From NCBI RefSeq assembly GCF_022846615.1, contig NZ_AP025637.1, forward strand, positions 62,001 to 126,000: 64,000 nt of DNA. The letters run 5' to 3'. The DNA comes from Roseomonas fluvialis. Lineage in GTDB: Bacteria; Pseudomonadota; Alphaproteobacteria; Acetobacterales; Acetobacteraceae. The position numbers were made by a program, and so were the translations under genes. Below, piece after piece: positions 1 through 64,000 of the stretch; the first letter of the stretch is position 1, and every line of letters starts with the position of its first letter. The notes below the pieces were generated by a model. It did no database searches and was not told the DNA's origin. It saw only the letters and a list, made by a program, of their open reading frames with translations.

Positions 1-99
1 CCGTCGTGCGCCCGGGGGGGCGCCCTGCACCCGCTCCCCGGCCGGGCAGGCGCCGGGCTCAGCCTGGAGCGCGGCCATGGCGCGTCGGCCCCGGTGCCG

Positions 100-909
100 T
101 CAGAGCACGAAGTCGGCGACGTTGAGCAGGAAGGCACCCTCGATCCGCACCTCGAGATCCGCGGTGCGGTCGCCATTGGTGTCGGCGCGCAGGATGGTGA
201 CGGATTCGCCGCCGCCCACCACGTAGATGTCGTAGCGCAGCTCCCCCGCGGTGCCGGTGAACTGGCGGTCGCCGCGGAAGGTGAAGGCATCGTCGAAATC
301 GCTGAAGCCGCCGCCGCTGTCGCGCGCGTCGATCAGCGACAGGTCGATGCGGTCGATCCCCTGTTCGAAGTCGCGGATGACGTCGCGCGCCTGCATCTGG
401 CTGTCGGTCTCGCGCCAGAATGTGAAGCTGTCCGCGCCGCTGCCGCCGGTCAGCGTGTCCTGCCCTGCGCCGCCGATCAGGGTGTCGGCGCCGCTGCCGC
501 CCCACAGCTGGTCGTGATCCGCCTCGCCGCGCAGCCAATCATTGCCTGCGTCGCCGAACAGGGCATCGTTGCCCTCGCTGCTGCGCAGGTCGTCGTTGCC
601 CGAACCGCCGTGCAGCGCGTCATTGCCGCCATCCCCCGCCAGCATGTCGCGGCCGTCGCCGCCGTGGAGCACGTCGTTGCCCTCGCCGCCCAACAGGTCG
701 TCGTCGCCGGTGCCGCCGCGCAGGATGTCGTGGCCGCCACCGCCGCGCAGGTCGTCGTCGCCGGAGCCGCCCTCGAGGAGATCGTCGAGGTCTCCGCCGC
801 GAACATAGTCATTGCCGCCGCCGGCCATGACATGGAAGGCGAAGTCGGCATTGCTGCCGAAGGACAGTGAATTGGCCGCGTCATTGCCGAAGATCGGTAT
901 GCGGAACAT
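100..909 (-). CDS. Small RTX (hemolysin-type calcium-binding) protein with serralysin-like C-terminus
   Basis: This 269-residue protein is probably exported by a type I secretion system and folds on binding calcium outside the cell. After about 28 N-terminal residues it carries a long run of nonapeptide repeats of the GGxGxDxLxG type (roughly residues 29-150), such as GGEGNDVLHGGDGRDML. A C-terminal part follows (SGADSFTF, then VIRDFEQGIDRIDLSLID) like the C-terminal domain of serralysin (M10) proteases, but no protease domain or HExxH motif is present. There is no N-terminal signal peptide, as expected for type I export. No secretion genes are in the window. The 99 bases downstream show no gene. 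Function beyond calcium binding is unknown. Confidence 0.85.
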   Translation of the reverse strand: MFRIPIFGNDAANSLSFGSNADFAFHVMAGGGNDYVRGGDLDDLLEGGSGDDDLRGGGGHDILRGGTGDDDLLGGEGNDVLHGGDGRDMLAGDGGNDALHGGSGNDDLRSSEGNDALFGDAGNDWLRGEADHDQLWGGSGADTLIGGAGQDTLTGGSGADSFTFWRETDSQMQARDVIRDFEQGIDRIDLSLIDARDSGGGFSDFDDAFTFRGDRQFTGTAGELRYDIYVVGGGESVTILRADTNGDRTADLEVRIEGAFLLNVADFVL

Positions 910-978
910 GGCTGCATCCTTTGCCTGTTGCCGCGGGGTGCGGCCTGGCAGGCAGGATGACGCGTGCCGGCTGCACCG

Positions 979-998
979 CCTGTTCCCGCGGGAACAGG
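979..998. promoter_or_regulatory. Perfect 20-bp palindrome between GNAT gene and RTX gene
   Basis: The sequence CCTGTTCCCGCGGGAACAGG is fully self-complementary. It begins 8 nt after the stop of the upstream acetyltransferase gene and lies 70 nt before the RTX start, both genes reading on the minus strand. It could be an operator for the RTX gene or a terminator hairpin for the acetyltransferase gene. No T-run follows on either strand, which weakens the terminator reading. Confidence 0.5.
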
Positions 999-1005
999 GC
1001 GTGGG

Positions 1006-1581
1006 TCAGCCGCGCGCCAGGTGTGCGGGCACCTTGAGGCCGAGCCGCCGCGGCACCGGCCAGGTCTCGCGCACCGTGCGCAGGCGCTGGAAGCCGGCCG
1101 CGACATAGGCCGGCAGAGCGCGCGGGTGGTCCGCCGTGCAGGTGTTCACAGTGACGGCCGCGCGCCCCGCGGCCCAGGCCGTGTCGATCGCGTGGCGCAG
1201 GAAGGCGCGGCCGATCCCGCCGCCGATCGCCCAGGGCATCAGGCCGAAATAGGCCAGGTTCACGACATGAGTCGCGCGCCGGTCCAGTTCGTAGAAGCCG
1301 GCTGGTTCACCATCCCGGACCAGCACATGGACCGAGATGGCCGGCATCGCGAGCAGCGCCGCGAGGTCGGCATCGGACGCGGTGCGCCGCATCCACCAAA
1401 GCCAGGGCTCGCCCACCGTGTCGTACAGGTAGCGGTAGAAGGGCACCGAACAGCGCGCCGCATGATCCACGCGCAGCCCGTGCGGCAAGGGGCGCGGAGG
1501 GTCGGTCGGCGGTGCCTCCATGCGCAGGAAGGTGACGTCGACCGCCACCTCCTCGATGCCATCCGAAAGCGTCGCCGCCAT
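1006..1581 (-). CDS. GNAT family N-acetyltransferase
   Basis: A 191-residue acetyltransferase that would transfer an acetyl group from acetyl-CoA to an unidentified amine. The GNAT core is seen in the order [17 protein letters not shown] (strands 2-3), [20 protein letters not shown] (strand 4 and the acetyl-CoA-binding loop, here with IGGGIG in place of the usual Q/RxxGxG/A) and [20 protein letters not shown] (the C-terminal NTCTxDHPxAlxxYxxxGF pattern common in this group). I chose the start MAATL at 1581 because the upstream in-frame sequence is Arg-rich and unlike the family. It follows rpoD on the same strand with a gap of about 70 nt that contains a weak hairpin. The substrate cannot be read from the sequence. 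Confidence 0.85.
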
Positions 1582-1651
1582 GGCCGCGTCCCTCTCCCCG
1601 TGCCGTGACTGTCGCGGCACGGCGCGGCGCCGGTCAAGCCGCGCGCGCGGA

Positions 1652-3583
<1,932 letters not shown>

Positions 3584-3648
3584 CCCGCTCCGTCAACGCG
3601 TCGGGGCCGCCGGCGGAACCGGAAGCCCGAGATAAAAAAGCCCCTACC

Positions 3649-5463
3649 CTATGCGGCGTCACCCGCCGTGCCCGCCGCCTCGTCGCCGCGGCGGACCGCC
3701 TCGAGCTGTTCGGACAGCCGCTTGAGGCGCAGTTCGGCGGCCGGGTCGTTGGTCTCGATCAAGGCCGTCAGCGCTTCCTGCTGCTGTTCGCGCAACCCCG
3801 ACTCTCCGCCAAGCCGGGCAAAGAAGTGCCAGAAGCCTTCGTCGACCTCCCCGGGCAGGGCCTCCGGCCGTGCCGCGGCGGGAAGGCCGGCGGGCGAAAG
3901 CGCCCAGGCCGCGGCATCTTCAAGACCGGTTTGTGCGAGGTGGGCGATCAACCCCTCGGAGTCAACCCGTTCGGTCCCCCCATGCCATGCGAGAATCGCG
4001 GCCCGAAGCTGCGCGGGGGGGCCATCGGGCAGGTCGAGCAGGCCGACGGCCTCCTCGGCCTGCGCCAGCAGCCAGGGGTGGCGCAGCAGGATCGCGAGCA
4101 GCATCCGGGCCCGTTCGGCCAGCACGGGGCCCGCGGTGATGGCCGGGCGCGCAGCGCGGCGCGGCGCCGGACGGCCGCCCTTCGCCGCCGGGCGCGAGGC
4201 GGCAAAGAAGCGATCGAGCAACACCCGCCGATATTCTGCCGCCAGCGCCTTGTCCGGGATGGCCCCGGCCGCCCCGGCCAGGCGGTTGCGCAGGGCCGCG
4301 CGCTGCTCGGGGGTCGCGGCGGGCCGGCCTTCGGCGACCAGGCCGTAGAGCGCCTCGGCCATCGGCTGGGCGGCGTCCAGCACAGACTGGAAGGCGGCGC
4401 GCCCGCCGCGGGCGGTCAGCGTATCGGGGTCCTCGCCGGCGGGCAGGGTCGCGAAGCGCAGCGTGCGCTCGGTGGTGATCAGCGGCAGGGCGGTCTCGGC
4501 CGCACGGGCGGCGGCGCGCGCGCCCGCGGCGTCGCCATCGAAGCACAGCACGGGTTCTGGGTTGAGGCGCCACAATTCCTCGAGCTGTTCGGGCGTGAGC
4601 GCGGTGCCGAGCGGCGCGACCGTCCCTGTGAACCCGGCCTGGTGCAGCGCGATCACGTCCATGTAGCCCTCGACCGCCACCACCGGGGCGCCGCGGAAGG
4701 CGCCCTCCCGCGCCAGGTCGAGTCCGTACAGGCTCATGCGCTTGCGGAACAGCGGGGTCTCCGGGCTGTTCACGTATTTCGGCTGGCCATCGCCCAGGAT
4801 GCGGCCGCCGAAGGCAATCACGCGCCCACGGCGGTCGCGGATCGGGAACATCACCCGCGCATAGAAGAAGTCCCGCGGTGGGTCGCCGGCCTCGCCCGCG
4901 CGCAGCAGGCCGGCTTCCAGCATCTGCTCCTCGGAGATGTCCTCGGGCCGCAGGTCGGCAGCGATCGCGCCGCGCCCGGACGGCGCCCAGCCGAGCATGA
5001 AGGCGCGGATGGTCGCCTCGGTCAGCCCGCGCCGAAGCAGGTAGTCGAGCGCGGGGCGGCCCTCGGGCAGGAACAGGCGGCGGTGATAGGCTTCGGCCGC
5101 TGCGGCCATGACCGCGTGCAGGTCGCGGGCGCGGCGTTCGCGAGCGGCCTCCTGCGGGCTGGGCTTGGGCACATCGAGGCCGGCCTCGGCGGCCAGGCGC
5201 TCCACCGCCTCGGGGAAGGCGGCACCCTCGGCGCGCATGACGAAGGTGATGGCATCGCCGTGTGCGCCGCAGCCGAAGCAATGGAAATGGTCGTCATACA
5301 CATAGAAGGATGGCGTCTTTTCGCCGTGGAAGGGGCAGCAGCCCTTCCAGTTGCGCCCCGATTTCAACAGCCGAGTCTTGCGGCCGATCAGGCCCGGCAG
5401 CGGGGTGCGGGCGCGCAGCTCGTCGAGGAAGGCGGGCGGGAGGGCCATGGGCGGGTCGGCCAT
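3649..5463 (-). CDS. dnaG: DNA primase DnaG
   Basis: Primase (604 residues) makes the RNA primers for replication. The N-terminal CHC2 zinc-binding domain shows Cys43-Pro-Phe-His46 and Cys62-x2-Cys65. The catalytic core has FGGRILGDGQPKYVNSPET followed by the TOPRIM domain, with the glutamate in VVAVEGYMDVI and the acidic CFDGDAAG motif. The C-terminal part is the DnaB-helicase-interaction region and is variable, as usual. The length is normal. The gene is followed by rpoD and lies upstream of it in the same direction. The start is the ATG at 5463; an internal ATG six codons on is a possible alternative. Confidence 0.98.
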   Translation of the reverse strand: MADPPMALPPAFLDELRARTPLPGLIGRKTRLLKSGRNWKGCCPFHGEKTPSFYVYDDHFHCFGCGAHGDAITFVMRAEGAAFPEAVERLAAEAGLDVPKPSPQEAARERRARDLHAVMAAAAEAYHRRLFLPEGRPALDYLLRRGLTEATIRAFMLGWAPSGRGAIAADLRPEDISEEQMLEAGLLRAGEAGDPPRDFFYARVMFPIRDRRGRVIAFGGRILGDGQPKYVNSPETPLFRKRMSLYGLDLAREGAFRGAPVVAVEGYMDVIALHQAGFTGTVAPLGTALTPEQLEELWRLNPEPVLCFDGDAAGARAAARAAETALPLITTERTLRFATLPAGEDPDTLTARGGRAAFQSVLDAAQPMAEALYGLVAEGRPAATPEQRAALRNRLAGAAGAIPDKALAAEYRRVLLDRFFAASRPAAKGGRPAPRRAARPAITAGPVLAERARMLLAILLRHPWLLAQAEEAVGLLDLPDGPPAQLRAAILAWHGGTERVDSEGLIAHLAQTGLEDAAAWALSPAGLPAAARPEALPGEVDEGFWHFFARLGGESGLREQQQEALTALIETNDPAAELRLKRLSEQLEAVRRGDEAAGTAGDAA

Positions 5464-5556
5464 TTACCCCCGAGCGAGGGCGCGTGCGAGCCGGATTTGC
5501 GCCCGGCCGCCCGCACGGCTATCCAGCCGGCCTTCCCGACCACGAGGTATCGCACC

Positions 5557-5775
5557 ATGACCCCGGCCGAACGCGCCGCCGTGCAGGCGCATCTCCGCCG
5601 CCTGTTCGGCAACAACCGCATCGCCGTGACCGCGCCCGAGCGCAAGGGTGGCTCGACCGAGCTCAAGGTCGGCGACGAGTTCATCGGCACGATCCATCGC
5701 GACGCCGAGGATGGCGAAGTCTCCTACGCCGTGCAGATCGTGGTGCTGTCCGAAGACCTCGAGATGCCGAACTGA
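5557..5775 (+). CDS. DUF3126 family protein
   Basis: A 72-residue protein of a small alphaproteobacterial family of unknown function (DUF3126). Its recognisable features are FGNNRIAVTAPERKGGSTEL and a closing segment with YAVQIVVLSEDLE. It is predicted soluble, with alternating strands. It is the only plus-strand gene between dnaG (divergent, 93 nt away) and the convergent DUF3592 gene. Start ATG at 5557. The family call rests on my memory of the pattern. Confidence 0.75.
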   Translation: MTPAERAAVQAHLRRLFGNNRIAVTAPERKGGSTELKVGDEFIGTIHRDAEDGEVSYAVQIVVLSEDLEMPN

Positions 5776-5791
5776 CCGGGGCGGCGGGCGC

Positions 5792-6310
5792 TCACGGCCG
5801 CCGCAGGCGCCCGGGCCATAGGATGGCCACGACGCCGAGCAGCAGCGAGAGCACCGCGACGGGCGCCAAGACCCAGACCTCCCAGTCCGACGCCGCATCG
5901 ACAGCCGCGGCGGACTGCACGAGGGTCGGGTTCTCCGGGTCATAGACCACCTGGATCCGCTGGCCGGCCACCGGCAGCGGCGGATAGACCGGCTGGCGGC
6001 CCTGCGCCTCGATCGCGTGGCCCTGCGCGCTGGTGAAGGCAAAGACCGGGTAGTAGGTGCGCCGCTGTTCGAACCAGCCGTGGCGGTGGTCCTGGTGGTC
6101 GAGCCGCTCCAGCACCGCCTCGATCCGCAGGCCGCGGCTGGACAGGGCGTGGCGGTCACGCATCTGGGTCACGATCAGCGCGCCGATCAGGCACGCCAGG
6201 CCGAAGCTGAGCGCCGCCACGCCCCAGCGCGGCCGCGGCGCCGGCGGGGGCGGGACCTCCCGGCGTCGGCGGGGCCGGCCCGGGCGGTGCGGACGGCGGC
6301 GGCGGCCCAT
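5792..6310 (-). CDS. DUF3592 family membrane protein
   Basis: A 172-residue membrane protein with a basic, Pro/Arg-rich N-terminal tail of about 28 residues and a first membrane helix near 29-48 (VAALSFGLACLIGALIVTQM). An extracytoplasmic beta-rich region follows with YYPVFAFTSAQGHAIEAQG and VAGQRIQVVYDPENP, then a second helix near 143-165. The pattern 'Y.P...F....G....G.....P...G....V.Y.P..P' is typical of DUF3592 proteins, whose function is not established. It lies 7 nt after the yqeY stop on the same strand and may be cotranscribed with it. Confidence 0.75.
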   Translation of the reverse strand: MGRRRRPHRPGRPRRRREVPPPPAPRPRWGVAALSFGLACLIGALIVTQMRDRHALSSRGLRIEAVLERLDHQDHRHGWFEQRRTYYPVFAFTSAQGHAIEAQGRQPVYPPLPVAGQRIQVVYDPENPTLVQSAAAVDAASDWEVWVLAPVAVLSLLLGVVAILWPGRLRRP

Positions 6311-6317
6311 GGCGACT

Positions 6318-6770
6318 TCAGCCGCCGAGGCGCGCCTTCACCAGCGGCCCGGCCTTGGCCATGTCGAGCGTCGCGGCGTGCTTACCGCGCAACGCTGCCA
6401 TCACCTTGCCCATGTCCTTGATGGACGTCGCACCGGTTTCGGCCAATGCGGCATCCACCGCGGCGGCCATGGCGGCATCGTCCATCTGCTGCGGCAGGAA
6501 GGCTTCGATCACGGCGATCTCGGCTTCCTCCTTGGCGGCCAGTTCCTCGCGCCCGCCCTGGCGGTACATGGCCACCGATTCCGCGCGGGACTTGGCCATG
6601 CCGCGCAGCATGGCGACGATGCCGGCATCATCGACCGGCGGGCCGGGACGGGCGGCGATGTCGGTGTCCTTCAGCTTGGCCGTGATCATGCGCAGGGTGG
6701 AGACGCGCGCGGCCTCGCCGGCCCGCATCGCGGTCTTGAGTTCGTCGGTGAAGCGGGCGCGCAGGTCCAT
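6318..6770 (-). CDS. yqeY: GatB/YqeY domain-containing protein
   Basis: A 150-residue YqeY-type protein, related to the C-terminal tRNA-binding tail domain of the amidotransferase subunit GatB. Its cellular role is unsettled. Family hallmarks are the N-terminal DELKTAMRAGEAARVSTLRM, the central YRQGGREELAAKEEAEIAVI followed by EAFLPQQM, and a C-terminal DMGKVMAALRGKHAATLDM. The length is standard when translation begins at MDLRARF (6770); upstream in-frame codons do not look coding. It is divergent from carA and lies upstream of dnaG-rpoD, the usual alphaproteobacterial order. On its own strand a TATATC hexamer (6799-6804) could be its -10 box, which would put the left carA-side palindrome near its -35 position. 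Confidence 0.93.
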   Translation of the reverse strand: MDLRARFTDELKTAMRAGEAARVSTLRMITAKLKDTDIAARPGPPVDDAGIVAMLRGMAKSRAESVAMYRQGGREELAAKEEAEIAVIEAFLPQQMDDAAMAAAVDAALAETGATSIKDMGKVMAALRGKHAATLDMAKAGPLVKARLGG

Positions 6771-6818
6771 GGCGTGTGTCCTCGGTCGGTTCGGCGGGGA
6801 TATAGCGCGGCGACCGCC

Positions 6819-6835
6819 TGGGAGGAAACTTCCCA
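6819..6835. promoter_or_regulatory. Left operator-like palindrome in the yqeY-carA intergenic region
   Basis: TGGGAGGAAACTTCCCA is an inverted repeat of TGGGA with 7 nt between the arms. A second 17-nt palindrome of the same design lies 38 bp downstream, centre to centre. This one sits about where the -35 box of a divergent yqeY promoter would be. Recognition by a dimeric regulator is an inference; no known operator consensus was matched. Confidence 0.55.
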
Positions 6836-6850
6836 CTCACTGGATTCTGC

Positions 6851-6880
6851 TTGCGGTGGGAAATCACTTCCCGGCATAAC
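6851..6880 (+). promoter_or_regulatory. Candidate carA promoter with operator-like palindrome in its spacer
   Basis: A -35-like TTGCGG (6851-6856) and a -10-like CATAAC (6875-6880) are separated by 18 nt. The first 17 nt of that spacer are the palindrome TGGGAAATCACTTCCCG (6857-6873). Transcription from this box would begin at about 6887-6888, on or beside the ATG of the long carA reading frame, giving a nearly leaderless mRNA. This fits the lack of a Shine-Dalgarno sequence before that ATG. The promoter boxes match consensus only partly (3/6 and 4/6); the palindrome is the stronger observation. Confidence 0.45.
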
Positions 6881-6887
6881 CCTGCGC

Positions 6888-8264
6888 ATGCGCACCGTGG
6901 AAGAGATCATCGCCCTGCTGGGCGGGCCCGAGGCCGCCGCCACCCGTTGCGGGGTGGGCACCGAGGCCATCCGCAAGTGGCGCCAGGCCCGCGCCATCCC
7001 GGCCAAGCACTGGCCCGCCGTGCTGGCCGCGACCGGCCTGACGCTGGCCGACCTTCCCGGCACGCCCGCCGAAACCCCCAGGACGGAGCCTTCCATGGCC
7101 AGCCCCGACACCCCCCCCGACGGCGCCACCGGCTGCCTGGTGCTGGCCGATGGGACGGTCTTCTGGGGCCGCGGCTTCGGCGCCGAGACCGCCTCGGTCG
7201 GCGAGATCTGCTTCAACACCGGCATGACGGGCTACCAGGAGACGCTGACCGACCCGTCCTATGCCGGGCAGGTCATCACCTTCACCTTCCCGCATATCGG
7301 CAATGTCGGCACCAACATCGAGGATATCGAGACCGTCACCCCCGCCGCGCGCGGGCTGATCGTCAAGCAGGACGTGACGGAACCGGCGAACTACCGCTCC
7401 ACGAAGCACCTGCATGACTGGCTGGTGTCGCACGGTATCCCGGGCCTGGCAGGGATCGACACGCGGGCGCTGACCGCGCGCATCCGTGACGCCGGCGCGC
7501 CGAATGGCGTCATCTGCCACCGCGCCGATGGCCGCTTCGACATTCCCGCGCTGAAGGCCCAGGCCGCCGGCTGGCCGGGCCTGGAAGGCATGGACCTGGC
7601 GAAGGAGGTCACCACCCGGCAGTCCTTCTCCTGGGACGAGACCGAATGGGCCTGGCCGGACGGCTTCGGTCGGCAGTCGGCGCCGAAGCACAAGGTGGTC
7701 GCGGTGGATTACGGCGCGAAGCGCAACATCCTGCGCTGCCTGGCCTCGTCCGGCTGCGAGGTGGTGGTGGTGCCCGCCACGGCAACCGCCGAGGACATCC
7801 TGCGCCACAAGCCCGATGGCGTGTTCCTGTCGAACGGCCCGGGCGACCCGGCGGCGACCGGCGTCTATGCCATCCCGGCGATCCAGGGCGTGCTGGAGAC
7901 GAAGCTGCCGGTGTTCGGGATCTGCCTGGGCCACCAGCTGCTGTCGCTGGCGCTGGGGGCCAAGACCTACAAGCTGGCGCGCGGGCATCGCGGCGCGAAC
8001 CAGCCGGTGAAGGACCTGGAGACCGGGAAGGTCGAGATCACCTCGCAGAACCACGGCTTCGCGGTCGACCCGAAGACGCTGCCCGCGAATGCGAAGGTCA
8101 CGCATGTCTCGCTGTTCGACGGCACGAATGAAGGCATCGCGGCGACCGACCGTCCGGCGTTTTCCGTGCAGTACCATCCGGAGGCGAGCCCCGGCCCGTC
8201 CGACAGCCACTACCTGTTCGACCGCTTCGTCGCGATGATCGAGGCGCACAAGGCCGCCGCCTGA
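6888..8264 (+). CDS. carA: Carbamoyl-phosphate synthase small subunit CarA with N-terminal HTH-like extension
   Basis: CarA hydrolyses glutamine and passes ammonia to CarB for carbamoyl phosphate, the precursor of pyrimidines and arginine. Residues 70-458 are a normal CarA: N-terminal domain from GCLVLADGTVFWGRGFG, then a class I glutamine amidotransferase with Cys346 in GICLGHQLLSLAL and His/Glu in VQYHPEASPGP. Residues 1-69 are extra and resemble a small Cro/YdaS-like helix-turn-helix (IIALLGGPEAAATRCGVGTE, then AIRKWRQARAIPAKHW), joined in frame with no stop. I recall an NCBI domain named carph-isopro for this kind of fusion but could not check it. The ATG at 7095 (MASPDT), with a good Shine-Dalgarno, may also be used. 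carB is 2.2 kb downstream. Confidence 0.96.
   Translation: MRTVEEIIALLGGPEAAATRCGVGTEAIRKWRQARAIPAKHWPAVLAATGLTLADLPGTPAETPRTEPSMASPDTPPDGATGCLVLADGTVFWGRGFGAETASVGEICFNTGMTGYQETLTDPSYAGQVITFTFPHIGNVGTNIEDIETVTPAARGLIVKQDVTEPANYRSTKHLHDWLVSHGIPGLAGIDTRALTARIRDAGAPNGVICHRADGRFDIPALKAQAAGWPGLEGMDLAKEVTTRQSFSWDETEWAWPDGFGRQSAPKHKVVAVDYGAKRNILRCLASSGCEVVVVPATATAEDILRHKPDGVFLSNGPGDPAATGVYAIPAIQGVLETKLPVFGICLGHQLLSLALGAKTYKLARGHRGANQPVKDLETGKVEITSQNHGFAVDPKTLPANAKVTHVSLFDGTNEGIAATDRPAFSVQYHPEASPGPSDSHYLFDRFVAMIEAHKAAA
7085..7097 (+). promoter_or_regulatory. Internal ribosome binding site and start codon within carA
   Basis: GGAG at 7085-7088, 6 nt before ATG 7095, is a textbook Shine-Dalgarno at exactly the usual CarA N-terminus. 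The upstream ATG at 6888 has none. Two products are therefore possible: a long HTH-CarA fusion and a standard-length CarA. Which one is made is not decidable from sequence alone. Confidence 0.5.
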
Positions 8265-8292
8265 CGCGGCAGGTCCATCGAGGGGGAAAGTC

Positions 8293-9051
8293 ATGTTCGA
8301 TCTTTCGGGGCGCGCAGCACTTGTGACCGGCGGGAATGGCGGCATCGGCCTGGGCTTCGCGCGCGGGCTAGCCAAGGCCGGCGCCAGCGTGATGGTGGCC
8401 GGGCGCAACGCGGCGAAGAACGCGGCGGCGGTGGCGGAGCTGACGGCGCTCGGCGCGCGCGCCGACAGCATCGAGGTGGATGTCACGGACGAGGCGTCGA
8501 TCCGCGCCATGGTCGCGACGACGGCTGAGCGTCTCGGGCGGCTGGATATCCTGGTGAACAATGCCGGGACGAATATCCGCAACCGGCCGGAACTCACGCG
8601 CATGGAGGACTGGCACACCGTGCTGTCCACCAACCTGACGTCGGGGATGATCGCTGCGCAGGCGGCCTATCCCTTCCTGAAGCAGGGCGGCGTCGGGCGC
8701 GTCATCAACAACGGGTCGATGCTGTCGATCTTCGGGCTGCCCTTCCATGCGGCGTATGGGGCATCGAAGGGCGGCGTGGTGCAGATGACGAAGTCGATGG
8801 CTGTCGCGTGGGCGGCGGACGGCATCACGGTGAACGTGATCCTGCCGGGCTGGATCGACACCGACCTCACGCGCAAGGCGCGGCAGGACATGGCGAACCT
8901 GAACGACGACGTGCTGCGGCGCTCGCCGATCAAGCGCTGGGGCAATCCGGGGGATTTCGAGGGCGTGGCGGCGTTCCTGGCGAGTGACGCGGCGGCCTTC
9001 ATCACCGGGGTGGCGATTCCGGTGGATGGCGGGTTCTCGGTGCACGGCTGA
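8293..9051 (+). CDS. SDR family NAD(P)-dependent oxidoreductase
   Basis: A 252-residue classical short-chain dehydrogenase. The cofactor loop TGGNGGIGLGFA is at residues 12-23, the NNAG motif near 91, and the catalytic triad is Ser in NNGSMLSIFG with Tyr and Lys in YGASKGG. PGWIDTDLT is the usual post-catalytic segment and the protein ends in GGF, typical of 3-ketoacyl-reductase or gluconate 5-dehydrogenase-like members. Arg in VAGRNAAK after strand 2 suggests NADP(H). A strong Shine-Dalgarno (AGGGGGA) precedes the ATG, 28 nt after carA, so it may be cotranscribed. The substrate is unknown. Confidence 0.9.
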   Translation: MFDLSGRAALVTGGNGGIGLGFARGLAKAGASVMVAGRNAAKNAAAVAELTALGARADSIEVDVTDEASIRAMVATTAERLGRLDILVNNAGTNIRNRPELTRMEDWHTVLSTNLTSGMIAAQAAYPFLKQGGVGRVINNGSMLSIFGLPFHAAYGASKGGVVQMTKSMAVAWAADGITVNVILPGWIDTDLTRKARQDMANLNDDVLRRSPIKRWGNPGDFEGVAAFLASDAAAFITGVAIPVDGGFSVHG

Positions 9052-9054
9052 GCT

Positions 9055-9687
9055 ATGCCGGCCGTCGAAACCCTGCTGGTCTTCGCTGCCCTGTCGCTCG
9101 GCCTCGCGGCTACGCCGGGGCCGAACATGCTCTACCTCGTCTCCCGCGCGCTGGCGCAGGGGACGGGGGCGGGGATGATCTCGCTCGTGGGCTGCCAGGC
9201 CGGGTCTCTGGTCATCATGCTGTGCGCGGCGGCGGGGCTGACCGCCGCGCTGTTCGCCGTGCCGTATGCGTGGGACGTGCTGCGGATCGGCGGCGCGGCC
9301 TATCTGCTGTTCCTCGCCTGGCAATGCGTGCGGCCGGGCGGGCAGCCGATTTTCTCGCCACGACCGATGCCGCAGGAACCGCCGCTGCGGCTGTTCTCGG
9401 TCGGCTTCGCGACTGCGGCGCTGAACCCCAAGGTGGCGATCTTCTACGTGGCGGTGCTGCCACCCTTCATCGACCCGGCGCTCGGCTCGGTGTTCGTGCA
9501 GGGCGCCGTGCTGGGCGCGGTGCAGATCGGTGTCGCCATCATCTTCGACGGGCTGCTGGTCTATGGCGCGGCCGGCGTGGCGCGCTTCCTCGGCACGCGG
9601 CCGGGCTGGATGGCGGCGCAGCGCTGGATCCTCGGCGCCGCGCTAGGGTTGATCGCCGTGAAGCTCGCAACGGAAAGCCGCGGCTGA
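9055..9687 (+). CDS. LysE family translocator (amino-acid exporter)
   Basis: A 210-residue membrane protein of the LysE/RhtB family, which exports amino acids or their derivatives in exchange for protons. The diagnostic N-terminal motif is LGLAATPGPNMLYLVSRALA, followed by GAGMISLVGCQAGSLVIML. Five to six hydrophobic segments are visible, including FSVGFATAALNPKVAIFYVA and the C-terminal ILGAALGLIAVKLA. It starts 4 nt after the SDR stop, and its own TGA overlaps the next ATG (TGATG), so it is translationally coupled to the two small membrane genes that follow. The exported compound cannot be told. Confidence 0.9.
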   Translation: MPAVETLLVFAALSLGLAATPGPNMLYLVSRALAQGTGAGMISLVGCQAGSLVIMLCAAAGLTAALFAVPYAWDVLRIGGAAYLLFLAWQCVRPGGQPIFSPRPMPQEPPLRLFSVGFATAALNPKVAIFYVAVLPPFIDPALGSVFVQGAVLGAVQIGVAIIFDGLLVYGAAGVARFLGTRPGWMAAQRWILGAALGLIAVKLATESRG

Positions 9688-9953
9688 TGGATATCCTCGC
9701 CGGGATCTTCGCGCTCGCCTATTCGGGCCTGGTGCTGTTCATGCTCTCGGCCAGCCTGCGCAAGCTGATGCCGCCGATGCGCGCGGCGCTGACTGCCTTC
9801 GCGCTGTCCGTGACCGTGCATGGCGCGACCACGCTGATGGCCGGGCCGCAGGCGATGGCGGCGCTGGCCTTCTGGGGCATTCCGCATCTGCTGGTACTGC
9901 CGTTGTTGTTGCTGAGCGCCAGGCGCCAGCAACGCGCGATGGAGATCCGCTGA
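9687..9953 (+). CDS. Small membrane protein, three helices, unknown function
   Basis: An 88-residue hydrophobic protein with helices near residues 3-23 (ILAGIFALAYSGLVLFML), 35-55 and 58-77 (PHLLVLPLLLLSA), ending in a basic tail RRQQRAMEIR. The start ATG overlaps the LysE stop codon, and the stop overlaps the next ATG, which argues that all three are translated together. I do not recognise a family. An accessory role for the exporter is only suggested by the coupling. Confidence 0.7.
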   Translation: MDILAGIFALAYSGLVLFMLSASLRKLMPPMRAALTAFALSVTVHGATTLMAGPQAMAALAFWGIPHLLVLPLLLLSARRQQRAMEIR

Positions 9954-10252
9954 TGTATGCGGGCCTCGATGCGCTGTTCGAAGGCGCGATCGCCGCGCTG
10001 GTTCTCATGCTGCCGGCCATCGTGCTGTTCTGGCGGATGACCGCGCTGCTCGGCGCCGGTACGCGCGCACTGCGCCCGGCCGTGACCTGCTGCGCCGCCT
10101 ATGGCGTCATGGCGGCGATCGGGGCGCTCTGGGCCTTCAACACGCAGCGTCCGAGCCTGGTGGATGAAGCCATCATCGGTCTGTTGATCGTCGGCGGCCT
10201 GGTCGCGACCGTCGCCTTCCTGACGCTGCTGCTGTTTCCGCGGAAGGCCTGA
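9953..10252 (+). CDS. Small membrane protein, three helices, unknown function
   Basis: A 99-residue protein with hydrophobic segments near 7-28 ([20 protein letters not shown]), 43-64 ([18 protein letters not shown]) and 73-95, and a short basic C-terminus FPRKA. It overlaps the preceding gene by the TGATG arrangement and ends 3 nt before the following lipoprotein gene. No family is recognised. It is similar in size and hydrophobicity to its upstream neighbour but I see no clear sequence repeat between them. Confidence 0.7.
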
Positions 10253-10255
10253 CGG

Positions 10256-10444
10256 ATGCTGCGGATGCTGCCCCTGATGCTGCTTCTCGCAGCCTGCGGT
10301 GTCGCCGGCTGGCAAGACCCGCCGCGTGGGCTGCAGACGCTCTGCGACGACGCCGGTGCGCGGTCCAACATCGGCCCCGAGACGCGCCTCGACGCCCGCC
10401 CACGCCCCGAATGCCGGCCCGCCGCCGCCACATCTTCACGCTGA
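10256..10444 (+). CDS. Small putative lipoprotein
   Basis: A 62-residue predicted lipoprotein. The signal [14 protein letters not shown] has the lipobox LLAAC with the lipidated cysteine at residue 14. The mature part (about 48 residues) has two further cysteines, in QTLCDDAG and RPECRP, that could form a disulfide. It is the last gene of the compact LysE cluster, 17 nt before carB. Function unknown. The short length makes this call less sure, but the signal is convincing. Confidence 0.6.
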
Positions 10445-10461
10445 GCCCACGGACACCCCCC

Positions 10462-13400
10462 ATGCCCAAGCGCACCGACATCAAGTCCATCCTCATCATC
10501 GGCGCCGGCCCGATCGTGATCGGCCAGGCTTGCGAGTTCGACTATTCCGGCGCCCAGGCCTGTAAGGCGCTGCGCGCCGAGGGCTATCGCGTGATCCTGG
10601 TGAATTCCAACCCGGCCACCATCATGACCGACCCGGGCCTGGCGGATGCCACCTACATCGAGCCCATCACGGTCGAGATCGTCGAGAAGATCATCGCCAA
10701 GGAACGCCCCGACGCGCTGCTGCCGACCATGGGCGGGCAGACCGCGCTTAACACGTCGTTGAAGCTGGCCGAGGCCGGCATCCTGGAGAAGTACGGCTGC
10801 GAGCTGATCGGTGCGAAGGCCGAGGTCATCGACAAGGCCGAGGACCGTCAGAAGTTCCGCAACGCGATGACGAAGATCGGCATCGAGAGCCCGCGCAGCG
10901 AAGTGGCGCACACCATGCCGGAGGCCTGGGAGGCGTTGAAGATCGTCGGCCTGCCCTGCGTCATCCGTCCGTCCTTCACGCTGGGTGGCACCGGCGGCGG
11001 CATCGCCTACAACAAGGAGGAATTCGACCAGATCGTCGCCTCCGGTCTCGCGGCCTCGATGACCACCGAGGTGCTGATCGAGGAAAGCGTGCTCGGCTGG
11101 AAGGAGTTCGAGATGGAGGTGGTCCGCGACCGCGCGGACAATTGCATCATCATCTGCTCCATCGAGAACCTGGACGCGATGGGCGTGCATACCGGCGACA
11201 GCGTGACCATCGCACCGGCGCTGACGCTGACCGACAAGGAATACCAGCGCATGCGCGACGCGAGCATCGCGTGCCTGCGCGAGATCGGCGTCGATACCGG
11301 CGGGTCGAACGTGCAGTTCGGCATCAATCCGAAGGATGGCCGCATGGTCATCATCGAGATGAACCCGCGCGTGTCGCGGTCCTCCGCGCTGGCGTCGAAG
11401 GCGACCGGCTTTCCCATCGCCAAGGTCGCGGCGAAGCTGGCCGTTGGCTACACGCTGGATGAATTGCAGAACGACATCACGATGGTCACGCCGGCCTCCT
11501 TCGAGCCGACGATCGACTACGTCGTGGTGAAGATCCCGCGGTTCACGTTTGAAAAATTCCCCGGCACACCGGCGACGCTGACCACCTCGATGAAGTCGGT
11601 GGGCGAGACCATGGCGATCGGGCGGTCCTTCGCCGAGGCCCTGCAGAAGGGCCTGCGGGGGCTGGAGACCGGGCTGTCGGGCCTTGATGAAGTGCCGGTG
11701 CCCGGCGACGGTTCGGCGCAGGCCTTCCACGCTGCGCTGGCCACCCCGCGCCCCGACCGCGTCCTGATGGCCGCGCAGGCGATGCGTGCGGGCGTCTCGC
11801 TCGAGGACATCCACGAGGCCTGCAAGTTTGACCCCTGGTTCCTGCGCGAGGTCGAGAAGATCGTTGCCGCCGAGACGCAGGTTCGCGCGAACGGCCTGCC
11901 GAAGACCGCGGATGCGATGCGCAAGCTGAAGGCGCTCGGCTTCTCCGACACCCGGCTGGCCAGGATCGCGGGCGTGAAGGAAGCCGATGTCTTTGCGGCG
12001 CGCGACCGGCTCGGCGTGCATCCAGTGTACAAGCGCATCGACACTTGCGCCGCGGAATTCGCCTCCGAAACCCCCTACATGTATTCGACCTATGAGGGCG
12101 GCTTCGGCACGCCCGAATGTGAATCGCGCCCCACGGCGCGCAAGAAGGCCATCATCCTCGGCGGCGGGCCGAACCGCATCGGGCAGGGGATCGAGTTCGA
12201 CTATTGCTGCGTTCACGCCTGCTACGCGCTGCGCGATGCCGGCTACGAGACCATCATGGTCAACTGCAACCCGGAGACGGTCAGCACCGACTACGACACC
12301 TCCGACCGGCTGTACTTCGAACCGCTCACCGCCGAGGACGTGATCGCCCTGATCCGCAAGGAACAGGAATCCGGCGAGGTGATGGGCTGCATCGTGCAGT
12401 ATGGCGGCCAGACGCCGCTGAAGCTGTCCCAGGCGCTGCACAAGGCCGGCATCCCGATCCTGGGCACGTCCGCCGAGGCCATCGACATCGCCGAGGACCG
12501 CGAGCGCTTCCAGATGCTGCTGAAGGGCCTCGGCCTGAAGCAGCCGCAGAACGGCACCGCGCGGACCATCGACGAGGCCATCGTCGAGGCCAACCGCATC
12601 GGCTACCCGGTGGTGGTGCGCCCGTCCTATGTGCTGGGCGGTCGTGCGATGGAGATCGCGCACAATGACGAACAGTTGCGCCGCTTCGGCGCCGAGGCGG
12701 TGAAGGTCTCGGGCGAAAACCCAATCCTGATCGACCAGTACCTGGCCGATGCGATTGAGGTCGACGTCGACTGCATCTGCGATTCCGCGGGCCAGGTCTA
12801 TGTCGCGGGCGTGATGGAGCATATCGAGGAAGCCGGTATCCATTCCGGTGATTCCGCCTGCTCCCTGCCGCCCTATTCGCTGCCGCCGGCGATCGTCACG
12901 GAACTCAAGGCCGAGACGGAAGCCATGGCCCGCGCACTGAAGGTGCAGGGCCTGATGAACGTGCAGTATGCGGTGAAGGACAACGAGATCTTCGTCCTGG
13001 AAGTGAACCCGCGCGCATCCCGCACCGTGCCCTTCGTGGCGAAGGCCACGGGTGTCGCGGTGGCGAAGATCGGCGCGCGGGTGATGGCGGGCGAATTGCT
13101 CTCCGCCTTCAAGCTCGATGACGACGCCGTCTCCCGCCATGTCGCGGTGAAGGAAGCCGTCTTCCCCTTCAACCGCTTCCCGAATGTCGATGTCATCCTG
13201 GGACCCGAGATGAAATCCACCGGCGAGGTGATGGGCCTCGACCTGTCGTTCGAACGCGCCTTCCTCAAGGCGCAGCTCGGTGCCGGGGTGAAGCTGCCCG
13301 AAGCCGGCACCGCCTTCATCTCGGTGAAGGAGACCGACAAGGCCGCGGCGGTCACCATGGCCCGCCGCCTGGCCGAGATGGGCTTCCGCATCACCGCCAC

Positions 13401-13707
13401 CCGCGGCACCGCCGCGCGCATCCGCGAGGCCGGCGTGGAGTGCCAGGTGATCAACAAGGTGCTGGAAGGCCGCCCGCATTGCGTGGATGCCATCAAGTCC
13501 GGCGACATCCAGCTGGTGATCAACACCACCGGCGGTGGGCAGTCGGTTTCGGACAGCTTCGACATCCGCCGCAGCGCGCTGACGCATGGCATTCCGCACT
13601 ACACGACGGCGGCCGGTGCGAGGGCGGCGGTACACGCGATTGCGGCGCTCAAGGCCGGAACCCTTGATGTAGCCCCCCTGCAAGCGTATTTTGCTACGTC
13701 GTTCTGA
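10462..13707 (+). CDS. carB: Carbamoyl-phosphate synthase large subunit CarB
   Basis: CarB (1,081 residues) uses two ATP to turn bicarbonate and CarA-derived ammonia into carbamoyl phosphate. Two homologous ATP-grasp halves are clear: the first begins with [20 protein letters not shown] and the second with [20 protein letters not shown]. Each has the [15 protein letters not shown] or [12 protein letters not shown] loop and the [18 protein letters not shown] or [18 protein letters not shown] segment. A C-terminal MGS-like allosteric domain starts near residue 945 ([19 protein letters not shown]). The start is [11 protein letters not shown] at 10462. In many genomes carB directly follows carA; here five genes intervene. 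Confidence 0.98.
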
Positions 13708-13714
13708 CTGTTCC

Positions 13715-13732
13715 GGGGCCTCACAAGGCCCC
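13715..13732 (+). terminator. Hairpin downstream of carB
   Basis: GGGGCCT-caca-AGGCCCC forms a 7-bp GC-rich stem with a 4-nt loop 7 nt after the carB stop. Only scattered Ts follow, so it may be a weak intrinsic terminator or an RNA 3'-end stabiliser. Confidence 0.5.
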
Positions 13733-13818
13733 TGATCTGTCTCCCCCCATCGACCGCCAGGCCTGGCTGAACCGGACCCAGCGCCGGTGGGGCATCGTAG
13801 TGTTGGGAAGGTTTCGCC

Positions 13819-14292
13819 GTGCAGAAGTTCCCGATGACCGCCGAGGGCCTCGCGCGCCTCGAGGAGGAGCTGAAGGTCCTGAAGGGCGAGGAGCGCCCCG
13901 CGATCATCCGCGCGATCGCCGAGGCGCGCGCCCATGGCGACCTGTCCGAGAACGCGGAATACCACGCCGCGCGCGAACGCCAGTCCTTCATCGAGGGCCG
14001 CATCGGCGAACTCGAAGGCATCATCCCCTCGGTCGAGGTGATCGACGTCTCGCGCATCACCGGCGACCAGGTGCGCTTCGGCGCGAAGGTCACCATCGTC
14101 GACGAGGAGAGCGACGACGAAAAGACCTACCGCATCGTCGGCCAGTACGAAGCCGACATGAAGAACGGGTCGATCTCGGTGACCTCGCCGCTGGCCAAGG
14201 CGCTGATGGGCAAGAAGGTCGGCGACGCGGTCGAGGTGCCGGCGCCGGGCGGTGCGAGGTCGGTCGAGATTACCGCCGTGAACTACGCCTGA
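13819..14292 (+). CDS. greA: Transcription elongation factor GreA
   Basis: GreA (157 residues) inserts its coiled coil into the secondary channel of backtracked RNA polymerase and stimulates transcript cleavage. The N-terminal coiled coil shows FPMTAEGLARLEEELKVLKG and the catalytic tip acidic pair in AHGDLSENAEYHAARERQ. The C-terminal FKBP-like domain holds VTIVDEESDDEKTYRIVGQ and SPLAKALMGKKVGD. Translation appears to begin at GTG 13819, because this gives the family-standard N-terminus and a GGGAAGG lies just upstream. A 111-nt gap containing the carB hairpin separates it from carB. Confidence 0.97.
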   Translation: MQKFPMTAEGLARLEEELKVLKGEERPAIIRAIAEARAHGDLSENAEYHAARERQSFIEGRIGELEGIIPSVEVIDVSRITGDQVRFGAKVTIVDEESDDEKTYRIVGQYEADMKNGSISVTSPLAKALMGKKVGDAVEVPAPGGARSVEITAVNYA

Positions 14293-14299
14293 TGCATCG

Positions 14300-14322
14300 G
14301 GAATGCGCCTATGGCGCATTCC
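14300..14322 (+). terminator. Perfect hairpin just after greA
   Basis: GGAATGCGCC-tat-GGCGCATTCC is a 10-bp perfect stem with a 3-nt loop starting 8 nt after the greA stop. No T-run follows. It is either the 3' end of the greA message or the first hairpin of the structured leader before the threonine ammonia-lyase gene. Confidence 0.5.
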
Positions 14323-14338
14323 ACGCCCGACGCCGGAT

Positions 14339-14429
14339 GCTCCCCCACCCGGCCACCATCCAGGATACTGTCGTTGGGTTGCCTGGTGGGGGAGCGGGCC
14401 GGTGCCGGACCCGATACATGCATCGGCCA
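14339..14429 (+). promoter_or_regulatory. Structured leader with possible antiterminator, upstream of threonine ammonia-lyase
   Basis: Three pairings are visible. GCTCCCCCACC (14339-14349) pairs with GGTGGGGGAGC (14385-14395), an 11-bp perfect stem around 35 nt. CCGAT (14411-14415) pairs with ATCGG (14422-14426). CCGGTGCC (14399-14406) is complementary to GGCACCGG (14441-14448), which is the loop and inner 3' arm of the terminator that follows. The last pairing and the terminator cannot form together, the hallmark of an attenuator or riboswitch. Ligand and actual regulation are unknown; chance pairing in GC-rich DNA is possible. Confidence 0.45.
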
Positions 14430-14466
14430 GGGCGCGCCGGGGCACCGGACGCGCCCTTCGTTTTTT
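14430..14466 (+). terminator. Rho-independent terminator or attenuator before threonine ammonia-lyase
   Basis: GGGCGCGCCGG-ggca-CCGG-a-CGCGCCC forms an 11-bp stem with one bulged A, followed by TTCGTTTTTT. This is the strongest intrinsic terminator in the window. It ends only 16 nt before the ATG of the next gene, so it either closes greA transcription or conditionally stops transcription into the threonine ammonia-lyase gene. Confidence 0.8.
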
Positions 14467-14482
14467 GACCCTGAGGATCGCC

Positions 14483-15733
14483 ATGACGCCCGTGAACGCG
14501 CTTCGCGCCGAGGATGCCGCACCCGTCGCGCCGATGGTGACGCTGGCCGATATCCGCGCCGCGGCCGAGCGCATCCGCGGCGCCATCCTCCGCACTCCCA
14601 CCATCGAGAACCCCGCGGTCAGCCGCGCGGCGGGGGCGCGGGTGATGCTCAAGCTCGACAACCTGCAGGCGACCGGCGCCTTCAAGGAGCGTGGCGCCGC
14701 GAACCGCCTGGCGCTGCTGACCGCCCGCGAACGCGAGGCCGGTGTCATCGCCATGTCCGCCGGCAACCATGCCCAGGCGGTGGCGCGCCACGCGCAGCTG
14801 GCTGGCGTTGCCGCCACCATCGTGATGCCGCGCTTCACCCCCGCCACCAAGGTGGTGCGCACGGAATCCTGGGGCGCGCGCGTCGTGCTGCATGGCGAGA
14901 CGCTGGCCGAGGCCGCCGCCCATGCCCACGACCTGGCGCTGCGCGAGGGCCTGGTCTTCATCCATCCCTATGACGACCCGGCGGTGATCGCGGGCCAGGG
15001 GACCATGGCGCTCGAACTGCTCGAGGACGCGCCGCAGGTCGATGCGCTGGTCATCCCGATCGGCGGCGGTGGGCTGTGCGCGGGTGTCGCGACCGTCGCG
15101 GCATCGTTGCGGCCGGGCATGCCGGTGTTCGGCGTGGAGGTACAGGGCTATCCGGCCATGGCACAGCGCCTGGCAGGCGAGCCGGTTTCGGTCGGCGGGC
15201 CGACCATCGCCGAGGGCATTGCGGTACGCGACGTGGGCGAATTGCCGCTGGCGATCCTGCGGCGCTGCCACAACGAGGTGCTGCTGGTGCCCGAGCGCGC
15301 GGTGGAACAGGCCGTGGCCCTGCTGGCCGAGGGCGCCAAGGTGGTGGCGGAAGGAGCGGGCGCGGCGGGGCTGGCAGCCGTCCTGACCTATCCCGAGCGG
15401 TTCCGCAACCGCGTCGTCGGCACGACCGTCTGCGGCGGCAACATCGATGCGCGCGCGCTGTCCAACGTGCTGCTGCGGCAGTTGCTGCGCGATGGGCGCA
15501 TCCTGCGCCTGCACTTCGATATCCCGGACCGCCCGGGCGTGCTGGCGGACATCGCCAAGCGCATCTCGGATGCCGGTGGCAATGTGATTGAGGTGAAGCA
15601 CCAGCAGCTGTTCGGTGCCCCCACCGTTCAGAGCACCGAGCTGCACCTGATGATCGAGGTGCGCGACGCCGCCCAGGGCGATGCCATCATCGCGGCGATG
15701 GAGGCGGCGGATTATGTCGTGCGGCGGGGCTGA
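14483..15733 (+). CDS. ilvA: Threonine ammonia-lyase with ACT domain
   Basis: A PLP enzyme of 416 residues that deaminates threonine (and serine) to 2-oxobutanoate, feeding isoleucine synthesis or catabolism. The PLP lysine is Lys68 in TGAFKERGAANRL. SAGNHAQAVARHA and the glycine loop PIGGGGLCAGVAT are both present. The C-terminal ACT domain (from about residue 338, LHFDIPDRPGVLADIAKRIS) indicates amino-acid regulation. The single ACT domain and the length fit the shorter threonine dehydratase class rather than the two-ACT biosynthetic E. coli IlvA. A terminator-like leader precedes it and tandem hairpins overlap its stop codon. Confidence 0.92.
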   Translation: MTPVNALRAEDAAPVAPMVTLADIRAAAERIRGAILRTPTIENPAVSRAAGARVMLKLDNLQATGAFKERGAANRLALLTAREREAGVIAMSAGNHAQAVARHAQLAGVAATIVMPRFTPATKVVRTESWGARVVLHGETLAEAAAHAHDLALREGLVFIHPYDDPAVIAGQGTMALELLEDAPQVDALVIPIGGGGLCAGVATVAASLRPGMPVFGVEVQGYPAMAQRLAGEPVSVGGPTIAEGIAVRDVGELPLAILRRCHNEVLLVPERAVEQAVALLAEGAKVVAEGAGAAGLAAVLTYPERFRNRVVGTTVCGGNIDARALSNVLLRQLLRDGRILRLHFDIPDRPGVLADIAKRISDAGGNVIEVKHQQLFGAPTVQSTELHLMIEVRDAAQGDAIIAAMEAADYVVRRG

Positions 15734-15845
15734 AAGCCCGGTCGCCGCACGCCGAATGAATCGCTCGCGGCGGGGCTGAAAGCCCGGTCGCCGCACGCCT
15801 GGTGAATGTCGTGCGGCGCGGCCGAAAGCCGAGCCGCCGTCAGGC
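15719..15845. repeat. Three tandem 46-nt hairpin repeats (REP-like)
   Basis: A 33-nt unit at 15721-15753 is repeated identically at 15767-15799 and in diverged form at 15813-15845, giving an exact 46-nt period. The first copy folds as GTGCGGCG-GGGCT-gaa-AGCCC-ggt-CGCCGCAC (15719-15750), and the third keeps the fold with changed bases. The first copy overlaps the last codons and the stop of the threonine ammonia-lyase gene. The block lies between convergent genes, so bidirectional termination or a repetitive extragenic palindrome are the likely roles. Confidence 0.8.
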
Positions 15846-15874
15846 CCGCGCAGCCCCCCGAGCGGTGACCCCGC

Positions 15875-16483
15875 CTAGAACAGCGTGAACTTGCCCTGCG
15901 TGATCGTCAGCGTCAGCTCCACGCCGTACCCGGTGCCCGGAATGTCGAGCGCCAGCACCACCGGGTCGCCGCTGCGGGCATAGGTGTTCACCGCGTTCCA
16001 GGTGTAGTTCGTCGCCACCTTGATCTTGTCGAAGGACTCGGTCGTCAGGTTCATCGCCTGCAGCGCAGGCATCGCCGCGCGTCCCGCCTGGCCCGCCCCG
16101 CGGCGCAGATGGCTCAGCGTTCCCAGCATGCTGCGCGCGATCGGCCAGATCGTGTCGATCTCCTTCGCACCGCGCAGCAGCTTCACGATGCCATCGAGCT
16201 TGGCGCCGAAGGCGACGTTCAAGGCCCAGTCGTCGATCTGCAGCCCGTCGATCGAGAAGATCGACCGGCAATCCAGCACGAACACGATCGTGCCGCCGAA
16301 CAGCGACCCGCCGAGCCCCGGCCCGAGGCGCGTGCTCTCGATGGTGAAGCCGGAGGCGTGGTTGGGGTTCTCCAGGTTGAAGATGTAGCCGCTCGTGCTC
16401 TCCATGCCCGCGCCGATCACGGTGCCGCCGAACTTCACCCCGACGCCGAACCAGGTGTTCCGCGCATTGAAAATGCCAGTCAT
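15875..16483 (-). CDS. Hypothetical protein, glycine-rich, divergent from the RTX exoprotein
   Basis: A 202-residue protein I cannot assign. It begins MTGIFNARNTWFGVGVKFGG and is rich in Gly, Ser and Thr, with no signal peptide and no clear membrane helix. A predicted strand-rich N-terminal half is followed by a helical section (about 120-155), and the C-terminus returns to strands (ALDIPGTGYGVELTLTITQG). I chose the start at 16483 because the upstream residues have different composition. It is divergent from the large RTX protein, with 172 bp between, and convergent with the tandem hairpins. Alternatives include a fragment of a secreted or gas-vesicle-like structural protein, but no motif supports any. 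Confidence 0.7.
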   Translation of the reverse strand: MTGIFNARNTWFGVGVKFGGTVIGAGMESTSGYIFNLENPNHASGFTIESTRLGPGLGGSLFGGTIVFVLDCRSIFSIDGLQIDDWALNVAFGAKLDGIVKLLRGAKEIDTIWPIARSMLGTLSHLRRGAGQAGRAAMPALQAMNLTTESFDKIKVATNYTWNAVNTYARSGDPVVLALDIPGTGYGVELTLTITQGKFTLF

Positions 16484-16655
16484 GCCGACTCCTGCGGTAG
16501 AGCGCCCCGGTGGCGACTTTACCGACACCGAAACATCCCGATAGGCCAGAAGAACCCGCGCCCAGGACACGCCGGGGTTGCAGGGCACCCGGCTGCTTCA
16601 CTGCGGCTTAAGGCGGGCACGGCATCCTGGCCGCGCGGGTGGTCCGCGGGCAGGC

Positions 16656-19600
16656 ATGATGACGACGTCACTGATCGATGGGCTGGGCGGTGTGGCCGGC
16701 TTCGGCGAGAACGCGATCGCGCGCACCGACGATGGCTCATCGACCTTCATCGACCTCAGGCCGGCGCTGCCGGCGGGGCTGAACTTCTACGGCTTCGTCT
16801 TCACCGGGCTTTGGGTGAACAACAACGGCAGCGTGTCCTTCGCCGCGTCGCTGTCGGCCTTCACGCCCACCGCGATCACCGGCGCCAGCGCCAATCCGCT
16901 GATCGCCCCGTTCTGGGCGGATGTCGATACCCGCGGTGGTCCAGGCGCGCCTTCTGCGGGCGGGACCTCTCGCGGCAGCAACCAGGTCTGGTACGACATT
17001 GATGCCGCCAACGGCGTCTTCACCGCCACCTGGGACGATGTCGGCTACTTCACCCGCAAGACCGACAAGCTGAACGCGTTCCAGTTGCGCCTGCATCAGG
17101 TGGGTGATTCCGGCGACTTCGACATCGAGTTTCGCTACGAATCCATGGCCTGGACGACCGGCGACTTCTCCGGCGGGTCGGGCGGGCTGGGCGGCACGGT
17201 GGCGCGCGCCGGCTATACCTCGGGCAACGGGGTGGATTTCCTGGAACTGCCACAGGCAGGCAACCAGGCCGGGATGCTCGGCCTGCCGGGGGCGAGCAAC
17301 ATCGACGACCCGGGCAGCTTCGTGTTTTCCATCCGCAACGGCGCGGTGCAGGGGCGCGTGTCGGTCGGCGATGCCCGCATCGAGGAAGGCAACGGCGATA
17401 CGCCGTCCTTCGTCGTCGTGCCCGTCACGCTCTCCACGCCCGCCGATGGTGCGGTCGAGGTGCGCTACGCCACCCAGAACGGCACCGCCGCCGCCGGGCG
17501 TGATTTCGGGGCGCAGCGCGGCACCGTCATCTTCGCGCCCGGCAGTGCGACCCAGGAGATCCGCATCGAGATCCTGGGCGACCGGCGGCTCGAAGCGGAC
17601 GAGACCTTCACGGTCCGCCTGCTCTCCGCCACCGGCGCGACGCTGGGCGATGCGCGCGGCATCGTCACCATCCTCAACGACGAAGGGCTGCGCGTCGACG
17701 ACGCCACCGCGGTCGAGGGCATCGCCGGTACGCCGGGCAGCATGGTCTTCACTGTCCGCCTGCTCGCCGCGCTGGACGACGCTGTCACGGTGGACTGGGC
17801 CACGGCCGACGGCACGGCGCAGGGCGGTCTCGACTACGTCGCGAGCTCCGGCAGCCTGACCTTCGCACCCGGCGAGACGCAGAAGCAGGTCACCATCAGC
17901 CTGGTCGGGGACGCCGCCAGCGAAACCGCGGAGACCCTGTCACTGACCCTGTCCAACGCCGCCGGCGCGCCGATCGCGCATGCCAGCGCGACCGGCACCA
18001 TCACCGACGACGACCGCATCCTGATCGACGACGTCACGGTGGTCGAAGGCACCGCCGCCACGCCGGGCAGCGCTACCGTCACGATCCGCCTTGCGGGGCC
18101 GACTGACCAGACCATCACCGTCGACTACGCGACCGAGGACGGCACCGCGGTCGCCGGGGTCGACTACACCGCCACCAGCGGCACCGCGACCATCGCTTCC
18201 GGGCAATCGAGCACGACCTTCACCATCCCGATCCTGCGCGACGCCGCTGTCGAAGGCACCGAGGGCTTCGTTATTCGCCTGTCCAACGCCTCGGGCGCCA
18301 CGATCGGCGACGACGTGTCGCAGGCCACGCTGCTCGACGACGACGGCTTCTCGATCAGCGATATCTCGATCCAGGAGGGCACCGGCGGGTCGATCAACCT
18401 GACCTTCACTGTCACCCTCGCCTCGGCGATGGCCGGCACCACCACGGTGGACTACGCGACCTCCGACGACACCGCGCTGGCTGGGACGGACTACACCGCG
18501 GCGTCCGGCACGCTGACCTTCAACGCGGGCGTGACCACGCGCAGCTTCACCGTGCCGATCTTGAGCGACAGCGACTTCGAAAGCACCGAGGCCTTCACCG
18601 TCACGCTGTCCAACGCCACCGGCGGCGCGGGCATCCTGCGCGGCACCGCCCAGGGCAGCATCCGCGACGACGACGGCCTCTCGGTCGCGGACGTGTCGGT
18701 CAACGAGGGCACCGGCGGCGCCACCACCGCGACCATCACGGTCACCCGCACCGACACCAACGCGGCGGCCAGCGTGGACTGGACCACGGCCGACGGAACG
18801 GCCACGGCGGGCACCGACTATACCGCCGCCTCCGGCACCCTCGGCTTCGGCGTGGGCGAGGCCAGCAAGACCATCGAGATCGCGATCGCTCCCGACGCGG
18901 GCTGGGAAGCGAACGAGGCCTTCCGGATCGTCCTGTCCAACGCCACCGGCGCACCGATCGTCGATGCCAGCGGATCGGTCACCATCGTCAACGACGATGC
19001 CCGCGACGCGCCGGTGATCGACGTGCTCGATGCGCGCCTGACGGAAGGCAATGGCGGCGCGGCGGTGATGCGCTTCACGCTGGGGCTGTCCTACGCCGTC
19101 GGCAATGACGTCGCGGTCTCCTACGCCACGGCTGATGGCACCGCCGCAGCAGGGGGCGACTTCACCGCCGCCGCGGGCAGCGTCACCATCCTGGCCGGGC
19201 AGCGCAGCGCCGTGATCGACGTGGCGATCCTCGACGACGCGGTGGTCGAGGGGAACGAGACGCTCACGCTGACGCTGTCGAACCCGGCCGGCGGCGCCAC
19301 GCTCGGTCGCACGCAGGCGACCGGCATCATCGTCGACGACGATGCGCGCTTCGACATCGCCACAACCGACACGATCCGCGCCGAGGGCGATTCAGGCACC
19401 ATCACCTACACCTTCACCGTGACGCGGTCGGGCGACCTGGCGGTGGCGCATGCCGTGCGCTGGTCGGTGGTGGGGGACCGCGGCCCGGGTGCCTCGGCCA
19501 ATGCGGCGGATTTTGCCGGCGGGGACCTGCCCACGGGCCTGCTGATCTTCGCGGCTGGGCAGACCGCCCGCAGCATCACCGTGCAGGTCGCCGGCGACAC

Positions 19601-20774
19601 GGTCGCCGAGGGCCAGGAGGGCTTCGCCGTGCGCCTCCGGGGCCCCGGTCCGGGCGCTACGATCGGCACCGCGCAGGCCGAAGCCGTGATCGACAACGAC
19701 GATGTCTTCACCGGCACGACCGGCGGCGACACGCTGCGCGGCAGCCGCTCGGGCGATACGCTGTCGGGCGGCGAGGGCAATGACCTGCTGTTCGGCAATG
19801 CCGGCCCTGACGTCATCCTGGGCGGAAACGGCGACGATACGATCACCGGCGGTGAGGGCGCCGACGCGCTGTCGGGCGGCGAGGGCGATCGTGACGTGCT
19901 GTCCTATGCTGGGGCGACCGCGGGCGTGACGGTGGACCTCGCGGTTGGCCGCGGGACGGGCGGCGAAGCGCAGGGCGACACGATCGACGGCTTCGAGATC
20001 CTGCGCGGTGGGTCCGGCGACGACAGCCTGGTGGGCGACGGGGCCGACAACACGCTGGTCGGCGGTACCGGCGCCGACACGCTGCACGGCGGCGATGGCG
20101 ACGACCGGCTGGTGGGCGTCGTCATCCCCGAGGATGCCGGTGCGCCGGATGCCGGCAACCTCATGGTCGGCGGCGCGGGGAACGACACCTTCGTGGTCGG
20201 CGCCGAAGCCGACATGGTCGTCGAAGCGGCCGATGGCGGCACCGATACGCTGATCGCGCTGCGGTCCTTCGCCCTGGCCGACCATGTGGAACGCCTGCTG
20301 CTGGGGGCGGGGGCGCTCGAAGGCACCGGGAACGACCTCGACAACGTCATCCGCGGCGGTGCCGGCGACAACCTGCTGCGCGGCCTGGCGGGCAACGACA
20401 CGCTGTATGGCGGCGAGGGCGCCGACACGCTGGTGGGCGAGAGCGGGGCCGACATGCTCGTCGCCGGCGAAGGGGCGGACCTGCTGCGCTACCTCTCCCT
20501 CGAGGACAGCCCCCGCGCCGCGCGTGATGCGGTGTTCGGCTTCGCCTCGGGCGAGGATCGGATCGACCTCGCGGCGATCGGCACCGCGATCGGCGGCTGG
20601 GGCGGGGCGCGCTTCGTGGCCGCGGCGGAATTCACCGGCGCGCGCCAGGTCGCCTGGGATGCCGCGGCGCTCATGCTGCGCGTCGAGGGCGACGGCGACC
20701 TCGCGACAGTCGAGATGGCCATTCGCTTCGATGCCAGTACCGTCGTGGTCGAGACCGACATCATCTTCGCCTGA
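16656..20774 (+). CDS. Large exoprotein: nidogen-like domain, seven Calx-beta domains, RTX repeats
   Basis: A 1,372-residue protein expected to be exported by type I secretion, since it has no signal peptide and carries C-terminal RTX repeats. Residues about 20-200 form a nidogen-like (NIDO) domain (LNFYGFVFTGLWVNNNGSVS, then NPLIAPFWADVDTRGG). Seven Calx-beta domains of roughly 110 residues follow, starting near 232, 344, 453, 563, 673, 782 and 897. Each has a VxEG start, a YATxDGTAxAGxDY core and a DDD end. From about 1016 come GGxGxDxLxGG repeats in two blocks and a C-terminal tail with VFGFASGEDRIDLAAIG. Such proteins act in adhesion or matrix; the partner is unknown. The start is the first of two adjacent ATGs. 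Confidence 0.88.
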   Translation: MMTTSLIDGLGGVAGFGENAIARTDDGSSTFIDLRPALPAGLNFYGFVFTGLWVNNNGSVSFAASLSAFTPTAITGASANPLIAPFWADVDTRGGPGAPSAGGTSRGSNQVWYDIDAANGVFTATWDDVGYFTRKTDKLNAFQLRLHQVGDSGDFDIEFRYESMAWTTGDFSGGSGGLGGTVARAGYTSGNGVDFLELPQAGNQAGMLGLPGASNIDDPGSFVFSIRNGAVQGRVSVGDARIEEGNGDTPSFVVVPVTLSTPADGAVEVRYATQNGTAAAGRDFGAQRGTVIFAPGSATQEIRIEILGDRRLEADETFTVRLLSATGATLGDARGIVTILNDEGLRVDDATAVEGIAGTPGSMVFTVRLLAALDDAVTVDWATADGTAQGGLDYVASSGSLTFAPGETQKQVTISLVGDAASETAETLSLTLSNAAGAPIAHASATGTITDDDRILIDDVTVVEGTAATPGSATVTIRLAGPTDQTITVDYATEDGTAVAGVDYTATSGTATIASGQSSTTFTIPILRDAAVEGTEGFVIRLSNASGATIGDDVSQATLLDDDGFSISDISIQEGTGGSINLTFTVTLASAMAGTTTVDYATSDDTALAGTDYTAASGTLTFNAGVTTRSFTVPILSDSDFESTEAFTVTLSNATGGAGILRGTAQGSIRDDDGLSVADVSVNEGTGGATTATITVTRTDTNAAASVDWTTADGTATAGTDYTAASGTLGFGVGEASKTIEIAIAPDAGWEANEAFRIVLSNATGAPIVDASGSVTIVNDDARDAPVIDVLDARLTEGNGGAAVMRFTLGLSYAVGNDVAVSYATADGTAAAGGDFTAAAGSVTILAGQRSAVIDVAILDDAVVEGNETLTLTLSNPAGGATLGRTQATGIIVDDDARFDIATTDTIRAEGDSGTITYTFTVTRSGDLAVAHAVRWSVVGDRGPGASANAADFAGGDLPTGLLIFAAGQTARSITVQVAGDTVAEGQEGFAVRLRGPGPGATIGTAQAEAVIDNDDVFTGTTGGDTLRGSRSGDTLSGGEGNDLLFGNAGPDVILGGNGDDTITGGEGADALSGGEGDRDVLSYAGATAGVTVDLAVGRGTGGEAQGDTIDGFEILRGGSGDDSLVGDGADNTLVGGTGADTLHGGDGDDRLVGVVIPEDAGAPDAGNLMVGGAGNDTFVVGAEADMVVEAADGGTDTLIALRSFALADHVERLLLGAGALEGTGNDLDNVIRGGAGDNLLRGLAGNDTLYGGEGADTLVGESGADMLVAGEGADLLRYLSLEDSPRAARDAVFGFASGEDRIDLAAIGTAIGGWGGARFVAAAEFTGARQVAWDAAALMLRVEGDGDLATVEMAIRFDASTVVVETDIIFA

Positions 20775-20786
20775 CGCGCCGCGCCC

Positions 20787-21803
20787 TCACCCCGTCGGCG
20801 CGTCCTTGCGGCGGTGGTCGAAATTGGTGCGGTTCAGGTTCATGCGGTGGTCGATGTAGCGCAATGGTTCGTAGCGCGGCGGATCATCGGGGCTGGTGCA
20901 GCTTGGCACCACGCGGATCACCGCCTCGTTGTCCGGGCCGTAGAAGAACGGGATGGCGTAGCGCGCCTCGTTGGCCTGGTTGATCACGCGGTGCGGGGTG
21001 GGTGCGAAGCGGTCGTTCGAATAGCGGCCGAGCATCTCCGCTGTGTTCACCACGAAGGTGCCGGGGATGGCAGGCGGGCGGATCCAGGTGCCTTCCTTCG
21101 TGCGCACCTCCAGCCCCGGCAGGCGCGACTGCGCCAGGAAGGTGGTGAAGTTCGTGTCGATATGCGGCGCGAAGCCGAAGGTCTCGCCATCCACGGCCGG
21201 CTGGGGTTCGTAGCGGATCAGCCGCAGCGTGCAGGTCGGGTCGGTGAAGTCGCGGTCGAAGTAGTCCGGCGGCAGGTCGAGCGCGGTGGCGAAGGCCGGC
21301 AGCAGCCGGTGCGCCAGGGCCTGCATGGTGGCGAAATACGCCATGGTGGCGGCGCGGAATTCCGGCAGGGCGGCGGGCCATTTGTTCAGCCCCACCATCG
21401 GGTGCCCGGCCAGGATCTCCGGGTCATCGGGCGTGCGGTCGCGCACAATGTAGAAGCTCTCGTTGCGGTTGGGCCGCTTGTTCGCGTGCACGGTCGATGT
21501 GCGGATGGTCTGCGCGCCCATCGGCAGGTAGCCGATGTTGATGTCGCCGACCTTGAGCGCGAGCTTGTCGTCCATCGGCAGGTCGAAGAAGCGCGCGGAT
21601 TGCGCGAAGGTGTCGGCCACCATGCGTTCGGGCACGCCGTGGTTGGCCAGCACCAGGAAGCCGGTGTCGCGGCAGGACCGCGCGACATGGCGCGCCAGAT
21701 CCTCCCGCGCGCCGGGCGCGCCGGCCAGATACGGGCCGAGGTCGAGCACCGGGATGCGGCCCTCGGGGCCCGGGATGTCGGCATGCTGGGCGATGGCGCT
21801 CAT
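20787..21803 (-). CDS. Isopenicillin N synthase family Fe(II)-dependent oxygenase
   Basis: A 338-residue non-haem iron oxygenase of the 2-oxoglutarate/IPNS superfamily. The N-terminal DIOX_N domain starts IPVLDLGPYLAG with TGFLVLANHGVP. The jelly-roll core holds the iron ligands His and Asp in GFAPHIDTNFTTFLAQS and the distal His in TPHRVINQ, followed by Arg in RYAIPFFYGP for the cosubstrate. The substrate is unknown; such genes are often annotated as 2OG oxygenases of amino-acid or flavonoid type. Start at MSAIAQH (21803), after an AGG-rich stretch. It is convergent with the RTX gene, with a gap of 12 nt. Confidence 0.88.
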   Translation of the reverse strand: MSAIAQHADIPGPEGRIPVLDLGPYLAGAPGAREDLARHVARSCRDTGFLVLANHGVPERMVADTFAQSARFFDLPMDDKLALKVGDINIGYLPMGAQTIRTSTVHANKRPNRNESFYIVRDRTPDDPEILAGHPMVGLNKWPAALPEFRAATMAYFATMQALAHRLLPAFATALDLPPDYFDRDFTDPTCTLRLIRYEPQPAVDGETFGFAPHIDTNFTTFLAQSRLPGLEVRTKEGTWIRPPAIPGTFVVNTAEMLGRYSNDRFAPTPHRVINQANEARYAIPFFYGPDNEAVIRVVPSCTSPDDPPRYEPLRYIDHRMNLNRTNFDHRRKDAPTG

Positions 21804-21857
21804 GGTGGTCCTCCCGGGGGCTGCGCGGCAGCCGTTCATTCTGCGCGACGGCGCGCG

Positions 21858-22823
21858 CTACTCCGCCACGCGCGTCCAGCCCGCACCGGGGTCGAAGCGC
21901 GTGATGCCGGCCGCGATCCGCGCCGTGTCGGGCCCCAGATCCTGTTCCCAGACCGTGCCGTGGTGGCTGACCAGGAAGGTCTTGATGCCCGAGACGCCAT
22001 AGCGGGCGGGCGTGGCGATCGCGGCCCAGCCGCCGATCATCCGCCCGTTCACCACGTAGTCCACCGCACCGCCGGGCGCGGACTCACCCTGCGAGTCCAG
22101 CATCCGGAACAGGTAGCCATGGAAGGGCGTCGGCGTGTCGCCGCGCCCGCGCGCATAGCCGCCGGCGCTGGCGGCCGCCGCGAGCGGGCCGAGCGGGCTT
22201 GGCGCCTCGCCCTCCGCCGTCGGCCAATACAACCCGTCGCGCTGCCCGGGCGCCGAGAAGAAGCGCCGTGCATAGGTGCGCAGCGCGCCCTGGCGCCCGG
22301 CCGTGGCGGCGTAGTCGTCCTGTGCGTCCACGATGGCGCGCAGCGCCTCGATGGTGTCGAGTTCGTTGCGCCCGATCCGGCGGTCGATGATCTCCTGCCC
22401 CGCGGCGGCCGTGTCGAAGCGCCAGGCGCCGCCGCGCTGCACCAATGGCACGGGCAAGGGCCACCCATCCGCACCGACTTGCAGCACGGCGCGGTCGGGC
22501 GTGGGCCGCAGGATCTCGGCGCGGGCGTCGTATTCGCGCAGGAAGCGTTCGCGTGCCGTGCGGTCCGCCACCGGATCGCCGGAGCGTACCAGCCGCAGCC
22601 CCGCGCTGCCCAGCACGCGCACCGCCTGGCGGTCGCTGTTCGCCCGCAGAGCAGCGACCAGCGCGGCGAAGCCATCCTCCGGCGTGCGGAAGGTCTGGGG
22701 CGGGACCGGGCGCGGCGCGGCCTGCGCGGCGAGTTCGGGCGCCGGGGTCTGCGCTGGGGCGCCGGTCGCCGCCAGCAGCAGCCCGACAAGCGCAACGAGA
22801 GTGGTCCTGGTCATGCCCTTCAT
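21858..22823 (-). CDS. DUF2950 family secreted protein
   Basis: A 321-residue exported protein with a Sec-type signal peptide (about residues 1-24, cut after GAPAQ). The DUF2950 pattern is recognisable: QTFRTPEDGFAALVAALR, RRIGRNELDTIEALRAIVDA, YARRFFSAPGQRDGLYWP, PFHGYLFRMLDSQG and the C-terminal FLVSHHGTVWEQDLG. Function is unknown. It follows the DUF3300 gene with only 2 nt between them. DUF2950 and DUF3300 genes are commonly neighbours in Proteobacteria, so the two probably act together in the cell envelope. Confidence 0.85.
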   Translation of the reverse strand: MKGMTRTTLVALVGLLLAATGAPAQTPAPELAAQAAPRPVPPQTFRTPEDGFAALVAALRANSDRQAVRVLGSAGLRLVRSGDPVADRTARERFLREYDARAEILRPTPDRAVLQVGADGWPLPVPLVQRGGAWRFDTAAAGQEIIDRRIGRNELDTIEALRAIVDAQDDYAATAGRQGALRTYARRFFSAPGQRDGLYWPTAEGEAPSPLGPLAAAASAGGYARGRGDTPTPFHGYLFRMLDSQGESAPGGAVDYVVNGRMIGGWAAIATPARYGVSGIKTFLVSHHGTVWEQDLGPDTARIAAGITRFDPGAGWTRVAE

Positions 22824-22825
22824 GG

Positions 22826-24580
22826 TCAGCGCCTCCCGCCCCGTCCGCCGCCGCCATGCGCTGCACGACCGCCGCCGCCTCCGCTGCCATGGGCCGCGCG
22901 ACCGCCGCCAACGCCGGCCGGGCGGGCGGCGGCGCGTTGCTGGGCCTGGGCACGGGCCGCGGGCTGGCCTTGGCGGCTTGCGGCACCGCGCTGTGCGGCG
23001 GCGCGTTCGCGCCCGCCATCGCCCACGCCCTGCAGGCCCTGAGGAGCCGGGCGTGTCGGCGCCGGGCGCGCCGCCTGCGGGCGGCCGCCGGCGTTGTGCT
23101 GGACGGCAGGGCGCTGCGCCGCGGCGCCCGGCGCGCGATCGGCCAGCGCCTGGCCTCCGCCGGGCCGGGTCGCCGGAAGCGTCCCCGCACCGGGCCGGTC
23201 ACCGCCGGCGCCGGGACCACGATCGCCCAGGCTGGGCCGGTCGCCACCACCGGGACCACGATCGCCCAGGCCAGGTCGGTCGCCACCGCCGGGACCACGA
23301 TCGCCCAGGCCGGGTCGGTCGCCACCACCGGGACCACGATCGCCCAGGCCGGGTCGGTCGCCACCACCGGGGCCGCGGTCGCCCAGCCCCGGCCGGTCGC
23401 CACCACCCGGGCCGCGATCGCCAAGGCCACCACCCGGTCCACGGTCGCCCGGTCCGGGCCGGTCACCCGCCCCCGGTCGATCCCCCGCGCCCGGCCGATT
23501 GCCGATGCCCTCGCCCCGCTGCGCCTGGTCCACGCGACCGCGGAACTGGTCCCGCGCCGCGGCGCGGTCGGCCCCCCCGGGGCGCGCTGCACCCACGCGG
23601 TTGCGTACGTCATCGTTCCGGTAGGCCACGCCTTGGCGGTGCGTGGTGTCGTGCCGCCAGGTGTTGCCGCTGATCTGGTTGCGGTTGACGTTGATGTTGT
23701 TGACCCGGTTCGCGTTGACGTTGATGTCGCCGCGGCCCCAGTTCGGGCTGCCCCATCCCCAGAGCGACCCCACGATGGCCGCCCCGCCCGCGAAGGCCAT
23801 GCCGGTCAGCAGCGCGCTGCCCAGGCCCCAGCCGACCGGCGGCGGGAAGTAGGTGGGCGGGTAGCCGGCATGCGGCCAGGTGCCAAACACCACATTGGGG
23901 TCGTAGACCGGCACGAAGACCGTCTCGGGCTGCGCCGGGGCGATGGCGATGATCTGCGGCGGCGGCGCCACCGCTGCGCCGGCTGCCGGCGCCACCGTGA
24001 CATTCTGCGTCACCGTCACGGTCTGCTGCGGGCCGGAGGCGAGCATGCCCGCCGCCTGGGCGCGGCCGCGCAGCACCTGGATGGCGTTCATCACGTCCTG
24101 CTGCTGGTCCAGCACCGCGTCGCCGACCTGCTGCGTCCACTCCAGCTGGTCGTTCATCATGCCGAGCACATCCGGGAAGGGCACCAGCGACTTCACCGAA
24201 GCATCCCAGGATTGCGCGTTCAGCGCCTGCACCAGCGCATCTCCGCGCAGCGCCGCATTCTGCCCCTGGGCGAGCCAGCGCTTCGCCTGCACGACCTCGA
24301 GCGGATAGGTCGCGGCCATCAGCACCTGCATCAGCAGGTCGTCGGGATAGAGCGCGATCGGCGCCAGGAGTTGTTCGAGTTGCGCCTGGGTCAGCCGGTC
24401 CTGCTGTCCCGTGGTGGCGACCGGCTGCGGTGCGGCCGCCGCCGCGGGCGGCGTGCCCTGGGCCTGCGCGCCCGGGGCCAGCGCCGCCACACCGCCGAAG
24501 GCGAGGCCGAGCAGCAGGGCTGCGGCCCGGCGTGCGTCGCCGCGCGTCGCCGGCGCGGCGGTGGCTTCGATGCGTGTCAT
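22826..24580 (-). CDS. DUF3300 family secreted protein with collagen-like tandem repeats
   Basis: A 584-residue exported protein. A signal peptide covers about residues 1-40, ending PGAQA. The DUF3300 domain (about 60-280) shows LAPIALYPDDLLMQVLMAAT, YPLEVVQAKRWL, SVKSLVPFPDVLGMMND and VFVPVYDPNVVFGTWPH, then an Asn-rich stretch NINVNRNQISGNTWRHD. The C-terminal half is disordered and built of Gly/Pro/Asp/Arg, including five 13-residue units of GDRGPGGGDRPGL and a Gly/His/Arg tail. The start ATG at 24580 is the one that begins the signal peptide. It precedes the DUF2950 gene. Function unknown. Confidence 0.85.
   Translation of the reverse strand: MTRIEATAAPATRGDARRAAALLLGLAFGGVAALAPGAQAQGTPPAAAAAPQPVATTGQQDRLTQAQLEQLLAPIALYPDDLLMQVLMAATYPLEVVQAKRWLAQGQNAALRGDALVQALNAQSWDASVKSLVPFPDVLGMMNDQLEWTQQVGDAVLDQQQDVMNAIQVLRGRAQAAGMLASGPQQTVTVTQNVTVAPAAGAAVAPPPQIIAIAPAQPETVFVPVYDPNVVFGTWPHAGYPPTYFPPPVGWGLGSALLTGMAFAGGAAIVGSLWGWGSPNWGRGDINVNANRVNNINVNRNQISGNTWRHDTTHRQGVAYRNDDVRNRVGAARPGGADRAAARDQFRGRVDQAQRGEGIGNRPGAGDRPGAGDRPGPGDRGPGGGLGDRGPGGGDRPGLGDRGPGGGDRPGLGDRGPGGGDRPGLGDRGPGGGDRPGLGDRGPGGGDRPSLGDRGPGAGGDRPGAGTLPATRPGGGQALADRAPGAAAQRPAVQHNAGGRPQAARPAPTRPAPQGLQGVGDGGRERAAAQRGAASRQGQPAARAQAQQRAAARPAGVGGGRAAHGSGGGGGRAAHGGGGRGGRR
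23212..23406. repeat. Five tandem 39-bp repeats inside the DUF3300 gene
   Basis: Five head-to-tail units of 39 bp begin at 23212, 23251, 23290, 23329 and 23368. The third and fourth are identical and the outer ones differ by a few bases; a decayed sixth unit follows. 39 bp is 13 codons, so the reading frame is kept and copy number can change without frameshift. Confidence 0.9.
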
Positions 24581-24672
24581 GGCAGCGTATCCTGGCCCTT
24601 CCGCGTCATCCTGCGTCCGGGCCGGGCGAAGCGCAAACGGCGGCGCCCCGGCCGGGCCGGGCCGCGCGCCGG

Positions 24673-25272
24673 TCAGTTCGCGCTGTCGATCAGCGCGCCG
24701 GTGCTGCGCCCGCGCCCGGGTTCCAGCGTCTTGGCATAGAAGCGCCCGGCCACCGTCTGGCCCTTCACGCGCGCGTAATAGGGGTGCGTGCCCCAATGGA
24801 CGTAGCCGAGGCTCTCGAACAGCGCGATGGCGGTGGCCTGCGTCTCGCGCACATCGAGGTTGATGACGCGGTGCCCCAGCGCGGCGGCGCGTTCCTCGAG
24901 CTTTTCGACCAGCAGGCGCGCCAGCCCGAAGCCGCGCGCATAGGGGGCGATGTAGGCGTGCGTCAGGGTGGCGGCGAAGGCCTGCGCCTCGTTATGGCGG
25001 GGCGGGCGCACCAGCAGGGCGGAGCCTACCGGGTGGCCATCCAGCCGCGCGACGAACAACTCGCGTTCCGGCACCAGAAGCACGCCGCGGAAATGGCGTT
25101 CCAGCGCGGCGCGGCCCTGGGGTTCCACCCAGCCGAAGCCGCCGCCCTCGATGATGGCGGCATCGGTCGCCTCCGCGAGGTCGGCCAGGTCGGCTTCCGA
25201 CAGGCGCTCGGCACGTTCGACCGCAAGCGATCGGCCGGCATTCAGCAGGGCGGATGCGTTCACGGCTCCCAC
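24673..25272 (-). CDS. GNAT family N-acetyltransferase
   Basis: A 199-residue acetyltransferase. The central region shows ELFVARLDGHPVGSALLVRP, then THAYIAPYARGFGLARLLVE with the acetyl-CoA loop in the form ARGFGLA, followed by LDVRETQATAIALFESLGYV and the closing WGTHPYYA. The substrate is unknown. Its first codons overlap the end of hisH by 13 nt, which suggests translational coupling at the end of the hisB-DUF2628-hisH operon. hisA and hisF, which often follow hisH, are not here. Confidence 0.88.
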   Translation of the reverse strand: MGAVNASALLNAGRSLAVERAERLSEADLADLAEATDAAIIEGGGFGWVEPQGRAALERHFRGVLLVPERELFVARLDGHPVGSALLVRPPRHNEAQAFAATLTHAYIAPYARGFGLARLLVEKLEERAAALGHRVINLDVRETQATAIALFESLGYVHWGTHPYYARVKGQTVAGRFYAKTLEPGRGRSTGALIDSAN

Positions 25273-25919
25273 CGCAGGAAATTCGCCAGCATGCGCAACC
25301 CCACCGGTCCGCTTTTCTCGACGTGGAACTGCAGCCCGGCCAAGTTGCCGCGTGCAATGACCGCGGTCACGGGCCCGCCATAGTCGGTGGTGGCAATGGC
25401 ATCCTCCGGGTCTTCGGTTTCATAGGCGTAGGAGTGCACGAAATAGACCTGGTCGCCGGGGCGGATGCCGTCCAGCACCGGGTGGAAGCCTTCCTCGAAG
25501 GACAGCGCGTTCCAGCCCATCTGGGGCAGGGGCAGGGGTGCGCCATCCGGCCCGTGCGGGTCCATCGGCGCGACCACGCCGGGAATCCAGCCCAGGCCCG
25601 GCGTCTCGCCATGCTCCAGGCCCTTGGTCGCCATCAATTGCATGCCGACGCAGATGCCCAGGAACGGCACGCCATGGCCGCGCACGCGCGCCTCCAGCGC
25701 ATCGACCACGCCCGGCAACGCATCGAGGCCGCGCCGGCAGGCAGCGAAGGCGCCCTGACCCGGCAGCACGATACGGTCCGCGACCGCAAGGTCGGCCGCG
25801 GCGGTGACCACGCGCACCACCGCCTCGATCTCGTTGTCCTCGGCCGCCTTTTCGAAGGCGCGCACCACCGATGCCAGGTTGCCCGAGCCGGGATCCACCA
25901 CCGCCACGCGCTGTGCCAT
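25260..25919 (-). CDS. hisH: Imidazole glycerol phosphate synthase glutaminase subunit HisH
   Basis: HisH (219 residues) releases ammonia from glutamine for HisF in the fifth step of histidine synthesis. It is a class I amidotransferase: oxyanion loop LPGQGAF near residue 52, nucleophile Cys90 in FLGICVGMQLM, and His/Glu in GLQFHVEKSGPVG. The FVHSYAYE strand is typical of HisH. The start at MAQRVAVVDPGSGNL fits the family; the upstream in-frame codons are not family-like. It lies 11 nt downstream of the DUF2628 gene. The partner hisF is outside the window. Confidence 0.96.
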   Translation of the reverse strand: MAQRVAVVDPGSGNLASVVRAFEKAAEDNEIEAVVRVVTAAADLAVADRIVLPGQGAFAACRRGLDALPGVVDALEARVRGHGVPFLGICVGMQLMATKGLEHGETPGLGWIPGVVAPMDPHGPDGAPLPLPQMGWNALSFEEGFHPVLDGIRPGDQVYFVHSYAYETEDPEDAIATTDYGGPVTAVIARGNLAGLQFHVEKSGPVGLRMLANFLRWEP

Positions 25920-25930
25920 GCCCGCCCCCG

Positions 25931-26305
25931 TCAGACCGCCGCGCGCGCCAGGTCGGGGCGGAAGGCAGCGAGGTTCAGGAAGGCCGCATCGGCATTCCGC
26001 GCCACCAGCACCGCCGCCGGCACGAAGCCGCGCAAGCCGAGCCACCACGATTGCAGGGAACGTGCCTCGAAGCCGATGAACAGTTGCAGTCCCGCGACCG
26101 CAAACGGCACGGCCGCACTCGGCAGCAGGGCTGCCAGCGCCAGCACGACGGCGGCATGCAGCAACGCCAGGGCGAACAGGCCGTTGGTCAGGAACCAGAG
26201 GGTCGGCACCAGAAGCGCGCCCCAGGAGAACCCGTCGCGCAGGATCACGGCCTTTGGCGCCCGCTGTCCGGCGGGGGGCCTGACCTGCACCGTCCAGACC
26301 CGCAT
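25931..26305 (-). CDS. DUF2628 domain-containing membrane protein
   Basis: A 124-residue membrane protein between hisB and hisH, a position where alphaproteobacteria often keep a DUF2628 gene. The N-terminal part has KAVILRDGFSWGALLVPTLW, the characteristic 'V.dGFsw.Af..p..W' pattern, with hydrophobic segments near 27-47, 49-70 and 70-88. The C-terminal part FLNLAAFRPDLARAAV is polar. It starts 2 nt after the hisB stop. The function is unknown and a direct role in histidine synthesis has not been shown. Confidence 0.85.
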   Translation of the reverse strand: MRVWTVQVRPPAGQRAPKAVILRDGFSWGALLVPTLWFLTNGLFALALLHAAVVLALAALLPSAAVPFAVAGLQLFIGFEARSLQSWWLGLRGFVPAAVLVARNADAAFLNLAAFRPDLARAAV

Positions 26306-26307
26306 GC

Positions 26308-26922
26308 TCAGGCCTCCAGGATGCCTTTGGTCGACGGGATCGCGCCGCCGGCCCGCGGATCGGGTTCGGTGGCCGCCCGGAGCGCCCGGGCCGCTGCCTT
26401 GAAGCACGCTTCCGCTACATGGTGGGCGTTGGTGCCGGCCTTCAAGGTCATGTGCAGGGTGATGCCGGCATTGAAGGTCAGGGCGCGGAAGAATTCCTCG
26501 AACAGCTCGGTGTCCATCTCGCCGACCTTGTCGCGGGCGAAGGGGACCGACCACGCGAGGAAGGGCCGGCCCGAAATGTCGATGGCGCATTCGGCCAAAG
26601 CCTCGTCCATCGGCAGCAGGGCGGCGCCGTAGCGGCGGATGCCGCGCTTGTCGCCCAGCGCCTTCTTGAGCGCCTGGCCGATCACGATGCCGACATCCTC
26701 GGCTGTGTGGTGGAAGTCGATATGCAGGTCGCCCTTCGCCACGACCGTCATGTCGATCAGCGAATGCCGCGCCAGCGCGGTCAGCATGTGGTCGAGGAAG
26801 CCGATGCCGGTCGCGATATCGGCCTGCCCGGTGCCATCGAGGTCGATGGCGACGCGGATCGCGGTCTCGGCGGTCTCGCGCGCAATCTCGGCGCGGCGCG
26901 GCGGGGTGGGGAAACCGTCCAT
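26308..26922 (-). CDS. hisB: Imidazoleglycerol-phosphate dehydratase HisB
   Basis: HisB (204 residues) dehydrates imidazoleglycerol phosphate to imidazole acetol phosphate. This is the single-function form without the phosphatase domain. Metal-binding motifs are seen in [30 protein letters not shown] and the second-half equivalents [15 protein letters not shown] and [17 protein letters not shown]. It starts the small his operon, with the upstream chemoreceptor gene 46 nt away on the same strand. The N-terminus begins at [13 protein letters not shown], slightly longer than the minimal family start. Confidence 0.97.
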
Positions 26923-26968
26923 GGGCGCTTGTTACGCCGCCCGGGGGGCGGGCCGCAACGCCCCAGCG

Positions 26969-28948
26969 TCAGGCCGCCCGGGCGAGGCCGTCCTCCGCCA
27001 GGATGGTGCGCAGCGCGGCCTGCGTTGCCGGGGTGGTGTCAGCGAACACCAGGCCGACCCGGTCGGGCTGCACGGCCGCCACGCGGACTGGCAGCACGGC
27101 GCTGCCGACCACCAGCGTGCCCTGCTGGCCCGGCCGCGCGCCGCCATCGGGCAGCGCCACGCCCGCGCCGCCCTCCGACAGGTCGAGCAGGTTGACCGAG
27201 ACCGCGCCGCGCCCGGCGAGTTCCAGCCGTGCGGCGCGGCGCATCGGGCGCCGTTCGTGCTCGCGGCGGTCCACATCCTCGGTGCTGGTGCGCACGATGC
27301 GTACCAGCACGCCGCGCAGTTCGCTCACCGCGCCCTGCGCGTCCCCGGCGGCGGTGGCCATGGCGCTCGCGGCTTCGGCGCTGGCGGTGGTCTCGTGAGC
27401 CACGCCGGACATGCGTTCCTCGACGTCGCGCACCGCGGCGGCGGCGCCGGCCACCGCGCGGGCGATCTCGGCGGTGGCAGCGGTCTGCTGGTCCATGGCC
27501 GCGGCGATGCCGCCGGCGATGCCATCGAGCGCGCCGACCGATCGCGCGATGCCCTGCACCGCCTCCACCGCCTCGGTCGTGGCGGCGGTGATCAGCGCGA
27601 TCTGCCGGGAGATGTCCTCGGTGCGGCGGGCGGTCTGGGTGGCCAGCGACTTCACCTCCCCGGCCACCACCGCGAAGCCCTTCCCGGCCTCGCCGGCGCG
27701 GGCGGCCTCGATGGTGGCGTTCAGTGCGAGCAGGTTGGTCTGGCCGGCGATGTCGGCGATCAGGCCGGCCACTTCGCCGATCCGCGCCACCGCCTCCTGC
27801 AGGCTCGTGATGGTGCGGGTGCCGTGGTCCACGCCGTCCACCGCGGTGCGCGCGGCGGCGGCGACGTCGGTGATGCGCCCGGCGATGTCGCGGATCGAGG
27901 CGGAGAGTTCATCGGTCGCGGCGGCGACGGTCTGGGTGGCGCCGAGCGCATCGCGCGCCGCCTCGGCGACCGACCCGCTTTCGGCGCGGATCCGGCCGGT
28001 GGCGGTCCCCACCTGCTCGGCGCTGCCGGCGACACTGGTCATCTGGGCGGCGACGCTGTCGACCGCGCTGCGGGTTTCCTCCTCGACACGCCGGGCCATG
28101 CCTTCGAGCGCGGTACGGCGGATGTCCTCGGCCTGGCGGGCGGCCTCGGCCTGGTCGGCACGCAGGCGGGCATTGTCCCGGGCGGCCTGTTTGAAAACCT
28201 CGACCGTGGCGGCCATGGCGCCGATCTCGTTGCGGCGGTCCGTGCCCGGCACGGCGATGTCGAGGTCCCCCTGCGCGAGGCGGCCCATGGCGCCTGTCAG
28301 GCGGGTGATCGGGGTGGTGACCTGCGCCAGGACGACCCAGGCGCCGGCGATCGCGGTGCCGACCGCGAGAGCCATCAGCCCGAGCAGGATCGCGACATTG
28401 GTGTCGAGACCATCGACGCCGGCGCGGATCTCGCGGTCGGCATGGGCGACCACGGCGTCGATGGTCGCGCCCACCGCTTCGCTGAACGGATCGATCGCGG
28501 CATAGAGGCGTTCGCGCACCAGCGCGTCCAGCGCGGCGGTATCGCGCGCCGCAATGATGCGCCGCAGGTCGGCGACCAACGCCTCGGCCGCGGCACGGCG
28601 GCGGGCGGCCTCGGCGAAGCCGGTCGCGGCGTCGCCGGCGAAGGGTACGGTCGACAGCGCGGACCAACTGCGGCCGATCACGCCGACGGCCTGTTCCAGC
28701 GCGGTGGAACCTTCCTGCCAGGTGAAGTTGCCGTTGCGGATCTTGTGGGAGGCATCGACCACCGACACCGCATAGGCGTCGGACAAGGCCTTGAGGTCCT
28801 GCAGCGGGCGGATGGTTTCGCCGCGGATGGCCTCCATGTGGCCGGCATCCTCGCGCATGGTCAGCCAGGCGAAGACGCTGGTCGCGGTGTTGGTGCCCAC
28901 GATGACGACCAGCAGGCCGATCAGGAGGGGAGCAAGCTTGAGGCGCAT
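26969..28948 (-). CDS. Methyl-accepting chemotaxis protein with C-terminal PilZ domain
   Basis: A 659-residue transmembrane receptor. Helix 1 is near residues 4-25, followed by a periplasmic helical sensor of about 165 residues and helix 2 near 192-215 ([18 protein letters not shown]). HAMP comes next ([20 protein letters not shown]), then the MCP signalling domain with its hairpin tip [20 protein letters not shown] and [20 protein letters not shown]. The last 100 residues are Pil[12 protein letters not shown] supplies RxxxR and [13 protein letters not shown] supplies DxSxxG, so cyclic di-GMP binding is likely. The start at MRLKLAP places helix 1 at the N-terminus. No other chemotaxis gene is in the window. 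Confidence 0.93.
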
Positions 28949-29042
28949 GGCGGTTGGTGTTGTCCCGGGCTGCGAAATGCTGCGCGGCAATCGAGCACGC
29001 CGTTGCTTGACGAAGCGTAAGCATGGCTGACGCAGGCCCCCG

Positions 29043-29072
29043 GTTGAGTTGCGCGGCAACGGCGCCCACATA
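29043..29072 (+). promoter_or_regulatory. Candidate heat-shock-type promoter of hslVU
   Basis: GTTGAGTT (29043-29050) and CCCACATA (29065-29072), 14 nt apart, resemble the -35 and -10 boxes used by RpoH sigma factors. Transcription would start about 3 nt before the hslV ATG, so the message would be almost leaderless. The match is partial; the call leans on hslVU being a usual RpoH target. Confidence 0.3.
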
Positions 29073-29081
29073 CGCGCGGTC

Positions 29082-29648
29082 ATGAACTCCCCACATCACG
29101 ATCCCCTCGGGTGGCACGGCACCACCATTCTGTGCGTGCGCAAGGCGGGCCGCGTGGCCATGGCCGGCGACGGCCAGGTCTCGCTCGGCCAAACGGTGGT
29201 CAAGGGCAATGCGCGCAAGGTGCGCCGCATCGCCCAGGGCCGCGTGCTGGCCGGCTTCGCCGGTGCAACCGCCGATGCCTTCACCCTTCTCGAGCGGCTG
29301 GAGGCGAAGCTGGAACGCTTCCCCGACCAGCTGGAACGCGCCTGCGTCGACCTGGCCAAGGACTGGCGCACCGACCGCTATCTGCGGCGGCTGGAGGCGT
29401 TGCTGGCCGTGGCCGATGCGAAGCGGTCGCTGCTGGTGACCGGCCAGGGCGACGTGCTGGACCCCGAGGACGGGGTCATCGGCATCGGCTCCGGCGGCAA
29501 CTACGCGCTGGCGGCGGCACGCGCGCTGCTGCCGCTGGACGGCATCGACGCGGAGGAAATCTGCCGGCGTTCGATGAAGATCGCCGCCGACATCTGCGTC
29601 TACACCAACGGCAACTTCGTGCTGGAAAGCCTGGAAGCCCAGGCGTGA
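29082..29648 (+). CDS. hslV: ATP-dependent protease subunit HslV
   Basis: HslV (188 residues) is the proteasome-like peptidase of the HslUV complex in the cytoplasm. The catalytic threonine is expected at Thr14 in [11 protein letters not shown] after removal of a 13-residue propeptide. Family motifs are [40 protein letters not shown] and the C-terminal [17 protein letters not shown]. The start chosen is MNSPHH; the upstream in-frame residues are not family-like. It is divergent from the chemoreceptor gene and followed, after a repeat element, by hslU. Confidence 0.97.
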
Positions 29649-29672
29649 CCCCCACCCACCCTAACTGCCCTG

Positions 29673-29802
29673 CGGATCGCGCGCCTGCGCGATCCGGGAG
29701 CGCACCGAGCGACCGCGCCCCAACCAACATTCATCCCAGGCGCACCAGCGCCCGGCGCGAAGGCAAGCCGCACGGACGTGCGGCGCCCGCCGTCTGAGGG
29801 TC
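29673..29802 (+). repeat. Two-hairpin intergenic element, copy A (hslU leader)
   Basis: A 130-nt element that also occurs upstream of trpA (32016-32144, minus strand). Hairpin 1 is C-GGATCGCGC-gcct-GCGCGATCC-G at 29673-29696. Conserved GGGAGCGCA and CGACCGCGCCC follow, then a 33-nt variable middle and GGCGCGAAGGCAAG. Hairpin 2 is CCGCAC-GGAC-GTGCGG (29768-29783), and the 3' part is GGCGCCCGCCGTCTGAGGGTC. The closing GAGGG lies 9 nt before the hslU ATG and can serve as its Shine-Dalgarno. Both stems differ from copy B by compensated changes, which suggests selection for structure. Confidence 0.75.
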
Positions 29803-29809
29803 CAGAACA

Positions 29810-31135
29810 ATGTCCGAATCCATCAACCTCTCTCCCCGCGAGATCGTCTCCGAACTCGACCGCCACATCGTCGGCCAGCAGGACGCCAAGCGCGCCGTGG
29901 CCATCGCGCTGCGCAACCGCTGGCGCCGCCAGCAACTGCCCGAGGGCATCCGCGAGGAGGTGGTGCCCAAGAACATCCTGATGATCGGCCCGACCGGCGT
30001 CGGCAAGACCGAGATCGCGCGCCGCCTGGCGAAGCTCGCCAACGCGCCTTTCCTGAAAGTCGAGGCCACCAAGTTCACCGAGGTCGGCTATGTCGGCCGC
30101 GACGTGGAATCGATCGTGCGCGACCTGGTCGAATCCGCCATCACCATGGCGCGCGAACAGGCGCGCCGCACCGTCCAGGCCAAGGCGGAGCTCGCGGCCG
30201 AGGAACGCCTGCTGACCGCGCTGGTGGGTGAAGGCGCGTCCGGCGAAACCCGCATGAAATTTCGCCGCCTGCTGCGCGAAGGCACGATGGAATCGCGCGA
30301 GGTCGAGGTGCAGGTGGCCGATGCCGGTGGCGGCATGCCGCTCGGCATGATCGACCTGCCGGGTGCGCAGGGCGCGCAGATGCAAAACATGCAGGAAATG
30401 CTCGGCAAGATGTTCGGCGGCCGCCAGAAGCCGCGCAAGATGACAGTGGCAGAAGCACGCATCGCGCTGACCAAGGAAGAAGCCGACAAGCTGCTCGACC
30501 AGGACGCCCTGGTGCGCGACGCGGTTCTGAACGCCGAGAACAACGGCATCGTGTTTCTGGATGAGATCGACAAGGTCTGCGCCCGCACCGGCGAGGGCGG
30601 CATGCGCGGCGGCGATGTGAGCCGCGAGGGCGTGCAGCGCGACCTGCTGCCGCTGATCGAGGGCACCACCGTCACCACCAAGCACGGCCCGGTGAAGACC
30701 GACCACATCTTGTTCATTGCCTCCGGCGCCTTCCATTTGGCGAAGCCGTCCGACCTGCTGCCGGAACTGCAGGGGCGCCTGCCGATCCGCGTGGAACTTG
30801 CCGCCCTGACGCGCGACGATTTCCGCCGCATCCTGACCGAGCCGGAGCATTCGCTGCTGAAGCAGTACACCGCGCTGCTCGGCACGGAGGGCGTCACGCT
30901 GGACTTCGCCGCGGATGCGGTGGACGCGCTGGCGGACCTGGCCGCCGAGATCAACGCCAGCGTGGAGAACATCGGCGCGCGGCGCCTGGCCACGGTGCTG
31001 GAACGGCTGCTGGAGGAAGTGTCCTTCACCGCCTCGGACCGCGGCGGGGAGGTGGTGCGGGTGGATGCCGAGATGGTGACGGGCCGCGTGGCGCCGCTGG
31101 CCGGCAGCGCGGATCTCTCGCGGTTCATCCTGTAG
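29810..31135 (+). CDS. hslU: ATP-dependent protease ATPase subunit HslU
   Basis: HslU (441 residues) is the AAA+ unfoldase that feeds substrates to HslV. The Walker A motif is GPTGVGKT (60-67), followed by the pore segment [18 protein letters not shown]. The long I domain spans about 110-230 and includes the [20 protein letters not shown] stretch. Walker B is [13 protein letters not shown], and the C-terminal domain has [20 protein letters not shown]. The length is normal and the start is the ATG at 29810. The 161-nt gap from hslV is filled mainly by the two-hairpin repeat element, so its translation may be controlled separately from hslV. Confidence 0.97.
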
Positions 31136-31142
31136 TCTGCAT

Positions 31143-31166
31143 GCCGGGCGGCGCGTGCCGCCCGGC
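31143..31166. terminator. Hairpin between convergent hslU and trpA
   Basis: GCCGGGCGGC-gcgt-GCCGCCCGGC forms a perfect 10-bp stem in the 40 bp between the stops of hslU and trpA. No long T-run is present on either side (CCTTTC on the plus strand). It probably serves both converging transcripts. Confidence 0.6.
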
Positions 31167-31175
31167 CGCGCCTTT

Positions 31176-32009
31176 CTACGCCGCCTTGCGCACCCCGCGC
31201 ACCGCCTCGGCCAGCGCGCGCACCTGGTCGAGCACCTTGCGCACCGCATCCGGCTTCGCGCGGCCGTGTTCGTCCAGATTCGCCGCCAGCGTCTCGATCA
31301 GCGCGGAGGCCACCACCGCGCCATCGGCGATGGTCGCCGCCTCGGCCGCCTGTTCGGGCGTGCGCACGCCGAAGCCGATCGCGATTGGCAGGTTGGTATG
31401 CGCGCGTATGCGCGGGATGGCGGCGGCGAGTGCCTCGGCGGTGGCGCTGCGCGTGCCAGTGATGCCCGTGATGGCCACGTAGTAGACGAAGCCGGTGGTG
31501 GCCGAAAGCACGCGCGGCAGGCGTTCGTCGCCCGTGGTGGGCGCCACCAGCCGGATCAGGTCGAGGCCGTTCGCCTTCGCCGCGGGTTCGATCTCGTCGG
31601 CTTCCTCGGGCGGCACATCAACCACGATCAGGCCATCCACGCCGGATGCCGCGGCATCGCTGCAGAAGCGCTCCACGCCATAGGACAGGATGGGGTTGTA
31701 GTAGCCCATCAGGATGACCGGCGTGGCGTCGTCCTCGTGCCGGAAGTCGCGAACCATCGCGAGCGTGCCCGCCAGCGTGGCGCCGGCCCTCAGCCCGCGC
31801 TGCCCGGCGCGCTGGATGGTCGGGCCATCGGCCATCGGGTCGGTGAAGGGCACGCCGATCTCGATGAGGTCGGCGCCCGCGCCGGGGAAGCCGCGCAGGA
31901 TCGCCATGGAGGTGGCGGGGTCGGGGTCATACGCCTCGAGGAAGGGAATGAGCGCGCCGCGCCCCTGGGCCTTCAGCGCGGCGAAGCGCGCGGAAATACG
32001 AGAAGACAT
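31176..32009 (-). CDS. trpA: Tryptophan synthase alpha subunit TrpA
   Basis: TrpA (277 residues) cleaves indole-glycerol phosphate and channels indole to TrpB. The TIM-barrel motifs are LIPFLEAYDPDP, DLIEIGVPFTDPMADGPTIQ with the catalytic Glu, VILMGYYNPILSYG, and FVYYVAITGITGTRSA with the phosphate-binding region IAIGFGVRTPEQA. Here LEAYDPDP replaces the common TAGDP. Start MSSRISARF at 32009. Upstream lies copy B of the two-hairpin element, whose GAGGG is placed as the Shine-Dalgarno. The stop is convergent with hslU. Confidence 0.97.
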   Translation of the reverse strand: MSSRISARFAALKAQGRGALIPFLEAYDPDPATSMAILRGFPGAGADLIEIGVPFTDPMADGPTIQRAGQRGLRAGATLAGTLAMVRDFRHEDDATPVILMGYYNPILSYGVERFCSDAAASGVDGLIVVDVPPEEADEIEPAAKANGLDLIRLVAPTTGDERLPRVLSATTGFVYYVAITGITGTRSATAEALAAAIPRIRAHTNLPIAIGFGVRTPEQAAEAATIADGAVVASALIETLAANLDEHGRAKPDAVRKVLDQVRALAEAVRGVRKAA

Positions 32010-32015
32010 GTGCTT

Positions 32016-32144
32016 GACCCTCAGACGGCGGGCGCCGGCCGTCCGGCCGGCTTGCCTTCGCGCCACGCAATGTTGCGCTGGCGGCGACGGGCGGGTTGGG
32101 CGCGGTCGCGCTTTGCGCTCCCGGCGCGCGCCCGCGCGCGCGCC
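32016..32144 (-). repeat. Two-hairpin intergenic element, copy B (trpA leader)
   Basis: This 129-nt copy lies between trpB and trpA, reading toward trpA. Hairpin 1, read on the minus strand, is GGCGCGCGC-gcgg-GCGCGCGCC (32123-32144). Hairpin 2 is CCGGCC-GGAC-GGCCGG (32035-32050). The unpaired blocks GGGAGCGCA, CGACCGCGCCC, GGCGCGAAGGCAAG and GGCGCCCGCCGTCTGAGGGTC match copy A, and the variable middle is again 33 nt. Stem bases differ from copy A in pairs, and the GGAC loop is kept. The GAGGG end sits about 8 nt before the trpA ATG. Confidence 0.75.
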
Positions 32145-32163
32145 GTTTCGGTGGAGGTGCCGT

Positions 32164-33381
32164 TCACATCGACACGCCCAGATGCTTCGCCACCGTGAAG
32201 ATGTCCTTGTCGCCGCGGCCGCACATGTTCATCACGATCAGCGTCTCGGGCGGCAGCGTCGGCGCGAGCTGCATCACATGTGCCAGCGCATGCGCGGGTT
32301 CCAGCGCGGGGATGATGCCCTCGAGCCGCGAGCACAGCTGGAAGGCGTCCAGCGCCTCGGTATCCGTCGCGCTCACGTACTGCACGCGGCCGAGTTCGTG
32401 CAGCCAGGAATGCTCAGGCCCGATGCCCGGGTAATCAAGGCCCGCGCTGATCGAATGCGCCTCGAGGATCTGCCCGTACTCGTCCTGCAGCAGGTAGGTG
32501 CGGTTGCCGTGCAGCACGCCAGGCCGGCCCTTGGACAGCGACGCCGCATGCTGGTCGGTGTCGATGCCGTGGCCCGCCGCCTCGACCCCACGCATCGCCA
32601 CCGAGGCATCGTCCAGGAACGGATAGAACAGCCCCATGGCGTTCGACCCGCCCCCGATCGCCGCGACCAGGATATCGGGCAGGCGGCCTTCGGCGGCCAT
32701 CATCTGCTCGCGAGTTTCCTCGCCGATCACCGACTGGAAGTCGCGCACCATCATCGGATAGGGGTGCGGCCCCGCCACGGTGCCGATGCAGTAGTAGGTG
32801 TCGTGGACATTCGCGACCCAGTCGCGCAGGCCCTCGTTCATGGCATCCTTCAACGTGGCCGCGCCGGAGGTCACGGGCACGACTTCCGCGCCGAGCAGCT
32901 TCATGCGGAACACGTTGGGCTGCTGGCGCTCGACGTCGGTCGCACCCATGAAGACCGTGCAGGGCAGGTCCATCAGGGCGCAGGCGGTGGCTGTGGCCAC
33001 GCCATGCTGGCCGGCCCCGGTCTCGGCGATGATGCGGGTCTTGCCCATCTTCTTGGCGAGCAGGATCTGGCCGAGCACCGCGTTGATCTTGTGCGCGCCG
33101 GTGTGGTTCAGCTCGTCGCGCTTGAAATACACCTTGGCGCCGCCGAGGTGCTTCGTGAGGCGCTCCGCGTACCACAGCGGCGATGGACGGCCGACGTAGT
33201 GCGTCAGCAGCCGGCGCCATTCCGCCATGAAGGACGGGTCGCGCTTCGCTTCGTCATAGGCGCGCTCCACCTCGAGTATGAGGGGCATCAGCGTCTCGGC
33301 CACGAAGCGGCCGCCGAACTGGCCGAAGCGGCCGCGGGCATCGGGGCCCTGGCGGAAGGTGTTGGGCAGGGGCTTGTTCAA
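32164..33381 (-). CDS. trpB: Tryptophan synthase beta subunit TrpB
   Basis: TrpB (405 residues) joins indole and serine to tryptophan using PLP. The N-terminus [18 protein letters not shown] is typical of TrpB1. The PLP lysine is Lys98 in [13 protein letters not shown]. Catalytic-region motifs include [18 protein letters not shown] and the phosphate-binding [13 protein letters not shown], and [19 protein letters not shown] lies in the COMM domain region. It is followed after 154 nt by trpA. Upstream in the usual trpF-trpB order are two unrelated genes (DUF1330 and a lipoprotein hydrolase). Confidence 0.98.
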
Positions 33382-33462
33382 GGTGCTCTCTCGGACGTCC
33401 CGTAAGGCCGGACGTTTAGCTGATCGTCTGCGCGCGGGCCATAGCCGCCGGCACGACGCGGA

Positions 33463-33774
33463 TCATCCATCGCCGGGCTGGATACCGTCGTAGCCTTCGA
33501 CGATTGTCAGGTCGACCACCGACCGCCCCTGCCGCAGTGCCAGCGCCTGCGCGTATTCCTCCGACCGGTAGCAGGCGAGCGCATCGGCGTAGGACGGGAA
33601 TTCGATCACCACGGCACGCGCGCGGGTGTGGCCCTCGGGCGTTTCGCTGGCGCCGCCGCGGATCAGGAAGCGGGCACCATACTTGCGGAATGCCGTGGCG
33701 TTCGCCGCGACATAGGCCTTGTAGCCCTCCGGATCCGTCACGTCGCCGAAGTCGACCCAATACCCCTTGGCCAT
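33463..33774 (-). CDS. DUF1330 domain-containing protein
   Basis: A 103-residue ferredoxin-like alpha+beta barrel protein of the DUF1330 family. The pattern is clear: AKGYWVDFGDVTDPEGYKAY, FLIRGGASETPEGH, RAVVIEFPSYADALACYRSE and the closing VDLTIVEGYDG. The family is widespread in Proteobacteria with no settled role. It lies between trpF and trpB together with a lipoprotein hydrolase gene, 81 nt upstream of trpB. A link to tryptophan synthesis is not indicated by its sequence. Confidence 0.92.
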   Translation of the reverse strand: MAKGYWVDFGDVTDPEGYKAYVAANATAFRKYGARFLIRGGASETPEGHTRARAVVIEFPSYADALACYRSEEYAQALALRQGRSVVDLTIVEGYDGIQPGDG

Positions 33775-33804
33775 TGGCGCTATCCCTTCGCGACGTCCCG
33801 GCGG

Positions 33805-34776
33805 TTATCGCACCCGCACATCGATGACGTTCGTCTTCATGAAGCCCGAAACCTCGCCAACCGCACGTCCCCGGAACGCCGCATCGCCCTGCGTCTCGGT
33901 GCCCAGCGTCCGGCAGGCCGCGCGCGACCGCGCATAGGCCGCCACCGTCGCCTCGTTCGCCCCGATGCGGAACACCGAGACGCCGCTGATGCCCGAGGCC
34001 CGTTCCCGCCACAGCCCATCCGGCCCCTGCTGCCAGACGCAGCGTGTGATGTTCTCCCCGTTCGGGTCGGCGCGCACCGGGCCGGGCGGGTCGTCGAAGC
34101 CGTGCCGGGCATTGGTGTAGGTGTTGATGGTGACGTTGCCGCTGGCCGCGCGCAGGTAGGAGGCCAAGTCGTCGCAGGCGGGTTTGCCGGTGCGGTTGTC
34201 ACGGCTGCCCACCAGGATCAGAAGCGGGCGGCGCGCCGTGTCGCGGTTGCCCAGGCGGTAGGAACAATCCGGCGCGACCGCGGCAAACGCCAGGAAGCGT
34301 GCCCCATCGGCCGGGCGCCCCTGCAGGATCGCGGTATGCGCGGCCAGGATCGCCCCGCCACCCCCGCCTTCCCCGAAGCCGACCAGCCCGGCGCGCCGGC
34401 GGTCGATGCGCGGGTGCTGCACCACCGCATCCAGCGCGCCATAGGCATCCAGCGCGAAATCCAGCGTGGTGAAGAAGGCGCGATCCGCCGGCGGGCGCGT
34501 GGGGTCGATGCTGCGGGAGGTGTAGTGGTCCAGCACCACCACCGCCGCGCCCATGCCCTTCAGTGCGTTCACGTAGTCGGTCAGATGCGGGTCGCGCTTG
34601 CCGCGGATGTCGTGCGAGAGAATCACCACCGGCACGCGCCCTGTGCCCTCGGGCAGCCAGAGTTCGGCGCCCATCGGCTGCCCGCCCGCACCGGTATAGA
34701 CCAGCGGATCGGGGCGCGGCCCGCTCGAACAGGCGGCGGCGATCAGCACCAGGAGCAGCGGCAGCAGGCGGCGCAT
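33805..34776 (-). CDS. Alpha/beta-hydrolase-fold lipoprotein lacking the nucleophile
   Basis: A 323-residue lipoprotein: the signal MRRLLPLLLVLIAAAC has the lipobox with Cys16. The mature part has a dienelactone-hydrolase-like fold: VPVVILSHDIRGKRDPHLTD (strand and oxyanion region), LVGFGEGGGGGAILAAH (nucleophile elbow), LILVGSRDNRTG (acid strand with Asp) and TNARHGFDDP (His). The elbow normally reads GxSxG or GxCxG, but Gly135 stands at the nucleophile position (G-F-G-E-G), coded GGG. Asp and His are kept. It may be a non-catalytic binder or use an unusual mechanism. It sits between trpF and DUF1330. The 219 nt upstream show no gene, only GC-rich direct repeats. Confidence 0.75.
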   Translation of the reverse strand: MRRLLPLLLVLIAAACSSGPRPDPLVYTGAGGQPMGAELWLPEGTGRVPVVILSHDIRGKRDPHLTDYVNALKGMGAAVVVLDHYTSRSIDPTRPPADRAFFTTLDFALDAYGALDAVVQHPRIDRRRAGLVGFGEGGGGGAILAAHTAILQGRPADGARFLAFAAVAPDCSYRLGNRDTARRPLLILVGSRDNRTGKPACDDLASYLRAASGNVTINTYTNARHGFDDPPGPVRADPNGENITRCVWQQGPDGLWRERASGISGVSVFRIGANEATVAAYARSRAACRTLGTETQGDAAFRGRAVGEVSGFMKTNVIDVRVR

Positions 34777-34995
34777 CGGGTGTTTCCTCCGTCGGGGGTG
34801 CCATGTTCCGCCGGGCGCGCCCGGCGCGCAATGATCGGCTTGCGCGGGCGCGCAATGCGGGTCCCGCACGCCAAGCCGGCGCGCGCCGATGCCCGCCCAA
34901 GCCAACGCGGTCAACCGGGATGGCAGGCGCCGGGGCAGCCGCCGGATGCGCCTGGTGGCGCGGCCCAGGTCGGCGCGCGCCGATTCGCCTGCGCG

Positions 34996-35634
34996 TCAGC
35001 CCCGCGCTGCGGTGATGAAGGCGCGGATCAGCGCCGGGTCCTTCACGCCGCGCGCGCGCTCCACACCCGAGGACACGTCCACCCCAGGCGCCCCGGCGGT
35101 GCGGATGGCCTCCGCCACATTCGCTGCGGTCAGCCCGCCCGCCAGCAGCCAGGGCTTCGGGATGACGCGCCCTGCCAGCAGACGCCATTCGAAGGGCGCC
35201 GCGTTGCCGCCGGGCAGCGCCGCGCCGGGCGGCGGCTTCGCGTCGAACAGGAACCAGTCCACCACCGGGGCGAAGGCATCCACCGCCGCGAAATCCTCCG
35301 CCACGCCGATGCCCAGCGCCTTCATCACCGGCAGGCCGAAGCGCGCCCGCAGCGCGGCGGCGCGTTCGGGCGTCTCGGCACCCTGCAATTGCAGGATATC
35401 GAGCGGCACCGCCGCCAGCACCGCCGCGATGGCATCGTCCGTTGCATCGACGAACAACCCGACGCGCCGCGGCCCGCCGGGGTGCGAGGCCGCCAGCGCC
35501 GCGGCCTCCGCGGGCGTGAGGTAGCGCGGCGAGGGTGGGAAGAAATTGAAGCCGACGTAGTCCGCACCGGCCTCGGCCGCAGCGGCGAGGGCTTCGGGAT
35601 CGCGGATGCCGCAGATCTTCACTTCGGTGGGCAT
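34996..35634 (-). CDS. trpF: Phosphoribosylanthranilate isomerase TrpF
   Basis: TrpF (212 residues) carries out the Amadori rearrangement of phosphoribosylanthranilate in tryptophan synthesis. The catalytic Cys is in VKICGIRDPEALAAA at the N-terminus. Further motifs are YVGFNFFPPSPRYL, LDILQLQGAETPE, DWFLFDAKPPPGAALPGG with the catalytic Asp, WLLAGGLTAANVAEAI and VDVSSGVERARGVKDPALI. The start is MPTEVK (35634), 4 nt after the pyrF stop, so it is probably cotranscribed with pyrF. Confidence 0.97.
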   Translation of the reverse strand: MPTEVKICGIRDPEALAAAAEAGADYVGFNFFPPSPRYLTPAEAAALAASHPGGPRRVGLFVDATDDAIAAVLAAVPLDILQLQGAETPERAAALRARFGLPVMKALGIGVAEDFAAVDAFAPVVDWFLFDAKPPPGAALPGGNAAPFEWRLLAGRVIPKPWLLAGGLTAANVAEAIRTAGAPGVDVSSGVERARGVKDPALIRAFITAARG

Positions 35635-35638
35635 GCGC

Positions 35639-36361
35639 TCAGCCCAACCCGGCGGCGATGGCGGCGGCGGCGGCGGCGGGGTCGGGCGCGCCGGTGATCG
35701 GGCGGCCCACCACGATCCAGTCCGCGCCCGCCGCCACGGCCTCGGCCGGCGTCGCGACGCGCGCCTGGTCGCCCGCCGCGCTGCCGGCGGGGCGCACGCC
35801 CGGCACCACCAGGGCCGGACCGGGGCCGAGTTCAGCGCGCAGCAGCGCGGCCTCGTGCGGGCTGCACACCAGGCCGTCGGCGCCGGCGGTGATCGCCATG
35901 CGGGCCAGGCGCAGCACCTGTTGCGCGGGGGCATCGGCAATGCCGGTCGCGGCCAGGGCGGCGGCATCCATGCTGGTCAGCACCGTCACCGCCAGCAGCA
36001 GCGGACGGTCCGCGCCGGCCGTCTCCGCCTGCTCACGCGCCGCGGCGATCATCGCCGGCCCGCCGCCGGCATGCAGCGTGACCATGGCCGGGCGCAGCGG
36101 CAGCAGGGAGCGCAGCGCACCCGCCACCGTGTTCGGAATGTCGTGCAGCTTTACGTCCAGGAAGACCGGCGCATGGCGCGCGATGGCCGCGACAGCCGGC
36201 GCGCCCGCCGCGCAGAACAGTTCGAGCCCCACCTTCAGCACGCCGCAGCGCCCGGCCAGCGCCGCAGCGAGCGCCTCGGCTCGCGCCAGGTCGCCGGTGT
36301 CCAGCGCCGGGATGATGCGCGCCGCGCCGCCCGCGTTCCCCCCCTGGGGCTTGCCTATCAT
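35639..36361 (-). CDS. pyrF: Orotidine 5'-phosphate decarboxylase PyrF
   Basis: PyrF (240 residues) makes UMP from OMP, the last step of pyrimidine synthesis. The catalytic charged array is in [20 protein letters not shown], with the first Asp in [17 protein letters not shown]. Phosphate-binding motifs are [20 protein letters not shown] and [15 protein letters not shown]. The group I bacterial type fits the length. The start at 36361 is 1 nt from the lapA-like stop, which suggests tight coupling. With carAB this window holds the first and last steps of the pyrimidine pathway. Confidence 0.97.
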
Positions 36362-36362
36362 G

Positions 36363-36671
36363 TCAGGCCGACCCCGCCAGGCGGTCCGCCGCCGCTGATT
36401 TCTCCAGCGCGTGCAGTCGGTCGATCTCCCGCTGCAGGGCCGCCGCGCGGCGCTGGGCCGACCAGCCCCGCTTGCGGGCCGGCAGGTCCGACAGCCAGAC
36501 GATGCCCGCCCCCAGCAGGAAGGCGATCGCGGCCGGCAGCAGCACCGCGACCGCCAGCGGCGCCGCCCAGGCGACATCGAAGGGCCAGAGCCGCATCTCG
36601 ACCACGTTGCGGTTGGACAGCGCGAACAGCGCGACGAGCACCGCGAGCGGCAGGAAGACCAGCCAGCGCAT
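36363..36671 (-). CDS. LapA family (DUF1049) membrane protein
   Basis: A 102-residue inner-membrane protein with two helices (about 4-20 and 33-58), the motif [17 protein letters not shown] between them, and a cytoplasmic C-terminal coiled-coil-like tail rich in Arg and Ala ([16 protein letters not shown]). This is the LapA/DUF1049 (YciS-like) pattern; in E. coli LapA works with LapB in control of lipopolysaccharide synthesis. The gene directly follows ihfB (adjacent stop and start) and precedes pyrF, a common alphaproteobacterial order. Confidence 0.88.
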
Positions 36672-36992
36672 TCAGGCCGGCACGCGCGCCGCGGCGCGCA
36701 CCGGCGCGGCGGCGGGCTTGTTGATGCGTTCGCGCAATTCCTTGCCCGGCTTGAAGTACGGCACCGATTTGGCGGAGACCTCCACCGCCTCCCCCGTGCG
36801 GGGATTGCGGCCGGTGCGCGGGTCGCGCGCCTTGGTGGAAAAGGCGCCGAAACCGCGCAGTTCCACCCGGTCGCCGCGGGCCAGTGCCTCGGTGATCTCG
36901 TCGAAGATGGTGGTGACGATCAACTCCACGTCGGGCTGGCGCAGATGGGGATTGGCGCCGGCAAGGTGCGCGATGAGCTCGGACTTCGTCAT
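36672..36992 (-). CDS. ihfB: Integration host factor subunit beta
   Basis: IhfB (106 residues) bends DNA as part of the IHF heterodimer. [20 protein letters not shown] begins the helical base, and the DNA-contacting arm is [20 protein letters not shown] with the intercalating proline in the RNPRTGE turn, followed by [16 protein letters not shown] 12-residue Ala/Pro/Arg tail is longer than in E. coli. The start is ATG 36992; a longer in-frame N-terminus is possible but not family-like. It lies between sppA and lapA on the minus strand. Confidence 0.95.
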
Positions 36993-37053
36993 GCCTTGCC
37001 TTCCCTCGATGTGGCGACCGCGCCACCGCAGCTTTGCTGCGCTGTTCTCGATT

Positions 37054-37971
37054 TCAGCGCGAAGGCTGCCAAAGGGCGCGGGGGGCGTCAACGCCAAGCC
37101 ATTCCGACAAAAGGATTTTCATGAAGCCTTCGGTGGCCGAGGACAGCAGGCGTTCGGCGGTGCTGCGGACGTTGACGTCGCGGATCGGCAGGCTGTCGGG
37201 CACTTGGCGTTCGGCGGCGAGCCAGGCGCGGGCTTCGCGTTCGCCGCCGATGGCGTCCACCAGGCCCGCCTCGACCGCCTGGCGCCCGGTGAAGACGCGG
37301 CCATCGGCCAGTACCCGCGCGCGGGCGGGGTCCATGCGACGCCCGGCGGCGACCATGGAGACGAATTGCGCGTGCAGGTCCTCGACCACGCGGTCGAGCG
37401 CCGCGCGGCCTTCGTCGGTCAGCGGGCGGAACAGGCTCGGCTGGTCCTTGAGCGGGCCGGAGGTGATGGCGGTTGCCTGCACGCCGATGCGGCCCAGCAA
37501 CTCGGCCATGTTGAAGGTTTGCAGCAGGACGCCGATCGACCCCGTCACCGTGGCATCGCGCGCAAGGACGCGATGCGCCGGAAGGGCTGCCATGTAGCCG
37601 GCCGAGGCCGCGGTCGCGCCCATCACGGCCACCACCGGCTTGCGTTCGGCGATGCGCGCGAGGGCGCCGTGCAGCGCCTCCCCGCCCGCCACGGTGCCGC
37701 CGGGGCTGTCGATCGCGACCAGCACGGCGCGCACGGAATCATCCGTGGCGGCGCGGTCGAGCGCCTGCATCAGGCGGCGGTCCTCGGCGATGAAGCCGTT
37801 GACGGGCAGGCGCAGGACATGGGCTCCACCGGCCAGCATGGTCGAGGGTTCGCGAATGCCGGCAACAAGCGCCAGCGCGCCGAACAGCGCAAAGATCGCG
37901 AGCGCGCGCCAGAGCGTGAGGCGACGGCGCAGGCGGCGGCGGTCGGCGAGGAGGTCGGCGTCGAGGGACAT
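37054..37971 (-). CDS. sppA: Signal peptide peptidase SppA
   Basis: A 305-residue membrane-bound serine protease of family S49 (short, SppA1-like form) that degrades released signal peptides. A basic N-terminus and one membrane helix near 22-39 anchor it. The catalytic Ser123 is in [10 protein letters not shown] and the general base Lys175 in [24 protein letters not shown] is the conserved substrate-binding strand. The C-terminal part has [20 protein letters not shown]. It lies between rpsA and ihfB on the same strand, with a terminator and a second hairpin separating it from rpsA. Confidence 0.95.
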
Positions 37972-38072
37972 GAGGGTTCAATGGCGATGCGGGTGCGGCG
38001 AGGCAAGGGCGCCTGGGCTGCGCACTCGAAGTTGTCCCGGTCGAGGGGCGGTCGCCCCCCGGGTGGGAGAGC

Positions 38073-38095
38073 CCGAGAGGGCAACGCCCTCTCGG
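38073..38095. repeat. Hairpin between rpsA and sppA
   Basis: CCGAGAGGGC-aac-GCCCTCTCGG is a perfect 10-bp stem with a 3-nt loop, 102 nt upstream of the sppA start. It lies just downstream of the rpsA terminator and may be a backup terminator or a leader structure of sppA. Confidence 0.5.
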
Positions 38096-38100
38096 AAACG

Positions 38101-38132
38101 CAAAACCCCCGGGGCATCGCTGCCCCGGGGGT
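38101..38132 (-). terminator. Rho-independent terminator of rpsA
   Basis: Read on the minus strand, ACCCCCGGGGCA-gcga-TGCCCCGGGGGT (38105-38132) is a perfect 12-bp stem, with TTTTG formed by the end of the stem and the bases just after it. It lies 34 nt after the rpsA stop. Confidence 0.8.
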
Positions 38133-38166
38133 CCCGCACCGTCACGCCTGTGCGGCGTAGCGGGTC

Positions 38167-39879
38167 TTATTCCTCGCCGGCCATCTCGCGGCGGCGGCGG
38201 ATGGCGGCACCCAGGATGTCGCCGAGAGACGCGCCGGAGTCGGCCGAGCCGAATTCCTTCATCGCCTCCTTCTCCTCCTCGATCTCCTTGCCCTTGATCG
38301 TCAGGGCCAGGCGGCGCGCGGCGCGGTCCACCGCGGTCACGCGGGCATCCACCTTCTCGCCGATCGCGAACTTGTCCGGCCGCTGGTCGGCGCGGTCGCG
38401 GGCGAGTTCGGCGCGGCGGATGAAGCCGGTCAGCACCTCGTCGACCTTCACCTCGATGCCGTTGGTCTCGACCTTGGTCACCACGCAGGTGACGATGTCG
38501 CCCTTGCGGACGCGGTCGAGCACTTCGGCGGCCGGGTCGGCCTCGAGCTGCTTGATGCCGAGCGAGATGCGCTCCTTCTCGACATCGACGTCGAGCACCT
38601 TGGCCTTGACCACCTGGCCCTTGGTGTAGCGCTGCATCGCCGCTTCGCCGGCCTCGTCCCAGGACAGGTCGGACATGTGGACCATGCCGTCCACGTCCGG
38701 GCCCACGCCGATGAACAGGCCGAACTCGGTGATGTTGCGGATCTCGCCCTCGATGATGTTGCCGGGCGGGTGGGCCTCCAGGAACAGCTCCCAGGGGTTG
38801 CCCTGCGCCTGCTTGAGGCCCAGCGAGATGCGGCGCTTGGGTTCATCCACATCGAGGATCATCACGTCCACCTGCTCGGAGGTCGCGACGATCTTGCCCG
38901 GATGGACGTTCTTCTTGGTCCAGGACATCTCGCTGACGTGCACGAGGCCCTCGACGCCCGGCTCCAGCTCCACGAAGGCGCCGTAGTCGGTGATGTTGGT
39001 GACGCGGCCGGCGAACTTCGCGTTGACCGGGTACTTCAGCGCCACGCCATCCCACGGGTCGGACATCAGCTGCTTCATGCCGAGGCTGATGCGCTGCGTC
39101 TCGGAGTTGAAGCGGATGACCTGCACCTTCACCGGCTGGCCGATGGTCAGGGCTTCGGACGGATGGTTGATGCGGCGCCACGCGATGTCGGTGACGTGCA
39201 GCAGGCCGTCGACGCCGCCCAGGTCCACGAAGGCGCCGTAGTCGGTGATGTTCTTCACCACGCCGTCCAGGATCATGCCTTCCTTGAGGCCCTGGATCAG
39301 CTCGCTGCGCTGCTCGGCGCGCGTCTCCTCCAGCACCGCACGGCGCGACACCACGATGTTCCCGCGGGCGCGGTCCATCTTGAGGATCTGGAAGGGCTGC
39401 GGCGAGCCCATCAGCGGGCCGACATCGCGCACGGGGCGGATGTCCACCTGCGAACCGGGCAGGAACGCGACCGCGCCGCCGAGGTCGACGGTGAAGCCGC
39501 CCTTCACGCGGCCGAAGATCACGCCGTTCACGCGCACCTGGGCGGTGAAGGACTTCTCCAGGTTGGTCCAGGCTTCTTCGCGCCGGGCCTTCTCGCGCGA
39601 GAGCACGATGGAGCCGTCGCGGTCTTCGTAGCGCTCGACGAACAGCTCGATCAGGTCGCCGGGCTTCACCTCAGGCTTCATGCCGGGGGCGGCGAATTCC
39701 TTGAGGGGCACGCGCCCCTCGCTCTTCAGGCCGACATCGACGACGGCAACGTCGTCATCCACGCGGATGACCTTGCCGGTGACGACCGATCCGGCAAATC
39801 CGGTGTCGGCGCCAAGCGTTTCGTCGAGAAGGGCGGCGAAATCCTCGCTACCCACGCGGTCGGCGGTGATGGTGGCCAT
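38167..39879 (-). CDS. rpsA: 30S ribosomal protein S1
   Basis: S1 (570 residues) binds mRNA on the 30S subunit during initiation. Six OB-fold S1 domains are visible. They start near residues 32 (GSVVTGKVIRVDDDVAVVDV), 115 (VNGVIFGRVKGGFTVDLGGA), 200 (LKEGMILDGVVKNITDYGAF), 285 (KFAGRVTNITDYGAFVELEP), 372 (GNIIEGEIRNITEFGLFIGV) and 459 (GDIVTCVVTKVETNGIEVKV). The tail GDILGAAIRRRREMAGEE is typical of alphaproteobacterial S1. The start at MATITADRV is chosen by conservation, although the frame stays open for about 200 nt upstream. cmk, the frequent upstream neighbour, is absent here. Confidence 0.97.
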   Translation of the reverse strand: MATITADRVGSEDFAALLDETLGADTGFAGSVVTGKVIRVDDDVAVVDVGLKSEGRVPLKEFAAPGMKPEVKPGDLIELFVERYEDRDGSIVLSREKARREEAWTNLEKSFTAQVRVNGVIFGRVKGGFTVDLGGAVAFLPGSQVDIRPVRDVGPLMGSPQPFQILKMDRARGNIVVSRRAVLEETRAEQRSELIQGLKEGMILDGVVKNITDYGAFVDLGGVDGLLHVTDIAWRRINHPSEALTIGQPVKVQVIRFNSETQRISLGMKQLMSDPWDGVALKYPVNAKFAGRVTNITDYGAFVELEPGVEGLVHVSEMSWTKKNVHPGKIVATSEQVDVMILDVDEPKRRISLGLKQAQGNPWELFLEAHPPGNIIEGEIRNITEFGLFIGVGPDVDGMVHMSDLSWDEAGEAAMQRYTKGQVVKAKVLDVDVEKERISLGIKQLEADPAAEVLDRVRKGDIVTCVVTKVETNGIEVKVDEVLTGFIRRAELARDRADQRPDKFAIGEKVDARVTAVDRAARRLALTIKGKEIEEEKEAMKEFGSADSGASLGDILGAAIRRRREMAGEE

Positions 39880-40089
39880 GCAGTGCTGTGCTTTCCGGTA
39901 TCGACCCGCCGGCGGAGCGGCGGGAGATGCGGCTTGCGCGCCCGCCGCAGGGGCAGGAACGGCTTGGCCCGGCGCGCCGTCAGCGGCGTTCGACCTGGAC
40001 CCGATGGGTGGGCGCGTGACGGTTCGCCCGGTTCCGGTCCCGGTCGACGCCGGGGCAGTGATTTCCATGGCTGTGGAAAACACGCGGTG

Positions 40090-40118
40090 CGCTTAGGCGC
40101 AGCGGCCCGCAGAGTCAA
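40090..40118 (-). promoter_or_regulatory. Candidate rpsA promoter
   Basis: On the minus strand, TTGACT (40113-40118) is followed after 17 nt by TAAGCG (40090-40095). The -35 matches consensus 5/6; the -10 is poor. It would give rpsA a 5' leader of about 200 nt, room for the autoregulatory structure usual for S1. The rest of the 294-nt interval (39880-40173) shows no gene. Confidence 0.35.
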
Positions 40119-40173
40119 GGAAGAGTCGAGGCTCACCTGCATCCCGGCCCGGACGCCGGCGGCCGCAGCGCCT

Positions 40174-40548
40174 CTATCGGCGTGCCGCGCGGGCGCCGGG
40201 CTGCCAGGCCCCGAGCCCCATCGCGGCACCAAACGCCAGGATCCAGAACCCGGCGCCAACCGGCCAGGACGCCTTCAGCACCGCGCTCGCGGACCCGCCG
40301 ATATACAGGGCCAGCACCATCAGGACGTCAAAACCGGTCAACGGGCGGTCCTTCAGGACATACCGGAACCCGAGCCCCAGCAGGAACAGCGCGACCACCG
40401 TGGCGCCCCCGACGACCCACCCGTCCGGCTCGCCGGCCGTTCGCCCACTGCGTTCGACCCACGCGACATAGGCACCGCCCAGTACCAGCGGGGTCACCTT
40501 CAAGACCACGAACATCAAGACGCTGGGAATCCAGCGGATCTGGGGCAT
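40174..40548 (-). CDS. Membrane protein with four predicted helices, unknown function
   Basis: A 124-residue hydrophobic protein. Segments near 10-30 (FVVLKVTPLVLGGAYVAW), 46-64 (ATVVALFLLGLGFRYVL), 73-92 (GFDVLMVLALYIGGSASAVL) and 98-117 look like membrane helices. A short charged loop VERSGRTAGEPDGW separates the first two. The start MPQIRWIPS at 40548 is preferred over upstream codons of different composition. It lies between the ABC permease genes and rpsA on the same strand. I recognise no family. Confidence 0.6.
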   Translation of the reverse strand: MPQIRWIPSVLMFVVLKVTPLVLGGAYVAWVERSGRTAGEPDGWVVGGATVVALFLLGLGFRYVLKDRPLTGFDVLMVLALYIGGSASAVLKASWPVGAGFWILAFGAAMGLGAWQPGARAARR

Positions 40549-40614
40549 TGATTCGTCCGGCGCCGCGCAGCCCATGATGCCGATGCCCGTCGGCGGCGAG
40601 CAACACGGCAATCG

Positions 40615-41418
40615 CTACATGCGGTCCGTCGCCGCGCCTTGCAATCGACGTCGGGCGCGCCCCTGCAGCCAGGCCACCGCCAGCAGCAACAGGACCGACA
40701 GCCCCACCAGCATCGTCGCCGCCGCCGCGGTGGTCAGGCTGATGCTGTCGTTCAGCCCCGCGAACATCTGCCGCGGCAATGTCCGTTGCGCCGGCCCGGC
40801 GATGAACAGCGCCACCACCACCTCATCCAGCGAGGTCGCGAAGGCGAACACCGCGCCCGCTGCCACGCCGGGCGCAATCTGGGGCAGGCAGATGCGCAGG
40901 AAGGCGCGCACCGGCCCCGCCCCGCAGGCCGCAGCCGCGCGCAGTTGCACGGGGTCGAATCCCTCCAGCGAGGCGAGCACCGTCACGACCACGAAAGGCA
41001 CGCCCAGCGCCGCATGCGCCACGATCAGCCCGGCATGGGTCGCGACCAGCCCGATCGGCCCGAAGGCCAGCAGCAGCGCAACCGCCACCACGATCACCGG
41101 CACCACCATCGGCGCCAGCACCACCCCCATCGCCAGTGCGCGCGCCGCGCCGCGCATCCGCCACAGCCCGAAGGCCGCCGGCACGCCCAGCAGCGTGGCC
41201 AGGCCCGCCGCTGCACCCCCGATCAGCAGTGAATTCCACAAGGCCGGCAGCCAGAAGTCGGAACCGAAGAAGTCCCGGTACCAGCGCAGCGAAACCCCTG
41301 GCAGCGGATAGAACAGGAAGGACCCGGCCGAGAAGGACAGCGGCAGGATCGCCAGGATCGGCGCCAGCAGGAACGCTGCAACCAGCAGCCCCGCCACGCA
41401 GGTCACCCAGCGCGCCAT
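40615..41418 (-). CDS. ABC transporter permease (PotC/PotI-like)
   Basis: A 267-residue inner-membrane permease of the spermidine/putrescine/opine group. Helix 1 is at the N-terminus (CVAGLLVAAFLLAPILAILP), followed by the group signature FLFYPLPGVSLRWYRDFFGS. About six helices are present, and the EAA loop that contacts the ATPase appears as LRAAAACGAGPVRAFLRICL. Its first ATG overlaps the stop of the partner permease (TGATG). The ATPase and binding-protein genes are 2.7 kb away on the same strand, separated by three other genes. Confidence 0.9.
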   Translation of the reverse strand: MARWVTCVAGLLVAAFLLAPILAILPLSFSAGSFLFYPLPGVSLRWYRDFFGSDFWLPALWNSLLIGGAAAGLATLLGVPAAFGLWRMRGAARALAMGVVLAPMVVPVIVVAVALLLAFGPIGLVATHAGLIVAHAALGVPFVVVTVLASLEGFDPVQLRAAAACGAGPVRAFLRICLPQIAPGVAAGAVFAFATSLDEVVVALFIAGPAQRTLPRQMFAGLNDSISLTTAAAATMLVGLSVLLLLAVAWLQGRARRRLQGAATDRM

Positions 41419-42611
41419 CACGCGGTTCCCGGCCGGCGGAACCCCGCCAGGCGCCCGTACAGCGCGACGCATACCCCGACCGCCAGCAGCAGCAGCAGCG
41501 ACAGCGCCGCCGCCAGCCCCCAGTTCACGCTGCGCGTCGCATAGAACCCCACGAACCAGGCCATCATCTGGTCGCTGGGCCCGCCCAGCAGCGCGGGCGT
41601 CACGTAGAACCCCAGCGCCTGGATGAAGACCAGGATGCACCCCGCCGCGATCCCCGGCAGGCACAATGGCAGGATCACCCGCCGGAACACCCGCCAGGGC
41701 GTGGCGCCGAGCGACGCCGCCGCGCGCGGCAAGGCGGGGTCCAGCCCGCGGAACGCCGCCACCAGCGGCAGCACCATGAAGGGCAGCAGGATGTGCACCA
41801 TCGCCAGCACCACGGCGAAGCGGTTCATCATCAGCGGCAGCGGCCCGATCCCGAAGGCGCCCAGCGCCGCATTCACCACCCCCTCGCGCTGGAGCAGCAC
41901 CATCCACGCCGCCGTGCGTACCACCAGGGAGATCCAGAAGGGCAGCATCACCGCTCCCAGCAGCAGCGTCGCCGCCCAGCCGCGCGTGGTCGCGACCAGC
42001 CAGGCCAGCGGCCAGCCCAGCGCCAGGCAGGCGGCCGTCACCAGCAGCGAAATCCACAGGCTGCGCAGCAGCACCTGGCCGAATACCCGCTGGTCCGGCG
42101 GCACCGCCCGCACCGCGCCCTCCGCGTCGCGACGCAGGTCGACCGCGGCCAGCACATGGAAGGCCGAGAGCGGCCCGCCCGCGCGGCGGATCGCGCCCCA
42201 GGTCTCGGGGTCGCCCCATTCCTCGCTGATGGCGAGGACCGCGGCGCGGGCCGGCCCGTCGAAGGGTGCCTCGATGCGCCGCGCGGTCATCGGCAGCAGG
42301 CCGCGGAAGCCCGGCCGGTCGGCATTCAGCCGCGCCGCGGCGCGGGCGATGCCCCCGGCCCCGGCCGCGCGTTCACGGGCCCGGGCCTCGCGCAGGTCGT
42401 CGACCAAGGCGGCGAAGGCGGCGTCATCCGGGGCGGCACGCCCGTCCCACCCAGCCAGCGCCGCGACGGTCCGCGGCAGCACCGGCGCGACCTCGGCATC
42501 GGTCACACCGCGCCACAGGAAGGCCCCGATCGGGGCGACGAAGGACAGCAGCAGGAAGGTCAGCAGCGGCGTGACCAGCAGCGCCGCCGACAGGCGCGGC
42601 GCTCGGGTCAT
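41418..42611 (-). CDS. ABC transporter permease (PotB/PotH-like) with large periplasmic insert
   Basis: A 397-residue permease partner of the downstream gene. Helix 1 spans about 10-32, and then a soluble segment of about 130 residues (roughly 35-170) precedes helix 2, as in the opine/polyamine group. The core holds LLLGAVMLPFWISLVVRTAA and the EAA loop LPRAAASLGATPWRVFRRVI for ATPase contact. The C-terminal helices include FIQALGFYVTPALLGGP. Its stop overlaps the next start. Upstream, 235 bp of divergent intergenic DNA (42612-42846) separates it from a plus-strand secreted-protein gene; I see no clear promoter there. Confidence 0.9.
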   Translation of the reverse strand: MTRAPRLSAALLVTPLLTFLLLSFVAPIGAFLWRGVTDAEVAPVLPRTVAALAGWDGRAAPDDAAFAALVDDLREARARERAAGAGGIARAAARLNADRPGFRGLLPMTARRIEAPFDGPARAAVLAISEEWGDPETWGAIRRAGGPLSAFHVLAAVDLRRDAEGAVRAVPPDQRVFGQVLLRSLWISLLVTAACLALGWPLAWLVATTRGWAATLLLGAVMLPFWISLVVRTAAWMVLLQREGVVNAALGAFGIGPLPLMMNRFAVVLAMVHILLPFMVLPLVAAFRGLDPALPRAAASLGATPWRVFRRVILPLCLPGIAAGCILVFIQALGFYVTPALLGGPSDQMMAWFVGFYATRSVNWGLAAALSLLLLLAVGVCVALYGRLAGFRRPGTA

Positions 42612-42846
42612 GCGGCGCCCCGGCCGGGTCGGCGCGACGGCGGCGCGCTGCGGCGATGATGTCGGCGGATGGCGGCAATCCCCTTTCGGCCCGGCTGCGA
42701 AGGAACGACGCCCGGCCCACCCCGCGCAAGGGTGCGCTCACGCCCAATCCGGATACGGTTTCTCGCGACGCGCGCCCGCCGGCGGGGATAGGCTGCGCCG
42801 AACGGGCGCGCTGCGCGATGCCCGGCGCAGGGAAAAGGACGACGAT

Positions 42847-43191
42847 ATGCAGATGCGACTTCCCGGCCTCGCGATGCTGGCGGCCCTGCTGGCAGGCCCC
42901 GCGGCGGCACAGACACCGGTGACGGTCGAGGGCCTCGATCGCGGCCTGGTGAACATGGGGCTGATGGCCGGCCACGCCTTTCAGTGCCTGCCCGAGGCCG
43001 ACCGGCCGGCGGCGCAGCAGGCGCTCCTCGCGTTCAACAGTATCCTGATCGCGCAGATGGGGGCGAATGCTGCGTTCCGCTTCTCCTCCTCCTTCGGCGC
43101 GGGGTCCTCGCACGACGTGGACCGGCAGTTCTGCGAGCGCAGCCTGGCCGACTGGCGCAAGCTCCTCCAGGACCACAACCTCAATCGCTGA
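42847..43191 (+). CDS. Small secreted protein, unknown function
   Basis: A 114-residue protein with a cleavable signal peptide (MQMRLPGLAMLAALLAGPAA, then AQT). The mature part is helical and contains two cysteines (FQCLPEAD and RQFCERSLADW), likely to be paired in the periplasm. The ATG follows a GGAAAAGGA ribosome binding site. It precedes the next secreted-protein gene by 15 nt and so is probably cotranscribed. No family is recognised. It lies inside the split ABC transporter locus on the opposite strand. Confidence 0.75.
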   Translation: MQMRLPGLAMLAALLAGPAAAQTPVTVEGLDRGLVNMGLMAGHAFQCLPEADRPAAQQALLAFNSILIAQMGANAAFRFSSSFGAGSSHDVDRQFCERSLADWRKLLQDHNLNR

Positions 43192-43206
43192 GCGAAGGAG
43201 ACCCCG

Positions 43207-43656
43207 ATGATGCGCAGGATCCTGCCGGTCTTCGTCCTTGCCGCCGTGGCCGGGCTGCCAGCCAGCGCCGCCCCGCCTGAGCCCGCGCGCGGGTTGCGCG
43301 CCGCGCTGCTGGCCACATCCCCTGGCGCGCAGCTGGTCTGGTGGCATGCCGGCGGCGTCACGCCGGGCGGCGAGCGCTGGCATGCGGGCGGCACGGGCGG
43401 CGGTTATCGCTGGGGCGGTGCCTACCACGTCGGTGGCTACCATCCGCCGGCCTACTACCATGGCTATGGCGCCGTCCATTACGGCGGGTTCTACCGGCCG
43501 CCGGTGGCGGTGACGCCCTGGGTCCACCCGGTCGGGACCTTCGCGGCCGGTGCCATGGTCGGCGCCGCGGCGGCATCGGGGGCCGCGGCCACCGCCGCGC
43601 AATACGGCCAGCCACCCACCGTGGTGAACAACTACTACTACAACAACCCCGGCTGA
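43207..43656 (+). CDS. Secreted Gly/His/Tyr-rich protein, unknown function
   Basis: A 149-residue protein with a signal peptide (about residues 1-22, ending PASAAP). The middle is unusually rich in Gly, His, Tyr and Trp (WHAGGTGGGYRWGGAYHVGG, then YHPPAYYHGYGAVHYGG), suited to metal binding or a disordered extracellular role. An Ala/Gly-rich hydrophobic stretch (GAMVGAAAASGAAATAAQ) may insert into a membrane. It ends VVNNYYYNNPG. A GAAGGAG lies upstream of the start. It is convergent with the channel-like gene. Confidence 0.7.
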   Translation: MMRRILPVFVLAAVAGLPASAAPPEPARGLRAALLATSPGAQLVWWHAGGVTPGGERWHAGGTGGGYRWGGAYHVGGYHPPAYYHGYGAVHYGGFYRPPVAVTPWVHPVGTFAAGAMVGAAAASGAAATAAQYGQPPTVVNNYYYNNPG

Positions 43657-43671
43657 CCGGCGCGCATCGCG

Positions 43672-44130
43672 TCAGCGCTGGCGGGCCGGCGAGCCGAACT
43701 CGATCATGCCGTACAGGAACGCGGTCGACAGCCCGAACAGGATCAGCCCGTTCAGCGCCTGCAACGCCCCCAGCAACTGCCAGTGGGGCGCCAGGAAATC
43801 CGTGATGTGGCCATAGGCCGTCATGGCGTTGAGCGAATAGAGCATCGCGATGCGCGGCGATGGCAGCGCATCGAGCGCCACATATGCGAAGGCCCACACG
43901 ACCGCCTGCAGGACATGGAGGATCGTGATCAGGAGCACCGCGGTGCCGGTCGCCGCGGCGAAGCGCATCAGGTGCTCACCGCGGCTCGGTGGCCGTCGCG
44001 TGAAAAACCGGGCGAAGCCGGACCGGATCATGACCAGGCCGAGCACGTGAACGACAACGGATGTCACGATGAGCGGCACGCCCCAGATCCAGGAACTCGC
44101 CCAGGTGCCGACATCCGTGATCGTGTTCAT
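43672..44130 (-). CDS. Membrane protein, possibly ion-channel-like
   Basis: A 152-residue protein with about four hydrophobic segments, near 12-34 (SWIWGVPLIVTSVVVHVLGL), 58-88 (AVLLITILHVLQAVVWAFAY), 115-130 and 128-145 (NGLILFGLSTAFLYGMI). The spacing (pore-loop-like segment LYSLNAMTAYGH before the last helix) recalls small two-helix ion channels, but the potassium filter TVGYG is absent. It follows the binding-protein gene on the same strand after 37 nt. I would treat the channel idea as a guess. Confidence 0.6.
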   Translation of the reverse strand: MNTITDVGTWASSWIWGVPLIVTSVVVHVLGLVMIRSGFARFFTRRPPSRGEHLMRFAAATGTAVLLITILHVLQAVVWAFAYVALDALPSPRIAMLYSLNAMTAYGHITDFLAPHWQLLGALQALNGLILFGLSTAFLYGMIEFGSPARQR

Positions 44131-44167
44131 GTCGACGGCGCGTTCGCGCCGGCGTCGCGCGCGGCGC

Positions 44168-45229
44168 TCAGCGCGACACCCAGGTGTTGAACCGCTGGGT
44201 CAGCCGGTCGAGGTTGTCGAGCCAGAAGCGATCGCTGATCTGCAGCGCCGTTGCGATATTGGCGGGCGCCGTGGGCAGCTGAGCCAGCACCGCAGGCGGC
44301 AGCAGGTCGTTGGCGCCGACCGCGGTCACGCCATAGGGGATGCGCGGCGGCAGCCCGGCCTGCACCGCCGGCTGGCCAGCGAACTTCAGGAACTCCAGCG
44401 CGCGCGCCCGGTTCGGGCTGCCCTTCATGATCACCCAGGAATCCAGGGTGAACAGGTTGTTGGTCCAGACGATCGCGAAGTCGCGCCCATCCGCCGCATT
44501 GGCGGCCGAAATCCGCCCGTTGTAGGCGACCGTCATGGTCACTTCCCCGGCGGCGAGCCACTGCGGCGGCTGCGCGCCGCGCTCGAACCAGGCGATGTCG
44601 GCCTTGATCGAATCGAGCCTGCGGAAGGCGCGGTCCACCCCCGCCGGCGTGCCGAGCACGGCATAGACCTGCGCGGGGGCCACGCCGTCGGCCATCAGCG
44701 CCATCTCGAGCGTGGTCTTGGGGCCGCGGCGCATGCCTCGCTTGCCGGGGAACTTCGCCGTGTCAAAGAAATCCGCCCAGCCGGTCGGCCCCTGCGCCAG
44801 GCGCGCGCGGTCATAGGCCATGATGAAGGAATACAGGATGGCGCCGACGCCGAATTCGCTGACCGCCTCGGGGATATAGGCGTCGCGCCCGCCGATCGCG
44901 GCCCAGTCGAGCGGGTCGAACAGGCCTTCCTCGGCGCCGATCAGCAGTTCCTCGGATTCCACCTGCACCACGTCCCAGGTATTGGCGCCGGAGGCGATGC
45001 GCGACCGCAGCACGCCGATGCCGCCATCCCAGGTTTCCTCGAGCATGCGGATGCGCATCTGCTGCTGGAAGGGGCGGAAGAAGACCTCGCGCTGCGCATC
45101 CTGGTAGGCGCCGCCCCAGGAGACGACCGTCAGGTCGCGGCCCTGCGCGCGGGCAGCGTCCGGCAGCACGGCTGCGGCGGGCAGCGCGGTGGCGGCCAGC
45201 GCGCCCTTCAGGATGGTGCGGCGGAACAT
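44168..45229 (-). CDS. ABC transporter substrate-binding protein (polyamine/opine type)
   Basis: A 353-residue periplasmic binding protein. The N-terminus MFRRTILKGALAATALPAAA is a twin-arginine-like signal, cut after AARAQ. The mature protein starts RDLTVVSWGGAYQDAQREVF, the pattern of the PotD/opine family (extracellular solute-binding family 1). Further family-like parts are NTWDVVQVESEELLIGAEEG, WADFFDTAKFPGKRGMRRGP and MTVAYNGRISAAN. The ligand is likely a polyamine-like or other small cation, by family. It lies 119 nt downstream of the ATPase gene. Confidence 0.92.
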   Translation of the reverse strand: MFRRTILKGALAATALPAAAVLPDAARAQGRDLTVVSWGGAYQDAQREVFFRPFQQQMRIRMLEETWDGGIGVLRSRIASGANTWDVVQVESEELLIGAEEGLFDPLDWAAIGGRDAYIPEAVSEFGVGAILYSFIMAYDRARLAQGPTGWADFFDTAKFPGKRGMRRGPKTTLEMALMADGVAPAQVYAVLGTPAGVDRAFRRLDSIKADIAWFERGAQPPQWLAAGEVTMTVAYNGRISAANAADGRDFAIVWTNNLFTLDSWVIMKGSPNRARALEFLKFAGQPAVQAGLPPRIPYGVTAVGANDLLPPAVLAQLPTAPANIATALQISDRFWLDNLDRLTQRFNTWVSR

Positions 45230-45314
45230 GACGGCGTCTCCCTCTCTCGCGCCGTCACGGTAGACCACAATCGCGCAGGGCTGAATCGCGCAGGGGCGAT
45301 TTCCTGCCCCGGAG

Positions 45315-45331
45315 GGCCGATTTTTTCGGCC
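45315..45331. promoter_or_regulatory. Hairpin between the ATPase and binding-protein genes
   Basis: GGCCGA-ttttt-TCGGCC is a 6-bp inverted repeat in the 119-bp gap. Next to it is a direct repeat of ATCGCGCAGGG (in 45270-45300). On the transcribed minus strand the hairpin has an A-rich loop. It may set different mRNA levels for the ATPase and the more abundant binding protein. Confidence 0.4.
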
Positions 45332-45348
45332 GCGGCGCCGGCTGGTGG

Positions 45349-46443
45349 TCAGCCTGGCGGCTGGAAGGCGAAGGCCGCGCCCTCCGGCCAGGCGACCGCC
45401 GCCGGCCCACCCGGTTCGGGCAGGGCGCCGATCCCGGCCGGACGCTTGGCCAGGATCTCCCCGCCATCCCCCAGCGACAGCCTGAGCCGGACATGGTCGC
45501 CGAGGAAGATCGCCTCGGTCAGCACCGCCGGCAGCGCGCCCTCGCCAAGGTCGGATGCGGTCACGCCCGCCACCGCCACGCGTTCGGGGCGGATCGCGAC
45601 CAGGCAGCGCCCGCCCACCGGCCCGCAATCGACCGCCTGCGCCTCGACCACCGGCCCGCAATCGAGCCGCACGCGCACATCGTCGTCCTCGCGCGCTTCC
45701 ACCACGCCGGGCAGCAGGTTGTTCTCGCCCACGAAGCCGGCCACGAAGGCATCGGCCGGGCGGTCGTACAGCCTGCGAGGGTCGGCGAGTTGGCGCACGC
45801 GCCCATCCTGGAATACCGCGATACGGTCCGACAGCGTCAGCGCCTCGGCCTGGTCGTGCGTGACGTACATCATGGTCACGCCCAGCCGCTGGTGGATGTG
45901 CCGGATCTCGAGCTGCATTTCCTCGCGCAGCGCCTTGTCCAGCGCGCCCAGCGGTTCGTCGAGCAACACGATCGGCGGTTCGAAAACCAGCGCGCGTGCC
46001 AGCGCGACGCGCTGCTGCTGGCCGCCCGAGAGCTGTGCCGGCCGGCGCTCCCCGAACCCGGCCAGGCGCACGGTGTCCAGCGCCTTCGCCACGCGCTTGC
46101 CCTGGTCGTGCTTCGACATGCCGCGCACGGACAAGGGAAAGGCCACGTTCTCCGTCACGCTCATGTGCGGGAACAGCGCGTAGGACTGGAACACCACGCC
46201 GATGCCGCGCCGGTGCGCCGGCAGGCGGGCGATGTCGCGGCCCTCGAGCAGGATGCGCCCCGCGCTCGGCAGCTCGAAGCCGGCCAGCATCATCAGCGTC
46301 GTGGTCTTGCCCGACCCGGACGGGCCCAGCAGTGTGAGCAACTCCCCGCGCGCGATCTCGAGGTCGAGCGACTGCACGGCCGCCGGGCCGCCGCCGCCGT
46401 AGGTCTTCCGCACGCCCTCGAAGCGCACCAGGGTTTCGCTCAT
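45349..46443 (-). CDS. ABC transporter ATP-binding protein (PotA-like)
   Basis: A 364-residue ATPase that powers the split transporter. Walker A is LGPSGSGKTTTLMMLAG, the Q-loop is VFQSYALFPHMSV, the signature is QLSGGQQQRVALARAL, Walker B is PIVLLDEPLGALDKALR and the switch His is YVTHDQAEAL. A C-terminal TOBE domain starts near residue 280 (CLVAIRPERVAV, then IFLGDHVRLRLSL). The PotA/UgpC-like architecture matches the polyamine/opine group. It is divergent from the acyl-CoA hydrolase-like gene across a region with 24-bp tandem repeats. Confidence 0.95.
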   Translation of the reverse strand: MSETLVRFEGVRKTYGGGGPAAVQSLDLEIARGELLTLLGPSGSGKTTTLMMLAGFELPSAGRILLEGRDIARLPAHRRGIGVVFQSYALFPHMSVTENVAFPLSVRGMSKHDQGKRVAKALDTVRLAGFGERRPAQLSGGQQQRVALARALVFEPPIVLLDEPLGALDKALREEMQLEIRHIHQRLGVTMMYVTHDQAEALTLSDRIAVFQDGRVRQLADPRRLYDRPADAFVAGFVGENNLLPGVVEAREDDDVRVRLDCGPVVEAQAVDCGPVGGRCLVAIRPERVAVAGVTASDLGEGALPAVLTEAIFLGDHVRLRLSLGDGGEILAKRPAGIGALPEPGGPAAVAWPEGAAFAFQPPG

Positions 46444-46509
46444 CCAGCATACCTCCGGTCCGGGGGGTGCGCTTGTCAATGTGGCGCGCCGGCGGCTACC
46501 CCGTCCCGC

Positions 46510-46596
46510 ACGCTGCGGATGACCCCGCCCCGAACGCTCCGCTTGACCCCGCCCCGAACGCTGCGCATGGCGCCGCCCCGAACGCCGCGCAGGAGG
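46510..46596. repeat. 24-bp tandem repeats in a divergent promoter region
   Basis: Units begin at 46510, 46534, 46558 and 46582 (the last partial). The consensus is ACGCTGCGCATGACCCCGCC followed by CCGA, and three full copies differ at a few positions. The block lies between the ABC ATPase start (46443, minus) and the hydrolase start (46606, plus), ending at the latter's AGGAGG. 24 is a multiple of 3 and the plus frame is open through it, so an Arg/Pro-rich N-terminal extension is a less likely alternative. Confidence 0.85.
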
Positions 46597-46605
46597 AAAC
46601 GCCCG

Positions 46606-47622
46606 ATGTCCGAGACCGCCGAACCCAGCCTGATCGCACGCCGCGAAGGGATCGCCGGCACGCTGTTGATGAACCGGCCCAGGGCGCTCAATGCGCTCGA
46701 CCTGCCGATGATCCGTGCCTTCGCCGCCGCCATCGCGGACTGGCGCGACGACGCCGCGGTGCGCCTGGTGGTGCTGGAAGGGGCCGGGGGGCGCGCCTTC
46801 TGCGCCGGCGGCGACGTGCGGGCGGTGCGCGCCGCGGCCATCGCCGGGGACCGCGCCGCGGTCGAGGCCTTCTTCTCCGAGGAATACGCCGTCAACACCG
46901 GGATCGCGACCTTCCCCAAGCCCTGGGTCAGCCTGATCGACGGCGTGTGCATGGGGGGTGGCATCGGTGTGGCCGTCCACAACGGCCCGCGCGTGGTGAC
47001 CGAGCACGCGCTGGTGGCGATGCCCGAGACCGCCATCGCGCTGTTCCCCGATGTCGGCACGTCCTATGTGCTGCCGCGCCTGCCGGGGGCGATCGGCACC
47101 TGGCTGGCGCTGACCGGGGCGCGGCTGACCGGGGCGGATTCGGTACATGCCGGGCTCGCCACGCATTTCGTGCCGCGGGCCAAGCTGGCCGATCTGCGCG
47201 CCGCGCTGGTCGCGGAGGGTGCCGAGGTCGTCGCCGGCTTTGCCGAGGCGCCGCTCGAGGCTTCGTTCGCCGCGCATCGCGCCGCTATCGACCGCTGCTT
47301 CGGGCAAGGCAGCGTCGCCGCCATCCTGGCCGCGCTGGATGCCGAGGGCACCGAATGGGCCGCCGCCCAGGCCGCCATCCTGCGGCGGATGTCGCCGACC
47401 TCTCTCTGCGTCTCGCTGGAGTTGCTGCAGCGCGGTGCGGCACAGGACCTGGCCGGCTGCCTGGCGACCGAGCTGGCGCTGACCCGCGTCGTGGTGAACG
47501 ACCACCCGGACTTCGCCGAGGGCGTGCGGTCGGTGCTGGTGGACAAGGACGGGGCACCGAAGTGGCAGCCGGCCAGCATCGAGGATGTGGACCCGACGGC
47601 GATTGCCGCGATGTTCAGATAA
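46606..47622 (+). CDS. Enoyl-CoA hydratase/isomerase family protein (3-hydroxyisobutyryl-CoA hydrolase-like)
   Basis: A 338-residue crotonase-fold enzyme of the HIBYL-CoA hydrolase type, which releases 3-hydroxyisobutyrate in valine breakdown. The oxyanion-hole motifs are GAGGRAFCAGGDVRAVRAAA and DGVCMGGGIGVAVH, and the catalytic region shows MPETAIALFPDVGTSYVLPR with Glu and Asp at the family positions. The C-terminal VVNDHPDFAEGVRSVLVDKD followed by PKWQP is diagnostic for the hydrolase subgroup. A strong AGGAGG lies 9 nt before the ATG. Genes for other valine-degradation steps are not in the window. Confidence 0.9.
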   Translation: MSETAEPSLIARREGIAGTLLMNRPRALNALDLPMIRAFAAAIADWRDDAAVRLVVLEGAGGRAFCAGGDVRAVRAAAIAGDRAAVEAFFSEEYAVNTGIATFPKPWVSLIDGVCMGGGIGVAVHNGPRVVTEHALVAMPETAIALFPDVGTSYVLPRLPGAIGTWLALTGARLTGADSVHAGLATHFVPRAKLADLRAALVAEGAEVVAGFAEAPLEASFAAHRAAIDRCFGQGSVAAILAALDAEGTEWAAAQAAILRRMSPTSLCVSLELLQRGAAQDLAGCLATELALTRVVVNDHPDFAEGVRSVLVDKDGAPKWQPASIEDVDPTAIAAMFR

Positions 47623-47651
47623 GGCGCGCCCCCCCATCGTTGTTCGGCCGT

Positions 47652-47680
47652 CGGGGACGGACGCCCAGGGTCGGTCCCCG
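47652..47680 (+). terminator. Hairpin after the acyl-CoA hydrolase gene
   Basis: CGGGGAC-g-GAC pairs with GTC-g-GTCCCCG around a GCCCAGG loop (10 bp with one G:G mismatch), 29 nt after the stop. Only short A/T runs follow. It is a probable weak terminator before lysA. Confidence 0.5.
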
Positions 47681-47759
47681 GGCCTGAAAACCGCGGCGTT
47701 CTCTCGCCCGGCCTGTAACACGCCTTGCGCATGCCGCGCCCCAACCCGACAATCATCGG

Positions 47760-49100
47760 ATGGCCGCGCCGCTCCCCCTGTCCGACAGTTCCGACCCGAC
47801 CTTCGCAGAATTGCTGGCGTTGCGCCCGCATCTGTCCCTGCACGCCATGGACGGGCTGGTCATGGAGGAGGTGCCGCTGGCGCGCATCGCGGCCGAGGTC
47901 GGCACCCCCGCCTGGGTCTATTCCGCGGGTGCGCTGCGTCGCCGCGCGCGTGCGCTGAAGGATGCGCTGTCCGGTGCGGGGCTGGATGCGACCATCCACT
48001 TCGCCATGAAGTGTAACGACAACCTGTCGGTGCTGCGTGTCCTCGCCGCCGAGGGCCTCGGCGCCGACGTGGTCAGCGAGGGCGAGCTCCGCATCGCTCG
48101 CGCCGCCGGCATCCCGGCCAGCGCCATCGTCTTCTCCGGCGTCGGCAAGACCGTGTCCGAGATCACCCACGCCATCGAGCAGGACATCTTCCAGATCAAC
48201 GCCGAGAGCGCGGAGGAGATCGACATGATCTCCGCCATCGCCGCAGGCCTCGGCCGCACGGCGCGCGTGGCGCTGCGCGTGAACCCGGACGTGGATGCCA
48301 AGACCCACGCCAAGATCACCACCGGCAAAAGCGAGAACAAGTTCGGCGTTGCGATCTCGGACGCGGTGGCGATCTACGCCCGAATGGCGGCGCTGCCGGG
48401 GATCGAGCCGATCGGCATCGCGACCCATATCGGCAGCCAGATCACCGCCGGCATGTCGGCGTATCGCGCCGCCTATGCGCGCCTGGCCGAGACCATCCGC
48501 GAATTGCGCGCCCGCGGCCTGCCGGTGCAGCGCGTGGATTGCGGCGGCGGCCTCGGCATTCCGTATCGCGACGAACCCGCTCCGAGCCCCGAGGCGCTGG
48601 CCGGTGCGATCAAGGCGACGCTGGGGGATCTCGGCCTGCCGGTCATGCTGGAACCCGGGCGCTGGATCGCCGGGCCGGCGGGCGTTCTGCTGGCATCGGT
48701 CGTGCTGCAGAAGCAGGGCGCGGCGCACCGGTTCGTGGTGGTGGATGCGGCGATGAACGACCTGGTGCGCCCCGCCATGTACGAGGCCTGGCACGGCATC
48801 GTCCCGGTCGGTGCCGCGCGCGCCGCATCGCCGCTTTCGGCGGCCGAGGTGGTCGGCCCGGTCTGCGAGACCGGTGACACCTTCGCCCGCGGCCGGATGC
48901 TACCGGTTCTCGCGCAGGGCGACGCGGTCGCGTTCCTGGATGCGGGCGCCTATGGCGCGGTGATGTCGTCGACCTACAACGCACGGCCGCTGGCACCGGA
49001 GGTGCTGGTGGACGGTGCGCGCTACGCCGTGGTGCGCGAACGCCAGACTCATGACGCCCTGCTGCACGGCCAACGCGTGCCGGAGTGGCTGGCGCCATGA
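47760..49100 (+). CDS. lysA: Diaminopimelate decarboxylase LysA
   Basis: LysA (446 residues) makes lysine from meso-diaminopimelate with PLP. The PLP lysine is Lys84 in IHFAMKCNDNLSVLRVL, where the common AVKAN reads AMKCN. Further motifs are GADVVSEGELRIARAAG, the His-bearing GIATHIGSQI, CGGGLGIPYR and EPGRWIAGPAGVLLA in the barrel. GPVCETGDTFARGRMLP, containing the active-site Cys, and AGAYGAVMSSTYN lie in the C-terminal domain. The start MAAPLPLSD is slightly extended relative to some homologues. The DUF4175 gene follows, as in many alphaproteobacteria. Confidence 0.97.
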   Translation: MAAPLPLSDSSDPTFAELLALRPHLSLHAMDGLVMEEVPLARIAAEVGTPAWVYSAGALRRRARALKDALSGAGLDATIHFAMKCNDNLSVLRVLAAEGLGADVVSEGELRIARAAGIPASAIVFSGVGKTVSEITHAIEQDIFQINAESAEEIDMISAIAAGLGRTARVALRVNPDVDAKTHAKITTGKSENKFGVAISDAVAIYARMAALPGIEPIGIATHIGSQITAGMSAYRAAYARLAETIRELRARGLPVQRVDCGGGLGIPYRDEPAPSPEALAGAIKATLGDLGLPVMLEPGRWIAGPAGVLLASVVLQKQGAAHRFVVVDAAMNDLVRPAMYEAWHGIVPVGAARAASPLSAAEVVGPVCETGDTFARGRMLPVLAQGDAVAFLDAGAYGAVMSSTYNARPLAPEVLVDGARYAVVRERQTHDALLHGQRVPEWLAP

Positions 49101-49106
49101 CGGCTC

Positions 49107-49174
49107 GCGCATCCGATGACCGGAGGGCACAGGCGCCGCAGACGCCGGGCACCGCCAGCTCGCATCGGATGCGC
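49107..49174. repeat. Long-loop inverted repeat downstream of lysA
   Basis: GCGCATCCGATG (49107-49118) and CATCGGATGCGC (49163-49174) are perfect 12-nt complements 44 nt apart. A third related block, GCGCATCGGA, starts near 49185. They lie in the 265-nt gap between lysA and the DUF4175 gene, which otherwise shows no gene. Termination or a regulatory fold is possible. Confidence 0.5.
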
Positions 49175-49365
49175 CATCGCCTGTGCGCATCGGACCGCCT
49201 GACGGCGGCGCCGACCAGAGCCATCGCGGTGGTTCCCGATCGGTGCGACTCCGTTCACCTCGGGGTCCGGCCTGCGAAGGCCGCCCCGTCGCGCCGGGCG
49301 CGCCGCGGATCGCAGCCGCGCCGCCATCATCCGGAACCGACCCGCCAGCACGCCGGAGCCACGCC

Positions 49366-51957
49366 ATGACCGACCGTGACCGGCTCGCCGCCAGCGTTGC
49401 GCGCCGCACCTGGCTCGCGCGCCTCGCGCTGTGGTGGGAAGCCGCCTGGCCGGCGCTCTGGCCGCCGCTGGGCGTGATCGGGCTGTTCGTCGTGGCGGCG
49501 CTGTCCGGCCTGCCGTTGGTGCTGCCGCCGCTCCTGCACCTGGCGCTTCTGGCCGCCTTTGCCGCCGCGTTGGCCTGGACCGGGCAGCGCGCGGTCCGGC
49601 AACTGGCACTGCCGGGCGCCGCCGCGGGCGAACGCCGGATCGAGCGCGATTCCGGCCTCGCGCACCGCCCCATCGCCACGCTGGCGGACCGCCCGACCGG
49701 CAACGATCCGGTCGCGTTGGCGCTGTGGGAAGCGCATCGCCGCCGCGCGGCGGAACGCCTAGCGGCGCTGCGCGTCGCTGCACCCCGGCCGGGCCTCGCG
49801 CTGCGCGACCCGCGGGCGCTGCGCGCGGGGCTGTCGGTCGCGCTGGTGGCCGGGATCGTGGTGGCGGGGGCCGAGGCGCCAGAACGCCTGCGCCGCGCCC
49901 TGCTGCCGCATTTCGCCGGCGCGGCGCTGCCGGCCATCCCGGGCGTGCGCCTCGAAGCCTGGATCACGCCGCCGGCCTATACGGGCGCCGCGCCGATCTT
50001 CCTCGACCCCGCCGGCGGGGTTGCCGCGGTGCCGGCCGGCAGCCGGCTGCAGGTGGCGGTCTCGGGTGGCACCGGCGGCGTTCCGGACCTGCTGCTGGAC
50101 GGCACCGCCACGCCCTTCCGGACGCTCGACCGCGGGTCATTCGCCGCCGAGACCACCATTGAATCCGGCACGCGCCTGGCGGTGCGGCGTGACGGCGCGG
50201 AGCTCGCGCAATGGTCGCTCAGCGTGCGTGCCGATGCGCCGCCGGTGGTGGCCTGGGACCAGCCGCCCGCGCGCGCGCAGCGCGGCCTGGCCATCCGCCT
50301 TCCCTGGCGGGCCGAGGATGACTGGGGGCTGGCAACGCTGCGCGTCGAACTGCGCCTGAAATTGCGGCCGGAGGCCGAGCCCGTCACGCTCGACCTGCCG
50401 CTGCCCGGCGGCAGCCCGCGCACTGCGCGCGGCGCCGCACAGCCGGACCTGTCCGCGCACCCGTGGGCGGGGCTGGAAGTGGAAGCCCGTCTGGTCGCGA
50501 CCGACCATGCCGGGCAGGATGGACGCAGCGACGGCGCCTTCCTCGAACTGCCGGAACGCTCCTTCACGCATCCCGTCTCGCAGCAGTTGATCGCGCTGCG
50601 CAAGGCGCTGTCGGTCGACCCCACGGGGCGCGAGCCGGCCCGGCGCGAACTGGACCGCATCACCGCCGCTCCCGAGGCCTTCGAGCACGACACCGGAACC
50701 TTCATCGCGCTGCGCAGCGCGCGCCACCGCCTGCTGCGCGACCGCCGCCCCGCCGCGGTGGTCGAAGCCCAGGAAATCCTGTGGGACGTGGCCGTGGCGC
50801 TGGAGGAAGGCCGGACCGACCGCACCGCCCGCGCCCTGGCCGAAGCCCGCCAGGCCCTGCGCGAGGCGCTGGAGGAACAGCGCCGGACACCCAACGACCA
50901 GCGCACCGAGGAACAGCGCACCGAAACCGACCGTCGTATCCAGGAATTGCGCGAGGCGATCCGCCGCCACCTGGAAGCCCTGGCCGAACGCCTGCAACGC
51001 GAGAACGCCGAAGCCCTGCCCTACGATCCGCAGCAGCGCATGATGGACCAGCGGGAACTCAACCGCCGTACCCAACGCATGCAGGACGCCGCCCGCCAGG
51101 GCCGCACCGAGGATGCCGAGCGTGAGCTCGCCGAACTGGAGGAAATGCTCCGCGCGCTGGAGGAGGGCCGCAACATGCGCGCCGAGGACCGCCAGCGGCA
51201 GCAGCAGCGCCAGCGCGGCAACCAGCAGATGGGCGCCGTGCAGGACATGGTGCAGCGGCAGACCCAGATGCTCGACCGCAGCCACCAGCGCGCCGAGCAG
51301 TCCGACCGTGAACGCGCCGAACAGCGCCGCCGCCCGCAGAACTTCAGCTTCCCGCCGCAGCCCTCGCAGCCGCCGCAGCAGCAGGCGCAGCCGAACCCGG
51401 AACGCCAGGCGCAGTCACAGCAGGATGCCCGCGTGCAGCGCGCGCTGCGCCGCGCCCTGGGTGAACTCATGCAGCAATTCGGCGAACTGACCGGCGACGT
51501 GCCGCAGCAACTGGGCGAGGCCGACCGCGCCATGCGCGACGCGGACGAGAACCTGCGCGCCGGTGGCGACCCGCGCGACGCGCAGCAGCGCGCCATCCGC
51601 GCGCTGACCGAGGGCGGCCGCCAGATGGCCCAGCAGATGCAGCGCCAGTTCGGCCAGGGCCAGCCCGGCGAGGGCGAGGACGAAGGCGAGGGCGAAGGCG
51701 AGGGCATGGCCGGCGGCCAACAGGGCGGCGAGGGCCAGGACCAGGCGCAGGAACAGGGCCAGGGCCGGGACCCGCTTGGCCGCCGCAACCGCGAGGCCAC
51801 GGGCGGGCAGGACAACGCCTCCGACACCCGCGTGCCGGACGAAGCCGAGCTGCTGAAGACGCGGCGCATCCAGGAGGAACTCCGGCGGCGCGGCGCCGAG
51901 CGCGAGCGACCGCCGGCGGAACTGGATTATATCGACAGGCTGCTCAGGCGGTTTTGA
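49366..51957 (+). CDS. DUF4175 (TIGR02302) family membrane protein
   Basis: An 863-residue protein of an alphaproteobacterial family of unknown function. Two membrane helices near residues 22-50 and 52-68 (WPPLGVIGLFVVAALSGLPL onward) and a third near 150 anchor it. A beta-rich periplasmic region follows, with VRLEAWITPPAYTGAAPIFL and DDWGLATLRVELRLKL. From about 430 to 800 it is helical and rich in Gln, Arg and Glu, with coiled-coil character, and the C-terminus has acidic Gly/Gln repeats (EGEGEGEGMAGGQQGGEGQD). The start at 49366 gives the family N-terminus; an upstream in-frame ATG (49183) looks non-coding. Confidence 0.88.
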   Translation: MTDRDRLAASVARRTWLARLALWWEAAWPALWPPLGVIGLFVVAALSGLPLVLPPLLHLALLAAFAAALAWTGQRAVRQLALPGAAAGERRIERDSGLAHRPIATLADRPTGNDPVALALWEAHRRRAAERLAALRVAAPRPGLALRDPRALRAGLSVALVAGIVVAGAEAPERLRRALLPHFAGAALPAIPGVRLEAWITPPAYTGAAPIFLDPAGGVAAVPAGSRLQVAVSGGTGGVPDLLLDGTATPFRTLDRGSFAAETTIESGTRLAVRRDGAELAQWSLSVRADAPPVVAWDQPPARAQRGLAIRLPWRAEDDWGLATLRVELRLKLRPEAEPVTLDLPLPGGSPRTARGAAQPDLSAHPWAGLEVEARLVATDHAGQDGRSDGAFLELPERSFTHPVSQQLIALRKALSVDPTGREPARRELDRITAAPEAFEHDTGTFIALRSARHRLLRDRRPAAVVEAQEILWDVAVALEEGRTDRTARALAEARQALREALEEQRRTPNDQRTEEQRTETDRRIQELREAIRRHLEALAERLQRENAEALPYDPQQRMMDQRELNRRTQRMQDAARQGRTEDAERELAELEEMLRALEEGRNMRAEDRQRQQQRQRGNQQMGAVQDMVQRQTQMLDRSHQRAEQSDRERAEQRRRPQNFSFPPQPSQPPQQQAQPNPERQAQSQQDARVQRALRRALGELMQQFGELTGDVPQQLGEADRAMRDADENLRAGGDPRDAQQRAIRALTEGGRQMAQQMQRQFGQGQPGEGEDEGEGEGEGMAGGQQGGEGQDQAQEQGQGRDPLGRRNREATGGQDNASDTRVPDEAELLKTRRIQEELRRRGAERERPPAELDYIDRLLRRF

Positions 51958-51966
51958 GCTGCGCGG

Positions 51967-52473
51967 TCACGTCACCCGATCCAGTTCCTTCTCGTCCAGC
52001 GCCCCCGGCACCAGCGTCACCGGCACGCTCAACCGGTGCGCATACCGCCCCGTCAGCGCCGTGATCAGCGGCCCCGGCCCACCGGACCCCGGCGCCATCG
52101 CCAGCACCAGGATCGAGATCCGCGGGTCTTCCTCCAGCAGCTTCAGCAATTCGTCGCGCGGATCGCCCTCGCGGATGATCAGGATCGGGAAGCCGCCGGT
52201 GATCTCGTTCACCTCGGCGGCCAGGCCCGAGAGCATCTTCTCGGCTTCCTCGCGCCTCTCCTCCTGCATCATGGCGCCCACGCCGGCCCATTCCACCAGG
52301 CCGACCGGTTCGATCACCCGCAGCAGCGCCACGCGCCCGCCGCCCTTGCGCGCGCGCAGGCAGGCATAGCGCAACGCCACCGCCCGCTCGGGGCTGTCAT
52401 CCACCACCACCAGGAAGATGCGATCGCGCTTGGCGGCGGTGGTGGCGGCGGCGGCTTCCTCGGTACCCGGCAT
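51967..52473 (-). CDS. Universal stress protein (UspA family)
   Basis: A 168-residue cytoplasmic Usp-fold protein. DRIFLVVVDDSPERAVALRY begins the fold, followed by GGRVALLRVIEPVG, then IREGDPRDELLKLLEEDPRI and LVLAMAPGSGGPGPLITALT, which replaces the usual GxxGxxxxxxGS nucleotide loop with a related Gly/Pro-rich one. It ends with YAHRLSVPVTLVPG. It starts 10 nt after the TIGR02186 gene, so it forms the third gene of the TauE-TIGR02186-Usp group. The signal it responds to is unknown. Confidence 0.88.
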   Translation of the reverse strand: MPGTEEAAAATTAAKRDRIFLVVVDDSPERAVALRYACLRARKGGGRVALLRVIEPVGLVEWAGVGAMMQEERREEAEKMLSGLAAEVNEITGGFPILIIREGDPRDELLKLLEEDPRISILVLAMAPGSGGPGPLITALTGRYAHRLSVPVTLVPGALDEKELDRVT

Positions 52474-52483
52474 CTTGCGGACC

Positions 52484-53236
52484 TCAGCTTCGACGGAACA
52501 GGACGGAACCGAGCCACCCGGCCAGGGCGGCCAACACGATGCAGCCCACACCGTACAGCAGGGGCGCATTGCGGGCGATGCCGGCGATCCAGGCGGCGGA
52601 GCCCACCCGGTCCACGCGCAGGAACAGTTCCTGCCGCGCCACGATGCGCCGTTCGCGCACCAGCAGCACTTCCACGCGGTAGTCGCCGGTCTGCACCGTG
52701 TCGGGGAAGGACACGCGCGCGGAGAACAGCCGCCCGCCGGCCACGGTCACGGGCGCGGCGTATTCCTGCCAACGCCCGTCCCGCTGCTTGAGTTCGAGCA
52801 GCGCCGCGCGGAAGGCCGGCCCCTGCGCCCCCACCACGCGCAGCGGCAGCGCATCGAGCCCGAGCCGGCCGGTGCGCCGCACATCCTCGGGCAGCACCTC
52901 CCAGACCGGGCGTGTGCCCGCGATGGCGTAGAAGCCCGGAATCTCCGGGAAGGTCGCGGCCGGTCCATTCACCCAGAAGCCGAGCACGTTCACCTTGCGC
53001 CGCACGACGGTCGGCTGCGATGGGCCCCAGGCAACCACCACCACGTCCTCGCCGGTCTGCGGGCCGATCAGGTTCTCGGTGGCACCGAAGACGATGACCG
53101 AGGCGCCGGTGAAGCCGGTGGTGATCTCGACCCGGTCGGTGGACAGGTCCGCCGTGAGCAGCGGCGTGCTCGGCGCCTGCTGCGCGCGCGCGGGTAGCGC
53201 GGCCAGCAGAACCAGCAGCAGTGCCGCCCATCTCAT
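52484..53236 (-). CDS. TIGR02186 family membrane-anchored protein
   Basis: A 250-residue exported protein with an N-terminal signal (MRWAALLLVLLAALPARAQQ) and one C-terminal membrane helix (about 228-246, LLYGVGCIVLAALAGWL). The periplasmic part is beta-rich: LSTDRVEITTGFTGASVIVF and VAWGPSQPTVVRRKVNVLGF are the family pattern I recall as TIGR02186, proteins encoded beside TauE/SafE sulfite exporters in alphaproteobacteria. That is exactly its position here. A role in exporter function is an inference from this neighbourhood. Confidence 0.85.
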   Translation of the reverse strand: MRWAALLLVLLAALPARAQQAPSTPLLTADLSTDRVEITTGFTGASVIVFGATENLIGPQTGEDVVVVAWGPSQPTVVRRKVNVLGFWVNGPAATFPEIPGFYAIAGTRPVWEVLPEDVRRTGRLGLDALPLRVVGAQGPAFRAALLELKQRDGRWQEYAAPVTVAGGRLFSARVSFPDTVQTGDYRVEVLLVRERRIVARQELFLRVDRVGSAAWIAGIARNAPLLYGVGCIVLAALAGWLGSVLFRRS

Positions 53237-53337
53237 GGACTTGCGCGCAGCCGCCACACCGGGTCCGATCGACGCTTGCTTCGATGGGTGCCCGTCAACC
53301 CTGCGCGCCGACAAGGCCGGGCGGAGACCCGGCCGTG

Positions 53338-54255
53338 TCATCGTGCCGGACCGATCGCAAACAGGTTCTCCGGCGCGCGGATCAGGTCCCAGGCCAGGCC
53401 GATCGCCACCCCGAGCACCAACAGGCCGAGCAGCGCGCGGGTTTCCTCCCCGCGCAGCTTGGTGCCCATCGAAGCGCCGAACTGCGCCCCGGCGACACCG
53501 CCGGCGAGCAGCAGCAGCGTGAGGACGATATCCACGCTGCCCACCTGCCAGGCCTGCAGCAGCGTCACGTTGGCGGCGACGAACACCACCTGGAACAGCG
53601 ACGTGCCGATCACCACGCTGGTCGGCATGCCGAGCAGGTAGATCATCGCCGGCACCAGCATGAAGCCGCCACCCACGCCCATCACGGCCGACAGGATGCC
53701 GATCAGGAAGCCCACCAGCAGCGGCGGCACGATCGAGATGTACAGGCGCGACTTCCGGAAGCGCATCTTCATCGGCAGGCCGTGCAGCCAGGTGTGTTCC
53801 CCCAGACGCGTGGGCGCCGCCCCGCCGGTGCGCCGGCGGCGGATGATGGCGCGCACGCTTTCGCGCACCATCAGCATGCCGACCGTGCCCAGCACCACCA
53901 CGTAGAAGAACGACACCGCGACATCGACCTGGCCGGCGCGCCGCAATGCCGCGAACAACTGCACGCCCAGCGCCGAGCCGACGAAGCCGCCGGCCAGCAG
54001 CACGAGCCCCATGCGGATGTCGACATTGTCGCGCCGCCATTGCGCGATCAGCCCCGAGACCGACGCGCCCAGCGTCTGGTTCGCGCCCGAAGCGACCGCG
54101 ACCGGGGACGGGATGCCGATCAGGATCAGCAGCGGCGTCAGCAGGAAGCCACCGCCCACGCCGAACAGCCCCGACAACCAGCCCACGCCAAAGCCGATGC
54201 CCAGCAGCAGCAGGGCATCCACGCTCATTTCGGCGATCGGCAGGTAGACCTGCAT
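53338..54255 (-). CDS. Sulfite exporter TauE/SafE family protein
   Basis: A 305-residue inner-membrane transporter with two homologous halves. Each opens with the TSUP motif: GFGVGWLSGLFGVGGGFLLT near the N-terminus and GFLIGILSAVMGVGGGFMLV in the second half. About eight helices are present, with a basic cytoplasmic loop RAIIRRRRTGGAAP in the middle. The family moves sulfite, sulfonates or related organic anions. Start MQVYLPIAEM at 54255. It is divergent from the 5'-nucleotidase gene and first in an operon with TIGR02186 and Usp genes. Confidence 0.92.
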   Translation of the reverse strand: MQVYLPIAEMSVDALLLLGIGFGVGWLSGLFGVGGGFLLTPLLILIGIPSPVAVASGANQTLGASVSGLIAQWRRDNVDIRMGLVLLAGGFVGSALGVQLFAALRRAGQVDVAVSFFYVVVLGTVGMLMVRESVRAIIRRRRTGGAAPTRLGEHTWLHGLPMKMRFRKSRLYISIVPPLLVGFLIGILSAVMGVGGGFMLVPAMIYLLGMPTSVVIGTSLFQVVFVAANVTLLQAWQVGSVDIVLTLLLLAGGVAGAQFGASMGTKLRGEETRALLGLLVLGVAIGLAWDLIRAPENLFAIGPAR

Positions 54256-54293
54256 CGCGCGCCCCGCGCTTCGGTTCGGGTGAATCGACGAAC

Positions 54294-54315
54294 CCGCCGG
54301 GTGTGAACCCGGCGG
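54294..54315. promoter_or_regulatory. Inverted repeat in the tauE / 5'-nucleotidase intergenic region
   Basis: CCGCCGGGT-gtga-ACCCGGCGG is a perfect 9-bp inverted repeat with a 4-nt spacer. It lies between the divergent starts at 54255 and 54386, a place fit for an operator or a leader hairpin. No consensus was recognised. Confidence 0.4.
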
Positions 54316-54385
54316 CGCCATGCGGCAAGGGACAATCGCCGCAGGACAGGGCAGGATTGCGGCAGCCGCATCCGAGAGGCCACAG

Positions 54386-55972
54386 ATGATCTTTCACCGC
54401 CGCCTGCTGCTCGGCGCCCTGCTTGCCGCACCGGCGCTGCGCAGCGCGCGCGCTCAGGCCGCGCACCGTGTCCGGATCATCCACACCAACGATTTCCACA
54501 GCCGCCACGAACCCGTCGCGCGCGCCTCCGGCGCGGCGTGCCGGGCGAACGACCCCTGCCTCGGCGGATCGGCGCGCCTGGCAGGCGGTGTCGCGGCCGC
54601 GCGGGCCGAGGCCGCGGCGGCCGGACGCGCCGTGGTCGCGGTCGATGCGGGCGACCAGTTCATGGGCTCGCTGTTCTACACGCAGCATCGCGGCGCGGCG
54701 GAACTCGCCGTCATGCGCGCCTGGGGCTGCGAGGCGATGACACTCGGCAACCACGAATTCGACAATGGCCCGCAGACGCTCGCGCGCTTCGCCGCCGGCG
54801 CCGACTTCCCGATCCTGGCCGCCAATATCGACGCCAGCGCCGAACCGCTGCTGGCAGGCCGCATCCGCCCCTGGTTCGAAACGGTGCGCGGCGGCGCGCG
54901 CATCGCCTTCGTGGGCGTCATCACGCCGGAGACGCCGCAATTGTCCTCGCCCGGCCGCAACCTGCGCTTCACGGACCCGGCCGAGGCCGCCGCGCGCGCC
55001 ATCGCCACCATCCGCGCACAGGGGCCGGCGACCATCGTGCTGCTGTCGCACATGGGCCTGGGCGCCGATCGGCGCATCGCCGAACAGGTGGCTGGCATCG
55101 ATGCCATCATCGGCGGGCATTCGCACACGCTGCTGGCGGCCGAACCCGATGCCGACGGGCCGTCCCCCACGCTGGTCGACGGGCGCGACCGCACCGTGCG
55201 CATCCTGCAGACCGGCGCCTACGGGCGCTTCCTCGGGCGGCTCGACCTCGACCTCGCGCCCGATGGGCGCATCGCGGCACAGGGCGGGTCCACCATCCAA
55301 CTCGGCGCCGAATTCGCGGAGGATGCGCGTGTCGCCGCGCTGGTCGCGGAACTCGCCCGCCCGCTCGAGGAAACCCGCCGCCGCCCGGTCGGCCGCCTGC
55401 CCGCCGCCCTGCCCAACGGCGATTGCCGTCGCGGCGAATGCGCGCTCGGCAATCTGGTGACCGAGGCGATGCTGGCCGCCATCCCCGGGGCCGAGATCGC
55501 CATCACCAATGGCGGCGGCCTGCGCGCCGGCCTGCCCGAGGGCCAGGTGACGATCGGCGACGTGCTGACCGTGCTGCCCTTTGGCAATACCGTCGCGGTA
55601 ATGGGCCTGCGCGGCGCCGACGTGCTGGCCGCGATCGAGCATGGCCTGTCGCAGGGGGCTGGCACCGCCGGGCGCTTCCCGCAGGTGGCCGGCATCCGCT
55701 TCGCCTGGGACCCGACCGCCCCGCCAGGCAGTCGCGTGCGAGGCGTGCAGGTGGCGCAGGGCGGCGGCTTCGCGCCGCTCGACCCCGGGCGGGTCTATCG
55801 CGTCCTGACCAACGACTTCATGCGCAAGGGTGGCGACGGCTACGTGATGTTCCGCGACCGCGCGCTCGACCCGTACGATACCGGGCCGGTGCTGGACGAG
55901 GTGGTGGCCGACAGGATCGCCCGCGGCCAGGTCGCGGGCGTGCCCGTGGATGGACGCATCGTGGCGCGCTGA
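54386..55972 (+). CDS. Bifunctional metallophosphatase / 5'-nucleotidase
   Basis: A 528-residue periplasmic enzyme of the UshA/5'-nucleotidase family. The signal peptide is about residues 1-24 (IFHRRLLLGALLAAPALRSA). The metallophosphatase domain shows IIHTNDFHSRHEP, VAVDAGDQFMGSLFY, TLGNHEFDNGP, LLSHMGLGADRRIAE and IDAIIGGHSHTLL, the full set of two-metal ligands. The C-terminal 5'-nucleotidase domain has GNLVTEAMLAAIPGAEIAIT, NGGGLRAGLPEGQVTIGDV and VYRVLTNDFMRKGGDGYVMF. It should release phosphate from nucleotides outside the cytoplasm. The start at 54386 is the codon that begins the signal peptide. Confidence 0.93.
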   Translation: MIFHRRLLLGALLAAPALRSARAQAAHRVRIIHTNDFHSRHEPVARASGAACRANDPCLGGSARLAGGVAAARAEAAAAGRAVVAVDAGDQFMGSLFYTQHRGAAELAVMRAWGCEAMTLGNHEFDNGPQTLARFAAGADFPILAANIDASAEPLLAGRIRPWFETVRGGARIAFVGVITPETPQLSSPGRNLRFTDPAEAAARAIATIRAQGPATIVLLSHMGLGADRRIAEQVAGIDAIIGGHSHTLLAAEPDADGPSPTLVDGRDRTVRILQTGAYGRFLGRLDLDLAPDGRIAAQGGSTIQLGAEFAEDARVAALVAELARPLEETRRRPVGRLPAALPNGDCRRGECALGNLVTEAMLAAIPGAEIAITNGGGLRAGLPEGQVTIGDVLTVLPFGNTVAVMGLRGADVLAAIEHGLSQGAGTAGRFPQVAGIRFAWDPTAPPGSRVRGVQVAQGGGFAPLDPGRVYRVLTNDFMRKGGDGYVMFRDRALDPYDTGPVLDEVVADRIARGQVAGVPVDGRIVAR

Positions 55973-56025
55973 GCGCCGGTGAGGGACGTACGAATGCGCC
56001 CCATGGCGCAGTCGCCACCAGGCGG

Positions 56026-56478
56026 TCAGCCCAGCCGCGTCTCGATCTGCGCGAGCCGCGCCTCGACCCGCGCGGCGCGCTCGGCCGCGACGGCGCCGAG
56101 CGCATCGGCCAGCTGCCGGTGCAATGCGCGCAGCTCGAGGTCGGGCACCGTGCCGACGGCCGCGACCAGTCCGGCCAGCGCCGCGCCCAGGCCATCCGGC
56201 GGCGGGGCGGCGCCCGGGGTGGTCTCGGCCGCGGCGGGCACGGCCTCCGCCTGCGCTTCGCCGGCGAAGGTCACCACCACGCCGAGCGCGCGGCCCTCTG
56301 CGCTGCCGGCGACCTCCTGGATCACCTGCCGGCGGATATCGGGGCGGTTCTCCACCCGCTGCAGGTGGTGGCGGTAGCCGTCCTCGTCCGGCCAGCGATT
56401 GAGGATCACCGTGTAGAGGTTCACGACGAATTCGTGGTCGCTGCCGTCCAGCAGCTCGCTGCCGTTCACCTCGCGCAT
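56026..56478 (-). CDS. DUF4214 domain-containing protein
   Basis: A 150-residue protein. The first half is a single DUF4214 repeat: DHEFVVNLYTVILNRWPDED and GYRHHLQRVENRPDIRRQVI follow the usual 'fv..lY...l.R.pD..G...w...l' pattern. The second half has an Ala/Pro linker (PAAAETTPGAAPPPDGLG) and a C-terminal helix likely to form a coiled coil (LADALGAVAAERAARVEARL). DUF4214 is usually part of large surface or S-layer proteins; a short free-standing copy is less common. No signal peptide is seen. Confidence 0.82.
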   Translation of the reverse strand: MREVNGSELLDGSDHEFVVNLYTVILNRWPDEDGYRHHLQRVENRPDIRRQVIQEVAGSAEGRALGVVVTFAGEAQAEAVPAAAETTPGAAPPPDGLGAALAGLVAAVGTVPDLELRALHRQLADALGAVAAERAARVEARLAQIETRLG

Positions 56479-56529
56479 CGGGTCCTCCGTTGGTCCGCGG
56501 GCGTCAATGCCCGCGCCCGGCGCGAATGG

Positions 56530-56970
56530 TCAACGACGTTCCCTGAAGAAATCGCGCAGCAGGGCGGCGCAGTCGCTCTCGCGCAGCCCGCCCACCACCT
56601 CCGGCGCGTGGTGGCACGATGGCGCGGCGAAGATGCGCGCGCCATGCTCCACGCCGCCGCCCTTGGGGTCATAGGCGCCGAAGACCAGGCGCTTCAGCCG
56701 GAAGAAGGACGCCGCCTGGGCGCACATCGGGCAGGGTTCCAGCGTGACGGTCAGGGTGCAGCCGACCAGGCGGGGGGTTTGCAGGATCGCGGCGGCGGCG
56801 CGCAGGGCGAGGATCTCGGCATGGGCGGTGGGGTCGTGGCGCGCCTCGACCTCGTTGCCGGCGGCGGCGAGGACGGCACCGGATTCATCGGTGACGACGG
56901 CGCCGACTGGCACTTCGCCACGCGCGGCCGCGGCCGCGGCCTCGCGCAGGGCCAGTTCGATGGGGGTCAT
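56530..56970 (-). CDS. tadA: tRNA-specific adenosine deaminase TadA (nucleoside deaminase)
   Basis: A 146-residue zinc deaminase expected to convert A34 to inosine in tRNA-Arg(ACG). The zinc ligand and proton shuttle are His50 and Glu52 in DPTAHAEILALRAA, and the other zinc ligands Cys80 and Cys83 are in LEPCPMCAQAAS. EVPVGAVVTDESGAVLAAAG, GNEVEARHD and KRLVFGAYDPKGGGVEHG fit the family. The PCPMCAQA loop (family more often PCxMCAGA) and the short C-terminus make a general nucleoside deaminase a possible alternative. The start at 56970 gives a normal length. Confidence 0.88.
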   Translation of the reverse strand: MTPIELALREAAAAAARGEVPVGAVVTDESGAVLAAAGNEVEARHDPTAHAEILALRAAAAILQTPRLVGCTLTVTLEPCPMCAQAASFFRLKRLVFGAYDPKGGGVEHGARIFAAPSCHHAPEVVGGLRESDCAALLRDFFRERR

Positions 56971-57058
56971 CGCGGCGCCACTCCAGGCAAGGCGAGCGGA
57001 TGCACGGTGGCGGATCGGCCTGCTACCGCGCGCGGAGGAGCGGGTGCTCGCGTCGGTC

Positions 57059-57418
57059 TCAGATGCTCGCCTGCCAGAACAGGACGACATCGGAAAACCG
57101 AATGGTGCGCGAGTCACTCGAGCTGCTGTTGTAGCTGAAGACATTCTCGCCTGGCTTGACCACGCCGGCTGCCACCACCTCCTGGAAAAACCGGACCGGA
57201 CGCGAATCGCCACTGTTGGCCGTCCAGGTCCATACGAGCGCGCCGTTCAGTCGAACATTGACCGTAACCCCGTCGTCACTGTCCGCGTCAAACATGAAAC
57301 TCAGGATCGACCGTGACGAGGGATGTATATTGTCCGGTACGGTGAAATTGCGTGTATCAACGCTTTTCTCTGAAATCCAGTCATCAACGATGATGGAATA
57401 GTCCGCCACCCGCGCCAT
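57059..57418 (-). CDS. Unknown beta-rich protein, paralogue 1 of a tandem pair
   Basis: A 119-residue protein with lower GC and more Asn, Ser and Asp codons than its surroundings. It shares with the next gene upstream (57481-57870) the start MARVADYSII, then FTVPDNIH, SRS, VRLNGALVWTW, RFFQEVVAAGVVKPGEN and the ending SDVVLFWQASI. Predicted structure is all-beta, perhaps a carbohydrate-binding-like sandwich, with a nearly invariant Trp-rich core. There is no signal peptide. A ribosome binding site (AAAGGAT) lies upstream. I do not recognise the family, and no neighbouring gene suggests a role. Confidence 0.75.
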   Translation of the reverse strand: MARVADYSIIVDDWISEKSVDTRNFTVPDNIHPSSRSILSFMFDADSDDGVTVNVRLNGALVWTWTANSGDSRPVRFFQEVVAAGVVKPGENVFSYNSSSSDSRTIRFSDVVLFWQASI

Positions 57419-57480
57419 GTGATGATCCTTTCTGCAAGGGTGTCTTCAAGACAAAGAATTACTTGATATTCTTGTTTCCT

Positions 57481-57870
57481 CTAAATCTCGGCCTGCCACC
57501 ACAGCACGGCGTCAGATATGCTGATGATCGAGAGCCCGCCGTCGGGATCGTTGAATTTGACTTTCACCTCGAACCTGTTGTCGCCGGGCTTGACGATGCC
57601 CGCCGGCACGACTTCCTGGAACACGCGCGTGGGATTTTCGCTGTTCGTCCAGTTCCAGGTCCAGACCACGCTGCCATTCAACAAAACGCGGGTCGACATT
57701 CCGTCGAAGGACCCAAAGGGAACATCGCCCGAGTCTAACCCGCGTGCCTTGATTTTGAACCGCAAGACAGAACGCGATCCTGCATGAATGTTGTCTGGCA
57801 CCGTGAAATCGACATTGCTGTCCTGAATCACGTTGTCGGAAATGATGGAATAGTCGGCAACCCGCGCCAT
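57481..57870 (-). CDS. Unknown beta-rich protein, paralogue 2 of a tandem pair
   Basis: A 129-residue protein clearly related to the following gene: MARVADYSIISDNVIQDSNV, FTVPDNIHAGSRSVLRFKI, VLLNGSVVWTWNWTNSENP, VFQEVVPAGIVKPGDNRFEV and the end SDAVLWWQAEI line up with it over the whole length, with about ten extra residues in the middle (LDSGDVPFGSFDG). The base composition is lower in GC than nearby genes, suggesting horizontal arrival or a different selection. The start MARVADY at 57870 is supported by the paralogue. A strong AAAAGGATC precedes the ATG. Confidence 0.75.
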   Translation of the reverse strand: MARVADYSIISDNVIQDSNVDFTVPDNIHAGSRSVLRFKIKARGLDSGDVPFGSFDGMSTRVLLNGSVVWTWNWTNSENPTRVFQEVVPAGIVKPGDNRFEVKVKFNDPDGGLSIISISDAVLWWQAEI

Positions 57871-57887
57871 GTCAGGATCCTTTTCCA

Positions 57888-57906
57888 GGTTCGAAAGGTT
57901 CGAACC
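57888..57906. promoter_or_regulatory. Inverted repeat upstream of the paralogue pair
   Basis: GGTTCGAA-agg-TTCGAACC is a perfect 8-bp inverted repeat 17 nt before the ATG at 57870. It could be an operator overlapping the transcript start or a hairpin near the ribosome binding site. The rest of the 229-nt interval to the monooxygenase gene shows only a lone TTGACC hexamer (57968-57973) that could be a -35 box for that gene. Confidence 0.45.
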
Positions 57907-58099
57907 CGAATACTTGCCCGAATTTTCCATGCGGCTCACCGGATCGGCGGCGGCTGGATGACGCTAGTTGACCTGAACGTCTCGCGCAACGTTTGGCTGG
58001 ACCGCAGCGACCGCCGGCTTTGGCCCGGCGCGGCCGCGCCCCGACGCTTGCCGCGCGGGCCCGCTGGGCTGAGGATCGCACCAACCACCGGAGGACACC

Positions 58100-59755
58100 A
58101 TGCCCGAGGCCCCGATCCCGCCCGACGCTGCCGAAGACCGCTTCGATGCCCTGGTGATCGGCGCCGGCTTTGCCGGGCTGTACCAGCTGCACGCGCTGCG
58201 CGACCGGCTCGGCCTGCGGGTGCGCGTCCTGGAGGCCGCCGATGGCGTGGGCGGCACCTGGTGGTGGAACCGCTACCCGGGGGCGCGCTGCGATTCCGAA
58301 AGCCACGCCTACGCCTTCTATTTCTCCGATGACCTGCTGCAATCCTGGGACTGGTCGGAACGCTACCCGCAGCAGCCCGAGATCCTGCGCTACCTGAACC
58401 ACGTGGCCAACCGGCTGGACCTGAAGCGCGACATCGCCTTCGGCACGCGCGTCACGCAGGCGCGATGGGACGAGGCTGCCGGGCTGTGGCGCGTCGCGAC
58501 CGGCACGGGCCGGCGCTACGCCGCGCCCTTCCTCATCACTGCGGTGGGGTGCCTGTCCTCGGCCAATATCCCCGACATCCCGGGTGCGGCGGATTTCGCC
58601 GGCACCATCCACCACACCGGCGAATGGCCGCACGACGGCGTGGACTTCACCGGCAAGCGCGTGGGCATGATCGGCACCGGATCGACCGGCATCCAGGCCG
58701 CACCGGTGCTGGCCGAGACGGCCGCGCATCTCACGGTGTTCCAGCGCACCGCGAACTATTCCATCCCGGCGCGCAACCGCCCGCTGGACGATGCCTTCAA
58801 GCGCTGGGCGAAGGACAACGCCGCCGAGATCCGCGCCGCGATGCACAGCACCACGAACGGGCATCCCTGGCCGCTCGGGACACGCTCCGCGCTCGAGGTC
58901 GGCGCCGAGGAGCGCGAGGCCGCGTTCCGCGCCGCATGGGAGAAAGGCGGCCTGGCGCTGCGCGCGACCTTCCGCGACATCCTGACCAGCCGCGCCGCCA
59001 ATGACACCGCCGCCGACTTCATCAAGGCCCGTATCCGCGAGGTGGTGAAGGACCCCGCCACGGCGGCGAAACTGGCCGACATCGACCACCCCTTTGCCAC
59101 CAAGCGCCCGCCGATCGACACCGGCTATTTCGAGACGTTCAATCGCGACAACGTGGACCTGGTCGATATCCGCGCCGACCCGATCGCGCGCATCACGCCG
59201 ACAGGGATCACGCTGCGCAGCGGTGCGGAATACGCGCTGGACGGCATCGTCTTCGCGACCGGCTTCGACGCCATGACGGGCGCGCTGCTGCGCATGGACA
59301 TCGCCGGGCGCGGCGCGCTGCCGCTGGCCGAAGCCTGGGCGGCCGGGCCGCGCACGCAGCTCGGCCTGCAGGTGCCGGGCTTCCCGAACCTGTTCACCAT
59401 CACCGGCCCGGGCAGCCCGTCGGTGCTGACCAACATGCCGGTCGCGATCGAACAGCATGTCGAATGGATCACGGACTGCATCGCGCATCTGCGCCGCGAG
59501 GGCCTCGCCACCATCGAGGCGACGGACGACGCCGCCGAGGCCTGGGTCGCGCATGTGAACGACGCCGCGAATGCGACGCTGATGCCCCAGGCGGGCCATT
59601 CCTGGTACCTGGGTGCCAACGTGCCGGGCAAGCCGCGCGTCTTCATGCCCTATGCCGGCGGCATGGCGCGCTACCGCGTGATCTGCGCGGATGTGGCGGC
59701 GCAGGGCTATCCAGGCTTCGTGACCGCACCGCAGGGCGAACGCGTTCCGGCCTGA
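58100..59755 (+). CDS. Flavin-containing (Baeyer-Villiger-type) monooxygenase
   Basis: A 551-residue FAD- and NADPH-dependent monooxygenase that would insert oxygen into ketones or cyclic ketones. The FAD Rossmann loop is VIGAGFAGLYQLH (near residue 21), followed by GGTWWWNRYPGARCDSES, typical of cyclohexanone-monooxygenase-like enzymes. The NADPH loop is VGMIGTGSTGIQAAP. The Baeyer-Villiger fingerprint FxGxxxHxxxW[PD] appears as FAGTIHHTGEWP. The C-terminal active-site segment contains ITGPGSPSVLTNMPVAIEQH. The start at 58100 has a GGAGGA upstream. The substrate is unknown. Confidence 0.92.
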   Translation: MPEAPIPPDAAEDRFDALVIGAGFAGLYQLHALRDRLGLRVRVLEAADGVGGTWWWNRYPGARCDSESHAYAFYFSDDLLQSWDWSERYPQQPEILRYLNHVANRLDLKRDIAFGTRVTQARWDEAAGLWRVATGTGRRYAAPFLITAVGCLSSANIPDIPGAADFAGTIHHTGEWPHDGVDFTGKRVGMIGTGSTGIQAAPVLAETAAHLTVFQRTANYSIPARNRPLDDAFKRWAKDNAAEIRAAMHSTTNGHPWPLGTRSALEVGAEEREAAFRAAWEKGGLALRATFRDILTSRAANDTAADFIKARIREVVKDPATAAKLADIDHPFATKRPPIDTGYFETFNRDNVDLVDIRADPIARITPTGITLRSGAEYALDGIVFATGFDAMTGALLRMDIAGRGALPLAEAWAAGPRTQLGLQVPGFPNLFTITGPGSPSVLTNMPVAIEQHVEWITDCIAHLRREGLATIEATDDAAEAWVAHVNDAANATLMPQAGHSWYLGANVPGKPRVFMPYAGGMARYRVICADVAAQGYPGFVTAPQGERVPA

Positions 59756-59873
59756 GCCGCGCCCTGGACTGCGTCTGGTTGGCGCCGCACGAAGCCCGAC
59801 ACCGGCCCCCCATCCCTCAGGGGTGGCCGGGCGTGGCGCGGGCCGGTGCCGCCGGGTCCGCGGGGCGCCGCCG

Positions 59874-60179
59874 TCAGAACGTTACGCGCGGCGGCGGCAG
59901 CGGCGTGCCTGGCGGAATGGCGCCGGCGCGGATCATGCACTCATGATACAGTTGCGGCAGGAGCACGAGCAGTTGCTGGCGGATGTTCTCGGCATTTGCG
60001 GCGTTGCCGCCGGCCTCGGAGCCCAGCCGGCGCACCTGCGGGTCACGCTCGATCTCGCTGCGGCAGGCGGCGGCGACCGGCCCTGGGTCCTGCGGCACAT
60101 TGGCCCAGACGCCACCGCCGCAACCGCTGGTGCCGAGCGCCAGGGCCAGCATCGGCACCGCAAGCCATGAACGCGTCAT
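59874..60179 (-). CDS. Small lipoprotein, unknown function
   Basis: A 101-residue predicted lipoprotein: MTRSWLAVPMLALALGTSGC has the lipobox GTSGC with Cys20. The mature part is mostly helical (ACRSEIERDPQVRRLGSEAG, then AENIRQQLLVLLPQLYHECM) with two more cysteines that may be paired, and a Pro-rich end. It lies 16 nt after nth on the same strand and is likely cotranscribed. No family is recognised. The 118 nt between its stop and the monooxygenase stop hold no gene. Confidence 0.75.
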   Translation of the reverse strand: MTRSWLAVPMLALALGTSGCGGGVWANVPQDPGPVAAACRSEIERDPQVRRLGSEAGGNAANAENIRQQLLVLLPQLYHECMIRAGAIPPGTPLPPPRVTF

Positions 60180-60195
60180 CGGTCGTTCCTCCCCC

Positions 60196-60912
60196 TCATG
60201 CCGGCGGCGCCAGCACCTTGTCGCGATAGTTGCAGAAGGCGCGCGCCACGCAGCGCCAGCATTCCGGTGCGCGCGCCTTGCACACGTAGCGCCCGTGCAG
60301 GATCAGCCAGTGATGCGCATCGCGCAGCAGCGCCGGCGGGCAGCGCTTGACCAGGCGTTCCTCGACTTCGCGCACGTTGCGGCCCGGCGCCAGGCCGCAC
60401 CGGTTGCCCAGGCGGAAGATGTGCGTGTCGACCGCCATCGTCTCCTGCCCGAACACCACGTTCAGCACCACGTTGGCGGTCTTGCGCCCCACCCCGGGCA
60501 GCGCTTCCAGCGCCGCGCGGTCGGCCGGCACCTGCCCGCCATGCTTGTCCACCAGGTCGCGTGCCAGGGCGGCCACGTTGCGCGCCTTGCCCTGCCACAG
60601 GCCTATGGTGCGGATGTAGGGGCCGATGCCCTCCGCCCCCAGCGCGGCCATGGCGGCCGGCGTAGGCGCCGCCGCGAACAGGGCGGGCGTGCAGCGGTTC
60701 ACCGCCGCGTCGGTCGTCTGGGCCGAGAGCACCACGGCCACAAGCAGCGTGAAGGGGTCGGTGTACAGAAGCTCGGTTTCCGGCGCCGGATTGGCGACAG
60801 CCAGGGACCGGATGAAGGCCTCCGCCTGTGCCGCGGGCATCATGCGCGCGCGGCGCGGCGCGGTCGCGCTGCCGTGGTCGATACGCTTCGGTTTCGCGGG
60901 GCGTGCGGGCAT
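60196..60912 (-). CDS. nth: Endonuclease III (DNA glycosylase/AP lyase)
   Basis: Nth (238 residues) removes oxidised pyrimidines and cleaves the abasic site. The helix-hairpin-helix is LEALPGVGRKTANVVLN with the catalytic lysine in GVGRKTA, and the catalytic Asp is in AVDTHIFRLGNR. The [4Fe-4S] cluster ligands have the standard spacing: CKARAPECWRCVARAFC (Cys-x6-Cys-x2-Cys-x5-Cys). The first ~25 residues are a basic tail; a start at one of two later Met codons (MMPAAQAEAF) is an alternative. It is divergent from the DUF2244 gene, with 39 nt between. Confidence 0.96.
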   Translation of the reverse strand: MPARPAKPKRIDHGSATAPRRARMMPAAQAEAFIRSLAVANPAPETELLYTDPFTLLVAVVLSAQTTDAAVNRCTPALFAAAPTPAAMAALGAEGIGPYIRTIGLWQGKARNVAALARDLVDKHGGQVPADRAALEALPGVGRKTANVVLNVVFGQETMAVDTHIFRLGNRCGLAPGRNVREVEERLVKRCPPALLRDAHHWLILHGRYVCKARAPECWRCVARAFCNYRDKVLAPPA

Positions 60913-60951
60913 GGCTGGTATCCGGGCGATCCTCGCCTATCCTGTGACCCG

Positions 60952-61455
60952 ATGACAGCCCCCGCCGAGCCCATCCTGTTCCAGGCCATCTGCACGCCGC
61001 CGCGTTCGCTGACACCGCGCGGCTTCCGCATCTTCGCGCTGCTGCTGGGGATGGTCTCTGCGGCCGTGGGGTTGCTGTTCCTGGCGATCGGCGCCTGGCC
61101 GGTGCTGCCCTTCCTGGGGGTCGAGGTCGCCTTCGCGCTGGGCATGCTGGCGCTGCATGCCCGGGGCGCGGCGCGGCGGGCGGAACTGCTGCTGCTGGTG
61201 CCGGGCCGGCTTTCGGTGGCGCGCACGGATTCGCGCGGCCGGCGCGAGGAGATCGTGCTCGACCCCACCTGGGCGCGCGTGACGCATCGTGAGGACCCCG
61301 GCCATGCCGGCACCCTGCTGATCGAGAGCCGGGGCCAGGTGGTCGAGATCGGGCGCGACCTCGCTTCCGAGGACAAGGCCTCGTTGCAGCATGCCCTGCA
61401 CAGCGCGTTGGTGCGGGCGCGCCAGCCGGTCTTCGATAACGCTCAGCTGCGTTAG
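60952..61455 (+). CDS. DUF2244 family membrane protein
   Basis: A 167-residue protein of a family found mainly in alphaproteobacteria, with no known function. Two membrane helices near residues 24-45 (FRIFALLLGMVSAAVGLLFL) and 48-68 (PVLPFLGVEVAFALGMLALH) are followed by a cytoplasmic beta-rich part with SVARTDSRGRREEIVLDPTW, RGQVVEIGRDLASEDKASL and a C-terminal helix. The start is ATG 60952. The stop is followed at once by TTTTTTT and then by a half copy of the two-hairpin repeat element read on the other strand. Confidence 0.88.
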   Translation: MTAPAEPILFQAICTPPRSLTPRGFRIFALLLGMVSAAVGLLFLAIGAWPVLPFLGVEVAFALGMLALHARGAARRAELLLLVPGRLSVARTDSRGRREEIVLDPTWARVTHREDPGHAGTLLIESRGQVVEIGRDLASEDKASLQHALHSALVRARQPVFDNAQLR

Positions 61456-61466
61456 TTTTTTTGTGC

Positions 61467-61514
61467 GCCCTCAGTCGGCGGGCGGGCCGCATCCGCGGCC
61501 CTTGCCTTCGCGCC
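61467..61514 (-). repeat. Two-hairpin element, partial copy C
   Basis: This 48-nt copy matches only the 3' half of the element found before hslU and trpA: GGCGCGAAGGCAAG, a hairpin GGGCCGC-GGAT-GCGGCCC (61484-61501) and CGCCCGCCGACTGAGGGC. The stem bases differ from both other copies yet stay paired. Here it lies downstream of the DUF2336 gene, between convergent genes, with no start codon after its GAGGG. Confidence 0.65.
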
Positions 61515-61564
61515 GTGCACCGGCGGCCTGCACGATCCGTTTTCGCGGCCCTCGGGTGGGCGGT

Positions 61565-62791
61565 TCAGGGCGACCGCGCCGCGGCGCGCGCCAGGGCGTC
61601 CACTCGCCAGCGCAATTCCCCGTCGCCGACCAGCGAGGGCGCCACGCTTGTGGCACCGGGCATGCCGGGCGCCAGCAGCGCTGCCACCGCCTCGGCCGTG
61701 GCGGCCGCAAGCCCCGCCTGGCGGCACATGCCGGCAACCGACTTGGCGCAGCGTGTCGCGATGGCGTGGTCGATCGCGCTACGCGGCATCCGGCTTAATG
61801 TCGCGAGCGCGGCCGCCACGAAAGCAACCTCCCCGCCATGCGCGGCGCGCAGCAGGACCGCATCGTTCAAGGCGCCGGCATCGGCCAGAATGGCGGCGCG
61901 GTTCGCGGAATCGGCCGCCGACTCGCCCTCGCGCGCGGCGCCGGCCAGCCGGGTCGCGACGGCTGCGCGGACCTGCGCCGTGGCCTGCGCCGGCAGGTCG
62001 GTGCGCGCCGCCAGCGGTGCAAGAAGCTCCTCGGCGATGAAGGCCGCCAGCGCCACGGCGGCGCGCGGCGGCAGGTAGGGCCGGCGCACCAGCGGTTCCT
62101 GCCAGGCGGTATGCTCGGCGGCCTGCACCACCAGCGCATCCAGGGTGCTCTCGCGGATCGCCGCGGTGTGGTTGCGCAGCAGCGTGCCGATCGCCAGCGC
62201 ATCCCCGGTCGCGACCAGCGCGTCGGCGACGGTTTCGCTGATGCCCGGGCGCCGCGCGACGGCGGTCAGGGTCTCGCGCAGCGGAGGCGCATCGACCAGC
62301 GCCAGCAGGTCTTCCTCGGCCAGCAGGGGCGACAGGCGGATGACCGGGCCGGCCACACGGATGTCGCGGTCGGCCGCCAATGCCCGCACCATCTCGCGCG
62401 GGGCGTCGGGCAGGTCCTTCACGGCCTCGGCGATGGTGGCGCGGATCTCGGCGACGGTGTCGGCGGCCAGCTGCGCCAGCGCCGACCAGGCCATGTGCGC
62501 AAGCCGGTCCTGCTGGGCGGGGGCGAGGTCCGGCGCGAGGGCGGCGAGCCGATGCGCCAGCATGGCGCGGACCTCCTGCTCGCCATCGCCGGCCAGCACC
62601 GCGAAGCTCTGGTGTGGGGTGGCGGGGTTGCCGGCGACGGCGCGACGCACCGCGGCATCGTCGTCCCCGGCCAGGTAGTAAAGAGCCTCGGGTGGCGCCT
62701 GCGGATGGGCCGCGAGTGCGGCACGCGCTTCCGTGCGCCCGGGGGCGCGCCCTTCATCGAGGATGCGCGCGGCGGCGCCCAGATCGATCAT
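61565..62791 (-). CDS. DUF2336 domain-containing protein
   Basis: A 408-residue Ala/Leu-rich helical protein, probably a HEAT-like repeat solenoid. N-terminal sections such as PPEALYYLAGDDDAAVRRAV, AGNPATPHQSFAVLAGDGEQ and EVRAMLAHRLAALAPDLA repeat the helix-pair pattern. The DUF2336 part includes MVRALAADRDIRVAGPVIRL and SPLLAEEDLLALVDAPPLRE. Function is unknown; the family occurs mainly in alphaproteobacteria. Its ATG overlaps the stop of the upstream diguanylate cyclase by 4 nt (ATGA), which suggests coupled synthesis. Confidence 0.88.
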   Translation of the reverse strand: MIDLGAAARILDEGRAPGRTEARAALAAHPQAPPEALYYLAGDDDAAVRRAVAGNPATPHQSFAVLAGDGEQEVRAMLAHRLAALAPDLAPAQQDRLAHMAWSALAQLAADTVAEIRATIAEAVKDLPDAPREMVRALAADRDIRVAGPVIRLSPLLAEEDLLALVDAPPLRETLTAVARRPGISETVADALVATGDALAIGTLLRNHTAAIRESTLDALVVQAAEHTAWQEPLVRRPYLPPRAAVALAAFIAEELLAPLAARTDLPAQATAQVRAAVATRLAGAAREGESAADSANRAAILADAGALNDAVLLRAAHGGEVAFVAAALATLSRMPRSAIDHAIATRCAKSVAGMCRQAGLAAATAEAVAALLAPGMPGATSVAPSLVGDGELRWRVDALARAAARSP

Positions 62792-64000
62792 GGCCCGGCC
62801 CCCGCCAGTCGCCAGCCGCCGCGGTCGTGGCGCTTGGCGTCGTACAGTGCGGCATCGGCGCGCGCGAGAAGCCGCGCGGCGCTCTCGCCCGAGGCTGGAT
62901 GCCAGGCCGCGAGCCCCAGGCTGAAGCGCGGGGCGCGGTCGCCGGGCTGCTGCGCGGCACCGTCCAGCAGGGCGCGCGCGCGAGCGATCGCCGCCGCCTG
63001 GTCGGCGCCCGCGATCCACAGAATGAATTCGTCACCGCCGAAGCGCGCCGCCAGGTCGCCCGGTGCGGCGGTGCCGCGCAGCAGCCGCGCGGTGGCGCGC
63101 AGCGCGGCGTCGCCGGCTTCGTGGCCATGCTGGTCGTTCAACGGCTTCAGGTTGTCGAGGTCGAGGAACACCAGCGCGCCCGCATTGCCGCGCAGACGTG
63201 ACTCGAGCGCATCGAGGAAGGCGCGGCGGTTGGCAAGGCCGGTCAGCGGGTCGGTGCTGGCCTGGCGTTCCAGTTCGCGCTGCATGCGGTCGAAGCCGAG
63301 CACCGCGCCCAGCATCGCGGCCATGGATCGCAGTACGGCCAGGTCTTCGGCGTCCCAGGCGCGGCCGCCGGGGTCGCGCCAGGCGGCCAGCGCGCTGGCG
63401 GCGGGGGGGCGGCCGTGGTGGTGCAGCACCGCACAGGGCTGCTGCGCGTCGGGGCTGGTCAGCCAATCCTCGCCGGCCAGCAGCGTCGCGGCGGTGTGCT
63501 GCAACAGGGCGGGGGGCACCGCCATCGTGGTGGCGGCGACCTCGGGCAGGGGGTCCGCCGGCACCAGCATGGCCGCGCCGGCGCAGCCCAGCGCGTCGCG
63601 CAGCCCGGCCAGGCCGAAGTCCAGCGCCTCGCGCGCGGTGCCTGCATGGCGCACGGCCTCGGCCAGGGAATCGAGCAGGGCCGCGCGGCGCAGCCCGGCC
63701 GCGGCGCTGGCGGCGGCGGTTTCCTGGGCCGTGACGTCATGCGCCGCGCCACGCAGGCCGGCATGGCCGCCGCGCGCATCCGCCAGCGGCGCCAGGGAGA
63801 GGGCCAGGCAGCGCGGCTGTCCCTGCGCGTCGGCCATCCAGACACGGTGCCCGCGCATGGTCCGATGCTGCGCAAAGGGGTTGGGCCCCGCGCCCAGCAG
63901 TAGGCTGTCTGCCCGGCGCCCGAGTAGATCGGCCGCGCGATGCCCCAGCGCCACATCGGGCCACAGGAAGGTGAAGCGCCCGGCGTTGTCCGTCTCGAAA
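62788..64000 (-). CDS. Diguanylate cyclase (PAS-GAF-GGDEF), 5' end beyond the window
   Basis: The last 403 or so residues of a signalling enzyme that makes cyclic di-GMP; the N-terminus lies past base 64000. The visible part begins inside a PAS-like domain (TDNAGRFTFLWPDVALGHRA, later RCLALSLAPLADARGGHAGL). A GAF-like region follows (LDSLAEAVRHAGTAREALDF to DLAVLRSMAAMLGAVLG), and then a GGDEF domain begins DPLTGLANRRAFLDALES. The active site FGGDEFILW is intact, and no clear RxxD inhibitory site precedes it. The stop overlaps the DUF2336 start. Confidence 0.93.
   Translation of the reverse strand, partial: FETDNAGRFTFLWPDVALGHRAADLLGRRADSLLLGAGPNPFAQHRTMRGHRVWMADAQGQPRCLALSLAPLADARGGHAGLRGAAHDVTAQETAAASAAAGLRRAALLDSLAEAVRHAGTAREALDFGLAGLRDALGCAGAAMLVPADPLPEVAATTMAVPPALLQHTAATLLAGEDWLTSPDAQQPCAVLHHHGRPPAASALAAWRDPGGRAWDAEDLAVLRSMAAMLGAVLGFDRMQRELERQASTDPLTGLANRRAFLDALESRLRGNAGALVFLDLDNLKPLNDQHGHEAGDAALRATARLLRGTAAPGDLAARFGGDEFILWIAGADQAAAIARARALLDGAAQQPGDRAPRFSLGLAAWHPASGESAARLLARADAALYDAKRHDRGGWRLAGAGP

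Follow-up and report, generated by a model that had tools for sequence, protein, structure and literature searches.

ERIC repeats are about 127 bp long, lie in transcribed intergenic regions of enterobacteria and can fold as one long imperfect palindrome; to our knowledge, no transposase is known for them. REP units are short, each a palindrome with a GTAG tetranucleotide. Rhizobial genomes are described as having dozens of intergenic repeats that are conserved in sequence and in secondary structure and whose function is unknown (PMC2573895), and the suhB RNA motif (RF00519) is described as multi-copy in alphaproteobacteria and not bound to any one neighbour gene (PMC1273637).

The element described here lies in a window of 64,000 nucleotides, the whole stretch of DNA analyzed, from Roseomonas fluvialis. 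Judged by likeness, its nearest kinds appear to be the ERIC, REP and RIME repeats. With ERIC it shares a similar length, an intergenic location and foldability, and no transposase partner was found; going by description alone, it differs in its three hairpins and additional long-range helix, in the fixed GAGGG at its end and in its alphaproteobacterial hosts. It resembles REP and BIME sequences as a numerous, dispersed hairpin repeat between cistrons and at gene 3' ends, but the unit is about 128 nt long with several helices, its consensus lacks the GTAG tetranucleotide, and a Y1 transposase gene (Y1_Tnp, RAYT) is absent from the 16 element-bearing genomes of the genus (the host and 15 congeners). 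By eye, CGGATCG at one end of the consensus and TGAGGG at the other do not form the terminal inverted repeats that a MITE would have. Among 35 genus genomes, Y1_Tnp occurs in one (G027), where the element was not found, while a reverse transcriptase (RVT_1) is absent from the host genome and present in nine, three of them element-bearing (G011, G013, G028). A RAYT or reverse-transcriptase partner as mover was rejected because the host has neither gene, and the missing host RVT_1 likewise speaks against a derivative of a group II intron or another retroelement.

In its many intergenic copies, conserved in both sequence and fold, the element recalls RIME and other rhizobial repeats (PMC2573895). 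A multi-copy, alphaproteobacterial element not bound to one gene likewise recalls the suhB motif RF00519 (PMC1273637), from which it differs in that no Rfam match lies over the elements in the loci scanned. Rfam 15 gave 0 matches at gathering thresholds in the window, and in two further scans, of 7 and 11 loci, no element was matched at E ≤ 1; the literature search was too limited to claim absence from print.

Fold of the element at hslU and trpA

The initial annotation had described a two-hairpin element common to the hslU and trpA leaders. A covariance model (R1) built from 21 copies matches both leaders and confirms the common layout, with hairpin 1, two conserved blocks, a further hairpin (hairpin 3) whose loop reads GGAC, and the GAGGG end. 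On the contig, the hslU copy lies at G000:C1:91673-91800, which places the model boundary exactly at the window coordinates given below. Features are listed by window position, strand and content.

29673..29800, plus strand: whole element, hslV-hslU junction copy; R1 124.0 bits, E 6.2e-18
32018..32145, minus strand: whole element, trpB-trpA junction copy; R1 116.9 bits
29673..29696, plus strand: hairpin 1, 10 possible pairs, loop GCCT; read from the sequence
29700..29710, plus strand: hairpin 2, GCGC/GAGC with a single mismatch in the hslU copy; weakest helix
29714..29719, plus strand: 5' arm of the long-range helix P3, CGCGCC; covariation in multi-genus copies
29754..29759, plus strand: 3' arm of P3, GGCGCG; covariation in multi-genus copies
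29762..29764, plus strand: 5' arm of P2, GGC; partner 29789-29791
29789..29791, plus strand: 3' arm of P2, GCC; covariation in multi-genus copies
29767..29784, plus strand: hairpin 3, 7 bp, GGAC loop
29796..29800, plus strand: GAGGG 3' end, Shine-Dalgarno-like by position; ends 9 nt before the hslU ATG (29810)
29082..29648, plus strand: hslV, upstream cistron; home-made gene call (start unverified) and Pfam Proteasome
29810..31135, plus strand: hslU, downstream cistron; Pfam AAA_2
31176..32009, minus strand: trpA; Pfam Trp_syntA, ATG 8 nt past GAGGG
32164..33381, minus strand: trpB, upstream cistron; home-made gene call (start unverified) and Pfam PALP

Both copies terminate in TGAGGG, 9 nt (hslU) and 8 nt (trpA) before the ATG, in agreement with the proposed Shine-Dalgarno (SD) position. 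With the element, the intercistronic spacer measures 161 nt at hslU and 154 nt at trpA. The Pfam assignments bear out that the two genes are functionally unrelated, and further unrelated junctions carry the element; hslU orthologues are present in 25/25 congeners searched.

The paired stem differences first noted between these two copies are correct, and copies covary genome-wide. Among R1-fitted copies of the host (n=114), 94.9% of stem cells are paired compared with 81.5% in shuffled controls, and 254 cells changed on both sides compared with a shuffled mean of 82. The corresponding values are 97.9% paired and 315 versus 108 double-changed cells for relatives' copies (n=117, R1-fitted), 98.8% and 57 versus 16.6 for other genera of the family, and 96.7% and 150 versus 47 for 47 copies of several genera under a corrected structure; model-fitted alignments lean to the model structure, and the shuffles do not keep relatedness. 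A MAFFT alignment of 29 host copies, which is not model-fitted, again recovered hairpins 1 and 3. The correction concerns the first RNAalifold consensus, in which hairpin 2 was mispaired and which was replaced on the evidence of other genera. As R1 retains the mispaired hairpin 2, and a later model (R3) has an automatic structure without P3 and P2, their scores are partly sequence-based, and the E-values of R1, R2 and R3 are rough.

In the 47 multi-genus copies, hairpin 1 has 97.8% of its cells paired with double changes in 6/8 pairs, and hairpin 3 has 98.4% paired with double changes in 5/7 pairs. The hairpin 3 loop is GGAT or GGAC in 66/114 host copies and 107/117 relatives' copies. The fold goes beyond the earlier picture in a weaker hairpin 2 and the long-range helix CGCGCC/GGCGCG. 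Hairpin 2 is the least paired helix (88.2%); other copies have GCGC-N3-GCGC or GGCCGC-GAAN-GCGGCC at this place, and the mean stem in host copies is 3.80 versus 2.95 shuffled, with the 21/114 copies that lack an anchor left out. P3 is 99.3% paired and, apart from three double changes, almost invariant. All three stem from other genera, CGCGCA pairing with TGCGCR in L288, L299 and L304; in the alignments A3 and A4, P3 hardly varies. P2 is 98.6% paired as GGC/GCC or GCC/GGC, with a CG in place of a GC middle pair in 12/47 copies.

According to these alignments, a copy folds into hairpin 1, which differs in sequence from one bacterial family to another, then hairpin 2, P3 and a 3' module that is conserved and consists of AAGSCAAG, hairpin 3 with its GGAY loop, GCCCGSCGTYTGAGGG and an A-rich end.

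Copy number, arrays and placement relative to genes

The host genome (5.48 Mb, Acetobacteraceae) holds about 130 copies. A blastn search with window positions 29640-29830 gave 61 matches at E ≤ 10 and R1 gave 139 at E ≤ 1. After one partial match and the weakest were left out, 137 were carried on to the position counts, and exclusion of the seven below 41 bits leaves the 130 copies used here. They group into 103 arrays, of which 82 have one copy, 16 two, 4 three and 1 four, so that 21/103 hold 2-4 copies, which stand head to tail, mostly 8-13 nt apart; such arrays were not part of the earlier picture. Two head-to-head pairs were also observed, 76 and 77 bp apart (L107:6207-6529 and L136:2501-2827), each with one copy directly past a stop and the other directly before the next start. 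Among copies of at least 55 bits, mean identity is 72% for those more than 1 kb from each other (most alike pair 92%) and 87% for array neighbors (maximum 100%). Since dispersed copies never exceed 92% identity and array neighbors reach 100%, tandem duplication appears recent and dispersal does not. No replication-strand bias was evident in a coarse count.

The GAGGG end points toward a gene stop in 77/103 arrays, at a median of 13 nt, and toward a gene start in 26/103. The idea of a mainly leader element is thus not upheld, and the expected spacing to start codons holds for the minority: GAGGG lies 7-10 nt from the start codon in 15/26 start-facing arrays. Relative to the element's orientation, the flanking genes (5' gene, 3' gene) are (-,-) at 47 junctions, convergent (+,-) at 30, (+,+) at 25 and divergent (-,+) at 1, which means that at co-directional junctions the element is forward 25 times and reversed 47 times. 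The 344 element-free junctions of the same regions comprise 223 co-directional, 48 convergent and 73 divergent ones; with 1/103 arrays at divergent junctions versus 73/344, the element avoids promoter-only junctions. Relatives' regions give a similar picture, with (-,-) 27, (+,-) 22, (+,+) 11 and (-,+) 2 among 62 arrays, 49/62 stop-facing, and GAGGG 7-10 nt from the start in 7/13 start-facing arrays.

These positions are what would be expected of a 3'-end element that, read in reverse, begins just past stops and serves as a terminator, an RNase barrier or an mRNA stabilizer. We regard this explanation as rather doubtful. A terminator-like hairpin with a T-run lies directly before the element in only 14/75 stop-facing arrays and 1/24 start-facing ones, in a count that took in single-strand clusters and skipped mixed-strand clusters, and the upstream base composition shows no clear T-run after hairpin 1 in reverse reading. 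The low count, 14/75, also led us to reject the element as a follower of terminators in reverse reading.

Start-facing junctions include hslV|hslU, trpB|trpA, dnaK|dnaJ, dapA|smpB, pseudouridine synthase|rsmD, and single genes before dctM and ccmE. A further junction separates an ABC ATPase from a permease, for which the best NCBIfam models are the zinc proteins AztA and AztB, both below their cut-offs. In the host, 16 single copies lie 5-13 nt from a start, and 14 of these SD-position copies have an exact GAGGG compared with 72 of the 114 other copies; the home-made gene caller gives a bonus for GAGGG, so position counts can favor SD-placed starts. The starts of hslU, trpA and dnaJ agree with those of homologues. 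In the predicted RNA, the last five nucleotides have a mean unpaired value of 0.35 in SD-position copies versus 0.30 in 40 others, and SD sequestration as a switch was rejected on this similar accessibility. As a separate observation, genes behind SD-position copies, such as that before the hslU start at 29810, often start with ATGTC (6/16 in the host and 2/7 in relatives, versus 26/422 background genes).

Occupied and empty junctions and distribution

We surveyed junctions in the host and its 15 element-bearing congeners, 16 clade genomes in all. The hslU junction is occupied in 13/16 and empty in G001, G003 and G004. At trpA the element is present in 8/16, one copy being degenerate (G020), and the junction is empty in G001, G003, G011, G013, G015, G016, G021 and G032. 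The dnaJ junction is occupied in 13/16, with no copy scored in G016, G021 or G028; two of these, G016 and G028, nevertheless have a GAGGG 8 nt before the dnaJ ATG, which is read as a probable element remnant. Where the hslU or trpA junction is empty, the stop codon of the first cistron overlaps the start of the second; in the occupied junctions inspected, a spacer and the element precede an ATG start. By eye, no clear target-site duplication was seen between empty and occupied hslU or trpA junctions. In a FastTree phylogeny based on three proteins, sister genomes differ in whether a junction is occupied or empty (at trpA, G028/G016 and G020/G021; at hslU, G015/G003), a pattern that does not separate gains, precise losses and allelic replacement. 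Three side observations concern single loci: three tandem copies between trpB and trpA in G018, a close relative, where both distal copies have an altered 3' end (L312:1092-1489); a G153 trpA frame reported with one in-frame TGA, which may be an assembly error or a broken gene (L329); and about 45 nt with self-complementary parts inserted in the hairpin 3 loop at the dnaJ site of G001 (L348:1320-1492).

The survey bears on the idea that hslU, trpA and genes like them have a cis-regulatory leader of their own, be it a riboswitch, a thermometer or a protein-binding leader. Such a role would fit the conserved structure, the SD spacing in 15/26 start-facing arrays and the dnaJ copy retained in 13/16 clade genomes. 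We nonetheless consider it very improbable, as most arrays are not leaders, the genes are unrelated, the predicted SD accessibility is the same in leader and other copies, and the trpA junction is without the element in 8/16 clade genomes. The hslU leader is one of about 130 host copies of a family with a patchy distribution across the Alphaproteobacteria, and the fixed end of this family takes the ribosome-binding-site position before some genes; it thus looks like a reused, spreading repeat and not like a dedicated hslU switch.

Copies fixed at one site also retain pairing. The hslU-site copies alone (15 copies, 13 genomes) are 97.8% paired with 24 double-changed cells versus 8.5 shuffled, and the dnaJ-site copies (n=13) are 96.0% paired with 24 versus 7.0. 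At hslU the paired changes are confined to hairpin 3 (4/7 pairs) and P2, hairpin 1 shows no double change among the 15 copies, and 2/5 covariation measures are not clearly above shuffles; of 500 shuffles, 59 were as high for pairs with a double change and 95 for the number of pair types. Mean identity is 75% for same-site copies of different species and 72% for unrelated copies. Same-site sequences have thus diverged nearly to the level of paralogues with their pairing preserved, which selection on structure explains; template-switch repair of quasi-palindromes could account for part of the same-site pairing.

Selection on RNA or cruciform structure had been proposed at the outset. The structure, with its covariation, stands; the choice between the two forms was addressed with a strand test, in which selection on one strand as RNA predicts more G.U than A.C cells. 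Stem G.T and A.C cells are nearly equal, 54 v 40 in host copies and 21 v 17 in relatives, so the test favors neither RNA nor DNA. This lack of an RNA-strand signal would suit a selfish or neutral DNA repeat, in which template switching in quasi-palindromes or selection of single-stranded DNA hairpins during movement generates the pairing and the leader role is incidental; the frequency of both orientations and array neighbors as much as 100% identical point the same way. Such a repeat would, however, hardly be expected to have the long-range P3 and a P2 switch outside the hairpin proper, loop and single-strand blocks kept across bacterial families, and pairing retained at the fixed hslU and dnaJ sites, and we judge this explanation possible but unlikely.

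The covariance-model search foreseen in the initial annotation extended the family well beyond the host, with the element in 15/34 congeners and, as weaker matches, in other genera of the family. Element-bearing congeners have genomes of at least 4.2 Mb, and congeners without it 2.6-4.2 Mb. A first sample of other genera gave weak matches in 2/24 genomes (best E 6e-4 and 7e-4), and a search of the order gave 41 matching genomes out of 394 at E ≤ 1e-5, namely the host, the 15 congeners and 25 from 7 other genera of the family. At most 58 candidates were scored per genome in the search of the congeners and the first sample of other genera, 8 in the order search and in the class-wide search with a model R2, and 12 with R3, so copy numbers from these searches are lower bounds. 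Sixty element regions of relatives were taken from the best-scoring matches; 37 of them have one or more genes in common with a host element region, a result in better accord with old retention than with active mobility. Two sites among 20 regions from other genera, L288/L300 and L289/L303, are flanked on both sides by the same genes as the host regions L078 and L094. One element, in G076, faces the 3' end of a 6S RNA gene (Rfam RF00013) from about 50 nt downstream (L286:1792-2104); a near-identical copy with similar flanks occurs in G178 (L287), the Rfam scan that gave the 6S match having covered L286 of the two.

Outside the family, R2 found 17 genomes at E ≤ 1e-4 among 387 alphaproteobacterial genomes. 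Copies from 11 of these loci are 94-116 nt long and keep the element order: a 5' hairpin that differs in sequence and is imperfect in L365, then hairpin 2, a third, compact hairpin, AAGCCAAG and the GGAY hairpin, with a 3' end close to GCCCGGCGTTTGAGGG. R3, made from 18 outside-family copies and none from Acetobacteraceae, matches 35/387 genomes at E ≤ 1e-3, the host and 34 others. Named carriers of outside-family copies are Azospirillum, Niveispirillum and Tistrella replicons. In the host, 12/12 scored candidates match R3 (best E 6e-7), and both matches listed are known copies. GAGGG again lies 9 nt before an ATG in L405 and L406, among 27 class-wide loci that include one misplaced cut (L401) and two incomplete loci (L393 and L396). 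Against the first 450 kb of Sinorhizobium meliloti pSymB (9 stretches), used as a negative control, R3 gave nothing significant (best E 0.91), and no RIME copy was identified there. Searches for phage or plasmid carriage of the hslU copy and for phage carriage of outside-family copies gave no match.

Proposed origin and use of the repeat

Taken together, we think it reasonably probable that the element is one copy of a non-coding family of structured intergenic repeats akin to REP and ERIC, some copies of which have been recruited as ribosome-binding-site modules. In this family, the roughly 130 copies would have settled at gene ends in the host lineage, singly or as head-to-tail arrays. Where a forward copy came to lie in an operon junction, its fixed GAGGG and A-rich end may have come to serve the following cistron as ribosome-binding site. 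At hslU and trpA, a folded spacer with its own SD would take the place of overlapping stop and start codons and could uncouple translation of the two cistrons. Elsewhere, copies would occupy 3' regions in either orientation, as REP or ERIC repeats do. The initial proposal of a mobile or recruited module is supported as far as many copies and occupied and empty junctions go, from which spread by insertion is deduced; with no dispersed pair above 92% identity, recent movement is not visible.

A bolder version can be put forward only tentatively, as it seems to us less probable than otherwise: an alphaproteobacteria-wide, patchy mobile RNA module acting as a portable intercistronic ribosome-binding-site cassette. 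Its body and GAGGG would be selected as RNA, and it would uncouple neighboring cistrons (hslV/hslU, trpB/trpA, dnaK/dnaJ, dapA/smpB), repeatedly rewiring operon stoichiometry.

The preferred reading, a repeat family with partial recruitment, is relevant to annotation, where a copy met on its own can pass for a leader RNA specific to one gene, as at hslU. If it is true, a folded repeat family without an Rfam 15 match runs patchily across the Alphaproteobacteria, and the occupied and empty junctions of sister species would amount to a natural replicated experiment on translational coupling and operon stoichiometry.
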